Below, piece after piece: positions 1 through 64,000 of a stretch of 64,000 nucleotides of DNA. The notes beneath the pieces are model-generated. The model saw only the letters and a program-made list of their open reading frames with translations, was not told where the DNA came from and searched no databases. Within the stretch, counting starts at the first letter, position 1. Every line of letters begins with the position of its first letter. Source of the stretch: Puccinia triticina (lineage: Eukaryota > Basidiomycota > Pucciniomycetes > Pucciniales > Pucciniaceae). The position numbers were made by a program, and so were the translations under genes. The DNA is taken from positions 4,190,001 through 4,254,000 of the forward strand of contig NC_070559.1 of NCBI RefSeq assembly GCF_026914185.1, written 5' to 3'.

Positions 1-28
1 GGCATTCAAGAAATCTAATGCCCATTTT

Positions 29-1447
29 GTGGTGAACAGAAATTTTGACTCCATTGATCTGGTGACGGAAAGCGGCTGTGTCCTCTTACACAGTGAATTC
101 AACCCTCTGAACAACACTTGGCCCCTACCGCTTCCCATTCAAGCTGTTGTTTCCCCTTCCTCAACTCCAATTGCTCCACCAGCTTGTAATGACGTGTTTC
201 AGCCAGTTCTTGCAAATACAATCTTCAAATCTCCCAACCTTGTTGAGCACAGTCATTTCACATGGAATCCTGAAAAACTGACTAAAGATGAGAAAACATT
301 GCTTTTCTGGCACAGACTTTTTGGACATGCAAGTTTGAGAAAGATCAGAAGACTAGTGAAACTCCAACTGGGCTATGGCCTCCCGACCACAATGCCAAAA
401 GGATCCATCAAATGTCCTGTTTGTTCCATCTGCAAGGCAACACAGACTTCTGCTATGGGAACCACGAAATGGTGTGTTGAGAAACTTTCCGTGGTGTGTG
501 TTGATCTCATGGGTCCCTTCAAAACACCTACTATGACTGGGGGACAATACGCACTCACAATGCGTGACGTGTTCACCTCATACAGTGAAGTCTGCATTCT
601 CAAAGCTAAGAGTGGGGCTGCCAAAATGCTTATGCAGACTGTATCTTGGTGGGAAACCCAGGTTAGATCTAAGGTGAAGATACTACGCTCAGACAATGGC
701 AGCAAATTTGATTCCAAAGTCCTTGGTAAGTACCTCACCAACAAGAGCATTGTAGCAGAGAGCTCCTTACCTTATCCCCACTTCCAGAATGGCGCGGCCA
801 AAAGGTACAATTGGGCTGTTTTGGACATGGGCCGGAGCATCTTGTACAACAGCGAGTTACAAGGAATTTTGGGGATACACCTTCCAATGGGCTGCTGGAC
901 CCTCAACCGGATTCCAAACCGCATCACTGGAGATAAGACACCATACAAGTTTTTCTTTGGCGATAAACCTCAGCTGGATCGTAGACGTGTGTTTGGTTCT
1001 CAGGCTTATATTCTGGTTGCTCCGGAAAAACAAAAGAAACTTGACAACAGGGCAGTCAAAGGTCTAGTTGTTGGTCACCTTCCAGAGTCAAAGGGTTGGA
1101 TGTTTTGGTTGCCAAAGAACAAGAAGCTAGTATCATCAGCGTGGGCCAATTTTGGGAGGAACACGCTCCCACCGGCAGACAAGAACGACCTCAATGCAGC
1201 AGTAAACAAACCTGCGGAATCATCACCTCCTCAAGAATCAATTCCGAACGCAAAGCAATTGATTCTCAATGACTTCAGCCAAGAAAAACTGGTTGACCTG
1301 CAGGAAGAACTAGTTGGCCAATGCCAACAGGATTGCACTGATGTCAGCCTTAGAGTCAACTCAGCTGACCTAAAGTCTGCCTTTTTCTACTTTTTACATA
1401 TGAATTACTTCATATCTTTTTCATCTTATGAAATAACCTTGTTTTGA
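29..1447 (+). pseudogene. Ty1/Copia integrase region, inactive
   Basis: Middle part of a Copia polyprotein, running in from before the window. A GAG-pre-integrase/zinc-binding segment is seen around residues 90-137 (FWHRLFGHAS, later CPVCSIC). The integrase core follows with the first catalytic Asp in VCVDLMGPF and the second in LRSDNGSKF. The third catalytic position is damaged: the usual Glu of the QNG-x-A-E motif reads Lys here (FQNGAAKRYN). Coding similarity ends near 1380 and the frame then runs into unrelated AT-rich sequence and stops. The reverse transcriptase resumes near 2310, so the element is interrupted by about 0.9 kb. The assignment to Copia comes from the order integrase, RT, RNase H. 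It is a dead copy. Confidence 0.88.
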
Positions 1448-2305
1448 CTTCATATTCTGTTTCCTCATGCAATTTTAACCCTAGTTACAACTTACCAATT
1501 CTTGGTAACTACATTCCTTCCCTGAGTTATTGAGTTGTGGTGCGCATGCGCAGTTGTGACGTGTCAGCGCTACCAGGCGCGCCAAACCACATGTACATAT
1601 GTAAATTACATAAGAAAACTGTGAAAATTTTCGTAGTCTGGATCTCCCTTTCCTGAGGCGGATACACAGACTTCAGCACACCAGAACCACGCCCCAGATA
1701 ACCCCAGGATCACCACCAAAGAGTTTACAACACTCCCAGTATACCTACCGTCACAGGTACCTAGGATATTGACAGTAAGTAACCTCTTTCACTGAACCTT
1801 GTTTATCTCAGAGGTACAAGTCTGTGTCTTGCTTGATCTGCTCTTTTCTGCTGGCCTTTGCCTCTTCTTGATCACAGGGCTGTCCCTCCATATCTGCTGG
1901 CCTTTGCCTCTTCTTGATCACAGGGCTGTCCCTTCATATCTGCATTATTTTTCTGTGGTTTTTTCAAGAAAAAAACCACATAGGTTTCCCTTTAAAGAAC
2001 CTTGACTATCCAGAAGGAAGCTAAAAAATTGTGGCTGGATTAAACTTATCTAATCCAGGATCCCTCCACGTTTCTTTGGTGAGAGGAGGCTGTAGCACTC
2101 TCTAGCACAGCTTGGCAGCACTCTTCTGAAGATTTAGCATTGCCAGTGGAAGTGCATTCCCACCATAATAACCTTGACTTCTGCTTATCTTGATCCTGCT
2201 CAGTTTCTCTCTTTTTTTCTCTCTCTCTTTATATTTGTATTTTCTTTATCCAAAGAAATCCAAATATTACCCCCCTTTTTCTTGTGTCCTGCTGTCACTA
2301 TAGAG
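1381..2305. mobile_element. insertion splitting the Copia pol gene
   Basis: About 0.9 kb of non-coding sequence between the integrase and RT segments of the same Copia element. It holds a 46-bp tandem duplication (1847-1938) and a pyrimidine-rich stretch near 2205-2280. It could be a solo LTR of another element, because the 1620-1790 part looks like an LTR transcribed region, but I could not fix TG...CA ends or a target duplication. Boundaries are approximate. Confidence 0.45.
1847..1938. repeat. 46-bp tandem duplication
   Basis: Two head-to-tail copies of a 46-bp unit starting TCTGCTGGCC, at 1847 and 1893. They differ at one position (CCCTCC against CCCTTC). The unit lies inside the sequence that interrupts the Copia element. 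Confidence 0.9.
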
Positions 2306-2309
2306 ACTC

Positions 2310-3845
2310 AGGCTCACAGCTGATGACTTGGAGGCGGTGCCGTCCACTTTCAAGGCAGCCATGCGATCCCCTGAAGCAGAACATTGGAAAGCTTCTGTGA
2401 ACACCGAGCTTGACAATCTGAAGCAAAAGCAAGTATGGACTGTGCGGAAACTGCCGACTAATTGTAGGAGGTTAGGAGCGAAGTGGGTTTTTGCAAAGAA
2501 GAAGAACCCTGATGGATTGGTGAAATACAAAGCAAGATATGTTGCAAAAGGGTTTAACCAGAAAGAAGGGACCAAATTTGCACACACTTTTGCTCCAACG
2601 GCCACTTTCACATCTATGCGGATCCTATTGTTGATTGCGGCTAAGAATGACTGGCCAATTTACAATTTCAATTTTTTGGCTGCATACCTGAATGCACCTA
2701 TTGATGAAGAAGTCTGGGTGCAAGCCCCAGAAAGTTTAGATGTGAACTTTGATGAAGCTTGTCTCCTACAGCAGGTGCTCTACGGCACAAAGCAAGCGGC
2801 ACGTTGTTGGTGGAAACACCTCAGTAGTATGCTGGCAGATCTTGGCTACACCTCAAGCTACTACGACTCTAGCGTCTATACCCTTAGTCTTAGAGAATAC
2901 CGGTCCTTTATTTGGGTGCATGTGGAAAATGGAATTGTCACTGGGTCCTCAGATGCGGCCCTGAAATTATTAGAAACACAGTTGAAGGGGAGCCTGGAAA
3001 TTAAATGGAAAAAGGGGCTAACAAGCATGGTGGGTATGAAGATTACCAGGAACAAGGACAGTTTTGAACTCACACAACCTCTTCTCATCGAGAAGATCCT
3101 CAAGGAGCACTGGGAATGGATGGTGTGACTTGTCATCCAACACCTTTACCTGAAGGCTACACCGCCAATACGGAACCCAATGCACCAGGTATCAACAGAT
3201 CAGATTTCTTATCAACAATTGGGGGCCTGAGTTATGTTGCGGTAGGAACACAAACGGACATTGCATACAGCGTGAATTATCTAGCGCCCTTCTCCAGCAA
3301 ACCGTCAAATCTACACTGGAAAGGCCTACAACACTTGCTCGGATACCTGGAGGAAACCAAGATCACTCCGCTTAGAATACATCCATGCAAGTCAACCAAC
3401 ACACCTGTCGAATGTTTCTTTGACACAAATTGGGGGGGACCTAACTCAAGGTCCACTTATGGAGTTATGGTCCGGCCATATGGAGCACCCGTGATGTGGG
3501 TTTCACGGAGGTTAGTCACAGTAGCCAGCTCAACCTGTCAAGCTGAGTACATGGCACTCAGTCATGCAACACGGCATTCACTTTGGATAAGGAATCTATT
3601 GTATGATATAAATGGCACGAATTTCCCGGTGACAATATTCTGTGATAATCAATCAGCAGTAAATATTGGTTCTGAAGACACATCAAACAAGCGGACTCAT
3701 CACATTGAACGGGAATTTTACATCACCAATCAAGCAATGTAAGAGAAGAAAACCAACATCAGGTGGATCCCGGGGATGGACCAGATTGCGGATGTTCTCA
3801 CCAAGGCTCTAGGGAAAACGGCTCATTCAAAATGCAGTACAATTA
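2310..3845 (+). pseudogene. Ty1/Copia reverse transcriptase and RNase H, inactive
   Basis: RVT_2-type reverse transcriptase from about 2310 (AEHWKASVNTELDNLKQ, GAKWVFAKKKNPDG, YKARYVAKGFNQKEG). The YVDD-like active site expected near 2920 reads VHVENGIVTG, so both catalytic aspartates are lost. A frameshift near 3115 moves the RNase H part (DTNWGG at about 3425, STCQAEYMAL, FCDNQSAVNI) into another frame. A TAA at 3740-3742 then interrupts the C-terminus, which continues with typical Copia residues (IRWIPGMDQIADVLTKALG) to about 3864. This is the second half of the element whose integrase lies at 29-1447. It can no longer encode an active polyprotein. Confidence 0.9.
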
Positions 3846-3941
3846 TTCAGGGTTTTCTTCAATAATGTATGTTATACTATTGGTTCTATATATATATATA
3901 TATTTTCTTGCTCTATATCTCATATTCACAGGTTTCTTGTT

Positions 3942-3975
3942 GAGGGGGGGGGGATGTTGTGACACTGTCTTAGAT
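3942..3975 (+). repeat. polypurine tract and start of Copia 3' LTR
   Basis: A G-rich polypurine tract (GAGGGGGGGGGGA) sits directly after the Copia pol remnant. It is followed at 3955 by TGTTGTGACA, the form expected for the start of a 3' LTR. I could not place the 3' end of the LTR. The next 600 bases carry no recognisable coding sequence. Confidence 0.65.
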
Positions 3976-4330
3976 CTTGACTGCAACACCTGTCACAGGC
4001 TTTGTACATAGATTATATAGTTCTCTCGTATCACTTCTGAATATTATTCATTAGTTTCTCCGAGCTCACTCTCCAACATTTACACTTAGACCCTTGAGAT
4101 GCCTGGCTATCTCCTGCCACCTTTGTGTGCATTTTTCTTCTTCCCAAACCCAAGATATGAGGCGTGTAGTAAAAAAACTTCATGCTGGCAAAAACAGTCA
4201 AGGTATAACTGTTTTTCAAATGAGCTCCCTTGGAACCTTGAGTGAACAGGCCCAAATGCATTTTCTCACGTAGTTGGTTGGCAAGGCTGGACATCAGTCC
4301 TGGATACTGTCTGGTTTTAAACTCGCGCAT

Positions 4331-5195
4331 TGATGGTTTAGGTTATGCATGTGGTGATGCATAAATTCGGGGTGCATGCAATGCTCAGGCTTTGTCAATT
4401 GACTCGGACTTTGGACTTGGTTTCTTCTGGCCAACCATCACTTTTCGCCGATAAACTTCTCTCCCCTTTTTCTTTCTTTCTTCTCAAATCAAATCTCTAC
4501 AATCAACAAACTCAAAGGTTATTCTTCTTTGTAACCTAATCAACCAAATCAAACGTACAATCTCAACCATTGTTGATCTCTGACATCTAGGAGGAGCTAG
4601 ATTCAGCTTCTGGGAAGGTAGTCTATTTAGTGACCTCATCCATCCTTAACATCATATATTAAAATATTGAAATCGTTACATTGTTTTGCTAGGCTGTTTT
4701 GTCGTGATAATCCTTGTGTCTTACATCTTCGTCGTTGCTATTGTATCAAGATTTTTCTTTTTGCGTTGATTCATATCTTTGAGGTATTTTTTCATTATTG
4801 TTATCTATCCTTCTACAAAACCGGTTCTAACAACTTTTTTTCTTTATTCAAAAAGTGTATTACTTTTATTGAGTTCTTAAATTATAACTGTTTCAAAAAG
4901 TAATCTATCTACCATTTTTACAGATACCTGTCATTTTTTTCTCTTGAGGAAAGTATATGGATTTACACTAAAATGATGTTTTACAGACCTCAGGCTTGGC
5001 TTTTGCAACCCACCAACTTCAATGTGTTATTATGAGCAAGGAATGATGAAATTTGATAATCTTAGAGCATCAAAAATTAGCCAAGATGCAGGGCTTTCTT
5101 AATATCCAAAAATATTGGTGAAATCTTTGGTGGTAAGGGAGCTAATGCAACATTTGTTGAAAATGGTGTTTTTGGCCATTCCTCTCAGGCCTAAA
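4331..5195. other. AT-rich interval with no gene seen
   Basis: No ORF with recognisable domains and no repeat with clear ends. The first part may be the remaining Copia 3' LTR or its flank. Confidence 0.5.
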
Positions 5196-5205
5196 TTACC
5201 GATGC

Positions 5206-5256
5206 CGCATAAGTCCCTCCGGTGGAGGCGCACCCTCGGACTTAGCTAAGTTTGAC
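5206..5256. repeat. unpaired hairpin end of the CTAACTTAAC family
   Basis: The sequence GCATAAGTCCCTCC, a short GC-rich middle and GGACTTAGCTAAGTTTG form the hairpin-like terminus seen in the elements at 7989-8653, 32930-33477 and 36192-43292. No matching opposite end or 9-bp flanking repeat was found, so it is a relic. Confidence 0.6.
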
Positions 5257-5552
5257 GCCGGGCCCTCTCCGGTCGCGCCTGCTGGACCAAGAGGATGCCG
5301 ATCAACACAGCGGCTGCTCAACAAACGTCCTTGGCCGGGCCCGTTCAGCTCATGGTGTGTACCCTCCGTAATGTGAACTCAATAATAAGTCCGTCGAGAT
5401 TTTGGGCTGAACTCGTGAATTGTGGCAAGGGATGAAAGCCTTTTGAGTTTTCCAGCCATAAAAATCCTTGAAAATCTACGTAGAATCTAGGCTCCCCAGA
5501 GGGGGCAAAAGGCTGGCGGAAGTGCCTCCCGCCGGAGGGCTCGCCACGCTTT

Positions 5553-5581
5553 TACAGTTGCGCAAGGCATCCTACCGTACA
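5553..5581. repeat. 29-bp perfect inverted repeat, left copy
   Basis: The 29 bases beginning TACAGTTGCGCAAGG recur exactly, in reverse complement, at 8948-8976. The two copies bracket 3.4 kb that includes the elements at 5637-7535 and 7989-8653. What the pair belongs to is not known. Confidence 0.85.
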
Positions 5582-6546
5582 AGAAATACCCCCGGGGGAC
5601 CCCTGTCCGGAATTCCAGGGTCTGAGTTTTTAATTTGGGTCATACTTTACGCACTACCAAAAATTACCATGTGCACTCCAAGAATGTTGGAGTGGATAAC
5701 TTTGCACTCCAGAATAATAATAATCTGGAGTGCACAATCATCCACTCCAACAATCCAGGAGTGCAAGACCATGCACTCCTAGTTTTTTGGAGTGCACAAG
5801 AATGGCACTACCATCATATTTTTGAGAAATCCGATCTTGGAGTGCATTTTTGTGCACTCCAAAAAATATGGAGTGCACAGAGTTTCACTCCAAAAACTTT
5901 GGAGTGCACAAAAACACACTACCACGCCATTTGGAGTGCAGGGCAATACAAGAGTATTTTTGGTTGATTGCTATTGAAAAAAAAAAAAAACAATGTGTTC
6001 AAACTAAAGGCTGGGTTTACAGATCTAGGCCCTTCTGGATAGACAAAAGCCAGCCTTTGGCGTCTTCAGAAGTCAATTTTGATGCTGTGATGGGTGGGGG
6101 GATGGGTTTGACACCATTTTCCCCATTCACCTGGAGTAAAACCCAGTGATTACCACAAAGAAAGAGGAGGTACATTGGATCCCAGGCTGAGTCTTTGGGA
6201 CCAAATTCCCCATCTGGCCAGGTCTCTAGGCCGGTATCTGCAGAACTTCTGGATACGGACCTACTGGTGGCCCGGTTTGGCCTTCGGCCGGGGTTTAAGA
6301 CTTAAGAGCCGCCTACAGGCGACCACTTAGGGCATCGGCTGAAACAGTGCCCGATCCGGGATCTTGTATCCCGTAACGGGCTTGAGGGTGAAACTCGGCT
6401 GTGTTTCTGATTCCCTTTCCAGCTCTTTCGGCCAGACGTGATTGACCAATACAAACTGAGCCGCCGGAGGGGGATCTAGTGGTTCTACATACCAGAGGAA
6501 CCACTTCAGAAGGTGTTGAAAAAACTCAAGTAACTCAATTCAAACG

Positions 6547-6996
6547 TCAAATCTTACCACCGCTCAGATAATCAAAGCTGCTTGGATCAGTAATCAACAA
6601 AGGAGCTTCGCTGGGCCTTTTGGGATTGGATGGGACATCTTCATGGGATGGAACGACTTTGTCTTGAGAGCGGGTGGTACCAACGTTGGGAGAGAGTTCC
6701 TTGTTTGTGGGTGGTGAGTCTGAAGGAAGTCGAGATTGATTGGTTCCAGGGTTGGAGACGCAGGTTGATGGACCTCGCGGGGATTGAGTAGCAAGATCCA
6801 GATCCAATTGCACAGGGGCCAATCCCGTTGGTAGAAGTGCCTGAGGGGCGGTCTGAGGGTTTGTCGTGGTTGGTTCTGGTGTCTGAGGGGCCATTGCGGT
6901 CGGTTGTGATGCCTGAAAAAAAGCAAACATTTGTTGCATTTGATTCCATATCTCAGGAGGAACGTTCATGCCATTTGTCTGCTGATGATTCGACAT
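6547..6996 (-). CDS. Gln/Pro/Ser-rich first exon inside the GGAGTG element
   Basis: Open frame starting with ATG at 6996 (MSNHQQTNGMNVPPEIWNQM), 149 codons, rich in Gln, Pro, Thr and Ser. A GTAAGA donor at 6552-6557 would end the exon at 6558. I recognise no domain. Its ATG lies about 540 bp inside the right terminus, so it is likely the transposon-encoded first exon of a longer parent element whose other exons have been deleted here. Low-complexity N-termini of this kind precede transposases in some fungal elements; that is analogy only. Confidence 0.5.
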   Translation of the reverse strand: MSNHQQTNGMNVPPEIWNQMQQMFAFFQASQPTAMAPQTPEPTTTNPQTAPQALLPTGLAPVQLDLDLATQSPRGPSTCVSNPGTNQSRLPSDSPPTNKELSPNVGTTRSQDKVVPSHEDVPSNPKRPSEAPLLITDPSSFDYLSGGKI

Positions 6997-7336
6997 GGTG
7001 TGTTCCGGGGAGGATGGTTGTATGTTTGGACAATGTTGTGGATGGTGGGTTTGGAGATTTGCGTGGTTGATAAGTATGGAAGGACTTCAGTGTTAGCACG
7101 AGGCAGGTGGGGATGCAGATTGGAGTATGTGGGTGTGTACTCCAAAATGTATAGTAGTACACATTTCTGCACTCCATTTTCAGATGACCGGGGGTCCTCA
7201 GGAAGGAGTGCACGGATCAACACTCCAAAATATTTGGAGTGATATTTTGAGCACTCCAAGGGGAGACTGACCTTAGAGTGCTCAAAAGATCACTCCAAAT
7301 ATTTTGGAGTGTTAATCCGTGCACTCCAAAATCTTT

Positions 7337-7492
7337 GGAGTGCGCAGGGTGCACTACCTTTTGGAGTGCGCAGGGTGCACTACCTTTTGGAGTGCGCAGG
7401 GTGCACTACCTTTTGGAGTGCGCAGGGTGCACTACCTTTTGGAGTGCGCAGGGTGCACTACCTTTTGGAGTGCGCAGGTTGCACTACCTTTT
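7337..7492. repeat. six tandem 26-bp units
   Basis: Units start at 7337, 7363, 7389, 7415, 7441 and 7467. Each begins GGAGTGCGCAGGGTGCACTA; the last has one substitution. They abut the right terminal repeat of the 5637-7535 element and may be multiplied binding sites for its transposase. Confidence 0.95.
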
Positions 7493-7569
7493 GGAGTGCA
7501 CATGGTAATTTTTGGTAGTGCGTAAAGTATGACCCTTTAATTTTTCCCGGTATTTTTTGGCCAAGATCC

Positions 7570-7979
7570 GCAGCAATGACCAGTCATCAACAGGTTTTAT
7601 CCTCTTTGGTGGCCGGCTGACCGGTCATCAAGAGGTTTTATCCTCTTTGGTGGCCGGCTGACCGGCCATCAAGGAGGAGTTGTATCCTCCTTGATGGCTG
7701 GTCAGCCGGCCAACAAGGAGGATAAAACCTCTTGATGACCGGTCAGCTGGCCATTGAGAGGGGTTGTATCTCTGTCAATGACCAGTCACAGCCGGCCATT
7801 GAGAGGGGTTGTATCCCTGTCGATGACCGGTCACAGACGGCCATTGGGAGGGGTTGTATCCCTGTCGATGACCCCTCAGCTGGCCATCAAAGAGGATAAA
7901 CCCTCTTGATGACCGGTCAGCCGGTCATCAAGAGGTTGTATCCTTGCCTCTGCGATGACCGGCTGACCGGTCATCACTG
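7570..7979. repeat. palindromic CCGGTCAT array, locus 1
   Basis: An irregular array of TGACCGGTCAT and related CCGGTCATCAAGAGG or CCATTGAGAGG blocks in alternating orientation. The same motif fills the interior of the PIF-like element at 28560-30006 and a third cluster at 51900-52260. No TIR is seen here, so this may be an internal fragment of such an element. Confidence 0.85.
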
Positions 7980-7988
7980 GGATCAGAG

Positions 7989-8653
7989 CTAGCCTAACTA
8001 AGCCTCTTGAACGGAGGGGGGAACACCCGCGTCCTGAAGGGACTCTCTGTAGGAGAGGCTTATGACTAATGTTGTAATTTTGGCTTGAGGGTTTGGGTTG
8101 TTTGTGGCTGTCTAGCCATATTTCTTCTTTTTCCCCTCACACAACAAAAACCGTTCCAACCCGGGTGAAGCTATGAAGGGGTGGAACAGCCAAGCTTCTT
8201 GGCTTCCAGTTCCTGTCCTCAAAGTGAAAATCTGTTGCATGAGCTGGATTGGGCAAGACATCTAAAACAGAGCTTGGTTCCTGGGGATTGAATTGAATTC
8301 TGTACCGTTTTTCAATACATTCACATGATACAGCTCAGAATGACCTTCAAAACCAAAAGTTTGAAGGAGCATGGAAAGAGAAGGGTTGGGTTCTCAGGGA
8401 TGAGTGTAGCGTCAAAAGATGGGGAAGAACCAGAGGATTCTCATGGTCCAAAGGGCATGTGTGGGGCTGTTTGGGAACAAGGTCAAAATTGGAATGGCAC
8501 AAATCCCCCACCAAAAGGCCTCAAACCCTCAGGCCAAAATGTGGACATTAGTCCCAAGTCCCTCCTTCCGAGGTCGCGCTTTGCGCGAGGGCGCTTCGCG
8601 CCAGCCCAGGCTGTACCAGGGCCCTCCAATGTGGGGGACTTGTGTTAAGTTAG
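7989..8653. mobile_element. short non-autonomous member of the CTAACTTAAC family (9-bp TSD)
   Basis: A 665-bp element from CTAGCCTAACTAAGCCTC to GGGGACTTGTGTTAAGTTAG. It is flanked by an exact 9-bp direct repeat, GGATCAGAG (7980-7988 and 8654-8662). The right end is a foldback with complementary CAAGTCCCTCC and GGGGGACTTG arms, and it closely resembles the left end of the 7.1-kb element at 36192-43292. The interior has no recognisable gene. It is inferred to be mobilised in trans. Confidence 0.88.
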
Positions 8654-8947
8654 GGATCAGAGGTCCTCCAATGGTCTAATCTATGGTAATACAGGTGTAA
8701 CACATACATACATATGGCTTTAGCATATGTAAGCCCATAAATATGGCTTTACAGTATGTATTTGGGCCAGTGTCCGTAATGTGAGCCCCCCCCCCAAAAA
8801 AAAATTGGCTGGTCAGAAACCTTAGCCCTCGTAGAACTGGAATCTACAACCTCCAAAGAGCTCAAAAATGTCATTTACATGACCTAATGCTCATATGCGG
8901 AGTCATAGATCCGGCCCGTGTTTGAAATGTCTTGTTGCGGGCGAGGC

Positions 8948-8976
8948 TGTACGGTAGGATGCCTTGCGCAACTGTA
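8948..8976. repeat. 29-bp perfect inverted repeat, right copy
   Basis: Exact reverse complement of 5553-5581. It ends 14 bases before the target duplication of the 73-bp element at 8999-9071. Confidence 0.85.
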
Positions 8977-8998
8977 CACTCCGCAGCAGCAACGGGCG

Positions 8999-9071
8999 CT
9001 AACTTAACTGAGTCTCTCCCGAGGAGGCGAGTTGGAGGCGCCGAATCCACCTCCGGACTTAGATAAGTTAG
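8999..9071. mobile_element. 73-bp miniature member of the CTAACTTAAC family
   Basis: Starts CTAACTTAACTGAGTC and ends GACTTAGATAAGTTAG, with little more than the two ends between. Flanking 9-mers are CAACGGGCG (8990-8998) and CAACGGGGG (9072-9080), 8 of 9 identical. It is the smallest derivative of the family in the window. Confidence 0.75.
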
Positions 9072-9490
9072 CAACGGGGGGGGGGTCTCACGGAATCCCT
9101 GCCGCTGGTGAGAAATGTTTTGTTGATATTAAAATAGAAGATGTAGATGCGCAAAGCAAAGCAACCATCCATGGATGGGACCCAGATCCATTCAATTGTT
9201 GATCGATGTCAATAACCTTCCATTGTTGTGTTGGTTACGTGCACACCGAGCAAGTACTGATCCTCAGTGGATCTCGCTGCAGATGACTGAAGTGCAGGGG
9301 ACTTGAACAACTCCAAGAACGGAGAGACGGCTGGCCGTAAGATAAATAGGCCCTCGTTCACGCCCAGTCTTGCTCCATCATCCATCCACACATCCCATCT
9401 CAACAAATTCACCGACAGCACCTTCCACAGCTAAAAATAGTACAGTATCCCTAGCTCTCCCCAAAGTGTTCGACTCGTCCAAACCGCACA

Positions 9491-10513
9491 ATGGTCTCAT
9501 TCAGCCACTTGTTCACTCTGATCTGTGTTCTCGTCGCCGTGTCTCGTGCCGACGATGCAGCTAGCCTGAAGTCGGAGGGGGTAGAGGAAAAATGGTTCTT
9601 CGGAAACAGATACGGACTCTCGTCATGCTTTGGCACCGGCTTTGGCCTCTGGGGCGGCTATAATCCTTTGTACCGCAGCTGGGCCGGGATATACAACCTC
9701 AACTACTTATACGGATACCAAGGTTTCACCTACTCCCCCCTCCTATTTGTCAAGGCGACTGAGGGGGCTCAAAGCGTTAGCCGACGTGCCATCGCTCTTG
9801 ACGATGCCGAACAGCTCGGCCGCCGATCGGACACCGAGTCCGTTAATTGTGCTACCCACGGCAAAGCTCCGCAGACTTTCTCTGTCAAGCACTGTTTGGC
9901 GTATGTTTTTTTTTTTTTTCTTTTTTTCTTTTTTTTTTTTTTTTCTTTTTTTTTTTCCTTTCTTTTCATCACAACTTGTGCCTCACTCAATGCTCAGCTC
10001 TGAACATCCTCTTGCTTTCGAAATTTAGCGCTGCCCAAGAATTGGCTGAGAAGAAGGTTTCGACCGCCACTCACGGCAGCTGTCAGGTGTGCCCCGATTT
10101 CTTTTGGTTTTGGTGTTCTTCATTTCTGGACTCCAGAATATTAACCATTGTCTTTTGTAACCACCCAGTTATCCCTTGTCCACGGCACAGAAAAAGTTGC
10201 CCCAGGCTCGATGTAAGCTTATTCCCAAGGACTGTTATTCGAAAATACATAAATATATTTAACTTAGACTAATCTCGTTCTTTTTCCATAGCACGGTCAA
10301 GCAACTTGAAGCGGGTGTTCACAACATGTTACAGGCGTGCAGCAAATCAGCCGATGTAAGCCTCACAATTCAATCTGAATCGATATTTATTCCAAACGTA
10401 TGATTGATTTCTTCGTATTCTTATCTACTTACCAGGAAAAGGAAGCTCCCGCCAAGGGGGCCGCCAAAATCGACGACAAGCAAGCCTTTATGATCCTCTC
10501 TAGCCCGCAATGA
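9491..10513 (+). CDS. small secreted protein, five exons
   Basis: Splice model: exons 9491-9900, 10029-10086, 10169-10212, 10292-10355 and 10436-10513. All introns are GT-AG and the phase is continuous, giving 217 aa. The N-terminus is a clear signal peptide (MVSFSHLFTLICVLVAVSRA, cleavage probably before DDAAS). The mature protein has a Gly/Tyr/Trp/Phe-rich region (about residues 35-85), then a C-terminal half with spaced cysteines (NCATHG, VKHCLA, GSCQ, QACSK) and a predicted helix around TVKQLEAGVHNMLQAC. Intron 1 contains a poly-T run of over 50 bases. I do not recognise the family. In a plant-pathogenic rust such a protein would be listed as a secreted effector candidate, but nothing here proves that role. 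The exon 3 acceptor at 10169 was chosen because only it keeps the reading frame. Confidence 0.8.
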
Positions 10514-11196
10514 GCTTTCTTCAACACGGAACATCCCAAGCTGTTTTTCTGTTTCTCTTTCTCTCAAGGGCTGTTAATATCAAAATGTGTAGCCATAGTT
10601 CCAAATATATCTTTCTATCCATCCAAATTCACCGAAATTGCTCCGCCGCTTTAAGATCTCAAAGTTACATATATGTCTGTTTCTGAGCCAATGTGAAATA
10701 TTGTTGACACCAAGATGCAACACAAGACTTGCTGTTGTCTACAAAGAGAACTCCGTCTGAGGAAAGACTAATACAGATTATCTCCAAGGCAGCCATCACT
10801 CATTATCAGAAAGATGCTCTCATTTTCTTGCCGGATGAATGGAGATTTGAGTCCTTGTGTCTATAGATGTTGCCTCTGAAAAATTGTAGCCCATCATCTC
10901 ATTTTCTCGCGAAGGGACCCCTCCGTCCGAAATGCCATGTATTACGTCACTTCCCAAGGCGAAAAGTAAGCCACTTACTCTCAGTAAGCCACTTACTCTC
11001 AGTAAGCCTGTCATCATAATCCGCTTGGAATCCGTTCATATAAGCATTAGCGGTCCTCATCCTGCATCGCACGGCAGACACACAGTCGAAGTCTGGGTTC
11101 GTTTCTATACAAGCCTTCGTTGGGAAATATTGGTCGCACTTGACCGCTCAAAACCCTTGCTTTCCGCTTCTTCCTGAGTAAAAGAACGCGCTACAA
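10514..11196. other. intergenic region
   Basis: No gene recognised. It contains a short tandem repeat near 10965-11008 (18-bp unit AGTAAGCCACTTACTCTC, about 2.4 copies) and a possible TATA-like ATATAAG near 11038 ahead of the next gene. Confidence 0.5.
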
Positions 11197-11940
11197 ATGC
11201 GTGACTTTCCAGTGTTGTTCGCCAAGGGGCTCCAGTTGACCTTGTCGACCGGGTTGGTAGCTTTGCTTTGGCTGGCTTCATTGGTAGTCGCAGCTGAAAG
11301 GGATCAGCTGATCTTCTTACCGACTAGAAATCCCGGGAGTGGGTCTTTACCATCGGTACCACTACCCGGCACAGACCATCCCAAGTTGATCTTGGCCTCC
11401 TTCGCCGGTCTCCTCCAGCAATGGCCGGACATCTATGCCGACAGCGGCCACTCGATCATTCCGGGTGTCGTCCCCCGGGGCACGTTGCTCTATCATAAAC
11501 CAATCATCAGACCCCTCCGCCTTCAGAGGGACTCGAATGGCTTGCCTTCAACCCCGAGGACAGAATATGTCATTCACGCTCACAGGCTCGGCCAAGTCGA
11601 TCTGTATACATACACAGCAACACGCGCTCTGTGTATCATCTATTTTGATGGCCAGAGCTCTTCCTTGGGCACACCTGGCTTCATGGACAGCCAAAGCGTG
11701 CTCATCCACGGCACCGTTCCCAGGCAGTTTGGAGATGATAGCCGGTACATCAAAGCAGAGTACAACCGTGCCCATGAGCTCTGCAAACTTGGAAAACAAT
11801 GGGGCTTCAAGGGCGTGGTACGGATGAATACTGTGGAACTACTCTTGGGGGAACAGAGCTTAGAGAGGGATGAGTGTGTGAAAATCTGCCTCTCAGGTTG
11901 GGAGAGTAATATGGGAAAAGAATAAGAGTGTGGGCTCTTG
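11197..11940 (+). pseudogene. conserved fungal protein with N-terminal hydrophobic segment, frameshifted and shortened
   Basis: The open frame of 242 codons begins with a hydrophobic segment (about residues 14-31), then motifs I associate with a family of uncharacterised fungal secreted or membrane proteins: ADSGHSIIPGVVPRGTLLYH, ATRALCIIYFDGQSSSLGT, AEYNRAHELCKLGKQWGF. Between the first two, from about 11495 to 11560, the family-like sequence (EGLEWLAFNPE) lies in a different frame, which needs a 1-base loss and a compensating gain. After GFKGVVRMNT the sequence diverges and ends early. The continuous ORF therefore encodes a scrambled stretch of about 20 residues. I call it a decaying gene; an assembly indel pair is the alternative. 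A TIR element (12072-12962) lies just downstream. Confidence 0.65.
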
Positions 11941-12071
11941 AAGAAAATTGTGGCTGATGAAGCATTGAGAATAATGCTTTCTAGACAAAATGATGGGAAA
12001 AGGAGTAGAGTCAGACTGGTTACTGGTATTCTACTATACAGGTAATTCTTTCAAGGTAAGTATATTTCTAA

Positions 12072-12962
12072 GGGGCCGGCTTTATGCACTCCAAATATTT
12101 ACTACATGCACTCCAAAAAAGGAGTGAACTTGTGTCTACTCCAATAAATGTTGTAGTGAACAAAGGTTCACTCCAAAAGTGGGTTGAATTGGAGTGTTTG
12201 GAATTGCACTCCCATATATATTTGGAGTGAACCTTTGTTCACTCCAAAAGTGGGCTAAATTGGAGTGTTCAGAAGTTCACTTCAATATTTATTGGAGTGA
12301 AAACTTGTGCACTCCAATCTTGAAACATACCAAGTTTCAAGATTGGAGTGCACTACTGTACACTCCAATAAATACTGGAGTGTACTACTGTACACACCAA
12401 CAAATACTGGAGTTTACACCTATTTTAAATACATCTATGCACTCCAATCAACTCCTCCAGATCAACAAAGTCATTCTTTGACCGTTGGAGACCCTGCCTC
12501 CCCCTACAGACAAACTTCCACCACACTCACATTCCTCTCCTTAAGACCAGGCCCCAAAGATTCCAGTGAGTCTGAGCCTATTTCTATGCTCTTTTTCAAT
12601 GGGAACTACTGGCCCCACTCTTTTGGAGTGCCCAGTGGTCCACACTCCAAAAGAAAACATGGAGTGGGTTGAAATCCACTCCACAGTTTGAGTGCCTAAT
12701 TTTATACTCCATTTTTTTGGAGTGCACAAGTTTTCACTCCAATAAATTTTGGAGTGAACTTCTGAACACTCAAATTTAGCCCAATTTTGGAGTGAACAAA
12801 GGTTCACTCCAAACATATATTGGAGTGAAATTCCAAACACTCCAATTCTGCCCACTTTTGGAGTGAACCTTTGCTCACTCCAACATTTATTGGAGTAGAC
12901 ACAAGTTCACTCCTTTTTTGGAGTGCATGTAGTAAATATTTGGAGTGCATAAAGCCAGCCCC
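12072..12962. mobile_element. long-TIR element with GGAGTGCAC motifs (9-bp TSD)
   Basis: An 891-bp element beginning GGGGCCGGCTTTATGC and ending with its near-perfect complement. It is flanked by an exact 9-bp direct repeat, TATTTCTAA (12063-12071 and 12963-12971). The inverted repeats are about 250 bp each and consist largely of CACTCC/GGAGTG motifs spaced by short AT-rich segments. The centre (about 12440-12600) has no recognisable gene. Long TIRs and a 9-bp duplication fit Mutator-like non-autonomous elements. It shares its terminal motif with the 5637-7535 element but not its terminal bases. Confidence 0.9.
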
Positions 12963-13499
12963 TATTTCTAATGATATCTAATGTTAAACTGTGACCAGAG
13001 ACAAGGAAGGTCTGATGGGGGACAAACAGAATGGGCCAAAAGGCTCTACATTTATAGTGAGGGGACAACAGGTGGTTCAGAGACAAAGACAAAGATGAGA
13101 AACAGGGTATAAAAGAGGGTACAAAAGCCTCCAACAGGGGGACAAGGCAACAAGGCAACAAGGCATCTACTACATGGCTTGAGATGACGTAAGAGGAAAC
13201 AATAACCATGGCGCATCAGCTGCCATGCATCTGAGAAAGAGTTACGCCTTGGTGGAATAAAGAGAAGTAAAATCTAGTGAACACTCAGGGTCCTTCCAAA
13301 TAGTCTGGCTCTGTTTGATGGTGGACTTTCTCCCACTTTGAACCTGATTTGGTACATATTTTACTGCCAATTGTGGATGACATTCCTTGAAGCTAGATAC
13401 TGAGATGTTGAGACGCCTTGTAGAGATGATGATAGAGTCTGATTCAATGTTTGTGTGCGCTTTGAGGTATAATTGATAGGCTGGAGGGTCAGGGTGTAA

Positions 13500-13612
13500 A
13501 TGGGTCGGGCCAACCCAAAACCAACCCAAGACCTGTTGGGTTTTGGGTTGGGTTTGGGCACATTCTTAAAGAAAATGACCTGACCCAAACCCAACCCAAC
13601 CCAACTTGTAAA
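13500..13612. repeat. CCCAAC/GGGTTG repeat cluster, locus 1
   Basis: Dense CCCAACCC and GGGTTGGGTTTGGG blocks in both orientations, ending with three CCCAA units. A similar cluster lies at 48390-48620. It is irregular and not a true telomeric array. Confidence 0.7.
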
Positions 13613-15401
13613 ATTGTTGCAATGGTGAAAAGCTGCGCTGCGCTACAAAAAGCGCCTGTTTTAGCGCAGCGCAGCGGGTGCCTGCTACGTGCCCGCCCCA
13701 AAAAGCTGTAGCGCAGCCATAAACCGCTGTGCTACGGCTAAATGTAGCTCACTTGCGCTATTTCCCCAGGTGAAAAAGCGCAAGCGCAGCGGGAAAAGCT
13801 GCGCTTTTGAGCTAATATAGCGCTGTGGTAGACACTTTAGTTCTGGATGGAAAAATTCAAAAATTTCTAGTTTACATATGTAGTGTTACATTACACCATC
13901 TTTTGATACACACACTCCCTTCAGTTTACATACACAGTTTTACAAAACTGCATGTATATATTACCCTTTTACATATATATGTGGCTGCGTGCCAACCAGC
14001 CAGCCTCATATGCAGCTGTGTAGCAACCACAAGCCACTTATTACAGTAACCCAGCCACCACAAGCCCCTTATTGCAGTAACCTAGCAACCACAGGCCACA
14101 TTAATAAAGCGGTATAATAACCATGGGGCTGTGCAAGTCACTCAAGCAGACTACACAGCAATACAGAAAGCTGTGCAGGTCACTTGAGAAGACTCCATAG
14201 CAACCAGAGGGCTGTGTAAGCCACACTTGTAACTAGATCACCAGCTAAATTTGCTCATGTATACACTGCCACACTGTACATAGCTGTATTTGCACAGCAT
14301 TTGTAAAGGAACACCAGCCAAAACCCCTCATGTACATAGACCACCAGCATAAATGCCTCACATTTTCCTATATAAGGAGAGGCTCTCTCCTCCTTTGTCC
14401 TCCATGGCATCAAATCAAGGAGATCATTCCCCCCACAAGATTCAAATAAATTGTAACCCTCACACTCTCCGCCACAAAATAAAATACTAGCTTTATATTT
14501 TGAAATACACAGTCCATTGTGAGCCACTTGTGAGAAAAGTATTCAACTACACTAGACCACTGTCTTCTTGCTTCCAGCCTAGCTGGGGGTGTTGTCAGTC
14601 TTTGTCTTTCAGAGAAGCAGGGGTTTCCCCACACATACTTCTCTAAATTCAGCCATAAGAGGTGCAAACTGCTTTTGGAGTCTCACAGCGCAGCGCAGCT
14701 GAAAAAAGCTTTTTTGCGCTAATGTTGAGCTACATGCACTTTTCTGCCACAAAAGTGCAATAGCGCAGCAGCTCTGATTTGTTTTGAGGCGGCAGCATAG
14801 CCCACAGTTGAGGTCTTGAATATGATGGATCCCAAGACCTCTGCTGTGCGCTGCGAGAGACTCCGGAGAGGGTGGCCGCTGGCTTTGCAAATACCCCTTG
14901 GCTCCTCCAATTCATACATCCCGCTGTGGTTTGTTGGAATTTCACTCGTTTCAGCTCTCCTAACCATTTCCTTTTTCTATGTCATAACACATGTTTCATG
15001 TCTCCTTGATTCTGTTTGACTTTTTTCTTATTCATTATGCTTGAATAACTCGCACCCACAAGTCAAACAATTTGTATCTAGTCTATTTAAAACACCTTAG
15101 ACTAGAAGCAAAGAAAATCATCAGTCCTGACCATCTTGATCCTTTGTGCGCACTTGAGCCCGCACTCTGTCTTATCTGCAAAGGCACTTAAGCCCCTTCA
15201 AGTGAGTTATTAGGTCTTATTTTTCAGACTTCTTGTCTGCTATCGGCTAAGCCAATCTTTTTCTCTCCGTCCGCTCCGATCGCATATGGTTGAAAATCCT
15301 TCATGGTTTGGTACCTCAAGTTCTACTTCCCTCCCCTTCCTCAGTCTGTCATCCCCATTATCTGTTCTTTCAGAGTTTTTACTTCTCAATTTTTTTTAGT
15401 T

Positions 15402-15757
15402 ATGGCTGCCAAAGACAAAGACCCCAGACAATCAACCTTTCCAGTGATCAACATCAATCAAACCTCAGAGAATCTTCCCTTATGCGCACCCCAATTACTT
15501 GCGACTATCTTGCTTGTCCTGCGAGCTCTGCTTTGGTCAAACAAACATTTTCTGGCGCAGCAAAGGTGTGCTCATCAGGTGGGTCTAGTCTTTTGGTCCA
15601 AACAATTGAGCACTGCATTAGCAGCCACATGTGGCTGCGAAACAATGTCAGGATGGAAGGCAAGTTTAAGGATTTTCAGAGACTTATTGATGTGGCGCTT
15701 AAGAACCCCAAATTTGGTGAGGCCGCAAACATGGCAAATCAAGGAACATCAAAATAG
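15402..15757 (+). pseudogene. degraded ORF within the GCGC region
   Basis: Begins MAAKDKDPRQSTFPVININQ in one frame, directly after a TTTTTTTAG that could be a splice acceptor. It appears to continue in the next frame as TCDYLACPASSALVKQTFSG through GKFKDFQRLIDVALKNPKFG. This suggests one frameshift in a former transposon protein. No domain recognised. Confidence 0.35.
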
Positions 15758-16060
15758 ATTATTGGGACGACTAGCTTGTTTAATATCTCCTCCATTATAT
15801 GTTCCCTCTCTAAAAATGTATTCCTTTTTCTCCATACTACCAAATCAACCATTAAAACAAAATAAAAAAGCTACTTCCTCCCTTCCCCCCAAAAAAGCGC
15901 AAAAAAGCGCAAAAAAGCGCTATAAAATAGCGTAGCCTGCTGTTTAAACGCTACTTCCTCCCTTCCCCCAATAAAAGCGCAAAAAAGCGCTATAAAAGCG
16001 CTATAAAATAGCGCAGCGCGCTATTTATAGCGGCAGCTTAGCGCTTTTATGGCTACAAAA

Positions 16061-16466
16061 AACGATGGGAAGTTACATACGTTACAATATCTAGAGGGAT
16101 TTTCGTAATGTAACTTCCCACCGTTACCAGATAACGCGTTACCGTTATCTGGCAACATTGCTCCTTGGGCCGGTGAGTAACGTAACAGAGGGTGTTTTCA
16201 CCCTCAATACCCGGAAAAATAACGGAGATAACGCGTCAACCGCGTTACCAGAGGTAAAAATGCCATAAAAGGGGGAAAAATCCCCTTTTTTGCACAGTTT
16301 ATCCTTCTATAATTGCAAGGGATGACGTAACGAGGCTAGGAAGAGAGGGAAAAAATTTAAAGAAAATGTAACGGAAGCTTTGCCGCCGTCATTGTAACAA
16401 TAACGGCAAGGATTCCGTTATGTTTTTGTTACACTACCGTTACGGGTAGCGTAACCTCCCATAGTT
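16061..16466. mobile_element. 406-bp GTAAC-rich MITE
   Basis: Ends AACGATGGGAAGTTAC and the complement of AACTATGGGAGGTTAC, flanked by GCTACAAAA (16052-16060) and GCTACAAAT (16467-16475), an 8-bp exact or 9-bp one-mismatch duplication. The interior is full of GTAAC/GTTAC motifs in both orientations and has no gene. It is inserted into the GCGC-motif region. Confidence 0.8.
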
Positions 16467-16976
16467 GCTACAAATAACGGCTAAAAAACAGAAAAGCTAC
16501 AAGCTTGGGCCAAAAAGCGCAAGTGTAGCCCAAAAATGCTATAAAAAAGCGCAGCGCATCCGGGCCAAAAAGCGCTGCGCTATCACCAGGAAAAATCAGT
16601 AGTCACTAGATGAAAACTGACATGACGCCTGCTCCAGTTGGCTATCCAGCCTCTAGTGCAATTTTCACCAGCTGCTCCTCAGCTTTGTCCCAGGCACAGC
16701 TGCTGCTCAGCCTTGGCCCAGGCCCAGCTACCCCTCAGTTTTGGAACAGGACAAGCCACTGCTCAGACTTTGCCTGAGCAAGAACAGGCGTTGAAAAACG
16801 CACGCCCGTCCCCCGGGGGCACCACGCCTGTGGGACCACACGCCCTTTATCAAGGGCATGCACGCCCCTGTATGGGCGTGCGAGGGCGTGCACGCCCCAA
16901 CACTGTGCCTGCTCGCCGGGAGCCCCTCGGCGGGAAGGTGCAAGTGTACAGATCCCACCTCGCCAAGAGCCTCTCA

Positions 16977-17055
16977 CACTATGAAAAAAACTTGAGAAAC
17001 CCCTGTCAGTTGACATGCGGCATACTTGAGTTCAGTCTCCATTTAAACAAGCCTC
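16977..17055. repeat. left-end fragment of the CACTG MITE family
   Basis: CACTATGAAAAAAACTTGAG, then GTCAGTTGACATGCGGCATACTTGAG, matches the first 60 bases of the element at 25455-25704 at most positions. No right end is present. Confidence 0.6.
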
Positions 17056-17284
17056 ATAAAAAATGAATCCTTCCTGGAATTTTTTGGAAGTTGCTTGGCA
17101 GTTTGAGCTAAGCAGTATGTTCAGACTCTGCTTAGCCACACCAGCCACCACACTAACTTTTTGCACAGTTAGTGTGGAGCTGCTCATCTGGCACAGCAGT
17201 AGCACCTAAATACATACAGGCACCCTTTCAAGCGGGAGGCATCCCTCCCTCCAACAGACAAGGCCGCATACACCCACCCGCGTG

Positions 17285-17795
17285 GACCAGGAGGAATCCC
17301 TCCTGGTCAACAACATAACACAACCCGGAGGAATCCCTCCTGCCCCTGGTCAACAAGGCAAGACAACAGTTGACCGGGCTGAATCCCTCCTGGTCGACAA
17401 CATAGCACAACTGTTGACCGGGCGGAATCCCTCCCAGTCAACAGTTATGTACAGCTGTCTGGACTGGGAGGACTCCCTCCCGGTCGACAACATCACACAA
17501 CTGTTGACCGGGCGCAATCCCTCCCGGTTGAAAACATAGCACAACTGTTGACCGGGCAGAATCCCTCCTGGTTGACAGTTATGTACAGCTGTCTGGACTG
17601 GGAGGACTCCCTTGCGGTAAACAACATCACTTAACTGTTGGCCGGGCGGAATCCCTCATGGTCAACAACATAGCGCAACTGTTGACCGGGCAAAATCCCT
17701 CCCAGTTGACAGTTATGTACAACTGTCTGGACTGGGAGGACTCCCTCCCGGTTGAAAACATCACACAACAGTTGACCGGGCGCAATCTGAAAGAA
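17285..17795. repeat. CTGTTGACCGGG minisatellite
   Basis: Imperfect tandem units containing CTGTTGACCGGGC[G/A][G/C]AATCCCTCC and CTGGACTGGGAGGACTCCC. The larger period is roughly 135 bp, with copies near 17410, 17545 and 17680. The many ORFs through it on both strands are by-products of the repeat. Confidence 0.85.
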
Positions 17796-17959
17796 GTCAA
17801 AGGACTAAGAGCAGAATGCTTGGCCGCTATCTCCTTAGTAGAAGATAGAAATAGGAAGAAAAAGAGATTCCTCAAGTGGTCTCTTGAGGGTCTGGGGACA
17901 TTAGAGTTGAACGTCAGATTAAGCGCAATACTCTCGCATCTGTTTCAGTTTAACTGAGT

Positions 17960-18690
17960 CTTAATTTGGTAGAGCGTTTAGCTTCCCGTTGTCCAGCTTG
18001 TTAAGCTTTGGCGAAACGGCGCAGAAGTCGTGCAACGTTGTCTGTTTAAGATCAACATAGCCGTAAGTCTTTTTGCACTTTTTGTTTCTTTCTGCCTAGT
18101 TTCTCTGACTCTTTAACTCACCTTTTTCCGTTTCTTCTCTTTGAGTAGATCCGGTGGTTTGTTCGGTCTTTTCCTGCGCGTCTTTGACTAGCAAGGAAGG
18201 AATGATGCAGTTAGCAAACAATCTCTACCGTCAAGCTGAGGAACACGCTTCTCACCTTTGGTGTTGGCTGTGATTCTCTTTGCTAGAGGTATCTGACAGG
18301 GATTTTCCACACTGTCTGTGCTCATCCCTCCTTACTATAAGACTGTCTTCCCCCCCTCACTTGTACCTCATGCAGAATTGATAGATAATTTTAGATACAG
18401 AAATTATAAGTGCCCATTCTAATCAACCCATTGCCATTGAACCATTGCCCATTGCTTTCCCCCCCCCTTCAACCATTGCTCCAACTCTCTTACCCTCAGT
18501 AGTCAGTAGTTAAGCTCATAGTACTAGCTCCTAAGATCAAGCAGAAATCAGCCACACCTTTTCTTCTTTTTTCTTAGTGTTACTCTCATCCCCTCAGCAT
18601 TAGTCAGGAAGGCAGCCTCATCAGCACCCTTGCATAGCTTACATTAGTACTATTGTTGCTATCCATTTCCTTTCCAAGCTCTATTCTCCC
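17960..18690. other. interval without recognised gene
   Basis: Pyrimidine-rich sequence between the minisatellite and the truncated Gypsy element. A stretch near 17970-18060 (TTGGTAGAGCG) looks faintly like a tRNA D-arm, but I could not fold a tRNA. Confidence 0.4.
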
Positions 18691-18694
18691 CTTT

Positions 18695-21067
18695 GAGTAG
18701 TTCCACAACGTCCAGGTCTACCTCGACGACATACTGATTTACTCGGCTAGTGAAGAAGAACATGTTAAACATGTAGAATCAGTTCTGTCAGTGCTTCGGC
18801 GCGAGGATTTGAAGTGCAGCGGCGCAAAATGCGCATTCGGCTTACGGGAAATCCAATATGTGGGCCACATCATTGGCTTCAACTCAATACGGCCGATGGA
18901 GGAGAAGCTGAGCTGTGTCCGTGAATGGCCGAGACCAAGAACGGTTTTCAATGTCCGGTCGTTTCTGGGGTTATGTGGCTTCTACAGGCGGTACGTCAAA
19001 GGTTTCGCCAAGATCGCCGCGCCGTTACATGATTTGACGGCAGGCGGAGTAACCAAACGGCAGCCGGTTGCGTGGTTGCCGAAGCAAGAATCAGCCTTTC
19101 AACAGCTGAAAGAAGCACTAGTAAGTGCACCTATCCTTTTGATACCTGACGTCCTGAAAAGGTTTGTTATGGAGACCGACGCGTCCAATTTCGCTGTCGG
19201 AGCGGTCCTGTTGCAAGACGGGGAGGATTCGTTGCTTCATCCCGTAGCGTTCAAATCGAGTAAGCTTAATAAAGCTCAGGTCAACTACCCCGCCCAAGAA
19301 CGGGAGTTATTAGCTATTATCCACGCGTGGAGGAAGTGGCACATCTACCTTGATGGAGCAGTAGAAACAACGGTAGTTTATACTGACCACGCGTCGCTGA
19401 CTTACCTAAAGACCCAAGTCCTGCCAACGAAGCGCCTGCTCAGGTGGATCGAAGAATTTGCCGAGATGGATATCAACATCCGGTACAAGAAGGGAGCCGA
19501 TAATGTGGTTCCCGACGCCCTCTCGCGTAGAAGCGACCTTGCGTTGCTAGAAGAAGTCACGGGAGAGCTTCATGAGTCCGACTGGCCCTTGATAATCCCG
19601 TACCTTTTAGAAGAAAAGGACTTACCAGACGGTATTCCAGAACGCCTAGTGATACGGGTGAAGGAAAACATCGACTTGTTTGAATACGATCCTAACGACG
19701 AGACCTTGATATATCTGGGCCGTCAAGGATTAGCAGAAAGGTCGCCGTTTGTTGCTTTCGCGCATTGGTTTTACCTATTGAGATCCGTCCACGACGATCT
19801 TGGCCATTGTGGCAGAGATTGTACCTTGCAAATCCTTCGGGGGCGAGGGTGGTGGCCTAAGAGATACGACGATGTACAGAGTTACATTCGTACGTGCGAG
19901 TCGTGCCAAATACACAAAAGACCGCATGCAAACCAAGAAACCGGCCTTCAAAAGCCGTTACCGGCGGTATTACCGTTCAAACGGTGGTCTTTGGATCTTA
20001 TTCAGATGCCGGAGAGCCACAAGAACCACTATAAGTGGATCCTCACTGCCATTGACCATTGCACGTCGTGGCCAGTAGCAGTTCCGCTGAAAGACGCATC
20101 AGCGGCAGAACTGGCGCAAGCTATCTTCGACCAGGTGATTACGCCTTTTGGAGCACCTCGCGAATTTCTCACAGATCGCGGCTCAAACTACTTGTCCGCA
20201 GGGTTTCAGAAATTCCTGGCTGCCGCCGGGATGAAACCAATTAAGACTTCCGGGTACCACCCACAAACCAATGGGAAGTCGGAAAGATTCAATGGAATCT
20301 TAGAAGCGGCTTTGTTCCGCATGAATAAGACCGGGGACCCTTCCAAATGGGAGGATGTCTTGCCGGCAGCTTTGTTTTCGGCTTGAATCCACGTTAGCGA
20401 TAGCAGTGGTTTCTCGCCGTTTGAGCTTCTCTATGGCGTAAAGCCTAGGTTGCCTCAAGATTGACGACGAATGATCGCCGCAGAACCGGCCCTTCCGGGA
20501 CACGAAGAATCAAAGGCACGCATTGAAGCGCTTAATAAGACCAGAACAACGGCCACAGGCAATTCAGCTGTGCGGGCGTTGCAGAACAAAGAGGCTTTCA
20601 ATGAGAAAACGTCGTTTGCCCGAGACCTGAAAAGTCTTGTAGAAGGGCAGTCCGTAAAGCTGCGCAATGAAAAACACACCAAGGGCCAACCGAGGTGGTT
20701 CGGACCTTTCACGGTCAAGAAAGTCCTCGAAAACAATGCTTACATTGTTGAAGACCATGAGGCGGTCGAGTACCCCAGGCCAGTTGATGGCAACAGTCTT
20801 AAGCCAGTGTACCTGCGTTCGTTGATCTCCAACGATATGTGGGCGGCCCCGCCCGCCATAGTACAGCGGGAGAAGCGAGCCGACGCCAGAGTGGCGAAAG
20901 CTTTACTAAAGAAAACAAGAGCTTTAACAAAAGCTAAGAATACGCCTTTGGCTTCGGCCGTTGCGCAAACTCAGAGTTCCGAGACTCACTTGGCCCGGGC
21001 ACCGGGAAGAAGACTCCGGCTTCGGCTGGGACCTCCGCCGGCAGGGTCCGGGACGGCCCCTGTCTAG
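18695..21067 (+). pseudogene. Ty3/Gypsy pol (RT end, RNase H, integrase), 5' truncated
   Basis: Starts within reverse transcriptase just before the catalytic motif VQVYLDDILIY. It continues through the RT thumb (VGHIIGFNSIRPMEEK), RNase H (METDASNFAVGAVLLQDG, YTDHASLTYL, VVPDALSRR), the integrase zinc-binding region (GHCGRDCTLQ, TCESCQIHKR) and the integrase core (WSLDLIQMPE, LTDRGSNYLS, HPQTNGKSERFNG). The C-terminal part has an SH3-like fold region (GQSVKLRNEKHTKGQPRWFG). The frame is kept throughout but broken by TGA at 20384-20386 and 20462-20464. Both stand where Arg is expected, so CGA-to-TGA changes are likely. Gag, protease and most of RT are missing upstream. Not functional. Confidence 0.93.
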
Positions 21068-21076
21068 GGGGGGGGA

Positions 21077-21439
21077 TGTTGTAGCCGTGCTACTATAGTA
21101 CGGGCGGGTTACCACCCGCCACGTAGTAGAGAGGCGGGAGGCCCCTGCGCCTCCCTTGCCTAGATTGGGTTAGACCCGGAGTTAGGCTATCACGCCTTCT
21201 TCTTTTCCTCGTTACAGCTGCCAGGAGTACCCCTGTATGGCTGTAGCCGATAGTCCCCCTGTATTCAGGGGTGGTTGTTGTTGTTTCCATTTCTCCTTTG
21301 AGGCGCCTATATTAGGCGCTCTCTCTTGTAGGGCTTTTTGCCCCAGTTCCTTTTTGCCTCTCAAAATCTAGAGTGCCATTTCTCGTCTTTTATCGCATCG
21401 CTCGTACCAGTCCCCCAGTTACTGTAGAGCCCCGCTACA
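21077..21439 (+). repeat. 3' LTR of the Gypsy element
   Basis: A polypurine tract (21067-21076) is followed by TGTTGTAGCCGTGC. The LTR probably ends at GCCCCGCTACA (about 21439), which complements the start (TGTAGC/GCTACA). That gives about 363 bp. The right boundary is an inference because no 5' LTR is in the window. Confidence 0.65.
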
Positions 21440-22820
21440 CCCGTTGAGCATTGTCCGCATGGTACGCTGCCATCTCATCTTCAGCTTCTTTTTTCTTTGC
21501 GAGTCAGTATTGCCTCTGTAGCCAAGTTTCTCGCGCAGGAAGTCGGGAAGAACGGTGGAATTTGTGTCTGTCGGATACCATGGCCAAGGCGAGGTTGAAG
21601 GAAGTGAAAGTCAAATGTAAAAATTTAATCAGAATTGTTTTGTGTTACAACGGATTGTATGTAGTATTTCCATAAAAGTACGTATTTGCATACAAGCTAG
21701 CACAGGTTTGGAGTGCCAGGTCCGGTGGAGCCAGGACTACGGACACAGAAATGGAGTCGAGGGATTTGGCAGGCGCACTCCGTGCAGCTCAAGCGGCTCT
21801 AAGCCGCCCGCCAAGTCGGAAAAGAGCATCTAAAAGGCGCCTTCCCAAGCATCTGGGAACTCGTCTTTCAGATGGCAGCTCTCCACTGCCATAGGTGGCG
21901 CGCCTCGGGTGTCGAGTAGTCATCGGGGGGTACTGGTTATGCGTGATTGGTTGCGCGGGCCTCGCGGCAGTCGCGCTCTGCGCTTTCTGGTGACATGTGC
22001 GTTCCTCCGATTCGGAGTACGAGTCTGTGACAGATCTTCGCGCCTGTGATCCCTTTCTAGCTGGTCCGATCCCGGCTTTTGATCTCCAGCAGCTTCCATG
22101 CCCCCTATCAACGATCCACGACTACTCTATTGATTTGGCTAGCGGTTCTTCAACTAGGTAAGTCGTCTCCTGTCATCTTCGTTTGGAGTTCTTCTTAATT
22201 CAAGCACAATCTTCAGAAGATTCGCCATCAATAGCTCCTCCTAGTGCGTCCACAAGAGAGAACTAATCATTGCTTCCTTTTCCCTTGTTACTTTGTTATG
22301 CCTCCGAATCAAAGAACCAACCGTATGCACATCGCATCTGAATGAAATCTTGCCATGTCTAGCGGAAACGATCCGGAATCGACTCCTGTTCTCCGCTTCC
22401 TTTGTATTTAAGAGCCTCGCCAAACTTGTCTGATTGTCCTTACTTGCCAATACTCTTTGAACTCCGTAGCCAGTACTTGATGCTCTTCGATCATTCCCAA
22501 CGATAGAATCTGTTTTGTTTGAAGCTGATCATAGTTTTCTTGTTTGGTTTTCTTCTCTAGAACAATGATTTTGGTTCGGAGTCGCGATATAAACTGCTGT
22601 CCCATTCTTGTTGATGCTTTTTAAATGTCTGAATTGTGATGAATGATGATAATAATATAGTTGTTTTTGAATTGCTGGTGGCAATTGGTTCCTCGTTCCT
22701 CCGCCAATCCAGTTCCGAATACAAAACACTTTATCCAGCGCTGTCTTCCGCGAGTTATTTCTAGTTGTCCAACCTGCATCAAGACAAGTTTGTATCCGAA
22801 AAAAAACTTTCAATTTTTAG
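21440..22820. other. interval without recognised gene
   Basis: Only short ORFs without recognisable domains on either strand, and no repeat with clear ends. Confidence 0.45.
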
Positions 22821-23313
22821 AATTCTAGCCGAATGAAGGATGCCCTCCCCCAACTTAGATGGTTGTCCTCAACCAAGAGAAATTGTAAGCCAAAAAACTA
22901 CACAGAGGTCTTCTCCCCCAACTTATATAAGAAAAAGTAGAACTTAAGAATGAAGAGGGATGGAAGGAAGGAAGGTGGCAATGAAAGATTGATGTGTGAA
23001 AGAAGTGTAAGTTCCTCCCCCAACTTGAAAAGATTCTAACTCTGAGAGTGTAAGAATTTAGAGCTGATATCTGATTTTGATGATTGTAGAAAACAAGAAA
23101 ACAGGAAAAAATGATGAATCTTTAACCAATTCCAACAAGGAGCCTTGGGCGGTTGAAGGTTTTCTGGAGTTGTCCAAAGCGGTCTGGCGGAATCTTCAGG
23201 GTTGATTTAAAAATGAGCTTCTTGAGTAAGTAAACTAAGATGAGAAATTGATTCCTGTGTGATTTGAGTTGAGATAGAGTGTTGTTTGATCTGAATTCTT
23301 GTTTCAGTTTTGA

Positions 23314-24108
23314 TTAATTTCTTGAATGATTTGGTTTTGAGGCAATATCCGGAGGAACTGGTGGCGGCGGAGTCTCAAATGTTTCTTCAGCAGGCAGACA
23401 AATTGGATTTGGTTTGATTGAAGTTGGTGAGTTTATTGGTTTGAGATATGTAAAATTGTCATTTGGGTGGCATAGATTGATGGTTCTGTCTTTCTTTTCT
23501 TCAAGATCCGTATCTGTGGTTCCTGGTTCCAGAGGTGAAGGTTTGTTGAAAATTTCTTCATGTTGATCCAAGTGAGGTTTGAAGAGATGCTTGTTGAAGA
23601 TTTTGTCTTTGAGCTTGTTGAGATCTTGAATGCGGCTGATACGCTTTCCTGATAGCTGATTGTTTTTGATGTGCCATAGCTTTCCATTCCTCCAGATTTT
23701 ACAGAGTTGTTCCCAGAACAAAAGTCGCAACCCATTGGATAACAGATTTTTTAGCTCATCCTCTGTGGATTGACAAGTAGTTGTGATAAGATCCAAGTTA
23801 AATAGTTGACACCAAATTCCTTCATTGGATGTATGAATAATAAGGCCAGTGCACGCCCCGTTTACGTTTTGGACTGTTTCTTTGCCAAGTTGGAAAAGAT
23901 ATAAAATAATAACCAATATGATTCCACTGATAACCTCAAAGCTTTTCATACTGATCTTTGATAGCTTCTTGATTCCGCCTACAATTGTTAACCAAAGAAT
24001 AACCCTCCAGGATAGCTGATCTAATGTAGGTGGAAGTGATTTGTGCTCTGATTGGATTCCTATGCCTAAGTTGCCAGTTTTCATGCTGTTGGTACCAAGA
24101 TCCTTCAT
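23314..24108 (-). CDS. hypothetical AT-rich ORF, 264 codons
   Basis: Open frame with one hydrophobic segment (about residues 58-72, VISGIILVIILYLFQL), a Lys-rich middle (about 165-185) and a Pro-rich end (PPPPVPPD). I recognise no family. The strand just downstream of its end carries three copies of CTCCCCCAACTT (22840, 22912 and 23015), read as AAGTTGGGGGAG on the coding strand. These look like polypurine-tract variants, so it may be a transposon-derived ORF. It could equally be fortuitous. Confidence 0.3.
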   Translation of the reverse strand: MKDLGTNSMKTGNLGIGIQSEHKSLPPTLDQLSWRVILWLTIVGGIKKLSKISMKSFEVISGIILVIILYLFQLGKETVQNVNGACTGLIIHTSNEGIWCQLFNLDLITTTCQSTEDELKNLLSNGLRLLFWEQLCKIWRNGKLWHIKNNQLSGKRISRIQDLNKLKDKIFNKHLFKPHLDQHEEIFNKPSPLEPGTTDTDLEEKKDRTINLCHPNDNFTYLKPINSPTSIKPNPICLPAEETFETPPPPVPPDIASKPNHSRN

Positions 24109-24771
24109 GTTATTCCCTTCCCTTCCTTGGCCTATTCTTGGAAGTGGTACTGATACTTTTATTCCATGCTTGGCTCCTGGAGATTGGTCTTGTAGCTTGG
24201 AGATATTCTGGGCTGTGTATGCTGGAGAGATTGCCGTGATGATCTTGCCACTCTTAGCAAGCGACTAACTTGCTTGCTCCAGAACCTTGGCTAGTGTTGA
24301 GAGATGTTTCTCAGCTGCGGCGGATACATGTAGCCGTGATCAAGGAAGTTTAGCAGCAAGAAAAATTGAACAATGTGTAAGCTCTCACCAGTGGCTTGTT
24401 TAGGGTGTTCAGCCAAATGGTTCTTTTGATGTTGCTCAAGGAATTATTACCCAGGCCACGTAACTTGAAGAGGAGGCTCAAAAAAAAAAAAAAGGTGCTC
24501 TTGGAACACCCGGCTTGATTTTGATTATGCAAATCTCATCTCCCCAAAGCTTCTTTTCTAATTCTTCAGACCTAGTACCCAAGTGTTGTTGTTTTCCCCT
24601 CGTAACATTTTTTTTCTTCAAAAAAACTGCCAATTAAAAAAGAACTAGAGGCCAAGGCGGCTGCGCCACTGTAGTCCTCAAGTCATGTAGATTACCCAGC
24701 GCCAAGATAAATTTCAACCCTTCCTTGCCGCATCCCAAGCTGATAGCAATTGGGACCTGGGTCCCTGCGGC

Positions 24772-25239
24772 CAACAGTGGGCCTTTACTTTGCTTTACTA
24801 TAACCAGGCCCTTCCAGTAAAGTATAGATGTTTTTATCATCTCTGGTACTTTACTGGTTATAGTAAAGGAATTTTTCCAATGGGCTGATATAGTAGAGAG
24901 CCCTATTAAACATGTTTAACCCCTAGTTATTTCTATAACCAGCGGTAAAAGTGGGTTTAAATGTACTTTTACACCTGCTTATTGAAATAAAAAGGGGAAA
25001 AAATAGGTGTAAATGCCTTGTTGTGGTTATAAGGAGCCTTTTGCAAGCTCCCATCAACAAAAAAAAACAAATTAATTTAACTGATCCTGTACCTGTATAA
25101 GAAAATTAAAAAATCAAATATGTTTCATAGTAAAGAAAAATTCTTTACTGATTGGAGTGCTATCTGTTATAGTATTGAGCCAAAAACATCTACTGTATCT
25201 TTACTTTACCAATTACTGTAAAGTAAAGGCCCACTGTTG
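24772..25239. mobile_element. 468-bp TIR element (CAACAGTGGGCC)
   Basis: Perfect 20-bp inverted repeats, CAACAGTGGGCCTTTACTTT, at 24772-24791 and 25220-25239. The AT-rich interior contains further TACTTTAC/GTAAAGTA and TATAGTAAAG motifs in both orientations. No clean target duplication was found; the flanks (GCGGC / CCGCGG) are themselves partly complementary. No coding capacity, MITE-like. Confidence 0.7.
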
Positions 25240-25454
25240 CCGCGGCGGGTACAGTTACTGCGTCTTTCTTTTTCTCAAACCAGACACCTGTAAACTTACC
25301 TGTACCTGGCTAGGCGGGTACCCACTGCCACTGGGTGAGCCGTTCCTAAGCTCCCTTGATGGCCTGTACCGCCAGATTCTCCACCAGATTCTATTATCTA
25401 TAAATACCGCGGCAAGATTGGCACTTTTAGAAATAAAAAAAAGGGTACTACATA

Positions 25455-25704
25455 CACTGCAAAAAAAACTTGGTCAACTGCTTGCAGTTGACACGCAGGA
25501 TACTCAAGTCAAGCTGCCATTGTAACTCCACCTGGATGCACAAGTGCCTTTGTTGGCACAGTCACTGTGCAAGGTGCCCAGTGACTGTGCATTGAAGCTT
25601 GGGTTGAGTCAAACCTTGAGTAAGGCTGGTGTAACACCACAATCTTCCTCAGAGTTACCACATGTCAACTGCTCACAGTTGACATGGTTTTTTTTTTTGC
25701 AGTG
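25455..25704. mobile_element. 250-bp CACTG MITE
   Basis: Begins CACTGCAAAAAAAACTTGG and ends CATGG-polyT-GCAGTG, with a subterminal palindrome CAACTG...CAGTTGACA at each end. It is flanked by ATA on both sides (25452-25454 and 25705-25707). Ends of CACTG type with a 3-bp duplication are known from the EnSpm/CACTA group, so I tentatively place it there. Diverged relatives lie at 16977 and 43657. Confidence 0.75.
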
Positions 25705-25756
25705 ATACCTTCTTCTGATTGTTCAGAACCAAATAATTGATGCAACTGGTCCCCAC

Positions 25757-25820
25757 CACTAACATGACAACATCATTTCACTAACATGACAACATCATTT
25801 CACTAACATGACAACATCAG
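25757..25820. repeat. 22-bp tandem repeat, 2.9 copies
   Basis: Unit CACTAACATGACAACATCAT plus TT, starting at 25757, 25779 and 25801. The third copy is cut short. Confidence 0.95.
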
Positions 25821-26113
25821 TTGGTGCAGGGACTTTTGCACCGTAAGTGGTTGTGGCTTCATCTTCTCCCAGCTTGCAGACATCTCAAAATAGGAGTGGA
25901 GGTTGAAAAATGCGCTCAATTTAGGCTTGTTTGAATGGTTTTATTTTGCAGGAAAATACATGCTGGACTCTGAAATCTTTTCCCAAAAGTTGTTTACTGA
26001 ATCCAGCAATGAGCCCAAGCGCCAGCAATGGTGATTTGGTTCCACTGCACAAGCTTTTATCTATCAGTCTAGCTCAGAGGCATATTTTAATTCATAAAAT
26101 AGACAACTAACAA

Positions 26114-26714
26114 TTACATTGGAGCCACACTTAGTTGGCGACCTCCTAGGTTCTCAATCGCCTCCTTAAATTCAGTTTGATTTTTGACCATGTCAAGGAA
26201 CATATCCAGAATCTTGGTAAGTCTAGCTAGTTTTGCTTTGTTGATTGTTTCTTTTTCTTTTTTGGAAGGACCTCCGATCTTTGTAGGTCTTGTTTTGGAA
26301 GTTTTCTGCAGTTGCAGCCCAGAAAACTTTCAGTCAGGGTAGAATATCACAGGCGATTGAGCGCAAAACTCACGGTCAGATCTTTCTTGGTGAAATTGCC
26401 CAGAGGATTGCTTGACTTGGCTGTGGACTGAGGTGAATTTTTAACACATCAGTTAGTACCAGCATATGACATAGCTGATTGGGGGTGGCACTTACCCGCT
26501 TTGGAGCGGAGATTGCCGGCGTATCTGAGAAAACAAAAGTGTCAGAGTTTGGTAAACTTTTAATCTGTGAGGGATTTCAAAGTACATGAAGGCAAAGACA
26601 AAACATCATCAGACAATGGTTACGAGAGAGTAGAATCATCATCATCATCATTGCTCTCATAATTGGACACAACGTGCCAAGCATGCTTTGGGAAAGGTTT
26701 CTTGGGCTTGGATG
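26114..26714 (-). CDS. spliced ORF of unknown function, 5' end unresolved
   Basis: On the minus strand, segments 26624-26714, 26496-26524, 26374-26420 and 26114-26305 join in one frame with GT-AG sites and end at a TAA (26114-26116). The product has a Lys/Pro-rich start (SKPKKPFPKHAW), an acidic run (ESNDDDDDSTL), a basic linker (KTSKTRPTKIGG, SKKEKE) and a C-terminal amphipathic helix (LTKILDMFLDMVKNQ). The ATCATC microsatellite at 26637-26651 encodes the acidic run. No start codon could be assigned; the first acceptor is a guess. Charged short proteins like this accompany some transposases, but I do not recognise it. Confidence 0.4.
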
Positions 26715-27049
26715 CTGACTTTACCTCCCCTCATGGCCAGTAGGGGCAATGAAGATCCACGGCGGTTGCAGCTCGCCACCAAAAAAAGGTGGAAGTTTGG
26801 AGGTCAATTTGAAAGACCTTGCTCTGTGGGCTTTGACCCCTCCGGTCAGCCGGCAAACAAGCCGTCACCATTGGAACGCCCCCACCCACCAAAATCCAGT
26901 CAAAACTTGTGCAAACCTGATGGCAATTCAATGTCAAACCCAATCACAACCAAAACAGCTTGTTCCAGTGTACAGTGCTGATCTCACCACTCTATGTTTT
27001 CACTCGTTTTGTGTTCATCCTGGTTTTTTAACTTACAGGGGGCTCTAAT

Positions 27050-28550
27050 GATGTCTAGGAGGCCTTTTTTTGAATTTCTATTAATGCAAGCAAAGAGCAA
27101 GTTGAACTAACAGAACAGAATCTTCAAGTAGAAAAGAAGGAAAAAATGATTGAAATAGAAATGGATTTAGAAGAAGGGCACTATTGTAAAAATACTGAGG
27201 TGTAGGAAAGTGTGTGCAGCTTAGTTATTTGTTGTGATCCTTCAAAAACTTCTGATCTGATTGGTTCCTAAGGAAAAATAGTCCTGAGCAAGCAAGTCAG
27301 TGATGAGTAAGCAATAAAACAGAAGTTTTTGGATATAAGAGCTGTCAATTTACTCGTATACCATGATGAGGTACCTTGCTTCATTGAAAGCTGGGACCTG
27401 CGGATTGGGGAGGGGATTGATTGTGACGTTCCTAATTGGGCCGATTTAGTTAACGTTAACGCTGTAAGACTCAAAAGGTGTCGTGAGACCCTTTTGCTGA
27501 ATGGCGAAAGGTATGGATGAGGTGCAAGCTCTGCCTTTCTGTATATCAGAAAACAAGACCACCAAGGTAAGCTTGGCAATTTATTTTGTGATAGGATATG
27601 ATCGAAGATGAGATATATAAGAGGATTGTTGTTGATGTCCGAGGTTGATGGGGTTACTGATGTATGTGATAGGTGACGGTGACTTGATGTCTCGAGTGGG
27701 GCTTGAACCTAGGTCCTTGGCCTGGGGGGTATATAAGTTCAGAAAGTGAGGAGTGATGAGGGTGAGAGGGAGCTAAGCTCAACCAGGAGTGGAACCGGGG
27801 ACTGGTTACTGGTGAAAGGTGTGTGACTGAGCGGTGATATGCATTTCAAATAGAATGTGAAAGGTTTGTGAAACTGAGTGGTGATGTGAGCTGATAACTG
27901 TGATATGGATAGATAATATGAGTGATAAGTGAGTAGAGAATATATACTGCCGGATGGCATGAGGGGGGAACAACTGGCAGGCAGAGGCCTCCTTATATAG
28001 ACAATGATGAGGGAATTTAGCTCCAGGGTAACAGCTTTGAGGGAATTTGGCTGGTGAGAAAGTACAACTGAGGGAATTTAGCTAGACTATCTACAATGCG
28101 TCCCTTTGATATGCAAACAGGATCATATATATTCATACAAGGATTTTCCAAGATCAAAGATATGCAAATGGAAAACAAACATATGCAAAGAATAGGAGGT
28201 GAGGACTGATAAAAGGAAGGAAGAAAAGTAATTCATGTGCCGTATGCATTATGCCAAGTATGGTAGCCAAGGGTTGAGTCTGTGTGTGAACCCGCTCGGA
28301 CTGGTGCGTGAAAGGGATGATTTGCGTATCTTCTGATCCGGTAGAGATATGGGAGTGGTTTCAGTGTGTGACTAGGGGTTATTTTGGTCCTAGATTCCAT
28401 TTCTGATGTCCATTTGGCCGTATCTTGAGGCGTTTTGTGAGTACACATAAAAGTTTGAATTTTTCCTCCTACAAACACAGGAATAATGACCACAACACTA
28501 TCTAGGTGCTTTTCCTCCTGAATGGTCCAAAGAACATTGAAGACTTGTCT
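27050..28550. other. interval without recognised gene
   Basis: Short ORFs only. A B-box-like GGTTCAAGCCC occurs on the minus strand near 27695-27705, but no A box is found at the right spacing. No repeat with defined ends. Confidence 0.4.
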
Positions 28551-28559
28551 TACATTTTA

Positions 28560-30006
28560 GGCCCCGTTTGGACGCCCCAAATTCAGTTATAAATCGCGCG
28601 ACTTATCACCGGGGGTGCTCGGGGTATAACACCAAACTTATATGTGTTTGGGATGGCCAATGATATCGTAAAATTCATTACTCTGTATCACAGGCCATTT
28701 ATATCCCCAGCCATTTCGGAAATAGAGGTCCTGACCTCTATTTTGGGTGATATTTGGCCATCAGTATACCTAGGAACATGTACACAACCCTGGATGACCC
28801 GTTCAACTGGTCATCCAGAGGAGTCCTACACACCACCTCAATGACCGGTCAGCGGGTCATCAAGGTGGACATAACCTGCAACTTTAACCTCTCGATGACC
28901 AACCGGTCATTGAAGAGGACACATCCTCTCAATGACCAGTCAACCGGTCATTGAAGAGGACACATCCTCTTGATGACCGGTCAAACGGTCATTGAGAGGT
29001 TGTACCCACTTCGATGACCGGTTGATTGGCCATCGAAGAGGACACATGCTCTTGATGACCGGTCAAACGGTCATTGAAGAGGACACATCCTCTCAATGAC
29101 CGGCCAACCAGTCATCAAAGGGGACACAACCTCTCAATGAACGGTCAACCGGTCATCAAAGAGGACATGCCCTCTTGATGACCGGTTAAACGGTCATCGA
29201 AGAGGACACACCCTCTTGATGACCGGTCGAACGGTCATAGAGATAAGTCCTCTGGATGACCAGTCAAACCGGTCATCCAGAGGTTGTACCCACTTCAATG
29301 ACCGGTTGATTGGTCATCAAAGAGGACAAAACACCTCGTTGAACGGGGCCGGTCATCGGGAGTCACCGGAAGGTTGTGTCCTCTTCGATGACCGGTCGGC
29401 CTGTCATTGAGAGGGTGTGTCCTCTTTGATGACCGGTTGACCAGTCATCGAGAGGGTATGTCCTCTTCAATGACCGTTCGACCGGTCATCAAGAGGGTAT
29501 GTCCTCTTCAATGACCGGTCAACGGGTGTGTCCTTGTCGATGACCGGTTGGCCGGTCATCGAGAGGGTGTGTCCTCTTCGATGACCAGTTGACCGGTCAT
29601 CAAGAGGGTGTGTCCTCTTCGATGACTGTTTGACCGGTCATCAAGAGGGTGTGTCCTCTTCGATGACTGGTTGACTGGTCATTGAAAGGGTGAAGTCCCC
29701 CTAGATGACCAGTTCACCAGTCATTGAGGGGGTGAAGTACTCTGGATGGCCGTTTAAACCGGTCATCCAGAGGTTGTGCACTCCCAGGAGTGTGTTGTGT
29801 GTACATGTATGACACTGGTCTGCTTTGGTTTGCCAAACAGTCAGGTGATAAATGGACCCTAGGAATGTTTATGGAGTGCATGCCAAACAGACAAATTATA
29901 AATCTGTTGGTGGCATAATTAATTTTATGACACTCAAGATTCATTTTGGGTGTTATGTAATTTATTACACCATTTATCATATCACACATGGCGTCCAAAC
30001 GGGGCC
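28560..30006. mobile_element. PIF/Harbinger-like non-autonomous element (TTA TSD)
   Basis: A 1,447-bp element with perfect 17-bp TIRs, GGCCCCGTTTGGACGCC (28560-28576 and 29990-30006), flanked by TTA on both sides (28557-28559 and 30007-30009). TIRs beginning GG[C/G]CC..GTTTGG with a 3-bp TTA/TAA duplication are typical of PIF/Harbinger and its Tourist-type MITEs. The interior (about 28790-29780) is a 1-kb array of palindromic ATGACCGGTC / CCGGTCAT blocks spaced by GAGGACACATCCTC-like segments. It has no coding capacity. Confidence 0.9.
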
Positions 30007-30009
30007 TTA

Positions 30010-32380
30010 ATTAATTAGAGATGGTACTCTTGACTCCCTCTGCTTGTTAGGCGAGTACTCTCAAGTCATGGCGGACTGAACCAGCAACTTTACTTGGGGG
30101 ACTATTACCACTGGAGGCATAGACGGTGAGCGGGCTATGAATTCAATCAGTGTTGCCAATATGTAATCTCACTCTACACAACAATCTAATCCCAGAATCA
30201 CTTTGAGCTCCAGTCAACAGTAATTGCAAAGTTTTATTAATCTTTGTTGTAGCTGGGTGGAACCAAGTTTAAAGTGTTGGTGCTGAGATCTCCGACTTGG
30301 ATGGTCTGATGGTTGCTGGTCGGAGTGTGAGCCATTTTTGAGAATCAAAGTCTGGGCCCGTCCGAATGCCAAAAACACGACCACCTGGTTTGGAGGAAAC
30401 GGTGAATAGGCTGATAGGATCTAGTTTGGCGTGAAGTGTGTGTGTTCATCTGAAGAGGTGACAAAGGGTGTGGATGCTGGATGTGCTGAGGATGATGTGA
30501 CATCTGGTGATCAGCGGACTTTGAAGTTGGGCCCCTTGGCTGGATGAACGACTTGGAAAAATCTGCCTCGGCCGCTGAGGGTGATGTGTCCCTCCAATAG
30601 CCGGATCACGCCCGACCGAGGCAAGTTATGTTAAACTTGTCTGAACTCAAGTTGCCAGCGGTTCTGCCATGATCAAGTTGGTTGCAATTTTGACAACTGA
30701 CTGGAGGCCCAAATCTGAGCCGTCAATCTGATTGGTTCTTTGAATTGGACAGTGGTTTTGACTGCCAAAACCTAAATTGTGCAACTGCCGTGCATACACT
30801 TTCCCAAGGGCCAGTACTGCCAACTGGCCCTTGATAGAGTGACAAGCGGCCGTCCAACTGCTGAACGCCCCAATCCCTGAGCCAAGTCGTGGGTTTGAGG
30901 CAGGTTTGGCCGGCGGGTACCCGGGGACGTACCCGTTTTGCAAGGCGTTTGTTGAGCTGCTTGAGTTGGTATAGGTCAAGGTCCGGATGATGATAGCTGA
31001 GGTGCTGGTGGCGAACACCAAGTGGGGATTGAAGGGAGGGGCGCCTGTGATGAGGCGGCCGTGATTGTTGGAGTTATCAAAGAATTACAAGAAGTAAGGG
31101 CTTTGAGGGTCTGAAAATCAGAGCAGGCCAAGTCAATGACGATCACCAGGAAAAGAGGAACACTCAAATTCAACTTACCTTGGCATAAGGGCTACAATGC
31201 TTTTGTTCTTTGACTGGGACTTCGGAAAGGCAAACAATTCAGTGAGTCAGTAGGAAGATTCTTCTTTGATAATTGGTGACTAACGTCTATGGTTATCTTC
31301 TTGCACTGGAGCAGGTACATGCATCTGTGTAATCGCAAAAAAGAATTTGGTTAATTTATGACAGGTGACATTTTATCCAGCGCCGCACATAACTATTGAT
31401 CCATTGCAAATACACTTTTTGGCTTGAGGTGCACAATTTTGCATACCACGGAGATCATCACCCAGTTGGCCGACAGAAGTATCCATGCGATGCGACTCCT
31501 CTTTAGTCCAGCGGGTAGAACCAAGGCTCTTGATCAATGTTTCACAACGTATAATTAAGCCCGCAGCGGTGAAAGTTGGAGATAATCGTCTTAAACCAGG
31601 CCGGAAAGGATCGGAGTGGGCCTGATTCAGTCAAAGAGCAAGGTGCAGCCAGGCTAAAAAGAAGGACAAGTTGAGTCAAGCGGGGTCCACGTGACCTGTA
31701 GTGGTGATGATTTTTACAGTGTTGTAGTGTCCGCTTGTTCTGATACAAGGAGAAAAGGTAGTCCAGCAAGATATGGACAACCATACCAATATTGCGGAGC
31801 ACACAGTGACAGTTGCCAGGGTGGTGCATTTCAGTCAATAGGGCCACGGCGGTGGCGTTGGGTGGTGTACAGATGTCAAAATGCAAGAGCATTGGTGACT
31901 GGAAGTCTATGAATACCGCCTTGAGGGACATTTATTTCCTCAGGCAACTCCTCGGGCTGGTTTCCAGCCGGGGGTTTGTCTCACCCCCGTCCGCTGTTGC
32001 ACTTGCGCAGTTTGACGGGGAATACTCGTTGGCCCCCCTTGTGCTTAACCGCTGGGGGTCATCCTCTCACTTGTTTTTTGACCCTGCTAGACAGGGATGG
32101 ACAGTGGGCCACAGTACATCAGCTTGCTGATGTTGGGTGGCAGGTTGCGGGCTTGTGGATTTGTGTATTGTTTTTTGATTGTGCTTTTGTGCTTTTGTAT
32201 TTTGTGGGGAAAACCTTGATTTTTTTTCTGCTTTTTAATGTGGGGGAAACCCTTGACTTTTTTTCCTGTTTTTTGGTAATTTGTAGGGAGAACCCTTGAT
32301 TTTTTTTTTTCTGTGATTCACTGGCTTTAATATACTTGGATTTAACTGAATTATGCCTGATACCTGCAGGATATTTTTGT
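30010..32380. other. interval without recognised gene
   Basis: ORFs of up to about 130 codons on both strands show no domains I recognise. The stretch 32160-32310 is T-rich with repeated [23 protein letters not shown] blocks. Confidence 0.4.
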
Positions 32381-32384
32381 ATTT

Positions 32385-32545
32385 TGTTTGTATTGTGATA
32401 CAATACAAAAAAATGTGATCTTTGTATCACGTTAGTGATACAATACTATGGTGTTGTATCTACAGGCAGATACAATACATTTGTATTTACAAATGATGTA
32501 TTTGTCAACAGATACAATACAAAAATATCTGAAGATACTGTATTG
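32385..32545. repeat. palindromic GATACAATAC cluster
   Basis: Repeated GATACAATAC and its complement GTATTGTATC within 160 bp, in both orientations. It resembles the subterminal motif arrays of other elements here, but ends could not be defined. Confidence 0.6.
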
Positions 32546-32825
32546 TATAGTATCTGCTACACTGTTGCTCCTGCTGCCCCATGGCCAGTCCGGCACCCCC
32601 CTTGAGCCAACCCGTCCAAAGGGGTTTTGACTGCATGCACATCTTCACTGTACAGGCCTGTTGCTGAAATGCAGAAATCATTTTCAGCCACACAAGCCCG
32701 CAAGCTTTCTTGCTTCTGCTGTATAGATGAAACATTATTCCAGAATTAAGATTTTCTCTGCCAAATCTGAAAAACTTGACATGGCAAAAAACTCCGTTCT
32801 TTTTCAAGTCCATCCTTCAAAGGCG

Positions 32826-32899
32826 GGCACTTTGTGCCCAGGAGGGACTTTGTTAAGTTTGCCAGGGCCCTCCAAAGCTAGGGACTTGTGATAAGTCAG
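32826..32899. repeat. relic ends of the CTAACTTAAC family
   Basis: GGAGGGACTTTGTTAAGTTTG and GGGACTTGTGATAAGTCAGG are two right-end-type sequences in a row, 30 bp before the intact element at 32930. No partners found. Confidence 0.5.
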
Positions 32900-32929
32900 G
32901 GCTCATCAGCTTCCAGGCCAGAATTGGCC

Positions 32930-33477
32930 CTAACTTAACTAAGTCCCTCTATTGGAGGGGGACGCCGTCCTGCAGGGACCCTCCAAAGGAGGGACTTGTT
33001 TGCTATGCAGTAGAGAATTAGAAAAATGATGTTTTTCAATCCTTTCTGGACGCTTCATTTGTCATCAGGGAGAAAAATGTGCACATCATCATGGAGTTCC
33101 TTTGTACATATTTTGCAAATCTTTTGGGGCCTTGGGTGCCCCATGAAGTCTTTTTTTGTGATTGAAAAGTGTCCACTTCATTGTGCATTCCACATTTTGC
33201 ACTGTACAGAATCTGAAATTGATAATGTTACAACTATGATTGCAGCTCAACCAGAGGAGTTGAGGATGAGAAAAAATAGTATCAAGAAGGGGACAGCTTA
33301 AGCCATCCCAGAAATGTAAATTAGAGCAAAAAAGGTTCAGAAACTTATGTGGGAGATTGGTTTTAAAAAATTCACCCGAAAATGCCTAATCCTCTACTGC
33401 TGCAGGGTGTACATAGCGCATAAGTCCCTCATTCGGAGGTTGCTGCACTACCCCAAGGAGGGAATTAGCTAAGTTAG
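32930..33477. mobile_element. 548-bp non-autonomous member of the CTAACTTAAC family (9-bp TSD)
   Basis: Begins CTAACTTAACTAAGTCCCTC and ends GGAATTAGCTAAGTTAG, flanked by an exact 9-bp direct repeat, GAATTGGCC (32921-32929 and 33478-33486). Each end is a short hairpin of complementary CCCTCC/GGAGGG arms. The left hairpin (CTCTATTGGAGGGGGACGCCG) is close to the right hairpin of the 7.1-kb element at 36192-43292. The interior has no recognisable gene; the 91-codon ORF at 33026 shows no domain. Confidence 0.9.
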
Positions 33478-34074
33478 GAATTGGCCACTTGGGGGCAGTG
33501 GAGGACTTCCTGTCAATCTGGAAAGTCAGATCTGAGCAGACAGATTTCAGATTTTGCAGGGAAATCTAGGTCCCCGAGGATCCCCGAAGCAATCCAGAGT
33601 TCCAGATTTCAGATTTCGCTGCAAAATCTGGGGCTCTCATCAACAGAGGCTGTCTTATGCTCAGGCGGGCTGACATTGAAAATTTTGCCCAGCAGCCAAC
33701 ACCAACCTGGCCTGAAGCCGGCCGGGATCAGGCGGCCCAATTGCCATCCCTGAATTGTTATAAGAATAGAATATAGGACCCAAAAATATCCGCCCATATC
33801 GGCAGGTCTGGTAAGCTCGAATCTCAGATATCTAATGTGATGCGCGGTCATTTACCACATATCCCGGATTATCTACTGAACAGCCCATGCGGGATACTGT
33901 CTAAGGGCTGAGGTGTGAGCATATGATTGACGTATCAGGACGGGACAAGACAAGCAACGCAGACGAGAGATAAAATCCTGTGTAAATAACTGAAGGTGCG
34001 TGGAACACCAGAAAATAGTCAGAACTCTGGATGGACTGATGAGGTTAACAAGGAACAGGGAGGGGCACTGACGA

Positions 34075-34581
34075 TCAATCGAAAAGACCGAAGCCCATGT
34101 CGTCATCAGACTCTTCCTTTTCTTCGGCCTTGGCCTCTGCCTTAGGGGCCTCGGCAGCAGCAGCACCGCCAGCAGTAGCAGGGGCAGCGGCGGCGGCGCC
34201 ACCACCACCACCCGAGGGAACAGACGCCAATTTAGTCGATCCTTCGGCAATCAGATCGGCGATCGTCTTGTCCTTGAGTTCCGAGATCAGCTTCTGGAGT
34301 CGTTCCTCTTCGGAATCAACGCTGAGAAAATGTGCCCGCAGCTAATTAGATAACGAAATTACTTCGCGAAACATAGTGATGAGAGTCGGTAAACTCACCC
34401 AACTGAGCTGAGGAGGGCTTTGACATCTTCGGCGGAAGGCTTGTCGTTCCCGCCTTGGTTGAGGAGTAGGTAGGCTCTGCATAGGTATGATGTGGGGAAC
34501 ATAGGTGAAAATTGTCAGTGGTCAGTTGAGGCGGATCGATGGATGCCATAGAAAATGAGTGACTCACGCCAAATATTTCAT
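34075..34581 (-). CDS. RPP2: 60S acidic ribosomal protein P2
   Basis: Three exons on the minus strand: 34568-34581 (ATG plus 11 bases), 34399-34476 and 34075-34321, with GT-AG introns, giving 112 aa, the normal P2 length. It starts [20 protein letters not shown] and continues with [11 protein letters not shown], an acidic-helix segment and the Ala/Gly-rich hinge. The invariant stalk tail is [14 protein letters not shown]2 pairs with P1 in the lateral stalk of the large ribosomal subunit and recruits translation GTPases. The 14-nt first exon is unusually short. It is transcribed divergently from the S15 gene. I see no damage. Confidence 0.97.
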
Positions 34582-34903
34582 CTTGAGTTAGGTCGGACGG
34601 GACAGCGAATCAATTTAAGCCGAGGCAGACTGCACTGATCAACGTCTGATGAGAAGCGGTGGTGGATATCGATTGGCTTGTCGTGTCACTGGGGCAGGCA
34701 CCGGCCGATCAGAAACTCGGCGGCGGGAGGTCAGTGAGAAAGGGCGCAGCCGCAGCGGTGCGAGGCTGTCTCAACCCTACTTAGGTTTCCACTCAACCCT
34801 CGATGTGCCCGGCTGGGGCAACCGCTGTATGCACGCACCCGGCACCACTCACCTCGAAACGATAGGATCAAGGCAAGGCACCCTTTAATCCAAGCGTACC
34901 ATC
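34582..34903. promoter_or_regulatory. shared divergent promoter region of P2 and S15 genes
   Basis: The two start codons are separated by 322 bp. The interval must hold the 5' UTRs and promoters of both ribosomal protein genes. It is GC-richer than the flanking repeats. No single box could be assigned with confidence. Confidence 0.6.
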
Positions 34904-35612
<709 letters not shown>

Positions 35613-36182
35613 AACTTGTTCGTTGGCAATGTAGGATTTTATCTTTTGTATGCGTCAGCATGCTTGCCTTGTCCTATCCCAACACATCAATCGTATGCCC
35701 ATCATGCCCTATTCGCGCCCAATTATACTCCACTACTGCCGATCCATCGGCCTTTTCGACCGTTATGTATTGCAGACTTCTCGTGATGGGCAATCGGCTC
35801 ATTCATTAGATGAAATGCTCGATGTTAAAGCAAACTCGTCCATGCACTGTGAGAGTTGCTGACTGGATTTTGACTGCCCCTAGGGCCTACATACGCAAGC
35901 TGAAAAGAGTGTGGACGAAGTGGCCTTCAGCGTTTTTTTGTGACAAACATCCAGCAGGTAACTGACATACTGCATGGCAATCACCCAGAACCCCCTTTGC
36001 CTCGATCGATGATTCTGCGTACTAGTTGAAATTCCTCTTGCCGGTTCATGACACCTGTGGGGGGCAGGAGTCGACAAGACACCTAATAGGGTGACACTGA
36101 CATAATGATATGAGCCTAGTCACGGTGCAGATAAAGATCAAGCCGGGAGCACGCTATGTATGTATACTCGATCTGGAGCAAG
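35613..36182. other. S15 3' flank
   Basis: 3' UTR and intergenic sequence up to the target duplication of the 7.1-kb element. No gene recognised. Confidence 0.5.
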
Positions 36183-36191
36183 CATATTGCT
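36183..36191. repeat. 9-bp target-site duplication, left
   Basis: CATATTGCT directly before CTAACTTAAC. The identical 9-mer follows GTTAAGTTAG at 43293-43301. Confidence 0.88.
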
Positions 36192-36660
36192 CTAACTTAA
36201 CACAAGCCCCTCTTTGGAGGGCCTGGTACAGCCTGGCTGGCGCGAAGCGCCCCTCGCGAAGCGAGCCTCCGAAGGAGGGACTTGCGCCGTATACCCCCCT
36301 ACCCGCCCTACTCTTTTTGGCATTTGGCAGGGCATTATCTCACAATTGCTAGAAAAGCTGATCCACTCAACCTTTTTTTTTCTTGTTTAGTGTTCCAAGA
36401 CCATCTGTTTCTGCTCTACTACCCTGCCAAGTCTCAGCCTTGCACCGGATGTAAGAGTGGTTTTATTTTATTTTTTAAACCTGAAAACTGCTTTGAAGCG
36501 CTGCTGTTGGCTGATTATGGTTTTACATATCTTCTCCAACCTTCCAATCCACACCTCAAATACAGGGCACGTGACCTCCAAGCTCTTCTCAGCCAGTCGG
36601 CGGCAGTAAAGCAAGGCCTAAACACAACCAGACTTGCCCATCACACCCGGTCTTGTACAT

Positions 36661-36925
36661 AGCACCAGCTCAAAGTTTCATGAGCCTACAAGCCCGGGGT
36701 TTTCCTATCTTTCTGAAGATGTATCATCCCTTGAATCAAGCCTAGCTTCTCGATTCTAGGGCTTGTTGTGACGTAGCCTTGCTTCCAACTGGACTTGCCA
36801 GTCTCGTAGCATCAGCTCAAAGTTTCATGAGCCTACACGCCCGGGGTTTTCCTATCTTTGTGAATATCATCCCTTGAATCAAGCCTAGCGTCTCGATTCT
36901 AGGGCTTGTTGTGACGTAGTCTTCC
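36661..36925. repeat. 147-bp tandem repeat upstream of the DUF6589-like gene
   Basis: Two copies starting at 36661 and 36808 (AGC[A]YCAGCTCAAAGTTTCATGAG), containing GCCCGGGGTTTTCCTATC and GATTCTAGGGCTTGTTGTGACGTAG. The second copy lacks the last 35 bases. A looser match (ACCCGGGGTTTGCC) follows at 37029. Confidence 0.88.
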
Positions 36926-37108
36926 GATTGTCTTGAGTGTAGTGATCTTGGCATTGTACTATCTAGGCTTCCACCCGACTTTGGCCGTCCAAGTTTCAAG
37001 AAAATGGCGAGATACGGGCAAACTCACACCCGGGGTTTGCCATGTTGTTTCGCCTCATGCTCCTCATGGACAATTTGTGTCTGATTCAAGTGGTCTCTCA
37101 ATAAATAA

Positions 37109-37118
37109 GGGTATAAAA
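37109..37118 (+). promoter_or_regulatory. TATA-like box
   Basis: GGTATAAAATACC about 105 bp before the ATG of the DUF6589-like gene. It is a good TATA-box match at a plausible distance. Confidence 0.5.
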
Positions 37119-37218
37119 TACCTTGTCTTGCTCCAAAGATCCCCTTCCTCGTGTTTCCACATCCACACAATTCTTGCGCACTACATACACTTCTAGTACC
37201 AATTGCCTTTAGCCATCA

Positions 37219-40103
37219 ATGGATTCTGTCAGACGCCCTCGACTTAGCATGGCTGAGAAACTCAGCTCCATCTGTGCGCATATGGAAACTCTCCAAATGA
37301 ACCCAAAGACCTTCTTAGAAGCCTTCTTGAATCATCCCAATGAGAATTTTGCCTTTTGTCGCCGCTTCTGGGGCACCGGACATGGTTGGGACTCATCAAG
37401 AAGACTTCTTGAGACCATCAGGTCTTTGGTATGTTCGCACAGGGAAGGCCAATCCTACTGGGAAGATTTCATCTTAGACCAGGTGGATGTTCCTTTTTTT
37501 TCTTCTATCTCGGAAACAACCACTGACTAATGTTTTTCCCTATCTCAGGCCGTGAATATTGTTGTGGCCCAGCGTCCTCCAAGTGGCATTTATCCAAACG
37601 GGTCATATATAAACTCCAATCGAGTTACGGAAGAATTTTTCACTCACAAGCAGCATTTCGCACGTAACAATGCTCTGACTACCGATATGCCCTTTCTCTA
37701 TCGGTTACTCTGCTCCAAACTTTTGGGACCAAATATTCCGGACCCAAATGATCCTGTTGATCTAGCTGATGTGGATGTTGATGATCCCACTGGCCTGGGA
37801 ATCGACCAACCTGGTTTGCATCCAATTGACCCCTCAGTTCACAATGTCAGTGGGGGGACAGTTATAACCGAAGAAGATGTCAGTGCTGTTGATGGAACTC
37901 ACCTTGAAGTCAACGCGGATCCGGCTGCCCGGAGAAAAGCAAGGGCTGAAACGGTTAGCACTCACTCTTGTGGATCCTACATAGTTCTTTGGCTTATGGG
38001 TGATCTGTCAACAGATAGCGCGCACAGTCTGTGCCATGGTGGCCTTTGGGACCAATCGCCGGCATAATGCATGCCAATTGAGCAATTCGCTGCTCCTCTT
38101 GGCATCAGGAGTATCCGAGCGAGTTAGTAGCTACCTCAATTATATTGGATTGGCATCCTCACGCAAGACAGCACATGCTGGCCTCCAAGCGCTGGGGCGA
38201 GAGGCTGAACGGAAGATCATAGGTAGATTTGCTTTGGAGACCAATCCGCTGATTGCTCCAATTATATGTTACGATAACTTGGATTTTCAACAAAAGGTCC
38301 ACATGAAGTCCGTTGGGCATTCTAGTGTCATGTTCCATGGGACTTGGGCATATATCCATTCACCTTCCCCCAAGTTACTATCCACCTTGAACCCGGAGAA
38401 TCTGACTACTGAAGCGCTGAACAATGCACTACATGCCGCATCAAAGCTCACCATCACTCCGCAGATGATCGCTCCGCCTCTTGAAAGCTCTTTGCATTTT
38501 GAGGCCTCACTCAAGGCTCAGATCACCCGCGTGGTCCTACAATACGTTGCCCGACCTGTGGATACTAATGTGAAACTTTATCAACATTCCCCACCTGTTG
38601 ATCCTTTGAAGCCCGAGGACCCCAACATTGCTATGATGAAACTTATGATAGCCTCGGACAACTCGGCGCAGGGGGTCGGGGAGGTCTTCACCGGCCTCAT
38701 TCAACAATCGGGCTTGACCCCAGCTGCTTTTCACTCGCGACTTCAGATCATTGAGGGAGACTTGGGCTCCTGCAACTTGTTTGACAGCCTACGGAAGCAA
38801 CGAGCCCCAGGAGTGACAATGGAAAGCAGCCTTGATAACGCCCTAGCAATCCCAGGCGCCTCTCATACCCTCTGGAACATCGCGCAATCTATCTTCTTGG
38901 CTCACTGGGGCAATGAGAAGCGCAGTCGAGATACTGGCGCTTGGCGCACCCTTCACGCTTTGGGGGTACCTGCCGAAAAGCCAGTGACCAAGAAGGACTT
39001 CAACTTAATGCTTTCGCATATCGAGAAGATACACGAAGTCACCCTGCTATATTTGACTTTGTGAGGTATTTTCATCCATATTTCCTTTGAAAAAAGTCAA
39101 CCGATGTATTCTTTGGGTTACCAGGGTGGTAATGGGGAAAGACGATCGCCCCTTAGATGAAAAACTCATCCCGCTGAGGTCAGATGCTATCAAAAGCCTT
39201 GTTGACATTACGTACAACCGATACTGCTCAGGAGAGGCACGTCGCTCGGATTTAGCGACTACATCTCCAACGTTCTCCAACATGCTCTTGCGCATACGTG
39301 ATTTTTCTACAATTATTGAAGCTAATCGCGCGATGAGGGCCGGGGATCCCGGCCGCCTGATATTAATGTGGCAACGCTGGTCTGTGATGAGCCAGGCAAT
39401 GCCAAAGCTGCCTCATTATTCGAAGCATCTACCCAAGCTGGTTCTGCTGTTGCAGGAGATCCTGCCCAAAGATCTGGCGAAAATTGTGAAAAGCTCAATG
39501 CTTATATCTCCAACAGGAAGACACGAGCACTTTGTTGCAACTGATTTCTACCTTGAAGTCCAGAACTATTGGCTGAAGTACTTCTTCAACCATTCTGGCA
39601 TTGGCACCAACATTGAACGGTTAAAAGATGTATTCTCCATCAACATTCCAACGGTGCGTTCACAAATCTTAAATTTTCACACTAGTATGTACCTCAGTAG
39701 CTGACACCCAAATCATTTTTAGTTACGATATCTCTTGCAATCATTAAAGCTTGAGTCTGGCTGTCGGCTTGTCCAGCAATCTCACAAGAACAGGCTATCT
39801 AACCTCTCAATCAATTCTTATCTCCGCATGGCTCGTTCGGAGAACCTTGCTCGCCCTGAGGACCACAATGGGTTCAAACCCGAAGCAACATCAGATTTCT
39901 ATGCCTTGGGAATTGTCAAGCTCCAAAATCAATTTCGCACTGCAGGTCTGGACAATTTCAAGCCTATCAGCCCAGGTATAATGCAGTTGAATGAGCAAAA
40001 TCAAGAAAGTAACAATCAGATGCAGGCCGAAGTTGAAGCTAACGAAAGCGGAAATGAACTCAGTGACCAATCAAATGAATCCAGCGAAGAAGGATCCAAT
40101 TGA
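37219..40103 (+). CDS. DUF6589-like protein, candidate mobility protein of the 7.1-kb element
   Basis: Exons 37219-37482, 37549-37953, 38015-39060, 39125-39653 and 39723-40103. All introns are short GT-AG and the phase is continuous, giving an intact 874-aa protein. The N-terminus (1-88) is a small helical domain (FLEAFLNHPNENFAFCRRFW). Residues about 140-223 are acidic and Pro-rich. From about 224 the sequence matches my recollection of the basidiomycete DUF6589 family, with YDNLDFQQKVH (Asp310), a Gly-Thr motif (MFHGTWAYI), IIEGDLGS (Asp472), IPGASHTLWNIAQSIFLAHW and GAWRTLHALGV. The C-terminus is acidic (ESGNELSDQSNESSEEG). DUF6589 has no established function. The spacing of conserved Asp residues is compatible with an RNase H-like nuclease, but this is speculation. 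Its stop lies 3 bp from the stop of the opposing helicase gene. Confidence 0.82.
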
Positions 40104-40106
40104 TGT

Positions 40107-42818
40107 TCACTCACCCATGCTTTCTCCAGACCCTTGCGCATGTACATCCTTAAATTCCTCCAATGCAACCCGATCTCCTTCCTCCTTCGCCACCTGTTTG
40201 CAATTTCTCTGTTTTTGGAGGAGGCGATTCAGATGGGCCTTCTTTTTGTTATTCACCCTAGTCTCTCGGCGTAGTCGCCGCTCTTCTGCCTTCCGATTCT
40301 CTTCTTCAAGGCGTGCTTCTTCTCTTGCAAGTACCTTTTCACGTCTCTCAGCCGCTTTCTTGGCGGCCTCTTGCATTGCAGCTTGTGCTTTGACCTCGCG
40401 AGCTGCCATACGGGCCTCTGCTTTAGCCTTTCTTGCGGCGAGTTTGCGTGCCTCTTCAATTGCCACTTTTGCAGCCCGTGCTTGGGATTTGGCTATTTTC
40501 TCGGCTTCCTTCCTGGCGGCGTCCTCCTTTTCTTTGATGGCCTTGAGTTCAGCCCTTCCGGCGGCGCGCGCAAGGGCTTGAGATTCTAGTAGAGCTATCC
40601 GGTCCGCTTCTATTGCTTCCTCCTCTGCATGGATCTCTCGGCGTAATCGATGATACTTCTCTTCCATATACTTTTTGTGATCCCTGCGCTGTTGAAGGTG
40701 CGCTTGGTGAAATTCCCCATCAAACCATGATTTCAGCGAATCTTTGAGCCAGTTAACCTGACCTGAGAAGTATTGGCCTCCCATCAACTTTTCCAAAAAA
40801 ATCAGTTGCAGGTCGTGGTCCTCAGATGACTGGACCTGATCCAAAGAGCCCACAATCATAGTAGCCTGAGAGTAACCGAAGAAAGTAGAGGGTACATGTT
40901 CGTGAGATTCAGAACCTGGCAGTGAGTTGAAGAAGCCTCTGAAGCCTTCTACTAAATGATTGACCAAGTGTTGTTGGACCTCAGGAGGTAAATTGCAAGT
41001 CCCCTTAGTCGCATTTGGCTTGCGTTTTCGGGTCATAGTTTGGATGGTGGTATCTTTGATTATACCAAAAGGATTGGCAAGCATGGCATCGAAATTGTCG
41101 ATGTTCATTTGCTGGACCTTATCTAGGATTTCCTTTGATGCCTCAGGCAAACAGTTCGAACATTCACAAGTCTTGAAAAGGGCGCGAATTTCTCTTTCCT
41201 TCTCGGCCAGATAGTTGGGGTCCTTTGCACAGATGGGAATGTACCCAATCCTGATTGCACACAGGTTTCAGTCACCACAAAAATTACGAGAGAGTGAATG
41301 AGGGAATGGGCTGAACTTATTATCTACACTTGTGACCACCCTCAAGCACAGTTTGGTGACGGCCAAGGCATCCATGCGATCATCGTCATCTTGGGATAAG
41401 GGATTTTCGAAATCGGACTCTGAATTCTTCCCCTTTTTCCGAGTTGGCTCCATGAATAAGAAAGCTAATCCCGGCTTCCCATCCCTCCCGCAACGGCCAA
41501 TCATCTGAACAATTGATGAGGGGTCACCGCGGCCCATGTGAATGACACACCGGACACGTTTAAGGTTTTGGCCAAGCCCTAATGCCATGGTAGCCGATAC
41601 AATGGGAAACTTCCCTTCACAAAAATCCTTAACAGTAGTCGCCTTATCCTCGTCCGCCGTAACTGCGTGGAACCGACGGATAAATTCATCATGTGGATCG
41701 TACTCGTGCTTACGTGTCTTGCGTGCTTGATTGACAACCTTCATCACCTGAAAAGTGAGGTTTCGAGACCCAGAATAGATCAAGGTAGGGACTGTATCTT
41801 TGGCGGCGGTATACGTATGAGGAGCAAACATCTTCAGGAGATCATCACAGGATGCAAGCGTAAACTCCATTCGCACTTGGATGATTCGTATCTCTGGTCG
41901 TGTCAGTTCTCCGTCCAGCATAGTGATATCCTCAGGCTGTAACATGAGGTTCGAGATAATAGATTTGACGGCTATTGGTCGACAGGTGGCCGATAGTAAG
42001 AGGAGGGGTACCTTGTTGGTGGCTGTCAATCGGGTCCCAAGGTGACCGTAAGAGATTCGGAATGGTCCACGGTCGTCGTGTCGAGCAAATGAGTTGAGTC
42101 CTTTGGTTTGTCTAGACGCTACCAGTCCCCACAAGTACACCATGTGTGCCTCGTCCACAACAATTAGAGCCAACTTGTTTTGAAATTTATCACTGAAGAA
42201 CATCTCGGTGAATAGGGGGCTGTTGAGAAATACTTCTGGACTCTAATCAATCAAACAAATCAATCAGAGAGTCTGTCAGTCTTACTACAATTTAATAATT
42301 ACATCAAAAGATAAGACAGACCAGGTAGACAAAACTATAATCTCCATTCTTTATCTTTTTGATGATGTTGAAATTCATCGTCATCTTGTTTAAGTTGACT
42401 GCCGTAATGTTCACCAGCTGCTTCTCCCTCACCTGTCGCCCCGAGAAAGTAAATTTGTAACATGTTCAGCTAGCATAAACGTGCAAAGAAATAATATGTC
42501 TAATATAATTACCTGATCATCCCCGAGAGAATCCAGTGGATTCAACACAAGGACAATGACTTGGCTTGAAAACAGCTTAAAATACATCTCCGAGATCCTG
42601 GTCTTCCCAAAGCCAGTGCCAGCTCGAACAAAACAGTTTTCCCCACGAGCAAGGGCAGACACAGTTTGTACCTGTAGAGACTTGGGTTCATCATGATAAA
42701 AGTCCTTTGAAACCGATCTGATGTAGCTAGAGAGTAGTTCATCGCTAAGGCCTGTAATCTTTTTCGGCAGTGAGACAGCTTGTTTTTTGACGGAAGTGAT
42801 ATCGGCGTTGTTTTCCAT
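40107..42818 (-). CDS. RecQ-like DNA helicase with long coiled-coil tail
   Basis: Minus-strand exons 42513-42818, 42322-42432, 41317-42242 and 40107-41250, all GT-AG and in frame, give 828 aa. Superfamily 2 helicase motifs: Walker A AGTGFGKT (66-73), DEAH box VVDEAHMVYLWG (DEAH at 169-172), motif III LLLSATC (about 220-226) and motif VI QMIGRCGRDG (385-394), typical of RecQ. A Cys cluster (TCECSNC, about 474-480) follows. The last 230 residues are a highly charged Ala/Glu/Lys/Arg coiled coil rich in EEAR, RKAE and AAREV repeats. The ATG at 42818 was chosen; the frame opens 27 bases upstream without an ATG. RecQ enzymes unwind DNA 3'-5'. Fungi also have subtelomeric RecQ paralogues, but here the gene sits inside a TIR-bounded unit. 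Confidence 0.88.
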
Positions 42819-43292
42819 TGCGAGTTGGCCGAGAACTCTGTTCAATAAGTCGGAGGAAGGTTGTGTTCCTCTTCTGGGTTATTGGACAACCTATTGGCCC
42901 CATAGATGAGGCTTGGAATATTTTTTACTCAGAGCAATTGTGCATCATTACCTATATACATAGTGGAAAGCCACCGGTCACAGTACAGGAAGTGGTATCA
43001 TGAGACTCGAGCGCTTCAAAATTTACCATTGTGAAGATAAAAAATGGGGAGAAAATCCGGCATCCCTGATAAGTATAGTACAAGACGCAGGAGAAGCACG
43101 CGGTCACATGGCTCCGCAGAAGTTTTATCCTATTCCTTAAGAGTGAGGAGGTACAAGCAATAATACAAAAAAAAGCAAAAAAACGAAAAAGAGTAGGCTA
43201 AGTACTAGGATGTAGTGTATAAGTACCTCCTTTGGAGGGTCCCTGCGGGACGGCGTCCCCCCTCCACAAACGGAGGGACTTAGTTAAGTTAG

Positions 43293-43301
43293 CATATTGC
43301 T
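43293..43301. repeat. 9-bp target-site duplication, right
   Basis: CATATTGCT directly after GTTAAGTTAG, identical to 36183-36191. Confidence 0.88.
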
Positions 43302-43656
43302 ACCAATGGGAGCCTGGCAAGCACTCCCTAGGGGCCTGGCCTGTTCCTCTGGACAACAGATTTGGATAAACACAACTGTACTAGTAATTCACGGGCAGCG
43401 CTGCTACCTCTGAATGAACTTAGCTGCTTCCAGTCATTCAAATTGGAATTCCCAAAACATTTCATCTTGACAGTTTTTATCAACAGATATTGTGGAAGAA
43501 ACTGGCTAATCTTGAATAGCCTTGGTGGAAAAATAGTCAAAAAATCATTCTCAGAAATCTCAAATTACTAATCAGGCACCACCTGTTCATTTGATGAAGC
43601 AATACCAGATCAGTGGCAATCCTCAATCAGTACATTCTTTTAGTCATTGCTATTCA

Positions 43657-43946
43657 CACTACAAGAAAAACTCACACAACTGCTAGCAGTTGACATGCAG
43701 GTTATTGCTGTGGAACTGCGGTTCTAGCTCCACCCAAACACACAACATCTTTCTCTGCACAGTCACTGTGCATTGTGAACAATAAATGGGCATTGAAGCT
43801 AGCACTGGTGCCTTTGTAATATTGCATGTCAACTGGCAGCAGTTTCTTGAGTTTTTTTCACAGTGTAGGTCAAAGGTTGACCTTGAAAAAGGCTTGTGTT
43901 GTACCACAAGCTTCCTGGTTCTCACATGTCAACTGCTTGCAGTGTC
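43657..43946. mobile_element. diverged copy of the CACTG MITE family
   Basis: Begins CACTACAAGAAAAACTCA, then GCAGTTGACATGCAGG, and shares the internal CACAGTCACTGTGCA and GCATTGAAGCT blocks with 25455-25704. It ends near ATGTCAACTGCTTGCAGTG. An extra inverted arm (about 43830-43865) lies inside. No target duplication was recognised. Confidence 0.6.
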
Positions 43947-44045
43947 ATAATTAGGGGGTTTCAAAAGTTGGCCAGTTTTGAGTTGCATGCACATTTGCAA
44001 GTTGATCTGTGGCTTTTGGTTTGTCTTCTGCAGCAGGTTATGTTC

Positions 44046-44425
44046 CCTTTGTCCCAAACTCAACTAAGTTCCTCAAAGATTTGGGGTTGGACTCACAAAG
44101 CAAACCTCCTTCAGGAGGGACTTTGAGCAGCTCCACCCCGCAGAAATCTAAGGGTGCAGTTGGACAGCAAGGCTTGCAAGCAGATGTCTGGGCTGACATT
44201 GGCAGCCCCCCATCCACCCCTGCAGAAAAATTTTGCAAGGCAGATGTTGGGAGGAGAAAATTTCTAGAAGGTTAGGCTGCCCCTCATGGCAGCTAGACCA
44301 TGAATTCTACCCTTGCAGTGGCCAGGCCATTAATTCTTGAACTTAGCACAAGTCCCTTGCCTTCCAGGGGGCGCAGCACAAATTGCAACCTCCCATCAGG
44401 GAGGGACTTGCATGTAATCCCTGAT
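44046..44425. repeat. two relic hairpin ends of the CTAACTTAAC family
   Basis: CAACTAAGTTCCTC...GGAGGGACTTTGAG (about 44058-44131) and GAACTTAGCACAAGTCCC...GGGAGGGACTTGCATG (about 44338-44415). Both resemble the family hairpins but have eroded ends and no 9-bp flanking repeats. Confidence 0.5.
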
Positions 44426-45871
44426 TCCTGGTGTGAGAGCCCCGCATACAGCTCTTTGTTTTTGCAGGTGGCCAAATTTGTGCCCCCAAAAACACCACTT
44501 CCCAAAGGAACAGAGTCCCTCAACGGATAACAAAGAAAAACCTGCTTCTCCTCTTTAATTTGGCGGCAGTCACAGGCTGAAAGCACTTGGTTCATGGCCT
44601 GTAGAGCAGTCTGAAAAAGGCCTCTTTTTGAGACGCATGAGACACATTCCTGCCGATGTAATCAAGAGCCAAGTATTCCACTGCCATTCAAGAGATTGAA
44701 ATAGCTTTTTATACAAAGCCACATTTATGTGCAAAAAAGAAATATCTCTCAATATGGTCTGCTTTTCTCCTTGTTTGAAAACTTCAAATGCAAGGATCAG
44801 GCCTTATATTGGCAGCTACCTCCCAAGAACTTAATAAGTCCAGAGGAAAAGGCTCAGCGGGCTGATGTTTGATTCACAAAAATGGAAAAAAGTGAAAAAA
44901 GCCTGATACAGGCTGATATTCCTGGGGCTTTCAGGCCAGATACATGTTTTTGCAGGTAAGCCTCTCTTTGAGACAGAGACCCTGCGGGGCTGCCTCACTG
45001 GTCTATCATCTCAAGATATTGTTATCTTTGCCACCATTATATTTACTTATCAGTCTATAAATAAAGGGGATGAGAAATTGACTCTCATAAATTACAAAAT
45101 CAACTCCCAAATGGAGTGTATGTTGCGCGGACCGTTTTGAGATGTCTCCCCCGGGTCCTCATGACCAAATTTTTACCCGGGGGCGTTTTGAGTTGGAATT
45201 GGAAATCCGCAATCCCAAACCAGAGTCGGGATTTTAATTTTCCAAAAAATCCCACAAAATAAAGAAATATTCATGTCTCCACACTGGAGCACCTAAACAC
45301 TCCCAAAATTTTACAGCCATCTAGATACACTTCATAGAAAATATGTTAAGATTTGCAGCAGTAGAAACCATCAGGAAGGCCTTCTGGGACAGGGGGCTGA
45401 TTTGGCGGATTTCATTAATAGGAAATCCCCCAAAACCTTAACTACAATGCTCCAAACACTCCAAAAGATTTTCTGAAATAATAATACACTGTTTAGAGCA
45501 TATTTTCAGATTCACAGCATTAGAACACCTCAGGGAAACCTTGTGTAGGCGGGGGCTGATTTGGTGGATTTCCTACAAAGGCAATCCACCAAATCCTTAG
45601 CTACAGTGCTCCAAACACCCCCAGATTTTTTCTACCATATGAATACAATCTCTAGAAAATATATTCAGCTCCAAGGAGGTATTGAAAATCAGGAACACCT
45701 TCTATAAGCGGGGGGCTAATTTGATTTCCTACTAAGGAACTGCACCAAATCCTTAGCTACGGTGCTCCAAACACCCCCAGATTTTTTCTGCCATATGAAT
45801 ACACTCTCTAGAAAATGTGTGGAGCTTCAAGGAGGTATTACACATCAGCACCTGTGGCACTATAATTCTTT

Positions 45872-45918
45872 GGCTTTTAGCCAAAGAAAATGTGCATTTT
45901 TCTTTGGCTAAAAGCCAA
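45872..45918. repeat. perfect hairpin in the left arm centre
   Basis: CTTTGGCTTTTAGCCAAAG followed by its near copy CTTTGGCTAAAAGCCAAAG. The counterpart on the other side of the centre, with CGG replacing TGG (CTTCGGCTTTTAGCCGAAG), is near 46502-46555. Confidence 0.85.
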
Positions 45919-46002
45919 AGGAGCGCTGGAGCTGGCCGGGCTGGCAGAGCTGAGTTCATAGGAACCTAGCCACAAAACCTGGGCAGCGCAACCAATGGTT
46001 GT

Positions 46003-46064
46003 TAGCCTAGTGGTTTGCAGCGCAGCTGCAAACCTCCTTACAGCAAGGTTGCCGGTTCAATTCC
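46003..46064 (+). ncRNA. tRNA-like Pol III promoter (possible SINE head)
   Basis: A perfect A-box match, TAGCCTAGTGG (46003-46013), and a perfect B-box match, GGTTCAATTCC (46054-46064), lie 40 bp apart, as in tRNA genes. The arms do not fold into a good cloverleaf (T stem only 3 of 5 pairs), so this is not a functional tRNA. A tRNA-derived SINE head or an old tRNA relic is likely. It lies in the middle of the foldback element. Confidence 0.5.
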
Positions 46065-46119
46065 CACTGCCCCCATGCCCCATTTGGGGGTTAGGGGGCG
46101 GGTTTTTGGGGGTCGGGTT

Positions 46120-46153
46120 TTAGGGGTTAGGGGTTAGGGGTTAGGGGTTAGGG
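46120..46153. repeat. interstitial TTAGGGG array
   Basis: Four TTAGGGG heptamers followed by TTAGGG. This resembles, but is not identical to, the TTAGGG telomere repeat usual in fungi. GGGGGTTAGGGGGCGGG precedes it. Confidence 0.95.
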
Positions 46154-46187
46154 CAGTTTTTTTTAAAAAAAACGTGGCAAGGTGTAT

Positions 46188-46395
46188 AGTACATTGTATT
46201 GGTATGTATCGGATACGTATTGGTATGTATCGGATACGTATCGGTATGTATTGGATACGTATCGGTATGTATCGGATACGTATCGATATGTATTTTTAGT
46301 CAGGTATGTATTGTATATGTATCGGATACGTACCGGTATGTATCGGATACGTATCGCTATGTATTTGTATTGGATACAGTAATGTATCCAATACA
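46188..46395. repeat. TATCGGATACGTATCGGTATG minisatellite
   Basis: About ten imperfect units of roughly 20 bp built from GTATCGGATAC and GTATCGGTATGTAT, partly palindromic. Confidence 0.92.
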
Positions 46396-47262
46396 TACCA
46401 ATACCAGCTCATCCAGCGCCAGCCAGCGCGCCAGCTCCAGCGCTAGCCAGCGCCAGCCAGCGCGCCAGCTCCAGTGGAGCTGGCCCGGCCAGCTCTGCTG
46501 TCCTTCGGCTTTTAGCCGAAGAAAAATGCATTATTTTCTTCGGCTAATAGCCGAAGAAAAAAAGGGACAAAACTCCACATCAGGGAAGCCTTCTATAAAG
46601 CACTACGGATGAGGATTTGGTGCAGTTCTTTAGTAGGAAATCAAATTTGCCCCCCGCTTATAGAAGGTGTTCCTGATGTGCAATCCCTCCTTAAAGCTCA
46701 GAATATTTTCTAGAGAGTGTATTCATATGGAATAAAAAATCTGGTTGTGTTTGGAGCACCGTAGCTAAGAATTTGGTGGATTGCCTTTATAGGAAATCTG
46801 CCAAATCAGCCCCCGGCTACACAAGGTGTCCCTGAGGTGGGCTAATGCATTGAGGCTCAAAATATGTTTTAAAAATTTACTCTTATGGCAGAAAAAATTT
46901 GGGGCTGTTTGGAGCACCGTAGATAAGGTTTTGGGGGTTTGCCTTAGTAGGAAATCTGCCAAATCAGCCCCTGGCTACACAAGGTGTCCCTGAGGTTTGC
47001 TAATGCTGTGAAGCTAAAAATATGGTTTATACAGTGTATTACTATTGCAGAAAATCTTTTGGAGTTTTTGGAGCATTGTAGCTAAGGTTGCAGGGGATTT
47101 CCTATTAAGGAAATCCGCCAAATTAACCCCCTGTTCCAAAAGGTCTCCCTGAGGTGTGATAATGCCGCAAAGCTCAACATATGTTTTAAAAAGTGTATTT
47201 TTATGGCATAAAGTATTCGGGACCATTTGGAGCACTGTAGATAAGGGTTTGGGGGATTTCCT

Positions 47263-47902
47263 GGAAGTTTTCAGGAGCGCAGCGGATGGGGGCGTAGTCC
47301 ATGGAGCGGCGCGCCCAATGCACCTGAAGCTGTCACTGGTACCGCGCCGCCCCAGGGCGGCGCGGTGCCTGAGCAGCACATGACGCGCAGCGAGGCACAG
47401 CCGCAGCAACCTCGCCCACAAGAGGAAAGGGAAGCCGGCAGAGAGTCCCGGGCCGGAAACCCAAACGATTCCGCCAATTGATTCCCGCCAGACTCAACAC
47501 CGAACTATCAACATCAGGCCGCCTAAGGGAAGAAATTTTCGCCCCACCCACCCGCCCAGTTGTGGATCCCACCCACCCGCGGGCTCCAGCTTTCGGGACT
47601 TAACACTATCCAGGAGTGATGCTCTTGAAGGAGGGACAACCAAGCCCCTCCCACAAGTAGCTCCTACTCTCCTTCTGAGGGGAAATCCTCAGGAATCCCA
47701 AACCCTGTTAAAGGGAGAGGAATAAGAGGAGAGAAGGGAAACTAACTCCACTCAGCCCATACCGGGATGACTTGAGGGCTACAGGAGTAGCACCTGGGTC
47801 AGCCCAAGTGGGAATAATCCCATGGAAGAAAAGGAGCCTGATGGCTACCCAAGCAACACGCAACTGCCCTCAGCACAAGGTAATGCCCAGCACAGCAGAA
47901 TG
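47263..47902. mobile_element. 640-bp insertion in the right arm of the foldback element
   Basis: The 155-bp unit that normally reads GGGGGATTTCCTATTAAGGAAATCC is split between GGGGGATTTCCT and ATTAAGGAAATCC by about 640 GC-rich bases. These contain CCGCGCCGCCCCAGGGCGGCGCGG. No terminal repeats or domain were recognised. Confidence 0.55.
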
Positions 47903-48384
47903 GATATTAAGGAAATCCGCCAAATTAACCCCCCTTGTTCCACAAGGCCTTCCTGATGATTTCTACTGCTGTGGATCTCAAAATATCTTCTAAAAAGTGT
48001 ATCTAGATGGCTGTAAAATTTTGGGAGCGTTTGGGTGCTCCAGTGAGGAGATATCAAAATTTCTCTATTTTGTGGGATTTTTTGTAAAATTAAAATCCCA
48101 ACTCCTGTTTGGGATTGCGGAATTACAATTCCAACTCCCAAAATGCCCCCGGTTCATAATTCCGTCATGAGGACCCAAGGGAGACATCTCAAAGCAGTCC
48201 GGGCAATGTAAACCCCATTTGGGAGTCAATCTTGTGATTTATGGGAGTCAATTTCTCAACCCCCTGAATAAAGATAGCTCGTAAAATTGTAAATGCATTA
48301 AGGTATTAAATTAACTTATCTTCATTGTATAAAAATCAGAAGCATGCTTATCAGAAATGACCCCTTTAGCTATCTGAAATCTTT

Positions 48385-48625
48385 CAAAAATTAGTTGGGT
48401 TTGGGTTGGGTTAGGTTGCGGGTTGGTGGTGGTGGTGGCAGGCGGTGGGTGTGGATTTGTGTCAGACTGTGGGTTCAGGGGCTGACCTGAATGGAAAAAT
48501 CCCTGCCCAAAAACAACCTGGCTATCTATTTGGGTCTCAATGGGTTGGGTTGGTTTTCTAAAGGGACACCCAAAGGCTTCCCAAACCCAACCCAGAACCT
48601 ATTGGGTTGCAGGTCAACCCAACCC
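48385..48625. repeat. GGGTTGGGTT cluster, locus 2
   Basis: GGGTTTGGGTTGGGTTAGG at 48395 and CCCAAACCCAACCCAGAACC at 48582, in opposite orientation, as at 13500-13612. Probably two copies of one element family with this motif near its ends. Confidence 0.6.
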
Positions 48626-48759
48626 ATTCAATACAGGACAACCATGCTGCATTGTGGGCATTGTCAGACTAGGTCCGCCTGCCCCAGCGCCCTCCCTGTT
48701 GGGAGGAACAGCTGATGGGTGGTTGGGCAGGGTCAGGTCAACCTGAAGGGCTGCTCAAC

Positions 48760-49900
48760 ATCATGCCAGGACAGCCCACAACAAATCTGACAGATGTGTC
48801 TGCCTGCTTGCAACTCACTTTACTACTGGAACTGTGGTGTATATGGTCTTAAATCTGGTTCTGGTATAGGGCCCAGATGGGGTTTCCCCAGTTTAGAACC
48901 TCATTGGGTTTGGGTGACTAAATTTGGTTTAGTCCCTCAATTGGATGACATCCTTTTGGAATTTAGAGAGCTGTAGATGTCCCTCTAACTCCTAAATTGA
49001 GACACCTACCAAAATAACAAACAGTGCACATGAAAGCATAGGCTGATGTTTTTTTTTTTATACCAAAAATTAAGAGTTTGGGTGTGTAAATTGAGATCTG
49101 AGAGGCTCCCAGACTCAAAGGGAAGTCATCCATTTAGGGCCTGTGGTGTAGACACCGCGCCAACTTGAGCAGCAAAATTGGGTTTTGAGGTGTATTATGT
49201 ACATCAATTCTACTGGTCATCTCATGTAACCTGCTGTGTAATTATTAGCTTGTTGGAAGAGGGAGATGCAGAAGAAAGCAGCAATTTCCCATTTCAAATT
49301 ATATCCCACATGTGTAGTAGCCCAGTTCACGTTGGTCACTTTAACACTATCTTTATCAAATGTTATCAGTAAATTTTCATAAATTTTTCAAATATCAGAA
49401 ACAGTGAATCCTGAAGAATCTGACCATTTTGTAAAAATTACAAAATTTTAATCATAAATGGGTTAAAAATAGCTTTAAAGTTCCAACATGAACCAGGCTA
49501 ATTGTAGAGAGAACTATGAAAACTGAGTTGGTGAGCACAGACCCCAGTGCAAAAACCAATGTTAGTACTGTTTTTAAGATTTTTTCCGCAGTGGAAGGAG
49601 TTTTCTGAAATGACTCAAATTCTGTAGGTTAGACAGGCATATGCTAGCCTTCATCCTCATCTATTTTATTCCAAAAAGCATTGTGGTGGCAAGGTATTAC
49701 AGAGGTTTAATATTTCCTCCCACTAAAATTCAAAATCTTCGCTGATACGGAGGCTGGCTTCGCAAGACCCCGCAGCAGAGGAACTTCGTCAAGTTCGCTT
49801 TTTTCCTCAATTCTTCAGTCAAGTGGAGCACGTTCTTGCCCCCCCGACTCGAGAGTGACTCGAAAACTCAAGGCACATCTTTTCAATCGACACGTTCAAC
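48760..49900. other. interval without recognised gene
   Basis: AT-rich sequence with short ORFs only. The segment 49069-49132 is an inverted copy of 52851-52914 (see findings). Confidence 0.45.
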
Positions 49901-50069
49901 CTTGTGGTCGTTCAAAACTCGCCGCTCTTGGACGGTTCGATCAACCGTGATCGTTCATGGTCGTTCGGAACTCGCCGCTCTGAATCGCTTGGTTTCCCCT
50001 CGAACGCTCTAGAAGGCTCTTTGGTTGAATTGCTCGGGTTCCGCGCGAATTTCTTAGACCGCTCCTTGT

Positions 50070-50711
50070 TTGAATTGCTCGGATTCTCTGGGACAATCTA
50101 TTCGTCGCGGGATGCCTTACAGAACGCTGAACAACGCTTGTTCGCTCATCGTATCAGTTCCTTTCCTCGATGAAAATTTGACCACGTTTCCTTCTTGGCG
50201 ATTACGCCTGGAAGAAGTCCTGAAGATCCAGAACATTCATGACATAGTGATTGGAAAGGTCGTTCGTCCTGGGCCCGATGTCGAGCATGTTCGCACCTCC
50301 GAAGAAGGCTATAATCCGGAGGAATCCATTGCAGATTGGGATAGGTTGTCGGACGTCGCTTGCTCAACAATCAGGCTCACGTTAGCGATAGATATGGCAA
50401 TGCGCTACCAAGAAATAAAACCGGCGCGTACCCTTTTCACAATGATTTGCGACATGTACGACAGATCGATTGCAGATCGCCTCCTCCGAATCGAAGATAG
50501 CTTGCGCAAAACAACAGGACGTATTCGCTGCTGGAACTGTGGCCATCCCGGCCATCACTTGTCCAACTGTAATCAACCAGGTCTCAAGAAGAAACCCAAA
50601 TCATTCACGGTCCCCTCTCCTCCATGCCCTACTTTGACGGCACCGGTGGACAACTCTAACCCAAATGAAGATAGCAGTTTTGATGATGAAACCAATGTAG
50701 TTTGGACTTGA
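50070..50711 (+). pseudogene. solo Copia-type Gag with CCHC zinc knuckle
   Basis: Open frame encoding a Gag-like region (FPSWRLRLEEVLKIQNIHDI, LTLAIDMAMRYQEIKPARTL, MICDMYD) and a perfect zinc knuckle, CWNCGHPGHHLSNC (C-x2-C-x4-H-x4-C), near residue 160. It ends at a normal stop with no protease or polymerase after it. The Gag is shorter than in full elements between MYD and the knuckle, so an internal deletion is likely. It is a retroelement remnant; a co-opted gag gene is possible but unsupported. Confidence 0.65.
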
Positions 50712-51027
50712 TGGACCAGAAGTCTGATTTTTTTTATTTGTGGTGTATATGTATGATGCGTGCAACTCTGGCGCATGCTAATCAAGATTTATTTCTATCG
50801 CCTGCTTACTTTATTGAGTACAGTTACTGTTGTGGTTAGATTAGATAAGAAAGAAGGAAAAAACAAATGGTGCAAGCAATTAAGAGATCTGTTGTAGACA
50901 TGTTTATCTAATTACAGATAACTGAAGAAAAAGGTGACAACTTACAAGCCAGAGGAAACACATTGGCTGCAGCTTTGATGATAGTGGCAACTTTGATGAT
51001 GGTAGTTTCAATGATGATGGATGATTA

Positions 51028-51184
51028 TGGTATTCAAAATTGCATATGCCCCTGTTTACATAAAATCATAAAGCCCATTTTGGCTGGGAGATGTCAGCGT
51101 GCATAAAACTTAAAGTGACATCTCCCAGCCAAAATTGCAGTTTATGATTTTATGTAAAAAAATCTTATGCAATTTTGAATACCA
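51028..51184. mobile_element. 157-bp hairpin MITE with TA duplication
   Basis: Begins TGGTATTCAAAATTGCATA and ends with the complement, and nearly the whole element folds back on itself (GGCTGGGAGATGTCA with TGACATCTCCCAGCC). It is flanked by TA on both sides (51026-51027 and 51185-51186). The TA duplication and terminal sequence fit a Tc1/mariner-derived MITE. Confidence 0.85.
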
Positions 51185-51899
51185 TAGATGATGGCAGCTT
51201 TGATGATGAATGATGATAGTGGCTTGGGTGAGTCTCCCTAATATTTGTCAACAAACCACAAGTTTCCTTCAATTCTCAACCTACTTCATCTTGAAAGTCA
51301 TCATTTAGGCCCCATTTGGCAGGGCCCAGTGTGATATGTGGTAATAAGCTCAATTAAGGTTTATGAACCTTACTGGGATTATTACTGGGCTTAGGTAATC
51401 TTAAAGGGCCATTTGGGACAGTCAATGTGATATTGCAAGGCAAGTCTGTCTGTTTGGTGTGCCCCTCAAAATCAAGTCAGGTCCAGCGCTCCTCTTGAGT
51501 CCAATGCCACAATACCCCCACCAAGCTCCACAAACCTCAACAACATCTGTGTCTTGCCTCACTCCCAAGACAAACACCAGCAGAAAGTCATCAAGCTTAT
51601 CATCTCATGGTAAGCGGAGGAGGGATTGAAGGCTTGGTAAATTGGGGTAGGAGGCTTTGACATTAAGGGAGGTTTCTTGTGTCTGGGTGCCATGAGGGGG
51701 CTTTAAAGTTAAAAATCAGGCCGTGCAGATCCCAGGAATCAGGAAAAAATGGACTTGGAACCTCTCCTGCGGACCTGATTTCCTTCTTTGAAAAAGGCTC
51801 CAGGAGAAGGAAAAAGGTCAAGACACCCCCTCAAGGGTGTTCTCACCTATCTCCGATTACATCTGCATGCCGGCCACTCAACCAGTCTGTGATTATGTA

Positions 51900-52260
51900 T
51901 GCAACTTGATGTCCAGTTGGGTCTATACCGGCCATTGAGTGACACAATACTCAATGGCCGGTTGGGTCTGTACCAGCCATCAAGTGACACAACACTTGAT
52001 GGCCGGTTGGGTCTGTACTGGTGGCCATTGAGTGACACAACACTCAATGGCCGGTCAGGTCTGTACTGGCGTCCATCAAGTGACACAACACTCAATGGCC
52101 GGTTGGGTCTGTAAGTTGTGTCACTCAACAGCGGGCTGGTCATCAAGTGAGTACTCACAACACTTGATGACCAGGACAGACCTGTCATCAAATGATTATT
52201 GAGTTGCGTACCCACTCCATGACCGGTACATACCGGTCATTGGGTTGTGTGCACGCACTG
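51900..52260. repeat. CCGGTCAT/GGCCGGTTGGGTCTG array, locus 3
   Basis: Units such as TCAATGGCCGGTTGGGTCTG and CATCAAGTGACACAACACTTGATG in alternating orientation. TTAGGCCCCATTTGGCAGGG near 51306 looks like a left end of the PIF-like family at 28560, but no right end was found. Confidence 0.7.
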
Positions 52261-52269
52261 AAGGACCGG

Positions 52270-52850
52270 TCTGGACTCCGGGAGGAACCCATTAAGGAAA
52301 AAACATTTCTGCCAAAGATTCTCCAGGTTGGAAACTTCTGATGCAACATCAGGAGTTTTTTCCACTTTGGGGGTGTTCAAACTAGAGCCCCCAGGTTGCT
52401 GTTTTTGGTGGTGATTTTTTTTTCCTGGAAATTGGACCTGCGCAACCTGATTTCAACTTTGAAACCCCCTATTGTGTTGAAGATTGGTTCAAGCCAAAAG
52501 GGGGGGTTTATTACAGCGGGGTCAGCGCAACACCAGATACATATCCAATTTGATTTATATTTCCAAGCTGGTCCTAATGTAATTGGCATTTTCTGGGGTT
52601 TGCCTGGAAAGAAAAACCAATTTTTCAGGTTGTGGGTTCAATTCCCAACCAAAAAAAGCTTTTTTTTTCATCCAATTTTGCCCCTCTGGGCTTTTCTCCC
52701 AAAAAAATCCTCCTCATGTACTACGTATCTCAACCAGGTCCAATTGGGAAAACCCCAATTTCCCCACATATCCAAAACCCAAAATTAGCAGAATTCACAT
52801 GAGGTGGCTTGGTTGGGGCTTTCCGGGGTCCTATGTTTGTTGCAAGTCAG
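52270..52850. other. interval without recognised gene
   Basis: No domain recognised; short overlapping ORFs only. Confidence 0.4.
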
Positions 52851-53245
52851 TGGATGACTTCCTGTCAAGTCTGGGAGCCTCCCAGATCTCAATTTACACA
52901 TCCAAACTCTTGATTTGCAGTAACAAGGAAAATGTTTTCCTAAGCCTGCAGATCTTTGCTTTCATGCGTGCTGTTTGGGGTTTTGGAAGGTGTCTTAATT
53001 TAGGATTGAGAGGTGCATTAGAGATGGCACTTTTGCACCCGGGTACCCGCCGGCCATTTTGGCCAGATCCTGACATCCGCATCCGCATCCGCACTCCTTG
53101 GCGGGTAACTGCCGGCCTGGGCGGGTACCCGCGCGGATATCCGCGGGTACCCGCCACCAAAAACGCTCCTCACAGACAAGATCATGTTTTCATTTCATCA
53201 CATCATATGTTTTCTTTTCTTTGGTGACAGTAGAGGGGGAGAATA

Positions 53246-56200
53246 TCACTCCACTGTCACCACATTGCCTTTGGTGGCACCACGTGCCTTCATCCTGCCC
53301 TTAGGATTATCCTTCATCTTTTCCATATGTTTGTGGAGAGCCAGAGGTTCAATCTTGCCGTTCTTTGAGTAGAACAACAACACCATCCCTCTCCCTACCA
53401 ATTTTGCATTGAGTTTGTGTCTCTTGGCCAAGACTACGTCTCGGCCAAAGCTGAAAGTCCGTTTGACATCAACGGTTGTTGCTATACATAATTAATGAAA
53501 CAATTGATTAGTTTTGTGTTTTGATACCTGTGCAGAAAAAATTAATCTTACTGGGGCAGCACATGACATCAAGTGCCATCTGTAAGAGTCCATGGTGGTT
53601 ATTTCCGCTACGTTTTTGTTCAGCCCACCACTTGAGCCCATTGATTGGTTCGCCGTCTTCCAAATAAAGGCCGCCGGATAGCCATATGTCCACAGGATCT
53701 GATAGCGCTTCGGAAGATCTTGCGACAGCAGCAGCGCCAAGCCCGGCCAGAACACCAGTTTGTGGCTGGTGGAAACTTTGGTCAGTTGAATTGCTTAGTG
53801 TGAGAGATTACAAGATTTCGTTTACCTTTATTGGTCATTTCCTGGGTGGTTTTGGTGCGGTAATTGTGTTTGAAGGCTTATACCATGTATTGTACATCTC
53901 GCGAGTGAGATCTATTTCCTCACTAATCCATGACTTAGGCCATTTGGCCAGCTTAAAGTATTCATCCTTGAACAACAGATGGAGAACTGAATGGTCAAAA
54001 GATATTATGTTAGTTACAAAACATGTTAGAAAAAATCCAATTAGACTCAAAGAAAAGGCCTACCCATTGCTATTCTGTAGATTGGTGCGCAGTCAGTGAG
54101 CAAATTAGTGGTTTAACATTAAGCGGACCGACAGGAACACCACAAAAAAAAATTGGCAGCATTTCCCCCAGTTGTAAAATAAAATTACAGGTACAATATG
54201 ACCTGGACCACTTGGCTCTTTAAGCAATTGGCGCCGAGCAAGAGCCAAGTGGTGAACTCAACTACCCCAGACGCCGTATCCTTTTATACTTTTCCCCCCA
54301 ACCTCAACTGACCACGACTTCCGCCTCGCCTTATTCCTTTTCCGACCCTATTATGTTTCTCAACATCAAGTTACTATTTTCCCCTCCATTGTCTGTGTGC
54401 GTTGCAAGAATGTGAAGCTGATGATGTCCTCCAAATCCGGAAAACTGAGACTATTTCTGTTTCCCGGGTTGGTATGCTATTCCTTCCGAGGCCTACACGT
54501 TGCCGGAATACTACCAATTCCGGGATCCTGAGACAGTGTCCCGGGCTACAATGTCTCTCCGGGCCCCGCAATTTCCAGAATAAGATGTTCGCCAATTCCG
54601 GGAAGCTGAGACCGTGTCCCAGAATAGATGTGCCAATATTGATACCAACATTATGTCTTGTTTCCAGTCCGTTGGGTTGAAGCTTTCCTGTAAAGATCAA
54701 TTCCTGATGGAGCGCAAGATATTTTCGACTTCGCCGCGATCAGTGCCCGCTTGGAGAAGAATGAAATGATGTTTACTCCGGAGCAGCGAGTCTTCTTCAA
54801 TGGTGTGATGTATGCGGTCAATAACCAAGTGCCACAAACATTCTACTTGGATGGACCTGGCGGGACCGGTAAAACTTTTCTTCTCGACAGTTTAATTGAT
54901 GGTTTGACAATCAACCAGAAGAAATGTGTGCTTGTTACATCGACGGGGGTGGCAGCGCTCCTGCTCAACGGAGGTCAAACGGCTCACTCTGCTTTCAAGC
55001 TCCCATTAACAATAAACAATGAGACCTTGTGCAGCATTGATGCCTCGACAAAATGCGGTCGTGAGATGATCACAGCCGACATCATTTTTTGGGACGAGAT
55101 TGTGACGATGCACCTCCAAGCTATCCAAGCCGTCGACATATCACTGCAACTGTTGACAAATAATCCACACCCATTTGGGGGAAAGTGTGTTGTTTTTCTG
55201 GGTGACCTTTGTCAAACTCTTCCCGTCGTTGGGTTGGAAGAGTGTCCGCGGTCTTGTCACGCCACTCTAAAATCTTTGTCCTTATGGGGAGCAGTCAAAA
55301 AGCACGCTTTAAACCTTAACATGAGGCTGAGGCAAAGCAAGGACACTGAAGCGGTCAAGAACTACTTGATCTCGGCGAAGTTGCAATGGCGCGAAACTGA
55401 TGAAAAGTAGAACAAAACAAATTCATTATCCAAAAAATTAAAGGAAGACAAAAGTAATCAACTAACCTTTGCAAGAGATCGACGACATGACTCTGACGTA
55501 TAAACATCATCATCCTTTTCATCTTCAACATCTTTGACATCAGCCAGCGTAAGCTCGTCGTCCTCTGCGAATTCGCCATCGGGGCGCTCAGAAATATTGG
55601 CAGGAAGCTCCTCCTCGTCGTCATCAGTGGAGCTACTATTGTCTTCCTCTTCATGAAGCCTGAAAATGCAATCACACATGTAACAATCAGCGGGTAGAAA
55701 TCAAAGACAAAATGAAATGATGTCAGAATAATTAAGCTTGCCTTTCAAGGAGATTTTGCGGTTCCTCCTCATCATTGGATTCCTCATACTCACCAGCTCT
55801 AGGGGAGCTTTTTTTGTTACGCGCAAAGGGTTGGAGTATTGCCTTTACAATAAGGTTGAGGATATGTGCAAAGCACCTTATCCACTGCGGCTCGCCTTGG
55901 AAACATTTCCACAAAAGTTTTTCTAACTCAACAATCATTGTCCCGTTGTTTGCCGCGTTGTTGGAAACAATACCACAAATCTAATGAGTGTAATCAGCAG
56001 GTTAGATCAGATTCTCAGATAATAGAATGTACAAAATCAAAAGAAAAGTTATCATACCTGATTTTTCAATCTAAACTTCTCAACAATGAATTCAACCATG
56101 CGCGCTAAGTATTCACCTGTATGCCTTTCCTTAAGCTGGACAAAGTCCAGGGGCATTGCATCCAATTCAATCCTGCCGGCCCCATCATCCAAAAGTTGGT

Positions 56201-56915
56201 AGATAACCACCCCCATTATGTCGAATCCGTTTGGTGTCTGCCAGGCATCAACACCCAAGTAAAGTGCCCCCTTGTGGGCCTGAATAAAAAAAGCAATAGG
56301 TTTAAGGTGCAGTCAGTTGGGTTGTTATCTGAATTTTAAATAAAGAAATCAAACAATCCACGACTTACACTCAATTCGTGACAAATTTTCTCCTGAACAC
56401 ACAAATAAAGCTGCTGAATTGCCTTTGAAACCACTCTTTGGTTAGGAAGATGCTTTAAGATTGTCGGATGGAGAATTTTCTTGAGGCTGCTTTCTTCCAA
56501 AGCCGAAAAGGGCTTCGCTCCCTCCGCACACCAAATCGCACACCGCTGCAAGACCTAGAGTGAGAAGACTGGTCAGTTGGGAGAAAATTGAGATAAATAA
56601 ATAAATATTGAGTCTTACCTCCCGCTGGTCAATTTCACCCATTCCAGATATACCAACTGAGGCAAGTGTTTTGTTACTTGGTGGTTTTTGTTGCTTCCTC
56701 AGGCATCGGCCTGCGTGCGTGAGAAGATTACTGCACAAAGAGTCATAGGCTGGTCAATTGATATTTTTTGAACATCTATCAAGATTTGAAATGCTTCAGC
56801 TATTGTTTCCTTGCTTCTTATAAATAGTAGGGAAAGTCAGACTCACATCTTACACTTCCACGCAATCATGCGGCGGTTAAATTTATCTTGCTGATCAGAC
56901 AATCTGGGTGGCTCC
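53246..56915 (-). pseudogene. hAT transposase, many exons, split by an insertion
   Basis: Minus-strand pieces in transcription order: about 56915-56847 (RRMIAWKCK, BED-like start), 56740-56625 (NLLTHAGRCLRKQQ), 56551-56370 (ALEESSLKKILHP), 56280-56052 (LGVDAWQTPNGFDIMGVVIY, catalytic-core region), 55965-55735 (WIRCFAHILNLIVKAILQPF), 55679-55460 (acidic linker), then 54050-53835 (YFKLAKWPKSWISEEIDLTR), 53693-53508 (INGLKWWAEQ, GLLQMALDVMC; start of the hATC dimerisation domain) and 53480-53246 (TFSFGRDVVLAKRHKLN; end of hATC). All main parts are present, but 54100-55430 is foreign sequence and the N-terminal zinc finger seems to lack a Cys. Exon limits are approximate. Confidence 0.8.
54751..55410 (+). 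pseudogene. Helitron-type Pif1 helicase fragment inside the hAT element
   Basis: An open frame of 219 codons with the Pif1/Helitron helicase order: FTPEQRVFFNGVMYAV, Walker A YLDGPGGTGKTFLL, TSTGVAALLLNGGQTAHSAF, Walker B region IIFWDEIVTMHL, FLGDLCQTLPVV and LNMRLRQSKD. It ends early, without the last helicase motifs, and has no Rep domain. It therefore arises from part of a Helitron. It lies on the strand opposite to the hAT transposase. A 12-bp inverted repeat, CCACTTGGCTCT/AGAGCCAAGTGG (54209-54253), sits near the left edge of the foreign block. Confidence 0.85.
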
Positions 56916-57515
56916 TAAGAGGCATAAGCTGAACTGATTTGATTACGCGCAAGTTTCTTTGCGTGTTCTACATTTGCAATTTATTCAGTTTTTTGAGCCA
57001 ATTGAATAATCAAGAAAGAAAGCAGAGTATATTCCCTAGACGCTGATCATCAGTTAGTTCAGCTCCCACCTGTGTGGAATTAGGGGTTCCTGAGTCAATG
57101 TTGTCCTGTTCATTGGTTGAATTGGGAGGGGGGCTTCGTGTTTGTCATCTGTTGCAGGCCGACTTCGGAGCCTCTTTTGTGGTCGGGCCATAGCGTGGTA
57201 TTTGGAGGATATGATGGGGGAAGCACGCAAATTGACGGCGGAGGGAAACCCGGGTCGGAGATGCCGTATTGCGCGCAGCGAGCTGGAGATCATGTGTTGT
57301 GCAACTGCGGTGTATATGTGGGCGGGTGTGGGCGGGTGCGCCTGCAAATAACCCGGGCACCCGCTCAAATTCTGTCGGAATCTCAGACATCCGCACTCGC
57401 ATCCGCATCTGTTGGCGGGTACCCGCCAACGGATAGCGGGTACCTGTGGCGGGTGCAAAGTTGCCATCTCTAAGGTGCATCTAGAGCCCTCTACATGCTG
57501 AAGGGAAGTCATCCA

Positions 57516-59293
57516 ACTGGAAGACTTCCCGTAGGATCTACGCCCCCCAGACAGACTAGAATATCACAGATCTGTCACCCAACAGATCACCTGACAGATC
57601 TGTCCGCCCGTAAGCACACATGATACAAAGAAAGCCAACAGACCTAAAACCTAGACAGCAGTAGACAGCACGCTGGACAACAACCCTTCCTGATACCTCA
57701 ACGCCTCCGAGCTCACCCCTCCCCTCAAAAATCATTGTAAGTTTTTTTTGTTGTGATTCTTGCAATGCTAATTTTAACCTCTCAAGATATCTTGCACCTT
57801 AGGATACATGGACCGAGACGATTTTATTCCTGCTTGTGACGTTCTCCACAATTTTAATGAGGCCAACAAGCAAGCTGATGAAGATGACGAGGGCCTTCTG
57901 GCGATGGCTATAACTGTTTTTCAAGGAAGAAGGCAGCCCGATCGCACGATGTGCACATATCTAACTTGAGCAGACCCTTTCCCAAACCCCCAATCAACTA
58001 GTCCATGGCTCCAAATGCTGAATGCTTCTAACAATCGAGCTTTCATCACTACTGTTGGAATGAATATCAAGACTTTTCGTTACCTCCTGACTCATTTTGC
58101 AAACCGATGGACCGAGCAGACAGTACCCCGCACCGACGTCAAGCAACATGGAGAACCTTGCCTCTATCGTCAATCATTGGATGCAGCAGGCTGCTGAGGC
58201 TTAGTACTTCGCGGCGGCGGCGGCTACGCCCAACCTTTGTCTGATTAGCTGCCAGCCTTGAGAGCCCAATGTCGTGGCTCCAGGCGGCCAGGAGTGGCGC
58301 TTGAAGAGCCTCGGCTGCCTGCAGCCTTTTTTTTTCTCCCTAATGACCCCCCCCCCCCTCCCCGTTTTTTTTGTCAGTTTGACCTGATCATTGATGCTCG
58401 GTGCTCGCAATTTTCAATCAACTGATCATGTATGTCATAGTGCAGGACTAGCACTGAACAATCCCGCGCGCCCAGGAGTCACGTTTGATGGCAAATCACT
58501 GCTTGTCCCATCATCTGAGGAATTCTCTTGCCTGGCAAAATTTTGATTCGCCAGATTCCTGCGAGCTTCTGGGAGAGTTTCTGTCAACCCGGGAACTGGA
58601 GCATAGAGCCGGAAATTGAGGGATCCACCGGGGCCCCTACACCATCACTGAAGGCCAAAATAGATGTTAGCATGTTGCCTGCATTGAGATGAAGAAAGAA
58701 ACATAACTTACTCCTCAAGTTGAGCCTCCAGACGTTGGGGGTTCTGGGTGATCATCAACCCACTTCGCTCCTCTATTTCATGCAAAATCTCCTTAGCTTG
58801 TCAAACGTATTCCGGGGGCGCCGGCGATCCGGTTGCCTTTTTTTCGCAGGCAAGGTTGTGAAATTTGGTTTTGATCGATTCGACTGTACAATTCATACAG
58901 CCAGCACTTTGAGGATATTCGTGGTATGTCTCAAGGACACGGTTCCACTCGTTTTGTCCAATTGGCAGAACTTACAGCGTCAACCAGAGCACACATGTCG
59001 GGGACGCTGTAGCCTTGCAAACCAGCCACTCGTCCGGGACGGTTTACTCGACTGGGTTGGGTGAGGGGAAGTCTGGGGGGCTGGCTGGAATCGAGGGACT
59101 GGGAACGCTGAGGAGGCATTGCAGGCGGGTTGGCTGTTGACGTGTGTTGGGGAGGAGACGCCGGCAGCTGGCGGGGCTGCCTTTTTGGTGGTTCAGCAGC
59201 CTGATCTACCAGGCCCTGGTAGATCTGTTAGTGATAGATCTGTGATATTCTAGTCTGTCTGGGGGGCGTAGATCCTACGGGAAGTCTTCCAGT
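57516..59293. mobile_element. TIR element with 58-bp perfect ends and Harbinger-like remnant
   Basis: Left end ACTGGAAGACTTCCCGTAGG (57516-57573) and right end (59236-59293) are perfect complements over 58 bp. The plus strand holds the start of a PIF/Harbinger-type transposase (57808-58200). The rest of the interior is non-coding. I could not find a matching flanking duplication; the left end abuts other inserted sequence. Confidence 0.82.
57808..58200 (+). pseudogene. PIF/Harbinger-type transposase, N-terminal fragment
   Basis: One frame from ATG at 57808 (MDRDDFIPACDVLHNFNE) to a stop at 58195-58197, interrupted by TGA at 57967-57969. The second part contains SPWLQMLNASNNRAFITTVG, NIKTFRYLLTHF and LYRQSLDAAGC, the pattern that precedes the DDE core in Harbinger-like nucleases. 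The DDE domain itself is absent: a GC-rich, low-complexity sequence follows. It is a truncated, dead gene. Confidence 0.65.
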
Positions 59294-59299
59294 GTTTAA

Positions 59300-60382
59300 G
59301 TTCATTCTTGAACGTTGGGTGGCAAAAGTGCATGCAAGTCACATTGTACAACCTGCTTGATGTTGTTTGAAAGTTGGTGCCCAAGAAAAAGCCTTGAACA
59401 TCAACTTTTGAAAGTACATGTAAGTCATGCATGGCCAACTTGGGATCAAATCACACCTGGCCAACATTGAAACCCCCTATTATGTAGTCTCCGGTAGCCA
59501 TTTGTCTTTCTGTTGACTGGCCTTCATACCAAAGTACAACCTATTGTCCTTGCCTTTGATGCGCTCCTTCGTATCCTTGAGTATTTTTGTTACTTTCCTG
59601 GAGGGGCATTGTTCTTACTGTGATCAGGTTGGAGGGGCTGAGGCGAGCTAGTGATAGTAGATACATCTCTTTTGGATCTTCGAGAGCGGTTTATCGAACT
59701 TTTTGAATCCGGTCTGGTAGAGCTCAAAGGCGAGTTGAGCTGAGAGTCGCGACATCTTTTGGCAGCTTCGAGAGCTGTTTGTAGAGCGCTTTGAGTCCGG
59801 CCCTACCTGGGAGATTTGATGAGGCTGAAAGCGGGATTGCTCGGCAGGCATAGCAGCTTGACCATCCTCCTCAGGCTGGCAAGAAATGCGTGGTGGCCAA
59901 CGAGGCGCAGCAGCCCGTAGGCACTTGAACCATCGGTGGACCGGTTGGTCGTCCGCCTCAGACTTGACGAGGATCAATTCCTGCTGTGATCGAGCAAGGG
60001 GCATGCCATACGCGGTCGGCTTGCTGGCAGGTCGTCGAGTCGGGGACGAGTCTGGTTCCGATTGCGAGTCTGCAAGCGCGGCGTCTTCCGAGTAAAGCAA
60101 GTGGCCGAGTGCACCGATCTCCCGGGGAAGGGGAGTGGGGCCCCGCAGACATGCTCATCGATGTCCATCCCCGGCGACCCGCCGGCCTGCCCGATCCGGC
60201 GGTCTTCGGCCAGCAGCCTCGATGTGACTCGTTCCTTTGTCAACGCAGCACACATTCAAAAGCCCCCTCGTCCCCGCCCACACTTTGCTGCATTCTCCAC
60301 GACCACACACACACACGCACACGCACACCCTCCACCGGCCAACCCAGCCAAGAACCCCACCAGGACTAGAATACATAGGACG
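59300..60382. other. interval ahead of the farnesyltransferase gene
   Basis: 59300-59640 has no gene. A GC-rich minus-strand frame of 150 codons (59648-60100) has no recognisable domain or ATG at its start, and I do not call it. 60100-60382 contains the promoter and 5' UTR of the farnesyltransferase gene, including a CACACACGCACACGCACAC stretch near 60305. Confidence 0.45.
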
Positions 60383-62064
60383 ATGGCCGCAGACGCTCCA
60401 TCCTCCGACCCCGTGGCGCCGACGGTCGAACAAGACAAGCAAAAGGAAGAAGAGCAGAGAACTGAAGAAGAGGCCACCACTGCAGACGAGAAGAAGCCTG
60501 AAGACGAGAAGAAGAAGGAGCAAGAAGAGAACGAGGAGCCGAGCATAGTCGACCAAGAGGAGCTCTGGAAAGACATCACGCCGATCCCGCAGGCGGATGC
60601 CGAGCGGCCGATGGTCGTGATTGCGTACACGCCGGAGTACCGCAAGGCGATGAGCCTGTTCCGGGCGGTGCTGGCGAAGAACGAGTTCTCGGACCGGGCG
60701 CTCAAGCTGACCAGCCTCATCCTCCAATACAACATCGCCCACTACACCGTCTGGTCCGTCTCTCTTTTCTCTCTGCTCGTCATGGTCTGCTGTGGAGAGG
60801 GACTGACCGGGGCGGTTTTCTGTGTCCATGGGTCCGTCCACACAGGCATTATCGCTCCCAGATCCTCAAACACCTCCACACCACCGATCCCGAGGGCCAG
60901 CACATCCAACAAGAGCTGGCCATGCTGAACAAGTACATGGGCGACATGCGCAAGTCCTACCAAGCCTGGTCAGCCCTCTCTGCTTCTCCCCCGACACACA
61001 CACACACACACACACAGCCCATCGGGCAAACCTGACGTTCGGGAAAACTGACTTTGGGTATTGGGGGGATTGTAGGCAGCACCGCGCACTGATGGTCGAG
61101 ATGCTCAAAGACGTGTCCAAGGAAATCGCCTTCGTGGACCAAGTGCTCAAAGCGGATGCCAAGAACTACCAGACATGGACATAGTGAGCCCCTCCTCCCC
61201 TCGACGTCCCCTGCCGCACCGCTGACCGCTTCCATGTCTCCCCGTCGTCATCGAAGTCGACAGAGCCTGTTGTGTCAATACAACCAGCCGGAGATGTGGG
61301 CCGGCGAGCTGCCCACAATCGAGCGTCAGTCCTCCCCCCTCCCCCTCCCAAAAGAAAAATGCTGACTGGAGGCGGGGATGAGCAGGCATGTTAGCGGAGG
61401 ACATCCACAACAACTCGGTGTGGAACCACCGCTTCTTCGTCGTCTTCGACACCTTCCCGCTCCACACGCCCGGCCTAACGAGCGCCCAGTTCGCGGAGAC
61501 GGTGGATCGGGAGGTGGGGTTCGTGAAGGACCAGCTGTTGAAGGCGCCCAACAACCCGAGCGCCTGGAACTTCCTGCGCGGGTAAATCCCGTCTCTCTCT
61601 CTCTGCTGAATGCCTGCAGAAACTGACACGTGCTTGCCCCGATGATTGGAAAAGGGTGCTCAAGCGGGCCAAGAAGCCGTTCGACTCCCTCGAGAGCTTC
61701 GTGCTCCCTCTCACCAAGCCCGCCGCCCAGCTCGACGCCGAGCACGGCTGGCCGGCCGGGCTCAACAGACGTGCAAGTCTGCCCGCGCCGCCGGCGGTCG
61801 AGTTCCTGGCGGACATCTACGCCGGGTCGGGCGCGACCACTGCGCAAGCCTTAGACGTCAGTCCCTCTCCCCTTTTCTCTCTCGCCTCACATCCTGGAGC
61901 TTACCCGCTCCTCGTCGGTTTCCGAAATCCCCCCAAAAAAACAGTTGTATGGTTGGTTGGCCGACACACTCGACCCGATCCACAAAGGCTACTGGCTCTT
62001 CCGCTCCCAAAGAGCCCGCGCCGGCCCTCCCCCAGCGGCCCAGCCCGAGGTGGCGGCCCAGTGA
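60383..62064 (+). CDS. RAM2: protein farnesyltransferase/geranylgeranyltransferase I alpha subunit
   Basis: Seven exons: 60383-60753, 60846-60968, 61076-61183, 61257-61324, 61386-61581, 61655-61856 and 61945-62064. All are GT-AG and in frame, giving 395 aa. The first 55 residues are an acidic, Lys/Glu-rich extension. Then come the alpha-subunit hallmarks WKDITPIPQ, YTPEYRKAMSLFRAVL, ALKLTSLILQYNIAHYTVW and the repeated helical-hairpin motifs NYQTWTYRQSLL, NNSVWNHRFFVVF and NPSAWNFLRGVL. These PPTA repeats wrap around the beta subunit. The enzyme adds farnesyl or geranylgeranyl groups to CaaX proteins such as Ras. It is longer than yeast Ram2 because of the N-terminal tail. It appears intact. 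Confidence 0.95.
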
Positions 62065-62639
62065 GCCGGCCGGTCGACGGCCTTCCGCCCAACTGGGCTC
62101 TCATCACTCCCCATCTGTTCGGTTGGCATCTGTAATCGGTTCTGCTTTATAGGCCATGTCTTATTTTCGGTTTGTGTGCCGCCCATGTATAATGTACTAC
62201 TTGTTCCTCATCGTTCCGCGGGTCATGGTCCGTCCAAGAAGGATGTTCTCGTGATTTGTGTATCGTCTACACATTTAGTTCTCGTTGTTTCCCGCCTCAG
62301 TCGGTGCCTCTTTTTGCTTGGAATGTGCTCCAATCCGTTACCCCGTCCATGTATAATCGTTAGAACTCTACATTGCGGTGACAAAAGGAATCATGGGATA
62401 TGCAGCAGTACAATATACATTAAGACAACGAGCACCACGAGGATGCATGTTGTACACACTGAGGAACAAGCCACCCACAAACACGTGTTTTTTTCAAGTA
62501 AGCAGGTCGTGAGATATCGATGAGAGACTGATACAGTTCGTGGCCGGAGGCGTGGACATGGCAAAGCGATGAAAGAGCAGCGCTACAACAGCAGGGAAAA
62601 AGGGGGAAAAGCTAGACAGGAAATCATGATGGGAATAGG
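62065..62639. other. intergenic region between convergent genes
   Basis: 3' flanks of the farnesyltransferase gene and the opposing minus-strand gene. No additional gene recognised. Confidence 0.5.
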
Positions 62640-63960
62640 TTAGAAGCGTTGGATGAGCGAGGTGAGCCGGATGCCGGACATCATCATCAACTCGTCGATC
62701 GAGAAATGGTCCTGATAGTTCCTGCAAACAGCCCCAGCGATCAGCGGGGTGAGGGCGGGGAGGAAGAGAGGGGCGAGGATACGCACGTCATCTGGTGGAT
62801 GAATTTGCACTGGACCTGGATCTCCTTGACGGCGTCCCTGACCCTGGGGAGGCGAGATGGGGAGCTCTTGATCGCGCAGCTGGGTCTGCGGAAGGGCGAA
62901 CAGGAGATGTCGGAGGAGGAGGAAGAGGTGGTGGTGGTGGTGGAGCGGACGGAGTTGGCCTTCGCCAGCAGGCCGCCGGCCATCAGCCGGTACTTGATCG
63001 GCTTGCGCTTGATCCGCTTCTCTTCCCTCACCGGCTCGAACACCAGCTCGCCGCCTAGTACACAGACACACATCCCTCAGCATCCGCCGCTCTCTCAGAG
63101 ACACGCGTCGAGACTCACCGAGTTGCTGCGGGTCGCCCGCCCACTGCCACGGCATCCGCCACGCATTCTGTGCCCGCGTCCACAGCCGCTATCAACACGC
63201 TGATGTAGTGGAGTGTAAGGAGAGAGAGACGCACGTAGAGCACTTTGGAGAGGAAGGCCAGCTTGGACTCGTACACGAGCGGCTCGTGGTGAGCGGCGGC
63301 CCGGGCGCCGGGCAGGGCGGGATAGGCGAGCGGGTGGATGTGGAAGCTGGCCGGCGGGTGCTGCTGCTGCGGGGCCTGCTGGAGCAGCTTGACGTCCTTG
63401 AGCTTCTGCATGCCCAGCAGCTTGTACACTTTCTGGTCTTTGGAGAGGTCGGTGTAGATCGGGAAGGGGCAGTTCAAGATGGCTATGGTTTCACACCATC
63501 AGTCTTGGGTATGGATGGGGGGGGGGGGGGGGGGGGGGGGCAGAGGGGAGAGACGCACTGCGGTAGCTGTCGATCAGCTGGTAGTTCCCGTTCCCGATCA
63601 CGACCACCTTGACCCCGTTGGCCCGGATCCAATGGCCGGCCTGCCGCTCGTCGTGGCCGTCGGCCGGGGCCGAGCGCTTCGAGAGGCTCGACACACTCGG
63701 CGGGTTCTGTCTGTGGGCGGCGAGTGCGGGCACAAGCTCGCCGTTGGCGATCTTGGAGAGCCGCTTGATGTACCGCTGCGAATAGCCCGACCTGTCTTGC
63801 GCAGAGAGAGGTCAAGAGATGGTCTATGGGGGTGGTAGATCAGGGGGGGCACGACTGACCGGAAGTGGCGGATGAAGATGACGAGGGTCTTGAAGTCCCG
63901 GTCGATGAGCTCCTCGAGCTTGACGGCCTTTCCGGCTCCGTCGACGAGCTCGGCCTGCAT
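62640..63960 (-). CDS. AhpC/TSA-2-like thioredoxin-fold protein, 5' end outside or near window edge
   Basis: Minus-strand exons 63860-63960 (from the first ATG seen), 63559-63791, 63235-63482, 63119-63167, 62787-63054 and 62640-62721, in continuous phase, give at least 326 aa. Motifs fit the peroxiredoxin-like AhpC-TSA_2 (PRXL2) family: LVIFIRHFRSGYSQRYIKRL, KVVVIGNGNYQLIDSYR, CPFPIYTDLSKDQKVYKLLG, WAGDPQQLGGELVFEP and CKFIHQMTNYQDHFSIDEL. The CxxC-like site expected after FRHF reads SGYS, so both redox cysteines are Ser. The insertion of about 50 residues before CKFIHQ is Ser/Arg-rich. A CCCCAG acceptor at 63979-63984 suggests that the exon starts before the ATG and that the true start is beyond 64000. 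It is tail to tail with RAM2. Confidence 0.82.
63519..63540. repeat. poly-G run in an intron
   Basis: An uninterrupted run of 22 or so G, on the minus strand a poly-C tract inside the intron between the exons at 63559-63791 and 63235-63482. Its length may be uncertain in the assembly. Confidence 0.9.
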
Positions 63961-64000
63961 GGCCTGCTGGAGATGGATCTGGGGGGAGGAGGGGCTGGGC

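What the first reader, a model, noticed from the sequence alone, without database searches (positions are those of the whole stretch)
36183..43301. A 7.1-kb transposon-like unit carrying a DUF6589-like gene and a RecQ-like helicase gene tail to tail
Seen directly: inverted ends CTAACTTAAC/GTTAAGTTAG, an exact 9-bp flanking direct repeat (CATATTGCT), and two intact spliced genes whose stop codons are 3 bp apart. All nine exons keep frame and the helicase keeps its catalytic motifs, so the copy looks young. DUF6589 has no assigned function and RecQ genes in fungi are usually discussed as subtelomeric. The structure argues that the pair is the coding part of a DNA transposon family and that DUF6589 may be its transposase or an essential partner. 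I cannot recall such a family being described.
Basis: partly seen in the sequence, partly recalled or inferred. Interest (0 to 1): 0.95.

Follow-up and report, generated by a model that had tools for sequence, protein, structure and literature searches.

The report
Real DNA transposon: DUF6589 transposase plus RecQ
A 7.1-kb stretch of a rust-fungus genome is a genuine jumping gene whose two genes are most likely a DNA cut-and-join enzyme, filed until now as a protein of unknown function, and a DNA-unwinding helicase; it probably belongs to a transposon lineage (AcademH) described in 2020.

Summary
Window 36192-43292 is a 7101-bp element with 10-bp inverted ends and an exact 9-bp target duplication. 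It carries a five-exon DUF6589 gene and a four-exon RecQ-family helicase gene, tail to tail, stops 3 bp apart. Of 40 related stretches fetched from the same genome, 33 reach both termini; 21 of these have exact 9-bp duplications, all different. One clean empty site was found. Of 12 other DUF6589 loci examined, 11 have the same convergent helicase and 6 are bounded by exact 9-bp duplications with C[TG]A[AG]CTT[AG]A-type ends. Three of those six are 98.6-98.9% identical and sit at different sites, so the whole two-gene unit moves. Predicted structures of two DUF6589 homologues have an RNase H-like transposase core (nearest: Hermes, P element, ISCth4, RAG1); conserved Asp310, Asp472 and Glu716 are the inferred catalytic triad. 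'No such family described' is probably wrong: 9/10-bp duplications, an encoded helicase and fungal hosts are what papers report for AcademH (Kojima 2020, not readable here). Homology to Academ transposases could not be tested. The useful new point is that Pfam DUF6589 looks like a DDE transposase domain.

The parts
36183..36191 (+). left copy of the 9-bp target-site duplication, CATATTGCT
36192..36201 (+). left terminal inverted repeat CTAACTTAAC
   Evidence: 10 of 10 match to the reverse complement of 43283-43292; like ends in other copies
36208..36221 (+). left subterminal short inverted repeat CCCTC-TTTG-GAGGG
   Evidence: read by eye from the sequence; a role in transposase binding is a guess
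36660..36923 (+). leader with a direct duplication of about 145 bp (two registers, 93% and 97%) upstream of the DUF6589 gene
   Evidence: families D1 and D2
37219..37482 (+). DUF6589 transposase gene, exon 1
37549..37953 (+). DUF6589 transposase gene, exon 2
38015..39060 (+). DUF6589 transposase gene, exon 3; inferred catalytic Asp310 and Asp472, and the GxxH motif (Gly504, His507)
39125..39653 (+). DUF6589 transposase gene, exon 4; inferred catalytic Glu716
39723..40103 (+). DUF6589 transposase gene, exon 5 and stop
40107..41250 (-). RecQ-family helicase gene, exon 4 (charged C-terminal part) and stop
41317..42242 (-). RecQ-family helicase gene, exon 3 (DEAH box to motif VI)
42322..42432 (-). 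RecQ-family helicase gene, exon 2
42513..42818 (-). RecQ-family helicase gene, exon 1 (Walker A)
43260..43277 (-). right subterminal short inverted repeat CCCTCC-N6-GGAGGG (counterpart of the left one)
   Evidence: read by eye from the sequence
43283..43292 (-). right terminal inverted repeat (GTTAAGTTAG on the + strand)
43293..43301 (+). right copy of the 9-bp target-site duplication, CATATTGCT

Best explanation
The unit is an autonomous-type DNA transposon of a rust fungus, most likely Puccinia triticina. Its DUF6589 protein is an RNase H-fold DDE transposase. It recognises the C[TG]A[AG]CTT[AG]A-type ends, cuts or nicks there, and joins the 3' ends to target DNA at points 9 bp apart; host repair fills the gaps and leaves a 9-bp duplication. 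The convergent RecQ-family helicase is an accessory protein, probably one that unwinds or takes apart the strand-transfer intermediate or helps gap repair. Shown: element boundaries, 9-bp duplications, an empty site, movement of the whole two-gene unit in a sister family, and internally deleted derivatives with the same ends. Predicted: the transposase fold. Inferred: catalysis by Asp310, Asp472 and Glu716, the helicase role, and whether transposition is cut-and-paste or copying. By duplication length, gene content and host it is most likely a member of AcademH, the helicase-encoding lineage of the Academ superfamily.
Confidence: 0.85

Rival explanations
1. A DNA transposon of a separate, undescribed superfamily that merely shares 9-bp duplications and a RecQ helicase with AcademH.
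For: DUF6589 was found in 0 of 5.39 million papers. Its nearest solved fold is hAT Hermes. No listed DUF6589 protein was named Academ by a source.
Against: Duplication length, helicase type and fungal host match published statements on AcademH and fungal Academ.
Confidence: 0.15
2. A KolobokH element: DDE transposase plus RecQ helicase, found only in fungi.
For: KolobokH encodes a RecQ helicase and is fungal; Kolobok-1_CCri of a red alga even has its RecQ gene on the complementary strand (passages in PMC9587614).
Against: Kolobok makes TTAA-specific 4-bp duplications; here they are 9 bp and varied in sequence. [quoted passage not shown] here it is a separate convergent gene.
Confidence: 0.02
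3. DUF6589 is an accessory protein and the true transposase is supplied elsewhere; the gene pair is cargo.
For: No activity was shown. Most copies fetched are non-autonomous, so movement in trans occurs.
Against: Of 12 other DUF6589 loci, 11 keep the same pairing. The protein has a predicted transposase fold with conserved acidic residues. No other ORF of 200 aa or more lies between the ends.
Confidence: 0.06
4. Chance arrangement or segmental duplication of two host genes, as with subtelomeric RecQ helicase genes.
For: RecQ-like genes of fungi are often subtelomeric (passages in PMC4522978).
Against: The window copy lies near 4.2 Mb on a 9.0-Mb contig. Copies are dispersed over many contigs, 21 with their own 9-bp duplication; the left flank is unique.
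Confidence: 0.01

Closest known systems
AcademH (helicase-encoding lineage of the Academ superfamily; Kojima 2020, Mob DNA 11:15; only its title seen, in reference lists)
   Same: Encodes a helicase; 9 or 10 bp TSDs; occurs in fungi including Basidiomycota; fungal Academ copies are said to contain domains such as recQ_fam and to be often annotated as host genes.
   Different: Described as low-copy in fungi, whereas DUF6589 is abundant here. Termini and transposase sequence of AcademH could not be compared.
KolobokH
   Same: Fungal; DDE transposase plus RecQ helicase.
   Different: [quoted passage not shown] here 9-bp duplications and a separate convergent gene.
hAT (Hermes), P element, ISCth4 (IS256 family, recalled), RAG1
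   Same: RNase H-like core interrupted by a helical insertion, by predicted structure. [quoted passage not shown]
   Different: Identity only 7-13% in the structural alignments; hAT usually makes 8-bp duplications; G in place of C/D in the motif.
Subtelomeric RecQ helicase genes of fungi
   Same: Multi-copy RecQ-like helicases.
   Different: Those are telomere-linked; this one is inside a dispersed transposon with inverted ends and duplications.

Membership tests
AcademH | 9 or 10 bp target-site duplications | tested here: met
   21 of 33 copies exact 9 bp, 0 of 33 exact 10 bp; window copy 9 bp; criterion from a passage of PMC10045372
AcademH | encodes a helicase besides the transposase | tested here: met
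   recQ_fam named as an example for fungal Academ
AcademH | DDD/E transposase homologous to Academ transposases | not testable with these tools
   no Academ reference sequence held; Kojima 2020 not held. A DDE-type fold itself is predicted
AcademH | characteristic terminal sequences | not testable with these tools
   AcademH termini were not seen in any passage read; here C[TG]A[AG]CTT[AG]A
AcademH | found in fungi and animals | tested here: inconclusive
   host is a rust fungus; named DUF6589 hits listed were all from rusts (96, 120 listed of 157, 8), but these searches need shared 5-residue words
KolobokH | TTAA 4-bp target-site duplication | tested here: not met
[quoted passage not shown]
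   separate convergent gene
hAT | 8-bp target-site duplications (5-7 bp in hAT5-hAT7) | tested here: not met
   exact 9 bp in 21 of 33, exact 8 bp in 3 of 33; criterion from PMC12730594 passages
hAT | hAT C-terminal dimerisation domain in sequence | tested here: inconclusive
   Pfam scan up to E=10 lists DUF6589 only; distant forms may be missed
Helitron | no TIR, no TSD, HUH/Y1 nuclease | tested here: not met
   TIR and 9-bp TSD present; Pfam lists no HUH domain
DDE (RNase H-like) transposases | RNase H-like fold with three conserved acidic residues in the right strands and helix | tested here: met
   [not shown]

The most novel reading that the evidence does not exclude
DUF6589 defines a DDE transposase superfamily separate from Academ, related at fold level to hAT, P and IS256-type transposases, that works with a RecQ helicase partner encoded in the same element and has expanded in rust fungi into many families with one shared end type and 9-bp duplications.
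Probability: 0.15. Interest if true: 0.75.

Novelty: new member of a known kind. Interest (0 to 1): 0.5.

Why it matters
Rust gene sets hold many DUF6589 'hypothetical proteins': one search listed 96, all named as rust proteins, and a six-frame search found 104 matching stretches, exons counted apart, in this genome alone. They should be treated as likely transposase genes, not host genes. Near-identical two-gene copies at different sites make the question of why a DDE transposon carries a RecQ helicase testable. If the lineage is AcademH, DUF6589 gives a Pfam handle on elements that one paper says are often annotated as host genes.

Tried and rejected
KolobokH was rejected on duplication length and KolobokH's gene layout. 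Helitron was rejected because inverted ends and duplications are present. Subtelomeric RecQ was rejected because copies are dispersed. A sequence search of solved structures with a 49-sequence DUF6589 profile gave 0 matches up to E=10. Foldseek on the 871-residue model gave no match at E<=0.001, so a shorter homologue was folded as well. Three protein searches reached no DUF6589 protein named from outside the rusts among the rows listed. The apparent empty site for L035 was dropped because that copy has no duplication and the alignment has a 4-bp gap; the one for L056 was not counted because it has gaps near the junction. L026 and L027 proved to be partial copies; the window proteins matched L026 only over helicase residues 1-81 and L027 not at all. 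Rows left out of the 33: L049 (no left end found) and L022, L027, L050, L051, L054, L055 (one terminus not reached). No strong target preference was seen in the 21 duplications. The genome-wide helicase search did not complete.

Full report
Observation. The two ends match over 10 of 10 bases and then diverge, and the flanking 9-mer occurs only at the two ends within the 64-kb window (10 of 100 shuffles also had two or more matches, so the 9-mer alone proves little). The exons join in frame through GT-AG introns: five for an 874-aa protein on the + strand and four for an 828-aa protein on the - strand, with stop codons 3 bp apart. Pfam names the first DUF6589 (E=4e-72) and the second a DEAD/Helicase_C protein. 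NCBIfam's best hit for the second is recQ_fam at E=9.9e-34, below that model's cut-off, and its nearest solved relatives by sequence are WRN and RecQ.

Where it is. The window is contig 2, 4,190,001-4,254,000, of a 122.8-Mb, 18-contig genome. The named homologues listed are all rust proteins. I infer Puccinia triticina, haplotype A: one paper's passage gives 3.2 Mb as 2.6% of that haplotype, hence about 123 Mb (PMC12210899, passages). Against this, the top-scoring database protein is only 59% identical and from P. striiformis, so the species name is not proven.

Boundaries. The left flank is unique, but the left end and the right end gave 41 matches each, the window's own included (only the best 40 candidates are scored). 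I fetched 40 related stretches. In 39 both ends could be placed and 33 reach both termini. Of those 33, 21 have an exact 9-bp duplication, all different; 4 have one mismatch; 3 have an exact 8-bp one; 5 have neither. Permuting the flanks 1000 times never gave an exact 9-bp match. L019's flanks, joined, match an uninterrupted repeat in L064 at 118 of 132 positions without a gap across the junction: an empty site. Of the 33, 24 are 600-660 bp long, non-autonomous and MITE-like; 7 are 1.1-1.9 kb; two are other sizes. L018 and L019 keep the window element's first 475 and last 949 bp at 98.5-99.2% identity.

Does the two-gene unit itself move? A Pfam-family search found 104 DUF6589 matches (exons counted apart) in this genome and none in 14 control genomes. 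I fetched 10 of those loci and then 2 more, chosen as likely relatives of one of them. Of the first 10, 9 have a RecQ-like gene downstream in the opposite orientation; L066 has none. Four of the 10 (L058, L059, L062, L065) are bounded by exact 9-bp duplications with ends related to CTAACTTAAC; 6 are not. L062 and the two added loci L068 and L069 are 98.6-98.9% identical over about 6.4-6.6 kb, the identity stops within about two bases of the termini, and each sits in its own 9-bp duplication (CACTGCGCT, CATATTTGT, CCATGGGGT). Helicase matches lie inside that shared stretch. This is direct evidence that the DUF6589-helicase unit transposed in this genome, and the identity suggests recently. Just inside the terminus the left end reads CACAAG in the window copy, L062, L065, L068, L069 and the five non-autonomous copies printed, and the right end reads CTAAG in these; L058 has CTAAG at both ends and L059 differs at both.

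Helicase. Walker A, DEAH, SAT and motif VI are intact by eye. Its role is unknown. One paper's passage says the TSD lengths of AcademH and AcademX seem related to the encoded helicase or nuclease (PMC10045372), which suggests a part in the strand-transfer or repair step. Counts between L062, L068 and L069 suggest constraint on DUF6589 (ratio 0.29-0.52) and not on the helicase (0.88-2.35), but the numbers are small (14-18 and 21-27 changes) and the helicase stretches may include introns.

What is known. DUF6589 occurs in 0 of 5.39 million papers held. The word AcademH occurs in 7 papers, of which I looked into 5: PMC10799480 and PMC10045372 discuss it, PMC12210899 mentions Academ and cites the paper, and in PMC8290104 and PMC9970103 only the reference was found. 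The defining paper (Kojima 2020) is not held and I saw only its title. The passages say that AcademH makes 9 or 10 bp TSDs and occurs as low-copy elements in Basidiomycota, Ascomycota and Mucoromycota. A further paper says that 81% of fungal Academ copies contain recognisable protein domains, for example DEAD and recQ_fam, and that Academs are frequently annotated as host genes (PMC6416283, passages). KolobokH also has RecQ but Kolobok makes TTAA duplications (PMC9587614, passages). On these grounds I file the element as most likely AcademH, with the transposase comparison untested. If so, the finding is a new member of a known kind. What is added is the identification of Pfam DUF6589 as a likely DDE transposase domain and the evidence that the two-gene unit has moved in this genome.

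Noticed in passing
window 29-1447, 2328-3128, 3116-3742: ORFs that read by eye as Copia-type integrase, reverse transcriptase and RNase H pieces of an LTR retrotransposon.
   Followed up: no
window 18791-20386: 531-aa ORF that reads by eye as Gypsy-type RNase H and integrase.
   Followed up: no
window 54751-55410: 219-aa ORF with a Walker A motif that reads by eye as a PIF1-type helicase piece, perhaps from a Helitron.
   Followed up: no
window 46120-46153: TTAGGGG x 4.9, an interstitial telomere-like array, near 21-bp and 159-bp tandem arrays.
   Followed up: no
window 60001-64000: G+C rises to 0.60-0.61, against 0.40-0.53 in the rest of the window.
   Followed up: no
window 51024-51190: Partly self-complementary repeat with relatives in L035 and L057, a candidate for another small transposon.
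   Followed up: partly
L028-L048 (e.g. G000:C10:6685442-6686089): 21 near-uniform non-autonomous elements of 638-651 bp with the same ends; left about 239 bp 85-90% and right about 331 bp 75-78% identical to the window element.
   Followed up: yes
L062, reverse-complement coordinates about 1672-2286: About 630 bp inserted near the left end compared with the otherwise near-identical L068 and L069.
   Followed up: no
L054 and L055 (G000:C5, about 47 kb apart): Two non-autonomous copies with identical flanks, so a segmental duplication.
   Followed up: no
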